From: Candidatus Methylacidiphilales bacterium
GTDB taxonomy: Bacteria; Verrucomicrobiota; Verrucomicrobiia; Methylacidiphilales; JAAUTS01
Length of the DNA: 38,264 bases
Assembly: GCA_028713655.1 (NCBI GenBank)
Contig: JAQTNW010000003.1
Span: forward strand, 1 to 38,264
Direction: 5' to 3'
The notes under the pieces were generated by a model. That model was not told the DNA's origin and ran no database searches. It was given only the letters and a program-made list of their open reading frames with translations. Position 1 is the stretch's first letter. The number at the start of each line of letters is the position of its first letter. The position numbers were made by a program, and so were the translations under genes. This document shows positions 1-38,264 of the stretch, piece after piece.

Positions 1-2
1 GG

Positions 3-449
3 CACAACGCCATTCATGCGTTGACGCGCGGCCCCAAGTTTTGCGAGGAGGAAAAGGAGATCGCGCAAAAGACGCTTGAGATCCTGGAAATCTTCCATCT
101 GGGCGCGCAGCGCGACAAGCCCTGCAAGAGCCTTGCCTACGGAGACCAGCGCCGCCTGGAGATTGTCCGCGCGCTGGCGACAAAGCCCCGTCTTCTGCTC
201 TTGGACGAACCGGCGGCAGGCATGAACTCGAATGAGAAAGAGCAGCTCATGGGGCTGATCCGGTTTATCCGGGAAAAATTTAATATCGCCATTTTATTGG
301 TCGAGCACGACATGAACGTCATCATGGGCATTTGCGAGCGTGTTTGCGTGCTGGACTACGGGGTCAAGCTCGCGGAAGGCCTTCCGGAACAGGTGAGGTC
401 GGACCCGAAAGTCATAGAAGCGTACCTTGGGCGCGCGGCAAAAAAATGA
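3..449 (+). CDS. livG: LivG, branched-chain amino acid ABC transporter ATPase (3' part)
   Basis: This is the C-terminal part of an ABC ATPase; the frame is open to the left edge, so the Walker A region lies outside the window. Visible motifs are the ABC signature SLAYGDQRRLEI, Walker B RLLLLDEPAAGM and the H-loop LLVEHDMNVIM. The wording DEPAAGMN and VEHDM is typical of LivG, one of the two nucleotide-binding subunits that power uptake of leucine, isoleucine and valine (or related amides such as urea) through the LivHM permease on the inner membrane. The stop overlaps the ATG of the next gene by four bases (ATGA), indicating translational coupling with livF. Substrate is inferred from family only. 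Confidence 0.88.
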   Translation, partial: HNAIHALTRGPKFCEEEKEIAQKTLEILEIFHLGAQRDKPCKSLAYGDQRRLEIVRALATKPRLLLLDEPAAGMNSNEKEQLMGLIRFIREKFNIAILLVEHDMNVIMGICERVCVLDYGVKLAEGLPEQVRSDPKVIEAYLGRAAKK

Positions 450-1165
450 ACACGGACCTGCTTGAGATAACGGATTTGAAGGTTGCCTACGGGGCTATCC
501 TGGCCCTGCACGGCATATCATTGAAAGTCGGGCAGGGAAAGATAGTGACATTGATTGGCGCCAACGGCGCGGGCAAATCCACCACATTGAACGCCGTCAG
601 TGGGCTCCTGCCGCTGAGCTCCGGCAGCATTCGTTATGACGGCGTTGAAATTGCCGCGCGACCCGCGCATGAACGCGTCGGTTTGGGACTGTCGCAGGTT
701 CCCGAGGGACGGATGGTTTTTTCCAATCTCACGGTGCGCGAAAATCTTCTCATGGGTGCCTATTGCAGGAAGGACCAGAAGGAAATTTCGAAAGACCTGG
801 AGTACATCCACGCGATTTTTCCGCGCCTGAAGGAAAGGGAATCGCAGATGGCGGGTACGCTCAGCGGCGGCGAGCAGCAGATGCTGGCCATCGGACGCGC
901 GTTGATGGCCAAGCCCAAATGTTTGATGCTCGACGAGCCGTCGCTCGGCATCGCGCCGATTTTGGTGGAAACGATTTTTGAAAAGATCATCGAAATCAAC
1001 CGCGAACTCGGGATCGGCATTTTATTGATCGAGCAGAACGCCAACCTCGCGCTGGAAATTTCGCACTACGGGTATGTACTGGAGACCGGAAAAATTGTCC
1101 TGGAGGGGGAATCTTCAAGCCTGCGCCGGAACGAGCAGGTGAAGAAATGTTATCTGGGCGGGTGA
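446..1165 (+). CDS. livF: LivF, branched-chain amino acid ABC transporter ATPase
   Basis: A 239-residue ABC ATPase, the usual LivF length. Motifs in order: Walker A GANGAGKST, Q-loop region SQVPEGRMVF, signature LSGGEQQML, Walker B LMLDEPSLGIAP and LLIEQNANLAL, where LivF proteins normally carry EQN in place of the EHD of LivG. I chose the ATG at 446 because it overlaps the livG stop and starts the conserved TDLLEITDLKVAYG; an open frame extends further upstream inside livG but has no family support. It pairs with LivG on the cytoplasmic face of a branched-chain amino acid type importer. A hairpin with a T tract follows directly, so livF is the last gene of the operon. Confidence 0.92.
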   Translation: MNTDLLEITDLKVAYGAILALHGISLKVGQGKIVTLIGANGAGKSTTLNAVSGLLPLSSGSIRYDGVEIAARPAHERVGLGLSQVPEGRMVFSNLTVRENLLMGAYCRKDQKEISKDLEYIHAIFPRLKERESQMAGTLSGGEQQMLAIGRALMAKPKCLMLDEPSLGIAPILVETIFEKIIEINRELGIGILLIEQNANLALEISHYGYVLETGKIVLEGESSSLRRNEQVKKCYLGG

Positions 1166-1170
1166 ATGGA

Positions 1171-1200
1171 GGGACGAGCGCCGTCTCGTCCCATTTTTTT
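1171..1200 (+). terminator. Rho-independent terminator after livF
   Basis: An 8-bp stem GGGACGAG/CTCGTCCC (1171-1178 with 1185-1192) with a six-base loop is followed by ATTTTTTT. It begins six bases after the livF stop. The same hairpin with its flanks (ATGGAGGGACGAGCGCYGTC) recurs at 31514-31541, so the terminator belongs to a dispersed repeat family. Confidence 0.85.
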
Positions 1201-1259
1201 CGTGCCCACCTCGACAACCCATTCAAAACAGCGAAGATCCTCGCATATTCTGTGAAATG

Positions 1260-1868
1260 TTAATTTTGCATTTCTCCAGATCTGCCGGTTGGCATATCAA
1301 CAAACTTTTCACCGTGGATCGATTCGCGAATTTTGACGCAATCATCACAAAGTCGAATCGTGGCCACGGCCTCGTCCGGTATTTTAGAATTTAATATGTG
1401 GTAATCACTGGTAGTTGCGTCGCCACAAACGGAATCTTGCGTCTGGACTTCGCCAATAAAATCTGTGAACGCGGCGAAGCGGATCCCACCATCCTCATCC
1501 TCCCCATCGAACAGGTAATCCTGGATATTTTCATTAAATGCGGCATGGAGGAAAATGCTGTCCTTCTTTTTGGACACGGTGATCATCTCGTCAACGGCAA
1601 AGCGTTTCAGCTCCTTAAAATCCACCGATCCGGCATCCCATCGAAATGCAATTTGCTGGGTTCCCCAATTGCAATCATACACAAACACATCAAAATATTT
1701 CTCCAGCACCTTCATCGGATCATGTTTGAAATCGCCCCAATGATAATCGACCCAGGCGGAAGATGAGTTTATCGTGATGTGTGAAGACAGCGCACCCACC
1801 TGAGTTCGCGCTTTCCCTGACAACCTTCTTCCGACGACGTGAAATTCGTAATGTTGGTATTCGCTCAT
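1260..1868 (-). CDS. Uncharacterised protein with a YEF...YHWGDFK N-terminal region
   Basis: A 202-residue protein of unknown function. The ATG at 1868 is preceded by a good AAGGAG ribosome site nine bases upstream; the longer open frame upstream lacks one. The first 90 residues (HYEFHVVGRRLSG, ALSSHITI, DYHWGDFKHDP, YFDVFVYDCNWGTQQIAFRW) resemble, from memory, the start of a family of long uncharacterised bacterial proteins that begin YEFxAIDRPL. The rest is acidic (DGEDEDGG) and ends with a CDDC motif, and I do not recognise it; it may be divergent or a truncated or recombined tail. Base composition is more AT-rich than its neighbours, which would fit recent acquisition. No membrane segment or signal peptide is seen. 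Confidence 0.6.
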   Translation of the reverse strand: MSEYQHYEFHVVGRRLSGKARTQVGALSSHITINSSSAWVDYHWGDFKHDPMKVLEKYFDVFVYDCNWGTQQIAFRWDAGSVDFKELKRFAVDEMITVSKKKDSIFLHAAFNENIQDYLFDGEDEDGGIRFAAFTDFIGEVQTQDSVCGDATTSDYHILNSKIPDEAVATIRLCDDCVKIRESIHGEKFVDMPTGRSGEMQN

Positions 1869-1934
1869 CGAACCAAACTCCTTCTCAAATGTTTCATATT
1901 GGGGCGCAATTTGGCGGCTTATATGCCGTATTGC

Positions 1935-1960
1935 AAAAAACCTTGGGCGGGACGCCCAAG
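1935..1960 (-). terminator. Terminator of the zinc-ribbon gene, made from a dispersed palindrome
   Basis: On the minus strand, CTTGGGCG/CGCCCAAG with loop TCC (1960-1942) is followed by GTTTTTT. It starts one base after the stop codon of the 1961-2671 gene. The identical 19-base palindrome recurs at 29678-29696 without a T tract. Confidence 0.8.
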
Positions 1961-2671
1961 CTACGGCAACTGCCAATAGACGATGCGCCCGCAATTTTCG
2001 CAGAGGATCAGCTTTTGCCCGCCCTTGGCTTGCAGGATGGTTTGCTGGGTGAGTTTCATGTGGCAGCCGTTGCAGTTCGTGCCGTGTATGATGGGGACGA
2101 CCGCAATGTCGCCCTTGCTTTGCAGAATCCTGCGGTAAAGCGAAAGGTCGGGCGCTGGGATTTGCTTTTCGAGCTCGGCGGTCTCTGCTTTTAAATCTTT
2201 TATCTGCTGCTCGAGCACGGCCTTTTTCTTGAGAAGTTCTTCGCGGCGTGTGGCGGCGACTTTTTCGTAGTCCTTGACCTTGGCGCCTTCCGTGACGATA
2301 TCCTTTTGCGCCTGTTCGTATTGTTCCATGAGCGTCAGCTCTTTGTCCTCGGTCTGGCCGATCTCCTGTCGGGCGCGTTCGATCTCATGGCCGAGCGCCT
2401 GGTACTCGTCGTTCTTTTTCGTTTGAAATTGCTGCGTCTCGTATTTGTGGATCGAGTCTTCCTTGGATTTAACCGCCAATTCGAGCTGCTTCCGGTCGCT
2501 TTCGATCTGGCGGGCCTTGAGCTTCAGGTCCTCGAAATCCCTGGACTGGTGCGCCAGACGGTCGGCAATCACCTTTTCTTCGTGGGGGAGGATGTCGAGT
2601 TCCTTTTGGGAGCGTTGGAGGCGGATATCACGTTCTTGTAGGATGAGAAGCTGCTCCAGGTGCGCGGACAT
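1961..2671 (-). CDS. Coiled-coil zinc-ribbon protein, CT398/CdsZ-like (zf-RING_7)
   Basis: A 236-residue protein: residues about 1-170 are a long charged helical hairpin (repeated K/E/Q heptads, no proline before IPAPD), followed by a C4 zinc ribbon with CNGCH and CENCG (about residues 198-230), ending in RIVYWQLP. This domain order is that of the widespread zf-RING_7 family, which includes chlamydial CT398/CdsZ. Reported roles concern chaperoning or interaction with large complexes such as sigma54 or secretion parts; the role here is unknown. It stands alone on the minus strand with its own terminator immediately after the stop. The ATG at 2671 begins the conserved helical region; no strong ribosome site is seen. 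Confidence 0.82.
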   Translation of the reverse strand: MSAHLEQLLILQERDIRLQRSQKELDILPHEEKVIADRLAHQSRDFEDLKLKARQIESDRKQLELAVKSKEDSIHKYETQQFQTKKNDEYQALGHEIERARQEIGQTEDKELTLMEQYEQAQKDIVTEGAKVKDYEKVAATRREELLKKKAVLEQQIKDLKAETAELEKQIPAPDLSLYRRILQSKGDIAVVPIIHGTNCNGCHMKLTQQTILQAKGGQKLILCENCGRIVYWQLP

Positions 2672-2923
2672 AGTCTGAAGCTAAGAAAGGAAAGCGCCCA
2701 CGGCTAGAAGAAATTTCAGGAAGTTATGAATGCCAAAGGGGATGTCTATCCGCCACCTCCGCACGGAGAATAAACTCGTCCGAGTGGGATAAATTCCGCA
2801 AGCAACAGGCAACCGAACGCGAACAATTACAGCGTTTGCTGTCTGGAATTCACGGGCTTCTGTCCAAATGCTGGGAAAAACGTTGGATGAATCGATGTTT
2901 ATATTAAATATATCCAAATATAC

Positions 2924-2960
2924 TTGAAATCGAGTATAAATAGGTATATTTAAATACAAA
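2924..2960 (+). promoter_or_regulatory. AT-rich promoter, probably giving a leaderless transcript
   Basis: TTGAAA (2924-2929) and TATTTA (2947-2952) are spaced by 17 bases; TATATT at 2945 is an alternative -10. Transcription would start within a base or two of the ATG at 2960. An imperfect inverted repeat ATACT..AGTAT (2920-2937) overlaps the -35 element. There is no purine-rich ribosome site between promoter and ATG. The rest of the 2672-2959 gap shows no gene I can support. Confidence 0.55.
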
Positions 2961-4144
2961 TGGATCCGATCAAAAACCCCTTTTCCCCCGGTGCCGGGTC
3001 GCCGCCTCCCGAGTTGGTGGGCCGCGACCCCATTCTCGAGCAAGCACGGATTTTGCTCGGGCGGGTCAGGCAAAAGAGGCCCGAGAAAAGCATGTTGCTG
3101 ACCGGACTTCGCGGAGTGGGCAAGACGGTACTGCTCAATGAGATTGAGTACATGGCAAAAACAGCGGGATACCGGACTATTGCCATCGAAGCGCACGAAG
3201 ACAAAACCCTCGGGCCGTTGATCGCTCCTCACTTGCGCACACTTCTTTATGATTTGAATCGAATGGCTGGAGCTGGGAACAAGGTCAAGCGGGGGCTAGC
3301 CGTCTTGGGGAGCTTCGTGGGCGCCCTCAAGCTTACGGTGGGAGATGTTACGTTTGGATTGGACATTGATCCGGAAAAGGGAGCAGCCGACAGCGGTGAT
3401 CTGGAGATTGATCTGCCCAATCTTTTTGCCGCCGTTGCTGAAGCGGCCGAAGAGAGAAAGACTGCGGTGGCCGTGTTGATTGATGAAATTCAATACTTCA
3501 ATCAGAAAGAACTCGGGGCGCTAATCATGGCAATGCACAAGATGCAGCAGCGGCAGCTTCCACTTGTGCTGTTAGGGGCCGGCCTGCCAATTCTTCCCGG
3601 CCTTGCAGGCGACTCCAAATCGTATGCCGAGCGATTGTTTAACTTTCCAGACATTGGCGCACTGTCGAAAGAGGATGCCGCAAAAGCGTTGCGCGATCCA
3701 ACACGGTCGGCGGGAGTGAAATTTGAAGATCAGGCACTGGCAGAAGTATTTCGGTTGACGAAAGGCTATCCGTATTTTCTCCAGGAATGGGGCTATCAGT
3801 CATGGAATTTGGCGGAAGCCAGCCCGATTACGCTGAAAACCGTCAAGGGGGCCACCGCGAAGGTCATTCCTCGACTCGATCAGAATTTCTTCCGCGTGCG
3901 TTTTGATCGTCTGACTCCCAGCGAGAAGAATTTCCTGAGGGCCATCGCCGAACTCGGTTCTGGGGCTCACAGAACCGGTGATATCGCAGATAGCTTGAGG
4001 GTGAAGATCAGCACGTTGGGGCCGGTACGGGCCAAGTTAATCAAGAAAGGAATGATCTACAGTCCCGCGCATGGCGACATGGCGTTCACAGTGCCGTTGT
4101 TCAACGAGTTCATGATTCGGGCGATTCCAGAGTTCAAACCGTAA
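2960..4144 (+). CDS. AAA/STAND-like ATPase with C-terminal winged helix, function unknown
   Basis: A 394-residue P-loop ATPase. It begins NPFSPGAGSPPPELVGRD, a typical start of ORC/Cdc6-like or AAA_16 ATPases with a conserved GRD before the first helix. Walker A is GLRGVGKT (49-56), Walker B AVLIDEIQ (171-178) and a sensor-like strand PLVLLGAGLP (201-210). The C-terminal 80 residues (LTPSEKNFLRAIAEL ... IADSLRVKISTLGPVRAKLIKKGMIYSP) look like a winged helix-turn-helix. Single genes of this type are scattered through bacteria and are often horizontally spread; no function is established that I can name. It is monocistronic, converges on the acetyltransferase gene nine bases away and is next to a toxin-antitoxin locus, so a defence or regulatory role is possible but unproven. 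Confidence 0.8.
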   Translation: MDPIKNPFSPGAGSPPPELVGRDPILEQARILLGRVRQKRPEKSMLLTGLRGVGKTVLLNEIEYMAKTAGYRTIAIEAHEDKTLGPLIAPHLRTLLYDLNRMAGAGNKVKRGLAVLGSFVGALKLTVGDVTFGLDIDPEKGAADSGDLEIDLPNLFAAVAEAAEERKTAVAVLIDEIQYFNQKELGALIMAMHKMQQRQLPLVLLGAGLPILPGLAGDSKSYAERLFNFPDIGALSKEDAAKALRDPTRSAGVKFEDQALAEVFRLTKGYPYFLQEWGYQSWNLAEASPITLKTVKGATAKVIPRLDQNFFRVRFDRLTPSEKNFLRAIAELGSGAHRTGDIADSLRVKISTLGPVRAKLIKKGMIYSPAHGDMAFTVPLFNEFMIRAIPEFKP

Positions 4145-4153
4145 TCATCGTCA

Positions 4154-4723
4154 TTATGATTCCTTATCAAGTGTCTTGGTTTCGGCAATGGGTCGGGACA
4201 GGATCACGCTCGGGTAGTTTGTGCGCGGGCGCCAGTCGCATTCACCAACCACCTGATAGCCCCAGCGACGGTAAAACTCGATCAGGTCGGTCGCGGGAGC
4301 GGCTGTGTCGAGCGCGATGACCCGGCCGCCGTGCGCCGCCGCATAAGTCAGGGCGGCCTGGTGCAGACGACTGCCAATTCCCATGCCTTGAAACTGCGGT
4401 GAAACGGCAAACTGAAAAAGGGTCCAGGTGTCTGGATCGCGGAACAATTCAATAGGCGACTCAGGCTGGGGAGGGCGGACTGTAATCGTTCCGACAATTG
4501 CGCCGTTGAGCTCGGCGATCAAGCCGTGGCCGAGGGCAAAGCGTTTGGCGGTGTCTTCCGGAGTTTGGTGCGTGGCCCAGTAGCGAAGATCCTTGGCGGC
4601 GTGTTTGGAATAGGCGGCATGGATCAGCCCGGTCAGGGCTGCCATATCGTCAGTGGCAGAAAGGGGGCGGATCAGGATGAGGCCGTTGACCTCGGTCAGG
4701 TTCTGGTTCGGCTCGTTTTTCAT
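4154..4723 (-). CDS. GNAT family N-acetyltransferase
   Basis: A 189-residue acyl-CoA-dependent acetyltransferase. The acetyl-CoA binding motif A is visible as FAVSPQFQGMGIGSRL (V-x-x-x-x-QGMGIG), followed by RVIALDTAAPATDLIEFYRRWGYQVVGE, the usual motif B with Y-R-R-W-G-Y. The substrate cannot be told. It converges with the ATPase gene (nine-base gap) and lies downstream of hicB on the same strand with a 47-base gap. Start ATG at 4723; the N-terminal 15 residues are not conserved, so translation might start a little later. Confidence 0.85.
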   Translation of the reverse strand: MKNEPNQNLTEVNGLILIRPLSATDDMAALTGLIHAAYSKHAAKDLRYWATHQTPEDTAKRFALGHGLIAELNGAIVGTITVRPPQPESPIELFRDPDTWTLFQFAVSPQFQGMGIGSRLHQAALTYAAAHGGRVIALDTAAPATDLIEFYRRWGYQVVGECDWRPRTNYPSVILSRPIAETKTLDKES

Positions 4724-4770
4724 TAATGGAGATTATTCGCGATCAATGAAACCCCATTTTCAAGGGACAA

Positions 4771-5112
4771 TTATGGGGCAACTTTCTTGAGCAATCTTGC
4801 GCAGTAGTTGTTCAGACTGTCTCCTTCCTGCATGGCCCGGATGGCCAGAAGATGGTGAAGTTCCGATCCGACGCGCAACACAAATTTGCCGCTGTATTCT
4901 TTCGAGAAGCCTGGGGATGGAAGCGTCCTGCCTTCCTTGTTGTACAGATCAACCCACTCTTCGACGATCCTGCACAGTTGGCGATAGACGTTTTCTTCCT
5001 TTTTGCCATGACAACTGGGGCCGATCAGCGGAGGTGCGCTGCCAATAAAGCATTGGTCTTCCTCGCTCCATTCGACGACTTTGATGTAATCGCTGGCTTT
5101 GATCTTTTTCAT
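4771..5112 (-). CDS. hicB: HicB-family antitoxin
   Basis: A 113-residue protein with two parts. The N-terminal part YIKVVEWSEEDQCFIGSAPPL ... is the partially degraded RNase H-like fold of HicB, followed by VYRQLCRIVEEWVDLYNKEGRTLPSP. The C-terminal part GKFVLRVGSELHHLLAIRAMQEGDSLNNYCARLL is a ribbon-helix-helix DNA-binding segment. HicB neutralises the HicA mRNA-cleaving toxin and autorepresses the operon. A good AGGAG site lies eight bases before the ATG. The ATG overlaps the stop of the upstream hicA frame (ATGA), so the order is toxin then antitoxin, as in classical hicAB. Confidence 0.88.
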   Translation of the reverse strand: MKKIKASDYIKVVEWSEEDQCFIGSAPPLIGPSCHGKKEENVYRQLCRIVEEWVDLYNKEGRTLPSPGFSKEYSGKFVLRVGSELHHLLAIRAMQEGDSLNNYCARLLKKVAP

Positions 5113-5320
5113 TTGGCGCTCTCCTGGATTTTCCGTTTCACTTCCTTTTCCTGGTAGTGGCGGGCGTCATCGCCGGGTTGTCCAGACACCGTCACACGCA
5201 GCCCTTTCGGATGTTCATAATTACGATGGCTGCCATTGCCGCCTCGATTCACAAAACCCGCCCGTTCAAGGTCTGCAAGAAGCTGCCGTATCTTTCGTGG
5301 CGCAAAAAAGATAGTATCAT
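5109..5320 (-). pseudogene. hicA: HicA toxin gene, frameshifted at a T6 run or lacking a start
   Basis: On the minus strand, frame 5303 to 5109 reads APRKIRQLLADLERAGFV, then NRGGNGSHRNYEHPKG, then LRVTVSGQPGDDARHYQEKE and ends KIQESAK. This is a full HicA double-stranded-RNA-binding-like fold with the catalytic histidine in GSHRNY. HicA degrades mRNA when not bound by HicB. The frame has no ATG, GTG or TTG before residue FV; a stop lies at 5330-5328. An ATG at 5320-5318 opens M-I-L-S-F but in a neighbouring frame; a T6 run at 5309-5304 separates the two. One extra T, or a -1 slip on T TTT TTG, would join them. So this is a frameshifted gene, a sequence error, or a toxin made by recoding. Its stop overlaps the hicB start. 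Confidence 0.75.
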
Positions 5321-5344
5321 AACGATACTATCAGGCAAGGGCAA
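5310..5344 (-). promoter_or_regulatory. hicAB promoter with a perfect 9+5+9 palindromic operator
   Basis: The palindrome has arms GATAGTATC and GATACTATC (5310-5318 and 5324-5332) separated by five bases. On the minus strand TTGCCC (5344-5339) and TATGAT (5321-5316) are spaced by exactly 17 bases, so the -10 hexamer lies inside the palindrome. That layout fits autorepression by the HicB ribbon-helix-helix domain. The predicted start near 5309 leaves almost no leader before the HicA-like frame. Confidence 0.65.
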
Positions 5345-5400
5345 AAAGGCCGTTTCGCTCCAAGACTGCCAAGCGCGCGAAGGAGGCGCCCGGCAAATTT

Positions 5401-5433
5401 AAACATCCGTGTTTATCCGTGCTATCCGCGGTT
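5401..5433 (-). repeat. Dispersed repeat, CCACGGATAAACACGGATG family
   Basis: On the minus strand this reads AACCGCGGATAGCACGGATA then AACACGGATGTTT, three imperfect copies of CACGGAT. The same unit is at 31297-31327 on the plus strand. It lies between the end of the glycyl radical enzyme gene and the hicAB promoter. Confidence 0.6.
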
Positions 5434-5489
5434 AAAATTTCCGCTTTCCGATATTTTTTTGCGCCACGTGATCAGAAACATCGGAAAAT

Positions 5490-7583
5490 TCAAAATTCAT
5501 GACAATGACGTGCGATGATATGATTTTGATATTCGCCATCGAGCTCACAGAAGTAGCCGCTCCAGCCCCAAACCCGGACGATGAGGTTTTTATGCCGTTC
5601 GGGATGTAACCGGGCGTCGAGCAGGGTTTCCTTGTTCAGAGTGTTTAATTGCAATTGCTGGCAGCCGAGCGTGGCAAAGGCCCGGACAAGTGCGCCTACT
5701 TTTGACAGGGCATCGTCTCCCCGGAAGACAGTATCGGACAACTCCATTGTGATCGGGCCTCCGTTGCAAATCCGGCGGAAGTCGATCGCGCTGAAGGTGC
5801 GCAGTTCGCTGAAAGGTCCGTCAATCAGAACACCCGGAGCCGGGGCGAGGCTGCAGCCGAAGTAGTCTCCTTCATGCCGCCCATCCGCTGTGGCGCCCAC
5901 GGATGGTTCGAGCATTCCCTTTTTCTTCGCAAGCCAAATGTAGAACATCGCCGATCCCGATCCGGGGCGCACAATTCCTCCGCGTCCGTTGTCCGGGATG
6001 GCTTCGCAGGCGTCAGCGAACCAGTCGAAAAGATTTTTGAGCATGAGATCGGGCAGGTCATGATCGTTTCCCGACTTTTGGCAGTTCTGAAGTTTTTGGC
6101 GCAGGGTTGGGTTATTCTGAAAATCGGATTCCAATGCCATGAGCAGTTCCTTCCTGTCACAAGCGTCCTCATCGAAAACCAGGGTTTTGACGGCGGTCAG
6201 GGCATCGGCCGCGTTGGTCGAGCCGCTTCCGTGGATTCCGTAGTTGTAATATTTTGCCCCTCCGTTGTTGAAGTCCTTGCCTTTCTCAAGACAGCCTGTC
6301 ATCAGCGCAGAGTAGTAAGGATTTGGAGGCCAAAATTTACTTGGTCTCTTGTCGTTGATGAACAAGTTGACCTGCTCCGCAATGTTGCTTTTGGTGAGTT
6401 CCAGTATTTTTTCAAATTCGGAATTCTCCGCCAACCCCTGACGGATGGCTTTGTCAACCGCTGCCGGGAAGGAGAGCGCGTTGATGTTCGGCACGTCCAT
6501 TCCAGTACCCGGAATGATAAATTCCCAGCAGGCCGCCACGGTGTAATCCCGGGCGTCTTCCAAAGAATATTGATGCGCGACAAGGGCTGGTATGACGACA
6601 TCGTCGTTTGAGTATTGGGGAAATCCCAGTCCCATACGGGTCAGCTTCGCCGCCTCCACGAGCAACTCGGGATTCGTTTTGCTTGTGACGCGAAGGTTCA
6701 GCTTCGGATCGATCATGTTAACGTCCCGGGAAACGCGCAGACACATCCATGTCAGCGGATTTTCGCCGGGAGAGCCGTCACGCTTCATGCCTCCGAGCAT
6801 CAGCGACTGTCCATTGTCCCCCACCTGCACACCGGGATACAAATCGGAATCTTTGTTGAGCGATATGAAGAACTCCGCAAGAAGCTCCTCAGCCTGCTCC
6901 GTGGTGAGGCGTTTCGCATCAAGATCCATGCGCATATAGGGCCACATGTACTGGTCGAAACGTCCCAGCCCAACATGCATGGCCCCGCTCATCCATACTG
7001 CTGCATGAAGAATGCGAAGACTCTGCAATGCTTCATGAAAACCTCCGGGCTTTCCAGCAGGCACACGAGCAAGGATTGCGGCGACTTCCTCCATTCCCAG
7101 CGTCCTGGCTGCCTTGGCATATTTCTCGGTCAAAATCAAAACCGCATCAATGCTCTCGATTGCCGCATCCAGAAATTCCGTGGCCTGCACATCCCGCGCA
7201 AACCTCTTTCGCGCGGCCAGTGCCGCTTCCCTGCGTCCTAGAAGCCCCTGGGAAAGAGCCATGTCCCAATCGGCGCAAACATTCTCCATCGGGAAGCCGA
7301 CACGAAGCCCTTCTTCCTCGCAGCGCTTCCGAATGTCCTCGGGAACCATCTGGTCCCCCGCATGAGGAAGCGTCCGGGCGAAGACAATCCGTTCATCCGG
7401 AAAGATGACGGGCGTTTCGGCTTCGCAGAACCGCAGAAGTTTTCGGGAAATACGCCGCGACCAGGAAAGGCCTTCTCTTTCGCATTCCTGCGTCACGTCA
7501 ATCTTGTCTTCTCGACGCAGTTCATTGTAGGCGCCACCTGCCTTTCTCGTCCTCGCCTTGATCTCATTCAGCCGCTCATTCAT
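5490..7583 (-). CDS. Glycyl radical enzyme of the pyruvate formate-lyase superfamily, substrate unknown
   Basis: About 697 residues from the ATG at 7583 (a TTG three codons upstream is possible). The PFL-like domain fills the protein; the glycyl radical loop at the C terminus is NLIVRVWGWSGYF, with radical glycine G676 (counting from the TTG) in RVWGW, where most families have RVxGY or RVxGF. The thiyl-radical cysteine is C355 in DYTVAACWEFIIPG. The C-x-E arrangement is that of dehydratases and other eliminases (GCVE), not the CC of true pyruvate formate-lyase, but tryptophan between them is unusual. It is shorter than the roughly 760-850 residues of most family members. It is oxygen-sensitive chemistry in the cytoplasm, activated by the radical SAM enzyme encoded 28 bases upstream in the same operon. 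No cofactor, aldehyde dehydrogenase or microcompartment gene is adjacent, so the substrate cannot be inferred. Confidence 0.85.
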   Translation of the reverse strand: MNERLNEIKARTRKAGGAYNELRREDKIDVTQECEREGLSWSRRISRKLLRFCEAETPVIFPDERIVFARTLPHAGDQMVPEDIRKRCEEEGLRVGFPMENVCADWDMALSQGLLGRREAALAARKRFARDVQATEFLDAAIESIDAVLILTEKYAKAARTLGMEEVAAILARVPAGKPGGFHEALQSLRILHAAVWMSGAMHVGLGRFDQYMWPYMRMDLDAKRLTTEQAEELLAEFFISLNKDSDLYPGVQVGDNGQSLMLGGMKRDGSPGENPLTWMCLRVSRDVNMIDPKLNLRVTSKTNPELLVEAAKLTRMGLGFPQYSNDDVVIPALVAHQYSLEDARDYTVAACWEFIIPGTGMDVPNINALSFPAAVDKAIRQGLAENSEFEKILELTKSNIAEQVNLFINDKRPSKFWPPNPYYSALMTGCLEKGKDFNNGGAKYYNYGIHGSGSTNAADALTAVKTLVFDEDACDRKELLMALESDFQNNPTLRQKLQNCQKSGNDHDLPDLMLKNLFDWFADACEAIPDNGRGGIVRPGSGSAMFYIWLAKKKGMLEPSVGATADGRHEGDYFGCSLAPAPGVLIDGPFSELRTFSAIDFRRICNGGPITMELSDTVFRGDDALSKVGALVRAFATLGCQQLQLNTLNKETLLDARLHPERHKNLIVRVWGWSGYFCELDGEYQNHIIARHCHEF

Positions 7584-7611
7584 AGGTTTCAATTGTTATG
7601 TTGGAATTGTT

Positions 7612-8487
7612 TCAAAGCGCTTTTGCGTGGATTCCGGCGTCCTTAAAAATCAATGTGTCGGCGCGGCATGGCTGTGACTCGTCCCAATCGGGCTTAAACT
7701 CCATTCCGCAAGCCTTGTATTTTCCTCCTGCAGCGCGATTGTAGGAAAGTAAATCCACTCGAACCAACCCGCGCTTTCCGCGCAAGAACCCGGCAATCGC
7801 CCTGAGGTTTTCCTCCGTATCAGTCACACCGGGCACCAAAGGCACCCGCACAACGAATGGAGTGTCCAGTGAACCCAATATCTCCAAGTTTCTTAAAATC
7901 GGCCCGTTATCCACCCCAGTGAAATGCCGATGCCGCTCAGGATTCATCACCTTCAAATCAAAATAAACCAACTGACAACGGGCCGCGACTTTTTCAAACA
8001 CATGTGCGGGCGCGTAACCGGAAGTCTCTATAAGCACATGCACGAGGTCCAGCGGCGCTATCACATCCAGCAGAAAATCCGCCTGCATCAGCGGTTCCCC
8101 TCCCGAGAAGCTCACCCCGCCGCCCGAACTCCGGAAAATATCGGCCTGGCGATTCAACCGTTGCGCCAAATTCTCGGCAGTCCACACCCGGCCCGCAACA
8201 CGGTCTCCCGATGCGCTGTGAAGAATCTCCGGGTACGTTTTTTGACCTTCCGGATTGTGGCACCACGCGCACCGCAATGGACATCCCTTGAGGAAAACTG
8301 TCGTCCGCAACCCCGGCCCATCGTGAACGGTAAACTCCCGGATGTCGAAGACCGTGCCTGTCTTCATCTCGCTGGGATTGGTTGCTCGAAGTTCCGCTCC
8401 GGCGGAACTGGCATTGCCCGGAATATTTCCCGCCGGCGTTTTGAGGGAAGGATCACATTGCGGCGAGTTCATTATATTGGATCTCAT
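7612..8487 (-). CDS. Glycyl radical enzyme activating enzyme (radical SAM)
   Basis: A radical SAM enzyme with FTVHDGPGLRTTVFLKGCPLR and the cluster motif CPLRCAWC (Cx3Cx2C, residues 69, 73, 76 from the first ATG), followed by HNPEG, the hallmark of glycyl radical enzyme activases; SFSGGEP and IETSGY are the SAM-binding segments. It generates the glycyl radical on its partner by hydrogen abstraction through the 5'-deoxyadenosyl radical. It lacks the inserted ferredoxin-like Cx2-5C clusters between HNPEG and the TAENL helix that many non-PFL activases have, so it is of the short PflA-like form. The first 40 residues before MKTGTVFDI (ATG at 8367) have no family counterpart; 8487 and 8472 are alternative starts and 8487 lies about 14 bases after the predicted transcription start. 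Confidence 0.87.
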   Translation of the reverse strand: MRSNIMNSPQCDPSLKTPAGNIPGNASSAGAELRATNPSEMKTGTVFDIREFTVHDGPGLRTTVFLKGCPLRCAWCHNPEGQKTYPEILHSASGDRVAGRVWTAENLAQRLNRQADIFRSSGGGVSFSGGEPLMQADFLLDVIAPLDLVHVLIETSGYAPAHVFEKVAARCQLVYFDLKVMNPERHRHFTGVDNGPILRNLEILGSLDTPFVVRVPLVPGVTDTEENLRAIAGFLRGKRGLVRVDLLSYNRAAGGKYKACGMEFKPDWDESQPCRADTLIFKDAGIHAKAL

Positions 8488-8536
8488 TAGTCCGGGACTA
8501 ATTTTTGATAATAGAGCGTGATGGAATTATTAACAA
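8486..8536 (-). promoter_or_regulatory. Promoter and start-site palindrome of the glycyl radical operon
   Basis: On the minus strand TTGTTA (8536-8531) and TATTAT (8513-8508) are separated by 17 bases, a near-consensus sigma70-type promoter. The predicted start, about 8501, falls in a perfect palindrome with arms ATTAGTCC and GGACTAAT around one central base (8486-8502). The palindrome is placed as an operator for a repressor or as a leader hairpin. The remainder of the 8488-8824 gap holds only a dispersed repeat (8695-8741). Confidence 0.65.
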
Positions 8537-8694
8537 TGAGATGGAGCGTATTGATTTTTGAGAACCTTTGCTAAATTTACCCAGAGAAAATGATTTTTTG
8601 TGTTGGAAAATGAGATGTATTCCGAATAAAAAGCTAATACCCATACAAGTTGCGCTGATAGTGGAGACCTCGGTCATCCACAGACGCATCGTGG

Positions 8695-8741
8695 CTTTGT
8701 TCGCACTCCGGAAGAATCCGTCCTTTGGCGGACGTTAAACC
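8695..8741 (-). repeat. Dispersed repeat, GTCCGCC-GGACGGATTC family, copy 1
   Basis: On the minus strand it reads GGTTTAACGTCCGCCAAAGG, then ACGGATTCTTCCGGAGTGCG, then AACAAAG. Copy 2 at 14830-14884 matches over almost the whole length in plus orientation, and a short piece occurs at 29695-29710. The unit contains overlapping inverted repeats (GTCC..GGAC). Confidence 0.75.
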
Positions 8742-8824
8742 TGTGCTCCTTTGCAGCGGTGAACAATGCACAGCTTTCACTTGCAATCCGGGGGAGAGCG
8801 GACACATTTCCCCCTTTATCCATC

Positions 8825-9883
8825 ATGCCGACGCAGGAACAGATTCTGGAATCGCTCAAGCAGGTCAAGTATCCCGGGTTCAGCCGGGATATTGTATCCT
8901 TCGGGCTGGTCAAACAAATCGCCGTCGATGGCGGTGCGGTCCAGGTGTGGATGGAAGTCACGACGAGCGACCATCAAGTCCCCATCGTCATCCAGCAGGA
9001 TTCCATTGCAGCTTTGAAGTCATTGCAGGGAGTCAAGTCGGTCGATGTGCAGGTCAAGACGGCAGCTCCGTTGAAGGCGGTCATGGGCGCGGGCGGCGCG
9101 CCGGTGCAACAAGGCATCCCCGGCGTCCGGCATATTCTTGCGGTGGCGAGCGGCAAGGGCGGGGTCGGAAAATCGACGGTGGCAGCCAACCTCGCTGCGG
9201 CGCTTTCCAAACAGGGATTGAAGGTAGGCCTTTGCGACTGCGATCTGTACGGCCCGAGCATCGGAATGATGTTTGGAACCCTGGAACGTCCGAAGGTGAC
9301 CGAGGATGAAAAAATCCATCCGATTGAATCGCGCGGGTTGAGATTGATGAGCATGAGTTTCCTTGTGGAGGAAGAGGCGCCGGTGATTTTGCGGGGCCCG
9401 ATGGTCACCCGCTACACCCAACAATTTTTGCGCAACGTGAATTGGGGCGATTTGGACGTGCTGGTGCTGGATTTGCCGCCGGGCACGGGCGACATTCAAT
9501 TGACCATCGTGCAAACAGTGGCGTTGACGGGAGCGCTGGTGGTGACCACGCCTCAGGAAGTGGCGTTGATCGACGCGCGCAAGGCGGTGAAGATGTTCGA
9601 AAGGGTGAACGTCCCGATTCTGGGCATTGTGGAAAACATGAGTTACTTTATCTGTCCCGACAACGGGAGACGTTACGATATCTTTGGCACGGGGGGAGGG
9701 AAGCGCGAGGCGGGAAAGCTTGGGGTGCCGTTGCTGGCGGAAGTTCCGCTGGAAATGACGACGCGCGAGTCCGGGGATGCGGGGTTGCCAGTGGTCTTGG
9801 CGAAGCCTGAAACGGCGGCAGCGAAGGAGTTTATTCAGATGGCCGCAAAAATTAAATCGATTCTTGCGGCAACGGTGGTATAA
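8825..9883 (+). CDS. mrp: Mrp/ApbC/NBP35 family iron-sulfur carrier ATPase
   Basis: A 352-residue protein. Residues 1-90 form the MIP18/FeS-assembly-like domain (PTQEQILESLKQVKYPGFSRDIVSFGLVK), followed by the deviant Walker A VASGKGGVGKST, switch region CDLYGPSIGMM, Walker B-like VLVLDLPPGTGD and VENMSYFICPDNGRRYDIFG. The family binds and transfers 4Fe-4S clusters to apoproteins. The usual CxxC near the C terminus is CPDN here, so the second cysteine is missing; such variants occur in some lineages. I use the ATG at 8825 because family members begin about ten residues before the QILE helix; an in-frame GTG at 8759 is less likely. It appears to be a single gene. Confidence 0.9.
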   Translation: MPTQEQILESLKQVKYPGFSRDIVSFGLVKQIAVDGGAVQVWMEVTTSDHQVPIVIQQDSIAALKSLQGVKSVDVQVKTAAPLKAVMGAGGAPVQQGIPGVRHILAVASGKGGVGKSTVAANLAAALSKQGLKVGLCDCDLYGPSIGMMFGTLERPKVTEDEKIHPIESRGLRLMSMSFLVEEEAPVILRGPMVTRYTQQFLRNVNWGDLDVLVLDLPPGTGDIQLTIVQTVALTGALVVTTPQEVALIDARKAVKMFERVNVPILGIVENMSYFICPDNGRRYDIFGTGGGKREAGKLGVPLLAEVPLEMTTRESGDAGLPVVLAKPETAAAKEFIQMAAKIKSILAATVV

Positions 9884-10009
9884 GAAGTCATTGATGGAAA
9901 AGGACTTGCCCCCGCTGAATTGCGAGTTTGATTTAGTTGTCTAAAGCTTTAGCGGGATATACGATTGACAGAAACAGGGATTTTCGTGTGAATGAGGATG
10001 GTTACGTTT

Positions 10010-10219
10010 ATGGCTTCTGGCTCTACTGATACGGAACAATATTTTAAGAATTCGGCCTTGTACCGCGAATTTCTCGCAGAGCGCGAAGAAATCCTGAAGC
10101 ACAAGTGGATTGAAAGCGAGAAGGCCGGACACGATATTGGGTTTGAAAAAGCGTTGCTGGACTGGATAGTCAAGCATCGCTCCAGTTGGCGGAACGACAG
10201 GCAGCAGCCTCACGTTTGA
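10010..10219 (+). CDS. Small conserved protein, function unknown
   Basis: A 69-residue protein (YFKNSALYREFLAEREEILK, HKWIESEKAGHDIGFEKALL, DWIVKHRSSW). The regular helical pattern with conserved W, G and the IESEKAGxDIGFExALLDW core looks like a genuine small cytoplasmic family, seen as an unannotated short protein in many bacteria as far as I recall. The ATG at 10010 has AGGATGG eight bases upstream; an ATG at 9992 would add six residues without a ribosome site. It precedes the pyr leader by about 25 bases and could be co-transcribed, but its relation to pyrimidine synthesis is unknown. Confidence 0.65.
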   Translation: MASGSTDTEQYFKNSALYREFLAEREEILKHKWIESEKAGHDIGFEKALLDWIVKHRSSWRNDRQQPHV

Positions 10220-10245
10220 GCTTGGTTAGGTTGGGAGCCTTTAAT

Positions 10246-10263
10246 ATGGCCCGGAGAGGCCAT
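10246..10263 (+). promoter_or_regulatory. Candidate PyrR-binding RNA hairpin upstream of pyrR
   Basis: ATGGCC/GGCCAT form a 6-bp stem around the hexaloop CGGAGA, which fits the CNGNGA loop of the PyrR recognition hairpin; the core CCGGAGAGGC fits the published CCNGNGAGGY consensus with compensating stem pairs. The hairpin ends three bases before the GGGAG ribosome site of pyrR. No following terminator is seen, so any control is more likely at translation than by attenuation. Confidence 0.65.
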
Positions 10264-10274
10264 GAAGGGAGAAG

Positions 10275-10814
10275 TTGAAAAAGAAAGTTATTTTGGATGC
10301 GGCGGCCTTGGACCGCTCGCTGAGCCGTCTGGCTCATGAAATTCTGGAGCGCAGCCCCGAAAACGCGCCTCTCGGTTACATTGGAATTCACACCCGTGGC
10401 ATTCACCTGGCTGAAAGGCTGGCCAGGCTGACGAAAAAAATTGATCCCGCGCGCCCGACCCTGCCGCTGGGGCAACTGGACATTTCCTTTCACCGGGATG
10501 ACATGGGCCGCAACCTCGCGGCGCCCAAAATCACCGACATCCCGTTCAACATCGACAAGGAACTGATCATTCTGGTTGATGACGTGCTGTGCAGCGGACG
10601 CACAATCCGGGCGGCGCTCAACGCGCTGGTGGACCATGGCCGGGCGCAGGCGGTGCGCCTGGCGGTCCTGGTGGACCGGGGGCACCGCCAACTGCCGATC
10701 CGCGCGGATTTCGTGGGCAAAAACATCCCGACCGCGCCCGGCGAAAATGTCGTGGTGCATTTGAAAGAGGTGGACGGCGTGGATGAAGTCGTGGTGGAAG
10801 GAGGCGAGTCATGA
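10275..10814 (+). CDS. pyrR: PyrR, bifunctional pyr operon regulator / uracil phosphoribosyltransferase
   Basis: A 179-residue type I phosphoribosyltransferase. The PRPP loop is [20 protein letters not shown] ([10 protein letters not shown] at 101-110), with [15 protein letters not shown] near the N terminus and [12 protein letters not shown] as the flexible loop, all typical of PyrR. PyrR binds uridine nucleotides and a hairpin in pyr mRNA to shut down synthesis; it also can convert uracil to UMP. The start is a TTG at 10275 with GGGAG a few bases upstream; no in-frame ATG precedes the conserved [12 protein letters not shown]. Its stop overlaps the pyrB ATG (ATGA), so pyrR, pyrB and pyrC are one coupled operon, headed by the hairpin at 10246. 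Confidence 0.93.
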
Positions 10815-11755
10815 AGTGGTCGCGAAAAGACCTGCTGGAGATCCGCAGCCTGAGCAAGGAAGAGATACTGCTCTTGCTCGACACGGCGGCCTCGTTCAAG
10901 GAAATTCTGCAGCGGCCTATCAAGAAGGTGCCGTCGTTGCGGGGCAAGACGGTGGTGAATTTGTTCATCGAGCCCAGCACGCGCACGCGGGTTTCGTTTG
11001 AGCTGGCGGCCCAGCGCCTGAGCGCGGACGTGGTCAGCATTTCAAAGGAAAGCAGCAGTTTCAAAAAAGGCGAGACGTTGAAGGACACGGCGTTGAATCT
11101 TCAGGCGCTCAATGCCGACTTCATCATCATCCGGCACAGCGCGGCGGGGGCGGCGCAATTTTTGGCGGACCGCTTGAAGACCTCGGTCATCAACGCGGGC
11201 GACGGCGCGCATGAGCATCCGACGCAGGCGCTGCTCGACACGTTCACGATCCGGGAAAAACTGGGCGATGTGGCGGGGAAACATGTGTTGATCGTGGGCG
11301 ATATTTTATACAGCCGCGTGGCGCGTTCGAACATCTGGGCGCTGACGAAGCTTGGCGCGAAGGTAACGCTTGTCGGCCCGGCCACGCTTCTGCCGGATAT
11401 TTTCAGGCAGATGGGCGTGGAAGTCGCCCATGACCTGGACGGGGTTTTGCCCGGCGCGGACGTGATCAATCTGCTGCGCATCCAGCATGAGCGGCAGCGC
11501 ACGACCTTGTTTCCGTCCCTCGGCGAATATATTGCGGTGTATGGCTTGACCCAGGCGCGGTTCAAGCGTTGCAAGCCGGGGATCCTGATCATGCATCCGG
11601 GGCCGATGAACCGCGGGGTTGAAATCGACAGCGATCTGGCAGACGGCCCGAACTCGGTGGTGCTGGAGCAGGTGACCAACGGGTTGGCGGTTCGCATGGC
11701 GGTCCTTTATCTGCTGAGCGGCGGGTCCTTTTCCGAAACCGAGGGAATGAAATGA
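10811..11755 (+). CDS. pyrB: Aspartate carbamoyltransferase catalytic subunit
   Basis: A 314-residue enzyme that condenses carbamoyl phosphate and aspartate to N-carbamoylaspartate, the first committed step of pyrimidine synthesis. The carbamoyl phosphate site is [11 protein letters not shown] (STRTR at 56-60), the mobile loop SSSFKKGET, then HPTQALLD (136-143) and the aspartate-side [11 protein letters not shown]. Length and motifs are those of the catalytic chain used without a PyrI regulatory subunit (classes found with pyrC), and no pyrI is adjacent. It overlaps pyrR by four bases upstream and pyrC by four bases downstream. Confidence 0.96.
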
Positions 11756-13041
11756 AAAAGGCCTATTTATTCAAAGGCGGCCGGGTGATCGATCCTGCCA
11801 ATTCGGTGGATGAAATTCGCGATCTCAGAATCGAGGACGGCAGGGTGGTGAAGGAATTCAGCATGGCGGCGAAGCCGGAGGAAATCGACGTGAAGGGCAA
11901 GGTGGTTTGCCCGGGGTTGATCGACATCCATGTGCATCTGCGCGAGCCGGGGCAATCCGCGAAGGAAACAATCGAAAGCGGGACGCAAGCCGCGGCGGCC
12001 GGAGGTTTCACCTCGGTCGTGGCAATGCCGAACACATCGCCGCCGGTGGACGGCGTCAACACCGTGGCCTGGATTTTGGAGCGGGCGAAGGCGAAGGGCG
12101 TGGTCAACGTCTATCCGACGGGCTGCATTTCACAGGGGATGCAAGGCGAGCTGTTGGCGCCTATCGGATCGCTATGGAAGGCCGGGGTTGTCGCGATCAC
12201 GGACGACGGGCGCTGCATCCAGAACAACGAGCTGATGCGGCACGCGCTGGAATACGCCAAAATGTTCAACCTGCCGGTGATGGACCACTGCCAGGACTAT
12301 CCTCTTTCCGCCGACGGGGTGATGAACGAGGGGTATTGGTCCGCGGTCCTGGGCCTGAAGGGGTGGCCGGCGATTGCGGAGGAGGTCATCGTGGCGCGCA
12401 ATGCGCTGCTGGCCGAACTGACCGGCTGCCATGTGCATTGCCAGCATGTGACCACGGCGGGCGCGGTGCGGATCATCCGCGAGGCCAAGGAACGGGGCGT
12501 TCCGATCTCGGGTGAGGTTTGTCCGCATCATATTTGCCTGACAGATGAGAAGCTGCAAAATTACGATTCAAATTTCAAGATGAACCCGCCGTTGCGCACG
12601 CCGCGGGACATCAAAGCCCTGCTGGACGGGGTGAAGGACGGGACGATTGAGTATCTTGCCAGCGACCACGCCCCGCACTGCAATTACGAGAAGGAAGTCG
12701 AAATCGACGACGCGCCGTTTGGCGTTGTGGGTTTGGAAACCGAACTGGCGTTGTTCCACACGCACCTGGTGCTGGCGAAAGTGCTCACCCTGCAGCAGAT
12801 GATCGAGCGCCTCACCGTAAAGGCTGCGGAGCTTCTTCACCTGCCGAAAGGCACGTTGCAGGTGGGGGCGGAGGCCGATGTGACGGTCTTCGATCCTGCG
12901 TTGAAATGGACGGTGGACAAGGCGAAGTTTTTGTCTAAATCCCATAATACTCCTTTTCATGGCATGGAGCTGACCGGGCGCGCCGTCATGACGATGGTGG
13001 GGGGCCGGTTGGTCTGGACGCTGGAGAAGGGGATTCTGTGA
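11752..13041 (+). CDS. pyrC: Dihydroorotase
   Basis: A 429-residue amidohydrolase that cyclises carbamoylaspartate to dihydroorotate. The metal motif is [11 protein letters not shown] (H60, H62), followed by [42 protein letters not shown] and the catalytic ASDHAPH near residue 305. It is a class I (long) dihydroorotase of the type that often associates with PyrB. The ATG overlaps the pyrB stop (ATGA), so expression is coupled. A 42-base gap separates it from carA. Confidence 0.96.
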
Positions 13042-13083
13042 TGGATAAAGTGAGGGGTATGACCTCCCAAAGGCCGAATTAAC

Positions 13084-14247
13084 ATGTCACTGGCGATATT
13101 AGCATTGGAAGACGGCGCGGTGTTTCGCGGCGTGTCGATCGGCGCGGAAGGAACGAAAACCGGCGAGGTTTGTTTCAACACCTCGATGACCGGCTACCAG
13201 GAAATTCTGACGGACCCGTCTTATAAAGGCCAGATCGTCACGCTGACCTATCCCGAGATCGGCAATTACGGCATCAATGAAGCCGACGTGGAGTCGGGGC
13301 GCCTGCATGTGAGCGGCCTTGTGGTGCGCGAACTTTCGCCCGTGGCCAGCAATTTCCGCAGCCAGAAGGATCTTTCAACCTATCTCAAGGAGAACGGGAT
13401 TCCCGGCATCCAGCACATTGACACGCGGGCGCTCACGAAAAAGTTGCGCGTCACCGGGGCGATGAAGGGTGTGCTGACCACGAAGAACATTTCGGATGCG
13501 GAGGCGGTGAAGATCGCGCGGGAATGGCAGGGGTTGTTGGGGGTCGATTATGTGAAGGAAGTCACCTGCCGGGAGGCGTTTCACTGGGACCCCGAGGGCC
13601 GGCAGCGGGCGACCTGGCATGACAATCACGAACTGGAACGCGATCCCGCATTGGGCGCTGTTCCGGCGGCGAAATATAAAATTGCGGCCTATGACTTTGG
13701 CATCAAGTACAATATTTTGCGGCGCTTGCGGGAGCAGGGTTTTGACGTGACGGTGGTTCCGGCGACGGCCACTGCCGCGGAGGTTTTGCGGCTGGACCCG
13801 GACGGGATTTTTCTGTCGAACGGCCCGGGAGACCCGGCGGCGCTGGGTTACGCTCATAAGGCTATTAATGAATTGCTAGGCAAGAAGCCGTTGTTTGGCA
13901 TTTGCCTGGGGCACCAGATCCTGGGGCACGCGCTGGGGGGCCGGACGTTCAAGCTGAAGTTCGGCCACCGCGGCGGCAACCAGCCGGTGAAGGACCTTCG
14001 CAGCGGCCAGGTGAGCATTACGGCCCAGAACCACGGATTCGCGGTCGATACCGCGTCGCTGGACGCCTCGAAGGTCGAGGTGACGCATGTCAATTTAAAC
14101 GATGGCACCTGCGAGGGGATGCGGCACAGGGAAGTGCCGGCTTTCTCAGTGCAATACCATCCGGAAGCATCTCCGGGCCCTCATGACGCGAATTATTTTT
14201 TCGCGGAATTCAGGAATGAGGTTGAAAGGCACCGCTTAAACCGCTAG
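13084..14247 (+). CDS. carA: Carbamoyl-phosphate synthase small (glutaminase) subunit
   Basis: A 387-residue subunit that releases ammonia from glutamine for carbamoyl phosphate. The N-terminal domain starts [21 protein letters not shown] with [21 protein letters not shown]; the C-terminal class I glutaminase has [10 protein letters not shown], the nucleophile C274 in [11 protein letters not shown] and the catalytic H359 and E361 in [12 protein letters not shown]. It is the last gene of the pyr cluster; the large subunit carB is not in the window, so it must be elsewhere. The ATG at 13084 starts the conserved sequence although the ribosome site is weak. Confidence 0.96.
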
Positions 14248-14285
14248 TATTGCATTTTTACATATTCATCGGATTGGAAATAATC

Positions 14286-14783
14286 ATGCCACGCCTCATT
14301 GTTAAATCGCCCGAATTTGAAGGGCAAATCTTCGAGCTCAACGGAACGAAATTGACCGTCGGGCGGACGGAAGATAACTCCATCCACATCCGGCATCCCA
14401 GCGTGTCCAGCCATCATGCCGAACTGCGGCTTGAAGGGGGCGACTACAAGCTGGTGGATTTGAATTCGACGAACGGCACCCGTGTGAATGATGAGCGCGC
14501 GACCGAGACCATGCTGCGCAACCAGGACCTGGTGATGTTTGGCAATATTTTGCTCGCCTATCAGACCGAAAATGTCATGAGCGCACCGCCGCTGCCGGGC
14601 GTCGCGTCACGGGTCCGCCTGGCCGCGGGTGGCGCTACGTCGTGTCCGGCAACGTTTGTCAATCTGGCGCCGTTTCCCAGGAAGCGGATGGGGACAGGCG
14701 GGTTTCCGGTGCTGATTTTGTTGGGGGTTTTGATTGCGCTGGGTGGCGCCGGCTATCTGGCCTATCAAATATTCATGGGTTGA
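14286..14783 (+). CDS. FHA-domain protein with one C-terminal membrane segment
   Basis: A 165-residue protein. Residues 1-95 are a forkhead-associated domain: LTVGRTEDNSIHI, SVSSHHAEL and DLNSTNGTRVN carry the GR, SxxH and NG phosphothreonine-binding residues. A linker follows (residues 96-135), then a hydrophobic helix FPVLILLGVLIALGGAGYLAYQ that anchors the C terminus in the membrane, leaving the FHA domain in the cytoplasm. No kinase gene is adjacent. The ATG at 14286 fits the domain boundary; an ATG-like extension from 14250 is hydrophobic and not conserved. It is 38 bases after carA and may be read from the pyr operon. Confidence 0.85.
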   Translation: MPRLIVKSPEFEGQIFELNGTKLTVGRTEDNSIHIRHPSVSSHHAELRLEGGDYKLVDLNSTNGTRVNDERATETMLRNQDLVMFGNILLAYQTENVMSAPPLPGVASRVRLAAGGATSCPATFVNLAPFPRKRMGTGGFPVLILLGVLIALGGAGYLAYQIFMG

Positions 14784-14796
14784 ATCCACGAACACA

Positions 14797-14826
14797 TTTT
14801 TCACCGCGAAGAACGCAGAGGAAAAA
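14797..14826 (+). repeat. Dispersed repeat, TTCACCGC...CGCAGAG family
   Basis: TTTTTCACCGCGAAGAACGC followed by AGAGGAAAAA. It matches the units at 28501-28597 and 31266-31290. It directly abuts the second dispersed repeat at 14830. Together they fill most of the gap after the FHA gene. Confidence 0.65.
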
Positions 14827-14829
14827 CAA

Positions 14830-14884
14830 GGTTTAACGCAAAGCCGTCCGCCAGAGGACGGATTCGTCCGGAGTGCGAACAAAG
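14830..14884 (+). repeat. Dispersed repeat, GTCCGCC-GGACGGATTC family, copy 2
   Basis: Begins GGTTTAACG, then GTCCGCCAGAGGACGGATTC and GTCCGGAGTGCGAACAAAG. It matches copy 1 (8695-8741, minus) apart from an insertion of CAAAGCC and two substitutions. Alternative hairpins CGTCC/GGACG can form. Confidence 0.75.
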
Positions 14885-14940
14885 ACGCAATTTTACCTTT
14901 ACACACGAGTTTCCATGCAACTCCGACATGAGTCGCGAGT

Positions 14941-14965
14941 AAAAAGCGTCCGCCGTGGCGGACGC
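14941..14965 (-). terminator. Terminator after the DUF167 gene
   Basis: On the minus strand GCGTCCGCC/GGCGGACGC (14965-14946) is a perfect 9-bp stem followed by TTTTT, 18 bases after the DUF167 stop. Its upstream flank GGAGTGCGTCCGCC resembles the GTCCGCC/GGAGTGCG repeat family. Confidence 0.85.
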
Positions 14966-14982
14966 ACTCCAAAATTTCCGGT

Positions 14983-15282
14983 TCAAAGTTCCACGCCGAG
15001 ACTTCTCAAGTGGTCGATGACCTGAGATTGGCTCAAGCCCTCTATTTCCAACACCTTGCGCCTGGAGCTCTGGCCCGAAACCAGCCGCACCTGTCGGCGG
15101 GGGACTTTGAAGGTTTCGGCCAGGAATCGGAGCAGGGCGTCGTTGGCGGCGTTATCGACCGGGGGCGCCTGGAGCGCGATTTTCAGGTTGTGATCGTGCA
15201 GGCCGAGGATTTTGTTCCGGGAAGCGCGGGGACAGAGGTAAATGGCGAGCTGGCAGCCGGCAGGGGTTTCGGAAATATTCAG
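14983..15282 (-). CDS. DUF167 (YggU-like) protein without a canonical start codon
   Basis: The minus-strand frame ending at TGA 14985-14983 reads CQLAIYLCPRASRNKILGLH, then LKIALQAPPVDNAANDALLR, FLAETFKVPRRQVRLVSGQS and SRRKVLEIEGL. These are the signature segments of the DUF167/YggU family (about 95-100 residues, function unknown). No ATG, GTG or TTG opens this frame; the upstream in-frame stop is at 15378-15376. A CTG at 15282 gives 99 residues, the family length, and an ATT two codons before is another possibility; neither has a ribosome site. The gene may use a rare start, or be an inactivated or mis-sequenced copy. The coding sequence itself is intact and is followed by a strong terminator. 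Confidence 0.8.
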   Translation of the reverse strand: MNISETPAGCQLAIYLCPRASRNKILGLHDHNLKIALQAPPVDNAANDALLRFLAETFKVPRRQVRLVSGQSSRRKVLEIEGLSQSQVIDHLRSLGVEL

Positions 15283-15300
15283 AAAAATTACGGTAAGATG

Positions 15301-15329
15301 TTGACAGTTATTCCTAAAATACCTAGAAC
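15301..15329 (+). promoter_or_regulatory. Candidate promoter for the tRNA-Thr-tuf cluster
   Basis: TTGACA (15301-15306, consensus -35) and TAGAAC (15324-15329) are spaced by 17 bases, about 115 bases before the tRNA. The -10 element is poor, so this is only moderately supported. Confidence 0.4.
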
Positions 15330-15448
15330 ACTCGTTCCTCGAATTGTCAAACTTGGAGTGTGCCCTGATGCCACTTCAGGTGTTTTTAGCAATTTGGGGG
15401 CGGTGTTGCAATTATTTTCGGGTTGGAAGGATTGTGGTACTTCGGCCT

Positions 15449-15521
15449 GCCCACGTAGCTCAGTTGGTAGAGCACGTCCTTGGTAAGGACGAGGTCGACG
15501 GTTCAATCCCGTTCGTGGGCT
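15449..15521 (+). tRNA. tRNA-Thr (GGT anticodon)
   Basis: Acceptor GCCCACG/CGTGGGC, D arm GCTCAGTTGGTAGAGC, anticodon stem CGTCC/GGACG with loop TTGGTAA (anticodon GGT), T arm GACGG/CCGTT with TTCAATC. CCA is not encoded. It lies 131 bases before tuf, the usual position of a tRNA cluster in front of tufB. Confidence 0.96.
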
Positions 15522-15652
15522 CGTAAATAATTGAAATGCCGACGGGTCCCGGGAAGGGCCCAAGTAAAAATTAGAACAAATGTAAGGAGCAGTTTCTAAA
15601 GGAGGAAAACCCGCCGGCCCAAGCCGGTTTGATTAGAACTTAAAGGAGCATT

Positions 15653-16846
15653 ATGGCTAAAGAAGCATTCACAAGAAATAAACCGCACGTCAATATCGGC
15701 ACCATCGGACACGTGGACCATGGAAAAACGACACTGACGGCCGCCATCACAACAATTTTGTCCAAGAAGGGTTTCGCTGAAGCGCGCGATTATTCCTCCA
15801 TTGATAACGCTCCTGAAGAAAAAGAGCGCGGCATTACGATCAACACCACGCACGTCGAATATCAGACGGAAAACCGCCACTACGCGCACGTGGATTGCCC
15901 CGGCCACGCCGATTATGTGAAGAACATGATCACCGGCGCCGCCCAGATGGACGGAGCCATTCTGGTTGTCAGCGCCGCTGACGGCCCGATGCCCCAGACC
16001 CGCGAGCACATCCTCCTGGCCCGCCAGGTCGGCGTTCCGGCCCTGGTCGTTTTCATGAACAAGGTTGATATGGTCGATGATCCGGAATTGCTGGATCTGG
16101 TGGAACTCGAAGTCCGCGAGCTTTTGACCAAGTATGAATACCCCGGCGACACGATCCCGATTGTGAAGGGTTCCGCCTTGAAGGCCCTCGAATCCGGCGA
16201 TCCCGCCAGCGAATACGGCAAACAGATCCTCGAACTGATGAAGGCCGTGGATGATTACATCCCGATGCCCGAGCGCGCGAAAGACAAACCGTTCCTCATG
16301 GCGGTTGAAGACGTGTTCAACATCGCAGGTCGCGGCACAGTAGCCACCGGTCGTGTGGAACGCGGCGTGCTGAATCGCAACGAAGAAATTGAAATTGTCG
16401 GCATCAAGCCCACCGTGAAAACGGTTGTGACCGACATTGAAATGTTTCGCAAGATCCTGGACAGCGCGGAAGCCGGCGACAACGTCGGTGTTTTGCTGCG
16501 CGGTGTGAAGAAGGAAGACGTCGAGCGCGGCCAGGTTCTGGCCAAGCCGGGTTCGATCACCCCCCACACCAAGTTCAAAGCGACGGTTTATGTGTTGAGC
16601 AAGGATGAAGGCGGCCGTCATACGCCGTTCTTCAACGGGTACCGCCCCCAGTTTTATTTCCGCACGACGGACGTGACGGGCGTGGCCAAGCTCAAAGAAG
16701 GCGTTGAAATGGTGATGCCGGGCGACAACGTGGATTTGGAAGTCGAGTTGATCACCCCGATCGCCATGGAGCAGCAAATCCGTTTTGCCATCCGTGAAGG
16801 TGGACGAACAGTCGGCGCCGGTCGTGTGACCGAGATTATCGCCTGA
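15653..16846 (+). CDS. tuf: Elongation factor Tu
   Basis: A 397-residue GTPase that carries aminoacyl-tRNA to the ribosome. G motifs are visible in order: GHVDHGKTT (19-27), the switch [33 protein letters not shown] and GSALKAL. Domains 2 and 3 follow ([45 protein letters not shown]), ending in [19 protein letters not shown] lies seven bases before the ATG. It lies between tRNA-Thr and tRNA-Trp and is followed by a strong hairpin. Codon use is highly biased, as expected for the most abundant protein. Confidence 0.98.
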
Positions 16847-16875
16847 GCGGTCCTATTGCGGCTTGAATTTGGGAT

Positions 16876-16907
16876 GCCAAACTCCGGATTTTCCGGGGTT
16901 TGGCTTT
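16876..16907 (+). terminator. Hairpin after tuf, probable (partial) terminator
   Basis: GCCAAACTCCGG/CCGGGGTTTGGC (16876-16887 with 16893-16904), 12 pairs with one T-G, loop ATTTT, followed by TTTCCC. The short T tract suggests partial read-through into tRNA-Trp and secE. Confidence 0.65.
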
Positions 16908-16930
16908 CCCGTCAGGAGAAGTATTAATAA

Positions 16931-17003
16931 AGGGCAGTAGCTCAATTGGTAGAGTAGCGGTCTCCAAAACCGTCGGTTGGGGGTTCGATTCCCTCCTGCC
17001 CTG
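16931..17003 (+). tRNA. tRNA-Trp (CCA anticodon)
   Basis: Acceptor AGGGCAG/CTGCCCT with discriminator G, D arm GCTCAATTGGTAGAGT, anticodon loop CTCCAAA with anticodon CCA between GCGGT/ACCGT, T arm GGGGG/TTCCC-type with TTCGATT. It precedes secE, the usual bacterial arrangement. Confidence 0.96.
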
Positions 17004-17022
17004 AGTCACTGTGCTATTTGAA

Positions 17023-17337
17023 ATGAAGTCATTAATGATTGGAGACAACCTGGTGCTGACGGTGGTGGTCTATGGCCTGATCCTTCTGGTTTTGGGCCTT
17101 GGCCTTGGATACCGGAGCCAGATCGCCAAATTTTTCGGCGAAGTGAAGTCGGAACTGGCGAAATGCACCTGGCCGTGGGACCCGGAACAGACGGGCCTGC
17201 GCAAGTACAAGATGCTCATCGACTCCACGGTGATTGTTTGCATCACCGCATTGTTATTGGCGGGGTACACGACGGGCTTTGATTTTGTAATTACGAATTT
17301 GATCAGCGGTCTGACCAAGCTGGTGGTCCGCATTTGA
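17023..17337 (+). CDS. secE: SecE, preprotein translocase subunit
   Basis: A small membrane protein of about 104 residues. The N-terminal half has a hydrophobic helix (LVLTVVVYGLILLVLGLGLGY), then the conserved amphipathic cytoplasmic segment FFGEVKSELAKCTWPWDPEQ, with the K-x-E-L-x-K-x-x-W-P signature, then the essential C-terminal membrane helix (LIDSTVIVCITALLLAGYTTGFDFVI). SecE clamps SecY in the Sec channel. Two predicted membrane spans are more than the single span of minimal SecE. The start is uncertain: ATG at 17023 or 17035, GTG at 17011, or GTG at 17053, which has a GGAG eight bases before it. Identity also rests on position between tRNA-Trp and nusG. Confidence 0.88.
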   Translation: MKSLMIGDNLVLTVVVYGLILLVLGLGLGYRSQIAKFFGEVKSELAKCTWPWDPEQTGLRKYKMLIDSTVIVCITALLLAGYTTGFDFVITNLISGLTKLVVRI

Positions 17338-17347
17338 AGACATTGGA

Positions 17348-17962
17348 ATGAACGACGAAAACACAACCTCGCAGCCGTCCCTGGAAACCCAGGCAGAGCC
17401 GCCCGCACAGAAGCATCCCTCCCAGTGGTTTGCGCTCCATGTGCTGTCCGGCCAGGAAAGCAACGTGTTCAAGCACATGAGCAGCCGCCTGCGCTCCGAG
17501 GAAATGGGCGATTATATTTACGAGATCATCATCCCGACGGAGCGCGTTTCGGAAGTCAAGCGCGGCAAAAAGATCGAGACCGACCGCAAGTTGTATCCCG
17601 GTTACGTTTTCGTGAACATGCATTTGCTGGATGAAAACAAGGAATTGGTCGGCAAGACTTGGTATTTCGTGCGGGAAACCCCCGGAGTGATCGGCTTTGC
17701 CAACGGCGAAAACCCGATTCCGATGCCGCAGAGCGAAGTGGATGCGATGCTGGCCCAGGTGCGCGAAAAAGAAGACAAAGTCGTGCCGAAGATTCTGTTC
17801 ACCCTTGGCGACCGCGTTCGCGTGGGCGACGGGCCGTTCGAGGGCCAGGAAGGCGTGATTGAGGGAGTGGATGAAGCCCGTGGCCGCGTGCATGTGGCCG
17901 TCAGCATTTTCGGGCGCTCCACCCCGGTGGAACTGGAATATTGGCAGGTTGAAAAAATCTAA
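17348..17962 (+). CDS. nusG: NusG, transcription termination/antitermination factor
   Basis: A 204-residue protein with a short acidic N-terminal extension, an NGN domain (QWFALHVLSGQESNVFKHM ... RKLYPGYVFVNM ... WYFVRETPGVIGFAN) and a C-terminal KOW domain (FTLGDRVRVGDGPFEGQEGVIEGV). It binds RNA polymerase through the NGN domain and Rho or S10 through KOW. It follows secE by ten bases, as usual. The extension of about 25 residues (NDENTTSQPSLETQAEPPAQ) is longer than in E. coli and probably disordered. Confidence 0.97.
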   Translation: MNDENTTSQPSLETQAEPPAQKHPSQWFALHVLSGQESNVFKHMSSRLRSEEMGDYIYEIIIPTERVSEVKRGKKIETDRKLYPGYVFVNMHLLDENKELVGKTWYFVRETPGVIGFANGENPIPMPQSEVDAMLAQVREKEDKVVPKILFTLGDRVRVGDGPFEGQEGVIEGVDEARGRVHVAVSIFGRSTPVELEYWQVEKI

Positions 17963-18005
17963 CAATTCAGATTTGGAATTTCGGACTTAAATTTGGAACA
18001 AGATT

Positions 18006-18431
18006 ATGGCTAAGGAAATTGTCGCACAGATCAAATTGCAGATCCCGGCCGGGCAGGCAAACCCGGCGCCTCCGGTCGGCCCCGCGCTGGGGCAGGCGGG
18101 CGTGAACATCATGGCGTTCTGCAAGGAATTCAACGCCAAAACGCAGAAGGAAGCGGGCAATATTTTGCCCGTCGTCATCACCGTTTACAAGGACAAGTCG
18201 TTCACTTTCATCACCAAATCGCCCCCGGCGGCGGCGCTTTTGAAAAAGGCGGCCAATATCGCCTCGGGTTCGAAGGAGCCGAACAAAATCAAGGTGGGCA
18301 AGGTGACCCGCAAACAGGTGCAGGAGATCGTCAAAGTCAAGATGAAGGATTTAAACGCCCGGTCCGAGGAAGCCGCGTTCCGCATTATTGCGGGTACCGC
18401 GCGCCAGGCAGGCATTGAAATAACAGATTAA
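18006..18431 (+). CDS. rplK: Ribosomal protein L11
   Basis: A 141-residue protein of the GTPase-associated centre of the large subunit. The N-terminal domain has [20 protein letters not shown] and [15 protein letters not shown]; the C-terminal rRNA-binding domain has [17 protein letters not shown] and ends [16 protein letters not shown]. Length and sequence are standard. It begins the L11 operon part of the cluster; start ATG at 18006. Confidence 0.98.
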
Positions 18432-18442
18432 TTTTTTACGAC

Positions 18443-18467
18443 GGGATCCGGCCGGGCGGCCGTTCCC
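18443..18467 (+). promoter_or_regulatory. Strong hairpin between rplK and rplA
   Basis: GGGA/TCCC and CGGCC/GGCCG stack around the loop GGGC (18443-18467); a palindrome ACCCGCGGGT follows at 18479-18488. No T tract follows, so this is not a plain terminator. It could be an L1 regulatory target or an mRNA processing site; neither is shown by the sequence. Confidence 0.5.
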
Positions 18468-18528
18468 TGCAGTAGGAGACCCGCGGGTAACCAAGGGTCG
18501 ATTGAACTACAAAGGAAAAAGAAAGACC

Positions 18529-19233
18529 ATGGCAACCAAACGCAGCAAACGATATAAAAAGGCGGCGGAGCTGATTGATAAAAAGAAAAGCTACGCCCTC
18601 AAGGACGCGGTACAGCTTTTGAAAAAGCTGCCGTCCGGAAAAAGCGACGAAACGGTAGAACTCAGCTTCAACCTCGGGGTGGACCCGCGCCAGAGCGACC
18701 AGATGGTGCGCGGCACGGTGGCGCTGCCCAACGGTTCGGGCCAGAAAGTGCGCATCCTGGTGTTCGCCAAAGGCCAGGCCGCGGACGCAGCCCGGAACGC
18801 CGGAGCAGATTACGTCGGTTTCGAGGACTTGATCAAAAAGATCAATGAGGGATTCCAGGATTTCGATGTGGCTGTGGCCACTCCCGAAGCGATGATTGAG
18901 GTTCGGAAACTCGGCAAGGTGCTCGGACCCCGCGGACTGATGCCCAACCCGAAGACCGGCACGGTCACGGAGGACACGGCCAAGGCGGTGCAGGAATGCA
19001 AGGCGGGCCGCGTCGAATTCAAAATCGACAAGACATCCAATATTTCGGTGGTTTGCGGCAAGATTTCATTTGATGAGGCCAAGCTGGAACAGAATGTGGC
19101 GGCGGTATTGCAGGCTGTCAGCCGTGCCAAGCCATCGAGCTCGAAGGGCCGCTACATTCAAACCTGCGTGCTGTCCTCAACCTATTCGCCCGCCATATCG
19201 GTGGATGCGGAATCTGTGGCGGCAGCCAACTAA
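18529..19233 (+). CDS. rplA: Ribosomal protein L1
   Basis: A 234-residue protein of the L1 stalk that helps release deacylated tRNA and represses its own operon in many bacteria. Typical segments are [63 protein letters not shown] and [20 protein letters not shown]. The ATG at 18529 is used because it is preceded by an AAAGGAAAAAG tract and gives the usual length; a TTG start at 18502 would add nine residues. It is followed by rplJ after 18 bases. Confidence 0.97.
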
Positions 19234-19251
19234 TTTTTGGAGATAACGGAC

Positions 19252-19764
19252 ATGAGAAAAGAAAAACTGGGTATTGTTAAAAATGTCGGAGTCTGGCTCG
19301 AGGGATCTCCTTATTTGATCGTCGCGGATTACACCGGAATGAAAGTGGAGCAGTTCAGCGAACTGCGCAACCGCCTCGCCGGCGCCAAAGCCGAAGTGCA
19401 TGTGGTGAAGAACACCTTTTTGCGCAAGGCGTTGAAGGAAGTCGGGCTGCCTGACCTCGATTTGCATCTCCAGGGCCAGACCGCCGTGGTGTATGGCGAA
19501 TCCGAGGTGTCGTCCGCAGCCAAGGTGTTGAAAAATTTCAAGTCTGAGTTCGAAAAACCTGCCATCCGCGTGGGCATCGTGGACCGGTCGGTGATGAGCA
19601 TGGAGAACATCCTGGCCATTGCTGATCTGCCGTCCCGCGAGGTCTTGCTGGCCCAGTTGCTGGGCCTCATCAATACCCCGGCCACGCGTTTGGCAAGCAT
19701 CATTCGTGTGCCGGCGTCGCAGCTCGCGCAGGTGCTCAAGGCAAACTCGGAGAAGACCGAATAA
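19252..19764 (+). CDS. rplJ: Ribosomal protein L10
   Basis: A 170-residue protein that anchors L7/L12 dimers to 23S rRNA in the stalk base. MRKEKLGIVKNVGVWLEGSP, YLIVADYTGMKVEQFSELRN and VVKNTFLRKAL are the rRNA-binding region; the C-terminal helix (SREVLLAQLLGLINTPATRL, then VPASQLAQVLKANSEK) carries the L7/L12 docking site. GGAG lies nine bases before the ATG at 19252, which is preferred to the TTG at 19237. A structured 165-base gap separates it from rplL. Confidence 0.96.
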   Translation: MRKEKLGIVKNVGVWLEGSPYLIVADYTGMKVEQFSELRNRLAGAKAEVHVVKNTFLRKALKEVGLPDLDLHLQGQTAVVYGESEVSSAAKVLKNFKSEFEKPAIRVGIVDRSVMSMENILAIADLPSREVLLAQLLGLINTPATRLASIIRVPASQLAQVLKANSEKTE

Positions 19765-19806
19765 ACAATTTGGGTGGTGCGCCTGACAGCGGCCGCCCGA
19801 GCAAAC

Positions 19807-19879
19807 AAAGGCATGTGCCTTTTCTAGCCCGAAAGCCTTTTCGGGATAATTGGGGGACGGGTGTCGCCCGCTAGAAAGG
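19807..19879 (+). ncRNA. Structured RNA element between rplJ and rplL, possible switch
   Basis: Hairpin A is AAAGGCA/TGCCTTT (19807-19822). A competing outer stem pairs CCTTTTCTAGC (19818-19828) with GCTAGAAAGG (19870-19879), enclosing two hairpins: CCCGAAA/TTTCGGG with loop GCCT (19828-19845) and CGGG/CCCG (19858-19870). Hairpin A and the outer stem share CCTTT, so they exclude each other. A tandem GTCCGAGGAC (19899-19908 and 19912-19921) follows, close to the rplL start. It is part of the operon mRNA. Function unknown. Confidence 0.5.
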
Positions 19880-19929
19880 CCGAAACCTGGAAAAAAGTCC
19901 GAGGACTTGGTCCGAGGACAGAAAAAAAT

Positions 19930-20310
19930 ATGGCAGATCTGGATACAATCGTGAGCCAACTGAGCTCGCTGACCGTTTTGGAAGCATCCCAACTGGTCAA
20001 GAAACTGGAAGAAACCTGGGGCGTGAGCGCAGCGGCTCCCGTGGCGGTGGCGGCAGCCTCCGGCGGCGGTGCAGCAGCGGCTCCGGTTGAAGAAAAGTCG
20101 GCCTTCGACGTGATTTTGAAGGATGCCGGCGCGAACAAGATCGGCGTGATCAAGGAAGTGCGCGCGGCGGTTCCCGGACTGGGCCTGGCGGAAGCCAAAG
20201 CCCTGGTTGAAGGAGCTCCCAAGACCCTCAAGGAGGGTGCGACCAAGGAAGAAGCAGCTGAGATCAAGAAAAAGATCGAAGCCGCAGGCGCCAAGGTTGA
20301 GATCAAGTAA
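19930..20310 (+). CDS. rplL: Ribosomal protein L7/L12
   Basis: A 126-residue acidic stalk protein. The N-terminal dimerisation helix is [20 protein letters not shown], an Ala/Gly-rich hinge follows ([20 protein letters not shown]), and the C-terminal factor-binding domain has [20 protein letters not shown] and [20 protein letters not shown]. It recruits EF-Tu and EF-G. The ATG at 19930 begins the standard N terminus; an in-frame start at 19861 falls inside the structured leader and is rejected. Confidence 0.97.
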
Positions 20311-20329
20311 TCTCAAAATCCTTTTGGGA

Positions 20330-20358
20330 AGCGGGTCCGTGAACGGGCCCGCTTTCTC
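20330..20358 (+). terminator. Attenuator-like hairpin between rplL and rpoB
   Basis: AGCGGG/CCCGCT and CCG/CGG (20330-20353) around TGAA, followed by TTCTC. The weak T tract suits partial termination, as known for the L7/L12-rpoB junction in E. coli, where it lowers polymerase relative to ribosomal protein synthesis. That role is inferred from position. Confidence 0.6.
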
Positions 20359-20390
20359 AGAAGGCAGCAATGGCAGAGTGAGTATTTTTT

Positions 20391-20425
20391 GGGCCAGCCC
20401 CGAAGGTTTTCGGGGTCAAAGGCCC
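20391..20425 (+). promoter_or_regulatory. Second hairpin upstream of rpoB
   Basis: Outer GGGCC/GGCCC encloses CCCCGAA/TTTCGGGG with a short loop (20391-20425), after a T6 run. The inner hairpin resembles the CCCGAAA/TTTCGGG hairpin in the rplJ-rplL gap. It ends 37 bases before the rpoB ATG. Confidence 0.45.
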
Positions 20426-20462
20426 GTGTTGAATTGAAGAACAGTCAGAAAAAGGCAAACGT

Positions 20463-23400
20463 ATGGTAACGGCAAACACCGGTGAGCGAATTAATTTCGG
20501 AAAAATCAGCGACGCGATCGATATTCCGAATCTGATCGAGGTTCAGCTGAAATCCTACGAGGATTTCCTGCAGACCAACATTGCCCCGAATCGGCGCAAA
20601 AACGAGGGCCTCCAGGCCGTGTTTTCCGAGGTTTTCCCGATTGAAAGTTACGACGAGAAAATCAAGCTCGAGTTTGCGGAATATGAAATCGCCGACCCGA
20701 AGATGTCCTCGTTGGATTGCCAGCGCGAAGGGGCGACCTTCGCCGCCCCGCTTTATGTGACCTTCCGCCTCCGCAACGAGGCCAATACCATCGAGGAAAA
20801 GGTGTACATGGGCGAACTGCCCATGATGACCGAGCGCGGGACCTTTGTGGTCAACGGCGCCGAACGCGTGGTGGTCAGCCAGTTGCACCGTTCCCCCGGC
20901 ATCTGCTTCGAGTCGGGCGTGCATGCCAACGGAAAGACCCTGTATTCGTTCCGCATCATCCCGGACCGCGGTTCTTGGTTGGAAGTCGCATTTGACACCA
21001 GTGATTTGATGTACGTCCACTTGGACCGCCGCAAACGGCGTCGCAAGTTTTTGATCACAACCTTCCTTCGCGCGCTGGGCTACAGCACGAACGAGGAGAT
21101 TCTCAGCCTGTTTTACGAGATCGAGGATTTCGCGCTCAAGGCTGACCCGGATGAAGAGAGCATCAGCAGCAAGGTGTTGATCAACGAAGTCCGCGACACA
21201 GCGAACCAGGACCTGGTTGTGGCCCGCGCCTTTGAGCCCCTGACCAAAACGGTGGTCCGCCAGCTTTTGGACCTCGGCATTATGAGCGTCGATGTGGTGG
21301 ATATCCGAAATGATGACACCGTCATCCGCTGCCTGAAAAAGGATCCGACCCGCGATACGGAAGACGCGTTGAAGGACATTTACAAGCGCCTCCGGCCCGG
21401 AGATCCGCCGACCGTGACCAACGCCAAGGCCCTCATCAAACGGCTCTTTTTCGACCCGAAACGTTACGACATCGGGCGCGTCGGCCGCTACAAGATCAAC
21501 CAGAAGCTCAGCCTGGAAGTGAATATTGAGACCCGCGTTTTGACGAACGAGGACATTATTGCTGCGACCAGCTACGTCATCAACCTGAAGCAGGGCGAAG
21601 GTTCCACGGACGATATCGACCATCTCGGCAGCCGCCGCGTGCGTGCTGTGGGCGAATTACTGGCGAACCAGTGCCGCACCGGTTTGGCGCGCACGGAACG
21701 CCTGGTGAAGGAGCGCATGACCCTGTTCGACGTGAACACCGAGGGCATGACGCCGCAGAAGTTGATCAACCCCAAGGCGCTCTCGGCCGTCATCCGCGAC
21801 TTTTTCGGACGCAGCCAGCTTTCGCAGTTGATGGACCAGACCAATCCCTTGTCCGAGCTGACGCACAAGCGCAGGCTTTCGGCCCTTGGGCCCGGAGGCT
21901 TGAGCCGCGACCGCGCGGGCTTTGAAGTCCGCGACGTGCACCCGTCCCACTACGGGCGCATCTGCCCGATTGAGACGCCCGAAGGCCCTAACATCGGTTT
22001 GATCTCGTCCATGTCGACATTTGCGCGCATCAATGAATTTGGTTTCATTGAAACGCCCTACCGCAAAGTGGTGGACGGCAAGGTTGTCGAAAAAATTGAT
22101 TACCTTACGGCGGACCAGGAGGAAAACTTTGTCGTGGCGCAGGCCAATGCCGCCCTGCAAAAGGACGGACGTTTCGCTGGCCCGAAGGTTTCCGTGCGCT
22201 ACAAAGGCGAGTTCCTGGAAGTGGAGCCGAACCGCGTACATTACATGGATGTTTCCCCGAAGCAGCTTGTGTCCGTGGCTGCGAGCCTGATTCCGTTCCT
22301 GGAACATGACGACGCGAACCGCGCGTTGATGGGTTCGAACATGCAACGCCAGGGCGTGCCGCTGATTGTCACGGAAGCGCCGCTGGTGGGAACCGGCATT
22401 GAGGGCAAAGTGGCCCGCGATTCCAAGGCGGTTGTGGTTGCCGATGCGTCCGGAAAAGTGGCCTCGGTGAATTCGAGTGAAATCATCGTCACCCGGGACG
22501 GCGAATTGCCGGACGGCAAAAAGCGGTACAAGACCGATCCGGAAGCCGGCATCTATTATTATAAACTGCGCAAATTCATGCGCTCCAATGCCGGCACCTG
22601 CGTGAACCAAAAGCCGCTGGTCCGCAAGGGTGAAAAAATTTCCAAGGGCCAGGTGATCGCGGACGGTCCCTGCACCGATCAGGGCGAACTCGCCCTCGGC
22701 CGCAATGTGCTCGTCGCGTTCATGCCGTGGAACGGTTATAACTTCGAAGACGCCATTCTTATCAGCGAGCGGATTGTCAAGGAAGACATCTATACCAGCA
22801 TCCACATCGAGGAGTTTGAAATTTCGGCCCGCGACACCAAGCTGGGCCCTGAAGAAATCACACGGGATATTCCGAATGTGGGCGACGAGGCCTTGAGGAA
22901 TCTCGGTCCGGATGGCGTGGTGCGCATCGGCGCGGAAGTTGTTCCGGGCGACATCCTGGTCGGCAAAATCACCCCCAAGAGCGAAACGGAGCTGGCGCCG
23001 GAAGAACGGCTGCTCCGCGCAATCTTCGGTGAAAAAGCCGCGGACGTGAAGGACTCTTCACTCGTGGTGCCATCGGGAACGGCGGGCATTGTCATGGACG
23101 TGCGCGTGACCGCGGGCAACACCAAGGTCAAATCGGAAAAGCTTTCGCCGACCGAGGCCAAGCGCCAGTCAAAGGCCATCACCGACAAATACGACAAGAA
23201 ATCCTCGGAGCTGACGGAAGAGCTGACCCAGGCCCTTTCCAACATTCTGCTGAATGAAAAAATCCCGCTGGATGTCGTCAATGCCGAGACCGGCGAGATC
23301 ATCATTCCCGCCAACCGGAAGATCACCAAAACCCTGCTGCGCAAAATGGCGGCGGTGTATGACCATATTGAAATCGATCCCAGCCCGATCCGCATCAAGA

Positions 23401-24293
23401 TCCGCGAGATCATCAGCACCTTCGAAGCCAAATTCCAGCAGTTGGAAAACGAGAAGGACATCGAGCTGGACCGCGTGGAAGCCGGCGACGACATCGACCC
23501 TGGCATCATCAAGCAGGTCAAAGTTTTCGTTGCCTCCAAGCGTAAATTATCGGTCGGTGACAAAATGGCCGGACGACATGGAAACAAGGGTGTGGTGGCC
23601 AAGATTGTGCCCGAAGAAGACATGCCGTTCCTCCCGGACGGCACCCCTGTCGATATCGTGTTGAATCCGCTTGGCGTGCCTTCGCGCATGAACGTGGGGC
23701 AGGTGCTCGAAACCCATTTGGGGATCGCCGCCAAAGCCCTGGGATTCAAGGTCGCGACGCCGGTGTTTGACGGCATTCCGGAATTGCAAATCCGGCAGTA
23801 TTTGAAGGACGCGAAGCTGTCCGAGGACGGCAAGACCATTCTATTTGACGGACGCAGCGGCGAGCAATTCCAGCAACGCGTTGTCGTCGGCCAGATTTAC
23901 ATGTTGAAGCTGGGCCACATGGTGGCGGACAAGATCCACGCCCGTGCGGTTGGCCCCTACTCGCTTGTTACGCAGCAGCCTTTGGGCGGCAAGGCCCAAT
24001 ATGGCGGCCAGCGTTACGGTGAAATGGAAGTGTGGGCCATGGAAGCCTACGGCGCGGCTTATACGCTGCAGGAACTCCTGACAGTCAAGTCGGATGACGT
24101 GCCGGGCCGGACGCGCATCTATGAAAGCATTGTGAAGGGTGACAACTCGCTGCAGGCGGGCACACCCGAATCGTTCAACGTTTTGATCAAGGAAATGCAG
24201 AGCCTCTGCCTCGATGTGAAAGTGGGCGAACGCAGCCAGGATGGCTCCGATCAATTGAAGAACAACAACGATCATTTGGACCAAGCCGCCTAA
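20463..24293 (+). CDS. rpoB: RNA polymerase beta subunit
   Basis: A 1276-residue subunit forming half of the polymerase active-site cleft. Conserved segments in order: [20 protein letters not shown] at the N terminus, [20 protein letters not shown], the rifampicin region [20 protein letters not shown] (E. coli has [20 protein letters not shown], so two substitutions, at positions equivalent to F514 and N518, are seen), [26 protein letters not shown] and the C-terminal [20 protein letters not shown]-like block (here [16 protein letters not shown]). The ATG at 20463 follows a purine-rich AGAAAAAGG tract. It lies 38 bases before rpoC. Confidence 0.98.
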
Positions 24294-24331
24294 ACGGGCA
24301 GAGCCCACAACCTTAATATAACGGTAAAAGT

Positions 24332-28492
<4,161 letters not shown>

Positions 28493-28500
28493 GCTGAGAA

Positions 28501-28597
28501 TTCACCGCTGAGGCGCTGAGAACGCAGAGAAAATCAAAAGGCTTTAAAAAGCCATCGATTTTTTCTTCCTCTGCGCTCTCTGTGACTCTGCGGTGAA
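28501..28597. repeat. Long inverted repeat made of two TTCACCGCAGAG-family units
   Basis: Left arm TTCACCGCTGAGGCGCTGAG plus AACGCAGAGAAAATC (28501-28535); the right arm, read on the minus strand from 28597, is TTCACCGCAGAGTCACAGAG plus AGCGCAGAGGAAG. Two units thus face each other around GGCTTTAAAAAGCC (28540-28553). Confidence 0.75.
28538..28566 (+). terminator. rpoC terminator at the centre of the inverted repeat
   Basis: GGCTTT/AAAGCC (28540-28553) is followed by ATCGATTTTTTC. It is 48 bases after the rpoC stop. The larger inverted repeat around it may extend the stem to about 40 pairs. Confidence 0.65.
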
Positions 28598-28606
28598 AAC
28601 TTTCGA

Positions 28607-29623
28607 TCAATAAATCGTAAAGCTGACTTCTTCCCAGTACCCGTTTCCGAGCTGCTCTTTCATGCTTTGGGAAAAGGGTTCCAATTGCCCGCTGACTTCC
28701 ATGATGGAACGGCGGGAGACAGCCAGGAGCCCCGCGAGTTGCCTGCCTTCGAGTATCTGCAAGTCTGTGATGACTCCATCCGAGCGGATGAAAAATTTGA
28801 TTCGTACGGTTCCGATGCTGACAATCCCGGAGTCTTTATTCACATAGATGTACCAGCGGGAGCCGATCGCGCGGAAAACCTTGGCTTTGTAGCGGCCCAT
28901 CTCGCTTTCCTGGGCGCCGATGGAGGAATCCAAATCCGGAGCGGCGCCGCCTTCAATCGTGTTGGCGCGTTTCTGCGCGGTAAAGGAACTGGAGGGTTGG
29001 CTGGGGTTGCTGGTTGTTTGCTGTTGCGCGGCTTTGGCCGGGGTGACTTCTTCCTGGGCCTTTCGTGGTTCCATCGGTTCGGCGATTCCAAATATACCGT
29101 CAGGACGCGGGGTTAAATTTTCCTTCGGGTTTTTAATTGCCTCCTGGGCTTCCACAGCCTTTTGCGGTTGCCGCTGTTCCTGCTGTTTGGTGTTTTCCCT
29201 GGCCTGGTTTTCGGGTGTTGGCTGTTGGGGATTGCCCTCAAGCTGCGGAGTGTATTCCTGATTGTGAAGGGTGATTCCCGGCACGCTGGCTCCTGTTTGG
29301 GAAGGCAGGAAGGGGTTGCCATTGCCAGCTTGGGTGCTTGAGGCTGCGGTGTTTTGCTCGCCCTCAAACGGGGTTCTGGAATCGGGTTTTGGAGCGTGGC
29401 GGGATTCGCTGGTATCGACGAAATATTTTTTGTTCGGATCCGCGGCGGGTTGCGGTTGCTTGACCGGTTCAGGTACCAGGGTAAGGGTCAGCGGTTGCCT
29501 GTGGATATCGGGCGTTTCGTGGCGATAAAGGGGGGCCAGTAATTTGGAAAACAGAAGCAACAAAATCAGCACATGAAGCATCAGGGACGCTCCAACGTAG
29601 GCCGACAATTGTTTCGGTTGCAT
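28607..29623 (-). CDS. TonB-like energy transducer protein
   Basis: A 338-residue protein with one N-terminal membrane helix (LSAYVGASLMLHVLILLLLFSKLL), a long Pro/Gln/Glu/Ser-rich periplasmic linker (about residues 45-230) and a C-terminal TonB/TolA-like domain (RYKAKVFRAIGSRWYIYVNK ... GTVRIKFFIRSDGVITDLQI). This is the architecture of proteins that couple the inner membrane to outer membrane receptors or lipoproteins. No ExbB/ExbD or receptor genes are adjacent, so its partner is unknown. The ATG at 29623 precedes the membrane helix with only two basic or polar residues; an upstream open frame to 29695 has no support. TATAGT 11 bases upstream of the ATG could be its -10 element. Confidence 0.75.
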   Translation of the reverse strand: MQPKQLSAYVGASLMLHVLILLLLFSKLLAPLYRHETPDIHRQPLTLTLVPEPVKQPQPAADPNKKYFVDTSESRHAPKPDSRTPFEGEQNTAASSTQAGNGNPFLPSQTGASVPGITLHNQEYTPQLEGNPQQPTPENQARENTKQQEQRQPQKAVEAQEAIKNPKENLTPRPDGIFGIAEPMEPRKAQEEVTPAKAAQQQTTSNPSQPSSSFTAQKRANTIEGGAAPDLDSSIGAQESEMGRYKAKVFRAIGSRWYIYVNKDSGIVSIGTVRIKFFIRSDGVITDLQILEGRQLAGLLAVSRRSIMEVSGQLEPFSQSMKEQLGNGYWEEVSFTIY

Positions 29624-29677
29624 GTTTGAAAACACTATACAAGGGCGCGGCTGCATGCCCAGCCGGATTGTTTGTGG

Positions 29678-29710
29678 CTTGGGCGTCCCGCCCAAGGACG
29701 GATTCGTCCG
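29678..29710. repeat. CTTGGGCG palindrome joined to a GGACGGATTC fragment
   Basis: CTTGGGCGTCCCGCCCAAG (29678-29696) is the reverse complement of the palindrome at 1942-1960. It is fused to GGACGGATTCGTCCG (29696-29710), a piece of the repeat at 8695 and 14830. The gap 29711-29787 holds nothing else I can name. Confidence 0.7.
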
Positions 29711-29787
29711 AAGCTTAAAACTTACAACTTAACACCTTAAACTTATGTAGAACCACGGCTGAGCGCAGATGGAAATACGTGGGCTTG

Positions 29788-30633
29788 TTATCCGACGGGA
29801 GTGTGCGACAGGCCAAGGGCTGTCCGCACTTCAGCTTGTGAAGCGATTCGTTTCCCAAACAGGGCAGCCATGCTCGAAGCGCGCTTGACCAAATCGGTGT
29901 TGGCAGCCGGGTGCCTGCGCTCAACATCAAGCCAGAGGCTGTCTTCGAGGCCAAGGCGAACTCCGTTTCCGTAGAGTATGCCCATCGCATTCATGGTCAG
30001 TTGGGCCGCTCCAAGTCCGCCGCCCGTCCACAATGAGCCCGGCGGCAACTCATTCATCAGCAAGCTGAGATGGGCTGGCGTTGCCTGGGCCGTGGCAATA
30101 TTCCCGAGGATGAAATTGAAATAAAGGGGCGGCCGTATCAATCCCTTGTCAACAAGGTAGCGCGCGTAGTTCAACATCCCGGTGTCGAACACCTCAAGCT
30201 CCGGCTTGATGCCGGCTTCGGCCATTCGTTCCGCCAGCCGGCGTATCATCTCCGGGCTGTTGACGCTTGTCTCGCGGCTGAAATTCATCGATGCCAGGGT
30301 CAGGCTGCCCATGTCCGGCTTCAAGTCGCCTGTGAGCCCCAGAGGATCGGAGCGTTCCTCAAAGGCGCCAAAATTCCGGCCGCTGAGCGAAACGCAAATG
30401 ACGATGTCGGGGAAAACCTCCCGAATGGACCCGATCAAACGCGCATAAATTTCCTTTTTGTAGGTCGGCTGGCCGTATTCGTCGCGCGCATGCAAATGCA
30501 GGATGTTGGCGCCCAATGCAACGCATTGTTTTACGTCCTCGACTATTTCCGGCATCGAAATCGGAACATGGGCATTCATCTCCTTGGTCGGGATCATGCC
30601 GGTGGGCGCCAGATTGAGAATCAGCCCGTCCAT
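29788..30633 (-). CDS. BKACE-family beta-keto acid cleavage enzyme (DUF849)
   Basis: A 281-residue TIM-barrel enzyme that cleaves beta-keto acids with acetyl-CoA; the founding member Kce acts on 3-keto-5-aminohexanoate in lysine fermentation. The zinc ligands align in number with Kce: H46 and H48 in LHLHARD and E230 in LGLEDSLW; S82, R226 and D231 are also kept. The N-terminal ITGAE motif of Kce is PTGMIP here, so Glu14 is replaced by isoleucine, which points to a substrate other than that of Kce. No other lysine fermentation gene is near. It is nine bases downstream of the hexapeptide acyltransferase gene and probably co-transcribed with it. Confidence 0.85.
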   Translation of the reverse strand: MDGLILNLAPTGMIPTKEMNAHVPISMPEIVEDVKQCVALGANILHLHARDEYGQPTYKKEIYARLIGSIREVFPDIVICVSLSGRNFGAFEERSDPLGLTGDLKPDMGSLTLASMNFSRETSVNSPEMIRRLAERMAEAGIKPELEVFDTGMLNYARYLVDKGLIRPPLYFNFILGNIATAQATPAHLSLLMNELPPGSLWTGGGLGAAQLTMNAMGILYGNGVRLGLEDSLWLDVERRHPAANTDLVKRASSMAALFGKRIASQAEVRTALGLSHTPVG

Positions 30634-30642
30634 ACAACAACA

Positions 30643-31143
30643 CTAGGCCGGTGTTTTGGGCAAGGGAAGCGATTCGGAACGGATGCGTGCGGGGTTGCCC
30701 AGCACGGTTGCGCCCTCGGGAACATCATGGGTGACCACGCTGCCGGCGCCAACCACGGCATTTGCCCCAATCGTCACGCCTGGCAGGATCACGCTGCCGC
30801 CCCCGACTTTCGCGCCGCGACAAATGCGGGGGAATGCCATCGATCCGCCGGTCAGTTTGTCGTTGAGTGTGACCACGCGCGGCCCAATGAAGACATCGTC
30901 CTCGATGACAACGCCTCTCGTAATGTGGCATGCCGTCTGGATGGAAACGCGGTCTCCAATCGTGCAGTGGCAGATGTTGCAATGGGAGCCGATGGTGCAA
31001 TGGGAACCGATTGCAGCGCCGGAATGGATCAGCGTCATCGACCCCACCCGGGTGGAGCCGCCGATTTGAACGCCGTCCTGCACTTCAGTCAGGACCGGAT
31101 TGTAAAACAGGACGCCTGGGAATCGTTTTGAAAGTTCTTGCAT
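30643..31143 (-). CDS. Left-handed beta-helix (hexapeptide repeat) acyltransferase
   Basis: A 166-residue protein made of hexapeptide repeats: VQIGGSTRVGSMTLIHSGAA, IGSHCTIGSHCNI, VVIEDDVFIGPRVVTLNDKL, VGGGSVILPGVTIGANAVVG and AGSVVTHDVPEGATVLGNPA. This is the trimeric WbbJ/NeuD-like O- or N-acetyltransferase type, which often modifies sugars for polysaccharides. The ATG at 31143 (MQELSKRFPGVLFYNPV) fits best; a longer frame upstream is hydrophobic and unlike the family. It heads a two-gene operon with the BKACE enzyme, an unusual pairing, so its acceptor need not be a sugar. Confidence 0.82.
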   Translation of the reverse strand: MQELSKRFPGVLFYNPVLTEVQDGVQIGGSTRVGSMTLIHSGAAIGSHCTIGSHCNICHCTIGDRVSIQTACHITRGVVIEDDVFIGPRVVTLNDKLTGGSMAFPRICRGAKVGGGSVILPGVTIGANAVVGAGSVVTHDVPEGATVLGNPARIRSESLPLPKTPA

Positions 31144-31673
31144 CTTCAACTGTTGGTACGTTGCCTTCCAGATAAAAGCCTTCCCGCGGAAGCAAAGCAA
31201 GGTTAAAGCGGATGTAAGCCTCATCCGTTTTGCAAAAAATGGTGTAGCGACAGGGAACGCATTTTTCACCGCAGAACGCGGAGAAAAATCAAAATTGAAC
31301 CACGGATAAACACGGATGTTCACGGATAGAAGGATCGCTGGATTCTTGTCTGAAGGGAGCGCGGGTCACAGAGTCGCCTGGGAGACCGTCCTTGCCTGCC
31401 CCTTCCGGCATCGTCTCGACGCTGACAGACGGGGCGGGACGCCCCTTGAACCCGCAGCCGGGACGGCCGCGCTACTCTGCGGAACACAACTATTTGCGTG
31501 GGCGTTTTCTCAAATGGAGGGACGAGCGCTGTCTCGTCCCACTTTTGTTGTGTTCTTGATCCTGTTGCGCCAATGATTCAACTTTTCTCCTGCGTCTGGT
31601 TTTGATACGGTTTAGCCAATCTTGTTTCTCGTGGCAGATGGCGAGGAGCGTTCGATAAAATGGAGAATCACAA
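31144..31673 (+). repeat. Intergenic tract of several dispersed repeats
   Basis: A 530-base gap without a supported gene. It contains TTTTTCACCGCAGAACGCGG at 31265-31284 (TTCACCGCAGAG family), CCACGGATAAACACGGATG at 31301-31319 with another CACGGAT at 31321 (also at 5401-5433), GGGGCGGGACGCCCC at 31432-31446 followed by GCCGGGACGGC, and the hairpin GGGACGAG/CTCGTCCC with flanks ATGGA and ACTTTTG at 31514-31546, a near-copy of the livF terminator at 1166-1193. These units are typical of dispersed repeats; no coding function is seen. Confidence 0.75.
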
Positions 31674-32243
31674 ATGGAAGCACCTAAATCAGGCCTTCGT
31701 GCATTTCAAGATCGGATGGCAAACGCCGGTTGGTGCATTCAATTGATCCCCTACGATGACCCATCAAAGCCGATGAGGGTTCAAACCAATTTGTATGCAT
31801 TGGTTGGAGTGCTTGTATTTCTTGGTGGATTTTTGCTGTTCCTTCAGAAGCATGACAGAATCTACCTGTGCGTCGCAGTTGTTGCTTTAGGCTTGGCTTG
31901 TCTCGGTCTTCTTTTTGTGGGAAGAAGTAAAAGGCGTGGATGGCAGCGATTGAACGCCGTTTGCATTGATAGAGAACACAAGCGATGCCATAGAATTGGT
32001 GGCGGTGCTGCTTCCGGTGGTTATACATGGGCATTCCGGTTGCTGTGTAAATTCGAGTTTGAGGGCACGGAATATTCTGTGACCCCAGGATTTTGGCGAT
32101 CGTTTGCATCGGAAAAAGGCCTCTTGCGCTTTTTGGAAAAAACAATCAATGGCGATGGAATCTGTGCGCTGTATGTGAATCCTCAGAATCCTCTGCAGAC
32201 GGAATTCTCCGGAGGGGATCTGGCAGACTGGCTTCTGCATTAG
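31674..32243 (+). CDS. DUF3592-like membrane protein, function unknown
   Basis: A 189-residue protein. Two close hydrophobic segments (LYALVGVLVFLGGFLLFLQ and IYLCVAVVALGLACLGLLFVG) are followed by a cytoplasmic or periplasmic domain beginning RGWQRLNAVCIDREHK, with YTWAFRLLCKFEFEGTEYSV and CALYVNPQNPLQTEF. The W-x-x-x-x-A-x-C/V start and the YVNPxNPxxTEF end resemble DUF3592 proteins. GGAG lies eight bases before the ATG. Codon use and lower GC differ from the neighbours, and it sits between repeats, so it may be a recent arrival. No function can be given. Confidence 0.7.
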   Translation: MEAPKSGLRAFQDRMANAGWCIQLIPYDDPSKPMRVQTNLYALVGVLVFLGGFLLFLQKHDRIYLCVAVVALGLACLGLLFVGRSKRRGWQRLNAVCIDREHKRCHRIGGGAASGGYTWAFRLLCKFEFEGTEYSVTPGFWRSFASEKGLLRFLEKTINGDGICALYVNPQNPLQTEFSGGDLADWLLH

Positions 32244-32320
32244 AAATGGTTGCCGGCGTTTGCTTGGGGTTGAAGTACGATAAATGACGACGTCAATTTC
32301 TGATAAAACGTAAAACTCAC

Positions 32321-32857
32321 ATGCCCAAAAAATCATATCCCTTTTCCAAGGTCTATGGCTTGCTTGAGCCGGGCCCGGTGGTGTTGCTAACAACCGCACA
32401 TCGAGGGCGTTCAGACGTCATGGCGATGTCGTGGCACACCATGCTCGAGTTTGAACCGCCGCTCGTGGGTTGCGTGGTGAGCAATCGCAACCATAGCTTC
32501 CGCCTGTTGAAGGCAAGCCGCGAATGCGTCATTAACATTCCCACAGTTGAGATCGCCGAAAAGGTTGTGGGTTGCGGCAATACGTCGGGTGCGAAGATTG
32601 ATAAGTTCAAAAAATTTGACCTCACGCCCAAGCCTGCCGCGCTGGTTGGCGCGCCTCTTATCGAAGAGTGCTTTGCCAATCTCGAATGCCAGGTGGTTGA
32701 TGCCCGGCTGGTGGCCAGCTATTGTTTTTTTGTTCTGGAAGTCGTCAAAGCCTGGATCAATCCCGCCGTGAAAAACTCGAGGACGATCCATCATCTTGGA
32801 AAAGGCAACTTCATGGTGGCCGGAGAAAAGATCAAGCTGAAGTCGAAGATGAAGTAA
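32321..32857 (+). CDS. Flavin reductase-like, FMN-binding (flavoredoxin family) protein
   Basis: A 178-residue protein with a split-barrel FMN-binding fold: PGPVVLLTTAHRGRSDVMAM, SWHTMLEFEPPLVGCVVSNR, NHSFRLLKASRECVINIP and CGNTSGAKIDKFKKFDLTP. This is the flavin reductase/flavoredoxin family, which moves electrons between NAD(P)H or iron-sulfur proteins and FMN. The exact donor and acceptor are not shown. The stop is one base before the next ATG, so it is co-transcribed with the GNAT gene and probably with the aldo-keto reductase gene. Confidence 0.85.
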   Translation: MPKKSYPFSKVYGLLEPGPVVLLTTAHRGRSDVMAMSWHTMLEFEPPLVGCVVSNRNHSFRLLKASRECVINIPTVEIAEKVVGCGNTSGAKIDKFKKFDLTPKPAALVGAPLIEECFANLECQVVDARLVASYCFFVLEVVKAWINPAVKNSRTIHHLGKGNFMVAGEKIKLKSKMK

Positions 32858-32858
32858 C

Positions 32859-33290
32859 ATGAAGCTCACGCCTGTAACCCAGCTCAATGAACAGCAGCTT
32901 GCCCAACTGCACCAACTTTATCAGGGCGAGTGGTGGAGTCGCGGGCGCACATTGCCGGACATCACGCGCGCAATCGCGGGGACCGACTACATTTTTGGAT
33001 TTGCCGAGCCGGACTCGGGCAGGCTCGTTATCTTTGCGCGGGTACTCAGCGACCGCGTGTACAAGGCGCTGTTGCTAGATGTCATTGTCCATCCGGATTA
33101 TCGCGGGCAGGGACTTGGCCGCATGCTTGTGGACGCCGTTGTCAGCCATCCCGACTTGGCGGGAGTCCGGCAGTTTGAACTTTATTGCCGTCCCGAGCTG
33201 CGTGATTTCTACCGCCAATGGGGATTCACGGACGATATAGGGGAAATTATATTCATGCGGAAAACGCTGGACGCCCAGAAGAGTGGATGA
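32859..33290 (+). CDS. GNAT family N-acetyltransferase (small)
   Basis: A 143-residue acetyltransferase. Motif A is LLDVIVHPDYRGQGLGRMLVDAVV and motif B FELYCRPELRDFYRQWGFTDDIG. The N-terminal part (YQGEWWSRGRTLPDITRAIA) resembles a group of small GNATs with WW near the N terminus. The substrate is unknown. It overlaps the stop region of the flavin reductase gene and ends 25 bases before the aldo-keto reductase start. Confidence 0.87.
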   Translation: MKLTPVTQLNEQQLAQLHQLYQGEWWSRGRTLPDITRAIAGTDYIFGFAEPDSGRLVIFARVLSDRVYKALLLDVIVHPDYRGQGLGRMLVDAVVSHPDLAGVRQFELYCRPELRDFYRQWGFTDDIGEIIFMRKTLDAQKSG

Positions 33291-33315
33291 AAATAAAAAC
33301 CAACAGGAGAATACT

Positions 33316-34224
33316 ATGAACCTTCCAAAACGGATATTGGGACGCACCAAACTTGAAGTGACCCAGCTTGGGTTTGGCGCAATGGAGATACGCGACCGGC
33401 GAATCTGGGGCGGGCGGCCCTGCAATCCCGATCAGGCGAAGACGATCCTCGCCTCGGTCCTGGATTCAGGGATCAACTTCATCGACACGGCAAACGACTA
33501 CGGCAAGAGCGAGTTGTTCATCGGCGAGTTCATCGCAAGCCGCCGAAAGGAATATTTTCTCGCCACCAAATGCGGCTGCCATGTGCAGTATGCGGGGGAT
33601 CATGACGACACGCCGCACGTTTGGACGCGCGAGAATATACTGCGGAACATCAGCGATTCGCTGCTGAAAATGCGGACCGATTATGTGGACCTCCTCCAAT
33701 TGCACAATCCGGAGGTCGAGACCTGCGAAAGCGCCAAACTGGTGGATGTATTGCGGGAATTGAAGAGTTCAGGGGCTGTTCGATTCATTGGATGCTCATC
33801 CACCTCGCCGCATTTGAAAACGTATATTGGCTGGGGAGTTTTTGATGTTTTCCAGGTGCCGTATTCGGCGCTGGAAAGGCGGCATGAAAATTTGATCACC
33901 CAGGCCGGTGAAGCCGGAGCGGGAGTTATTGTTCGGGGTGGTGTGGCAAGAGGCGAGCCTGGAGCGGGACTGGGCGGCAAGGACCGCTGGCAGCTATTCG
34001 AAAAAGCGCGGTTGGGCGAACTCTGCGGGCCGGGGGAAAGCCCCACGGCATTTTTGTTGCGGTTTACCTTGAGCCATCCGCATTGCCATACGACCATTGT
34101 TGGAACGCTTCAACCGGAGCATCTGAAGGAAAATGTTGCGATAGCCTGCAAAGGGGCTCTGCCTGCGGACGTTTATGCGGAAGCCAAGAAACGACTGGAT
34201 GCGGCGGGAGAACGGCCGGAATAA
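33316..34224 (+). CDS. Aldo/keto reductase
   Basis: A 302-residue TIM-barrel oxidoreductase using NADPH. The catalytic tetrad can be seen: D and Y in FIDTANDYGKSE, K in FLATKCG and H in LLQLHNP; VPYSALERR and the end region FTLSHPHCHTTIVGT complete the family pattern. The ATG at 33316 has AGGAG six bases upstream and starts NLPKRILGRTKLEVTQLGFG, the usual N terminus. Substrate is unknown. It ends a small operon with a flavin reductase and a GNAT enzyme, a possible detoxification group. Confidence 0.9.
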   Translation: MNLPKRILGRTKLEVTQLGFGAMEIRDRRIWGGRPCNPDQAKTILASVLDSGINFIDTANDYGKSELFIGEFIASRRKEYFLATKCGCHVQYAGDHDDTPHVWTRENILRNISDSLLKMRTDYVDLLQLHNPEVETCESAKLVDVLRELKSSGAVRFIGCSSTSPHLKTYIGWGVFDVFQVPYSALERRHENLITQAGEAGAGVIVRGGVARGEPGAGLGGKDRWQLFEKARLGELCGPGESPTAFLLRFTLSHPHCHTTIVGTLQPEHLKENVAIACKGALPADVYAEAKKRLDAAGERPE

Positions 34225-34802
34225 AATCAAATAAGGCGATGTTAGTTGCAGCGGAGTGCGGTGATCCATGTTTTGGATCGCCACGACCCAGAAAACCACA
34301 CACTCCGAAGCAGTCGCCGCGGCGACCTTTCTGCCCCTCTTGACATAGGGGATTGGGCCTCCTAATGAACCAGTTGTGACAAGATGTTGAAAGACAGAAT
34401 GTTAGAGATTTTGTGAATTTTCATAAGGACCAAAGGTCCGCCCTATACCAGCCTGGGGCGAAGCCCTGGGTGAGGATGCAAAATGATTTATCGAGCTCTG
34501 AAGGAGCGACCCAGAGCCCGGCATACGTTAGAACGCACCTTTGGTGCTTCTCTCATGAACCCACGTTCATTCCCGCTCAAAACATATTTTTAAAAGGTTT
34601 GGATTCTCGCGATGACGCGGCAGGAGCGAGATTAAGATTGGGAGATAGAGTTAGAGTTAGAGGTGGTTCTGTGAGTTCTCCTGCCTGCGATGCCTATCGG
34701 AGTTGCGTTTGGTGTTATGTCGGTAGTGAGTTGATATAGGCCGCTTCGGCGGGGTTTCGCGCCGAAGCATGTGAAGATACCCAACCGCAAGGGCGGGGAG
34801 CT
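34225..34802. repeat. Intergenic tract rich in hairpins and low-complexity repeats
   Basis: A 578-base gap without a supported gene. Hairpins in order: GGTGATCC/GGATCGCC (34260-34282), perfect palindrome GTCGCCGCGGCGAC (34313-34326), GGACC/GGTCC around AAA (34427-34439), GGGC/GCCC around GAA (34456-34466), GCTCTG/CAGAGC (34495-34516) and GCTTCGGCG/CGCCGAAGC (34743-34768). The stretch ATTAAGATTGGGAGATAGAG then TTAGAGTTAGAG (34631-34662) is low complexity. The order of units (GGACCAAAGGTCC, CCTGGGGCGAAGCCCTGGG, CTGAAGGAGCGAC) recalls composite intergenic repeats of planctomycetes and verrucomicrobia; this is from memory. An open frame at 34413-34739 lies within it and looks spurious. Confidence 0.6.
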
Positions 34803-35936
34803 TCACCGTGCCTGCATTTGCACGCTGGAGGTGAGCAGCACGTAGCGGTTTCCGGCCTGCCTGTAGAAGCTGACTGTGACGCGGGCCGACTCGCCCTTTT
34901 TGAGGCGCTGCAGTTCATGCGGCAATTCCGCTTCCGTGCGCACCCGGTACGGCCCCACGCCGCGCAACAACATGCCTTTTTGAATCCCGACTTGCTCCGC
35001 CGGGCTGCCCGGCTCGACATGGGAAACCAACAAGCCTGTCCCCGCGGTGTAGCCAAAGCTTTCAGCCAGCGGCTGGTCCATTTCCTGGACGGTCATGCCG
35101 AATTTCGTTTTCAGCAAATCGAGAAGCGAAGCCTTGGGCGGCTCTTTCTTCCGGCCTTCGGCAATGTCGATGGAGTCGCGGACAAAAACCGCCACCCGTT
35201 CGGCGGGAATGGCGAAACCGATGTTCTCCGCGCCCTTGCCGACCTTGGCCGTGTTGAGACCGACAAATTGTCCCAGGATATCCACCAGGGGACCGCCGCT
35301 GTTGCCCGGGTTGATGGCCGCGTCGGTCTGAAGCAGGGCATCATAGGCAACGCCATCGACTGTAATGTTTCGGTTGGTGGCGCTCAAAATTCCCTGGCTG
35401 ACGCTGCTTTCAAACCCGATGGGGTTGCCGATGGCGATCACGGTCTGGCCGAGCAGGTTGGGGGAAAGTTTGACCAGATCGAGCATGGGCAGAGGGTCTT
35501 TGGACTCGATTTTGATGAGGGCAAGGTCCAGGTCGGAATCGGAACGGATCAATTTTGCGTCGTAGGTTTTTTTATCCGCCAGGGTGACCTTGATTTTTTC
35601 CTGCGAAGCGCGCCCGGCGACGTGTTCGTTCGTCACGATATAGCCTGCGGATGACACAAGGACGCCGGAACCCAGGCTGCGCACGGGCACCTGCGTGATT
35701 TGCCCATGCTGGATGTAGGAGTTTCCAAAAAAGCGTTCGAAGAAAAGATCGGAGGGGTCCTGCTGAATCCGTGTTTCGACCGTTTCGGTGTAAATATTGA
35801 CAACGGCGGGGCGGACTTTTTTGACGACCTGGACCACCGGCTCGTTTTCAGGCGAGACAGTTTGCGCCGAAGCCGTCACGAAACTGTAAAGAAACAGTGC
35901 TGAAAATGGGAGCAGGACCAAACGATGAATACGCAT
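34803..35936 (-). CDS. HtrA/DegQ-type S1C serine protease
   Basis: A 377-residue secreted protease. The ATG at 35936 gives a signal peptide (MRIHRLVLLPFSALFLYSFV, then TASAQT). The trypsin-like domain has the triad H105 (NEHVAG), D137 (SDLDLALIK) and S213 (INPGNSGGPL); a single PDZ domain follows (about residues 270-370, GTGLLVSHVEPGSPAEQVGIQKG). This is the DegQ-like periplasmic quality-control type, with one PDZ rather than two. A second ATG at 35954 would start almost exactly at a transcript begun from a TATACT at 35967-35962. Either start makes its 5' end overlap or abut that of the divergent DUF2851 gene. Confidence 0.9.
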   Translation of the reverse strand: MRIHRLVLLPFSALFLYSFVTASAQTVSPENEPVVQVVKKVRPAVVNIYTETVETRIQQDPSDLFFERFFGNSYIQHGQITQVPVRSLGSGVLVSSAGYIVTNEHVAGRASQEKIKVTLADKKTYDAKLIRSDSDLDLALIKIESKDPLPMLDLVKLSPNLLGQTVIAIGNPIGFESSVSQGILSATNRNITVDGVAYDALLQTDAAINPGNSGGPLVDILGQFVGLNTAKVGKGAENIGFAIPAERVAVFVRDSIDIAEGRKKEPPKASLLDLLKTKFGMTVQEMDQPLAESFGYTAGTGLLVSHVEPGSPAEQVGIQKGMLLRGVGPYRVRTEAELPHELQRLKKGESARVTVSFYRQAGNRYVLLTSSVQMQAR

Positions 35937-37340
35937 GATTATGGAGCGAGTCATTACCGGCAGTATAGGCGATTTTGCCGCGTGAAGGAAGAGGACTTTG
36001 CTGTTCTGGATGAAGAATTTATCCAGAGGCTTTGGTTTGAGGAATTGTATCAAAACCCGCTCCGGACGATGGATGGCAGGGAAATCCAGGTATTACAGCC
36101 GGGTTTTTGGAACAGGGGCGCGGGGCCGGATTTCCATCATGCGGCGATCCTGAACAGCAAGGGGGCGCTGGAAACCGGCGCTGTGGAAATTCATCTGGAG
36201 CCGCTGGCTTGGAAGCAGCACGGCCATGACGGAGACCCGCACTACAACCGGGTGATTCTGCATGTGGTCTGGAATGCCGGGCCGAGGGATTTTTTTGCCG
36301 GGACCCATGAGCATCATTCGGTGCCGCAGGTGGAGTTGTCCAGCCAGCTTCGCTTCCCCTTGTATGAACTGCGCCAGCAATTTCAAACGACGCCGGAGGA
36401 GCGCAAGGCGGGCGCGCGCATCGGGAGGTGCCGGAACCATCTGGCCCTGCTCCCGGATTCAAGCGTGGCGGACATCCTGAATGAGGCCGGGCATTGCCGG
36501 TTTGAACAAAAATGCCGCCTGCTTCAAATGAGATGCCAGGCTCTGGGCGCGGAGCAGGCGTTGTGGATCGGGCTGGCGGAAGCGATGGGGTTTTCCAGGA
36601 ACAGCGTGGCCTTTCACGGTTTGGCGCAGCGGTTGCCGATCCTGGAGCTGAGCCGCTTCCGCGATGATGTGGAACGGGAGGCAAGACTGTTCGGACTGGC
36701 GGGTTTGCTGCCGCGCAGGAGATTGCCGTTGGACGGTCCCGCAGCCGCTTATACGAAGCAACTGTGGGACATCTGGTGGAAGGAGCGCGCCAAGGCCGAA
36801 GAGATGATTGTGCCCAGGCAGGTCTGGAACCTGCGGGGGTTGCGGCCGTTAAACCGCCCGGAACGGCGCATCGCCGTTTTGTCCCTGCTTTCCTCGCGGG
36901 AAAACTGGAAAAGTTTTTTGGCCCTGGCGAGGGAGGGCGAGCCCGGGCGTTTGCGGGAGTTCTTTGAATCGCTGCGGCACACGTTTTGGAACAGGCATTA
37001 TACGTTTGAGGGGCGCGCGTCCGCGAGGGAGATTCGATTGTTAGGCGACGGGCGCTTGTCGGGATTGATGTTCAACACGGTTTGGCCTTTCGCTGCGGGA
37101 GCGGGCCGGGATCTGAGCGTGTTCCTGGATCGCGCGCGGGCCACGCTCGACAGCGGTCCGGGGCGGGCTGCGGAGCTGCGCCTCCTGGGTGGGCGAGGGG
37201 CCGGAGGCAGGTTGGGGGCGGGCTCAATCCTGGCGCAGGAGGGGTTGATCCAGATTTACCGGGATTTTTGTTTGAAGGACACGACCCAGTGCCGGGACTG
37301 CCGCTTCCCGGATTTGGTCGATGAGATGCATGGCGGATGA
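35925..37340 (+). CDS. DUF2851 family protein
   Basis: A 471-residue protein of a family common in Bacteroidetes and verrucomicrobia, function unknown. Recognised blocks are EEFIQRLWFEELYQNPLRTM, the core QPGFWNRGAGPDFHHAAIL, GAVEIHLEPLAWKQHGHDGD, YNRVILHVVWNAG and the C-terminal YRDFCLKDTTQCRDCRFPDL with a CxxC. The block with G-P-D-F and E-I-H resembles a nuclease-like core, but no activity is known to me. The ATG at 35925 lies inside the start of the divergent protease gene; a GTG at 35982 could be the true start. No signal peptide is present. Confidence 0.85.
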   Translation: MNTHDYGASHYRQYRRFCRVKEEDFAVLDEEFIQRLWFEELYQNPLRTMDGREIQVLQPGFWNRGAGPDFHHAAILNSKGALETGAVEIHLEPLAWKQHGHDGDPHYNRVILHVVWNAGPRDFFAGTHEHHSVPQVELSSQLRFPLYELRQQFQTTPEERKAGARIGRCRNHLALLPDSSVADILNEAGHCRFEQKCRLLQMRCQALGAEQALWIGLAEAMGFSRNSVAFHGLAQRLPILELSRFRDDVEREARLFGLAGLLPRRRLPLDGPAAAYTKQLWDIWWKERAKAEEMIVPRQVWNLRGLRPLNRPERRIAVLSLLSSRENWKSFLALAREGEPGRLREFFESLRHTFWNRHYTFEGRASAREIRLLGDGRLSGLMFNTVWPFAAGAGRDLSVFLDRARATLDSGPGRAAELRLLGGRGAGGRLGAGSILAQEGLIQIYRDFCLKDTTQCRDCRFPDLVDEMHGG

Positions 37341-37768
37341 AGGCGTTTGATTGAACCACGAAGGCTGACTGTATCCATTCCCCTGACAAGGGGGAAGACA
37401 AGGGGGTTTGTGTTTGCCTGCCGACAGAAGCTTTAGCGAAGGCTGGCCTGCAAAACACGCGAAAGGAATACATTTTTCTCTCACGGAGCCGCAGAGATCA
37501 CGGAGAGAGACAATTTTAACCACGAACGACACGAAAATCACGAACGGAAGGCGCCGGGCAGCTTCATTGTTTATTTACATGTCAGATAACCCTGATATTC
37601 CATATGTTATGTGACAAATAGGTCGTGTATCCCGTGAATTTTACGAAAAACCGACAATGGAACACCCCCAATTTTATTATTATCCGACAAAACTGTCGGA
37701 TATAGAGCTATTAATCTACACAGCATTTGTTCGGTTAACTCCATGTTGGGCGAGCAAGGGACATCACG
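37341..37768 (+). repeat. Intergenic tract with dispersed repeats and AT-rich upstream region
   Basis: A 428-base gap. The first half has units of the CACGGAG/CGCAGAG and ACCACGAA families: TTGAACCACGAAGG (37350-37363), TCACGGAGCCGCAGAGATCA then CGGAGAG (37480-37506) and AACCACGAACGACACGAAAA (37518-37537) then ATCACGAACGG. The second half (37560-37768) is AT-rich and carries the palindrome at 37681. No gene is supported. Confidence 0.65.
37681..37702. promoter_or_regulatory. Perfect 9+4+9 palindrome, probable operator
   Basis: TATCCGACA and TGTCGGATA flank AAAC. It is 67 bases before the ATG of the last gene and is followed by TATAGAG and TATTAAT, possible -10 elements. There is no T tract after it on the plus strand, so a regulator-binding site is likelier than a terminator. 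Confidence 0.5.
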
Positions 37769-38264
37769 ATGTCAAAGCGTGAGGATCACATTCAGTATCT
37801 GTTCGCTGCCGAAATTCAATTTCGCTTGGCATCGGCGGTGCGCCTCGCTGTGACCGGAGAGCAACAGCCTCTTGACCTGCCGATGGAGTGGGCGCATGGC
37901 CAGCACTCTGTTCGTTACGAGGAGATCGCTCTGAGGCAGGATCAAGCCGACTACGGAGCGTTTCTCATTCATCGGGCAGCAGTGTTTACGATGGCTGTGG
38001 CCATGAAAGATGCCATCGAAGCTATCGCCCCCGGACTTCCGAAAGCCGTTAAGGCTGGGGGGAATGACATCGAGCGTGCGATACGTACGGCTATCCAGGC
38101 GATCACCCCCAAGACGTGGCCTTCATCTCACGGCGATGTTGTCACGGCATACAATATTGCTCGGTTGATCCGAAACGCCCATGCACACGCTCCGTTCGCG
38201 CCCGCCTGGATGATTCACGGCCAACTTCAAAACAAGGTCTTTACGATTCAAGACGTCATCACCC
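37769..38264 (+). CDS. Uncharacterised protein with HEPN-like RxxxxH motif (5' part)
   Basis: Open from the ATG at 37769 to the window edge (165 residues seen). It begins SKREDHIQYLFAAEIQFRLA, SAVRLAVTGEQQPLDLPMEW, and later has LIRNAHAHAPFAPAWMIHG. The helical N-terminal part and the motif R-N-A-H-A-H (RxxxxH, followed by APF) resemble the HEPN fold, in which such R and H residues often form an RNase active site; HEPN proteins are frequent in toxin-antitoxin and defence loci. This is inference from one motif. I recall similar environmental proteins without a function. Preceded by GCAAGGGA about 10 bases before the ATG and by the palindrome at 37681. Confidence 0.6.
   Translation, partial: MSKREDHIQYLFAAEIQFRLASAVRLAVTGEQQPLDLPMEWAHGQHSVRYEEIALRQDQADYGAFLIHRAAVFTMAVAMKDAIEAIAPGLPKAVKAGGNDIERAIRTAIQAITPKTWPSSHGDVVTAYNIARLIRNAHAHAPFAPAWMIHGQLQNKVFTIQDVIT

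Follow-up and report, generated by a model that had tools for sequence, protein, structure and literature searches.

Most work on regulation by PyrR has dealt with Firmicutes and mycobacteria. In the pyr leader of Mycobacterium smegmatis, PyrR reportedly represses translation, a result attributed to Fields and Switzer in 2007. The Thermus Z05 pyr leader has a PyrR site together with a leader peptide and an attenuator. Here we describe a pyr locus of the Verrucomicrobiota that lies in a stretch of 38,264 nucleotides, and we refer to that whole stretch as the window. The features of this locus, all on the plus strand, are as follows.

10238–10268, +, PyrR-type RNA element of 31 nt, recognized from a sub-threshold RF00515 alignment, our models R1 and R2, and covariation
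10238–10241, +, 5' strand of the lower stem, CCUU, pairing with AAGG at 10265–10268 and invariant across the aligned elements
10242–10244, +, 5' bulge UAA, read from the sequence and found in every aligned element
10245–10251, +, 5' strand of the upper stem, UAUGGCC, read from the sequence as part of the covarying stem
10252–10257, +, hexaloop CGGAGA (CNGNGA), read from the sequence
10258–10264, +, 3' strand of the upper stem, GGCCAUG, read from the sequence as part of the covarying stem
10265–10271, +, pyrR Shine-Dalgarno sequence AAGGGAG, whose AAGG doubles as the 3' strand of the lower stem
10275–10814, +, pyrR with a TTG start, 179 aa, NF003549 at 209.9 bits (cut-off 138)
10811–11755, +, pyrB, ATGA overlap with pyrR, NF002032 at 407.7 bits
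11752–13041, +, pyrC, ATGA overlap with pyrB, TIGR00857 at 423.2 bits
13084–14247, +, carA, the gene after pyrC, TIGR01368 at 505.3 bits

The first-pass annotation had placed a hairpin in front of pyrR in an operon encoding PyrR, and the particulars it gave were accurate. A 6-bp stem is formed by AUGGCC (10246–10251) and GGCCAU (10258–10263) around the loop, the core motif reads CCGGAGAGGC at 10251–10260, GGGAG (10267–10271) starts three bases past this stem with GAA in between, and the reading frame at 10275–10814 matches the PyrR family model. The hairpin is real, and what had been missed was its extent: the CCUU/AAGG lower stem and the UAA bulge. The upper stem of the complete element has 7 bp. 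Alignment to the Rfam PyrR model showed that the lower stem pairs the ribosome site directly. At the gathering threshold, Rfam gave no PyrR match; below it, RF00515 aligned full-length to 10234–10292 with 27.1 bits versus a cut-off of 54. This model is 115 nt long and includes the attenuator terminator, and the score falls below the cut-off because that terminator is absent from this leader. The window element is the PyrR binding-loop part of RF00515 and is not filed as a member of RF00515: it has the CNGNGA hexaloop, the covarying stem, the 5' bulge, and the lower stem, and elements of this kind lie in pyr-gene leaders of PyrR-encoding genomes. A family-wide Rfam search gave sub-threshold matches only, some of them spurious.

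The Shine-Dalgarno core AAGG sits 6 nt before the TTG start of pyrR at 10275. The closest natural solved relative of the encoded protein is the PyrR of structure 1non (E 2.5e-49). The overlaps between pyrR and pyrB and between pyrB and pyrC are 4 nt each, and pyrB has a strong Shine-Dalgarno sequence of its own, AAGGAGG, ahead of 10811. It is likely that carA belongs to the same operon as these three genes. Immediately 5' of the element is a 75-aa open reading frame (9992–10219, +) with a weak DUF4032 match; throughout the order and class, homologues with 58–86% identity lie 5' of pyrR, also in genomes that have no RNA element. Two tRNA genes lie 3' of the pyr operon at 15449–15521 and 16931–17003.

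In the window, the core motif CCNGNGAGG occurred 7 times versus 6.07 expected, and a search with the core motif alone was rejected as evidence because the motif is at chance frequency. The sole perfect match with all 11 of 11 possible pairs in the window is this element. When model R1 was run on the 3.29-Mb genome of origin, it found one strong site (46.4 bits, E 4.7e-8; next 18.4 bits). Model R2, trained without the family of the window, found the same single strong site at 40 bits with an E value of 5.9e-6 (next 19.9 bits). No convincing other target was seen in this genome with either model, the next-best matches being at 18–20 bits, and a search for the pyrF family there gave no useful match. 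Among 62 genomes of the order there were 25 strong matches, one per genome and all immediately 5' of pyrR, and no strong match in the order genomes lacking pyrR; a weak 25-bit match in the PyrR-less genome G016 is the sole exception in the order. In the phylum, 200 of 388 genomes encode a PyrR-like protein and the element was found in only 10, always beside pyrR, in a scan that scored few candidates per genome. We also fetched 51 element-free pyrR loci and searched them directly, and none had a match above 14 bits.

We searched for PyrR through the order and read the regions upstream of pyrR. The pattern CCTTTAA-N7-CNGNGA-N7-AAGG was present at the start of pyrR at all fetched loci of families f1, f4, and f9 (L001, L023–L044) and was not found at the fetched loci of families f3, f5, and f8 (L045–L051). 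In a first set of 23 distinct elements, there were 55 doubly changed cells versus 22.1 in shuffles, and the covariation score was 0.480 versus 0.161 for shuffled alignments. Results with a class set of 25 elements were similar, with 49 compensated cells versus 17.5 (none of 500 shuffles was as high) and a score of 0.432 versus 0.135 shuffled and at most 0.113 in slid controls. In the class, six of the seven upper-stem pairs have double changes, element length is kept, and RNAalifold recovers the two-stem structure from the 25 aligned elements. The search pattern partly required the letters of the lower stem, including the invariant CCUU, and of the loop, and required none of the upper stem; since the lower-stem and loop letters never vary, the upper stem is the source of the covariation evidence, and the lower stem may owe its conservation simply to its role as a Shine-Dalgarno sequence. 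In two elements that are otherwise intact (L028:2019–2052, minus strand, and L030:1186–1219), A.G replaces the C-G pair closing the hexaloop. The comparison that the first-pass annotation had proposed as a check thus gave 25 of 25 strong order matches directly before pyrR and a covarying upper stem. A chance inverted repeat, which would fit the frequency of the core motif alone, is refuted by these comparative data, namely the covariation, the genome-wide R2 match, and the position conserved in 25 genomes of the order. We give it almost no credence, and judging from these data and the single perfect match in the window, the complete element is not a chance occurrence.

Folding of the 35-nt stretch around the element gave –14.2 kcal/mol (z –2.25), and the upper stem forms with P=0.90 when folded within 151 nt. 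For the leader of 89 nt, the minimum free energy structure is a different fold from the element; this whole-leader folding showed no excess stability (z –0.21), which makes the 89-nt result uninformative in either direction. The lower stem contributes –2.3 kcal/mol in the window and –0.2 to –2.3 kcal/mol in relatives. Such a weak lower stem is expected if PyrR supplies the stability, and it would suit a clamp that closes only once the protein is bound.

The mechanism we infer comprises PyrR binding, control by UMP and PRPP, a translational block, and coupling of pyrB and pyrC. At high UMP or UTP levels, nucleotide-bound PyrR would grip the hexaloop, the upper stem, and the bulge. By stabilizing the short lower stem, this grip would tie up AAGG, the core of the Shine-Dalgarno sequence; ribosome loading would be prevented and pyrR would go untranslated. 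Expression of pyrB and pyrC, joined through the ATGA overlaps, would partly drop along with it. At low UMP and high PRPP, PyrR would release and the weak lower stem would open. Repression by PyrR that is mediated by UMP and opposed by PRPP is established in attenuation systems (PMC6296669). The ATGA overlaps point to partial coupling of pyrB and pyrC to pyrR. This coupling may be incomplete given the separate Shine-Dalgarno sequence of pyrB, and with that strong site and the TTG start of pyrR, these two genes need not be fully repressed. With these provisions, we consider it very probable that UMP-bound PyrR clamps the pyrR Shine-Dalgarno sequence and represses translation of pyrR-pyrB-pyrC. 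The translational autoregulation proposed in the first-pass annotation is supported on this sequence evidence.

The claim that no terminator is visible was borne out by a scan of 9850–10450, where no terminator-like site was found. The window does not have the Bacillus-type arrangement of an antiterminator and terminator 3' of the site; it has the mycobacterial type, in which the site overlaps the first ribosome-binding site and a terminator is absent. Because the leader has no terminator and the element overlaps the Shine-Dalgarno sequence, translational repression is the simplest reading. PyrR might instead bind and exert mainly transcriptional control, with untranslated pyrR mRNA being ended, as in attenuators, through the action of Rho or at a terminator that is hidden. 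Relatives in the same phylum lend some weight to this idea, since some of them have the element ahead of a terminator-like hairpin with a T-run (L012 and L017, more weakly L060 and L063). We nevertheless think it unlikely for the window, where the scanned region has no such site, the element lies directly on the pyrR Shine-Dalgarno sequence, and there is no leader open reading frame between the element and pyrR.

The arrangement in these four relatives is as follows.

L012:2891–3010, leader-peptide layout
L017:1375–1490, leader-peptide layout
L060:2170–2328, minus strand, leader-peptide layout
L063:1838–1990, leader-peptide layout

At each of these loci, a leader open reading frame starts exactly 5 nt past AAGG, encodes 25–37 residues, spans the terminator-like sequence, and at its end overlaps the start of pyrR. 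This layout suggests translation-coupled attenuation, and PyrR attenuation probably exists in verrucomicrobial relatives. In 31 genomes of the order and class besides the window, the AAGG strand is 2–8 nt before a start codon, which is pyrR's own in the order and most of the class and otherwise that of a short leader open reading frame. Similar short leader frames occur in Omnitrophota (L006, L016, L018, L019) and at L007. The Omnitrophota variant is one base longer (CCTTTTAA...AAAGG; L006:2847, L016:2051, L018:39, L019:2763) and has its short leader frame 5–8 nt after AAAGG, upstream of pyrR.

We also compared the PyrR proteins, using Bacillus subtilis numbering with the reference sequence checked against 1a3c. 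At positions 15, 18, 19, 22, 27, 140, 141, 146, 152, 153, and 155, the window PyrR reads RSRHRHRRKNP versus RTRHRHRRKNP in B. subtilis. By its family match and the DD of the PRPP loop it is a PyrR, and it retains the RNA-contact surface, H22, R146, K152, and their neighbours. In B. subtilis, RNA-binding mutagenesis reportedly implicated residues of this surface, these three included, in RNA contact. Among the columns with the sharpest separation between element-bearing and element-free PyrRs are N153, H22, P155, K152, R15, and R146. Five columns (H22, H140, K152, N153, P155) were chosen on loci from a search of named genomes, mostly of other phyla plus the verrucomicrobial L012 and L017. When scored on the remaining loci of the phylum, 4–5 of the five residues were present in 22 of 22 element-bearing loci versus 0–2 in all 57 others. 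The combination of H22, R/K146, and K/R152 was likewise complete in 22/22 phylum loci with the element versus 0/57 without, and almost every PyrR of either group retains the PRPP loop. In a tree built without these residue regions, the element and residue traits both change 7 times. The element-residue association has 7 independent pairs on the best tree and 1 on well-supported branches, which leaves too few supported pairs for a sign test, and with this single pair common descent may still account for it. Many verrucomicrobial proteins called PyrR (L045–L051, L064–L114) keep the PRPP loop and are without H22, K152, N153, and the element; they are probably enzymes only.

These results bear on whether PyrR is involved at all. 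Stems that mask a Shine-Dalgarno sequence are common and PyrR binding is predicted here, so the element could be a general structure tuning translation or stability, or the site of another factor. We regard this as very improbable since conservation of the CNGNGA loop and of the UAA bulge goes far beyond the needs of a generic stem, and the element is restricted to pyrR loci and tracks the PyrR surface residues. Returning to PyrR as the ligand, a broader proposal is that the hairpin in Verrucomicrobiota is a movable Shine-Dalgarno clamp with two modes, acting on the pyrR site in translational repression or on that of a 25–37-codon leader peptide in coupled attenuation, and that PyrRs losing the RNA-contact residues lost the element. 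Taken jointly, we give these ideas about an even chance. If they hold, the residue code separates regulatory from enzyme-only PyrRs.

The assignment to a Gram-negative, non-Firmicute lineage also stands, as the order includes pmoA-bearing methanotrophs. Family f7, which belongs to the order of the window, includes thirteen genomes with genes of the pmoA family, a finding that fits methanotrophic Methylacidiphilales of the Verrucomicrobiota. In this family, 11 of 13 genomes (G016–G024, G027, G028) had no PyrR match, and the other two (G025, G026) had fragmentary weak matches only.

A translational PyrR mechanism is already known, and the novelty is its probable occurrence in Verrucomicrobiota, where the same covariation-backed RNA element, in its translational form, is found at pyrR in several Gram-negative families. 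The Rfam model misses these elements because a terminator is built into it. The match between element and residues offers a sequence test for telling regulators from probably enzyme-only proteins among those annotated as PyrR. The extensions of most interest are, in our view, the layout with a leader peptide and the residue code that would mark regulatory PyrRs.

The window element shares with the RF00515 attenuators of Bacillus, Lactococcus, and Streptococcus its location next to pyr genes and its four parts, from the lower stem and 5' bulge to the upper stem and CNGNGA hexaloop; it differs in scoring below the gathering cut-off, in having no antiterminator or terminator, and in masking a Shine-Dalgarno sequence. 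The Thermus Z05 leader resembles the layout of L012, L017, L060, and L063, with the element on the leader-peptide Shine-Dalgarno sequence, whereas the window has no leader peptide and its element is on pyrR itself. The pyrR leader of Microbacterium nanhaiense (L013, Actinomycetota) carries the same element, its AAGG lying 9 nt ahead of the ATG of pyrR, although that host is Gram-positive. The M. smegmatis pyr leader is from another phylum, and regulation in the window is predicted from sequence; nonetheless, both operons begin with pyrR, have a PyrR-type hairpin at their first ribosome site, and are without an attenuator.
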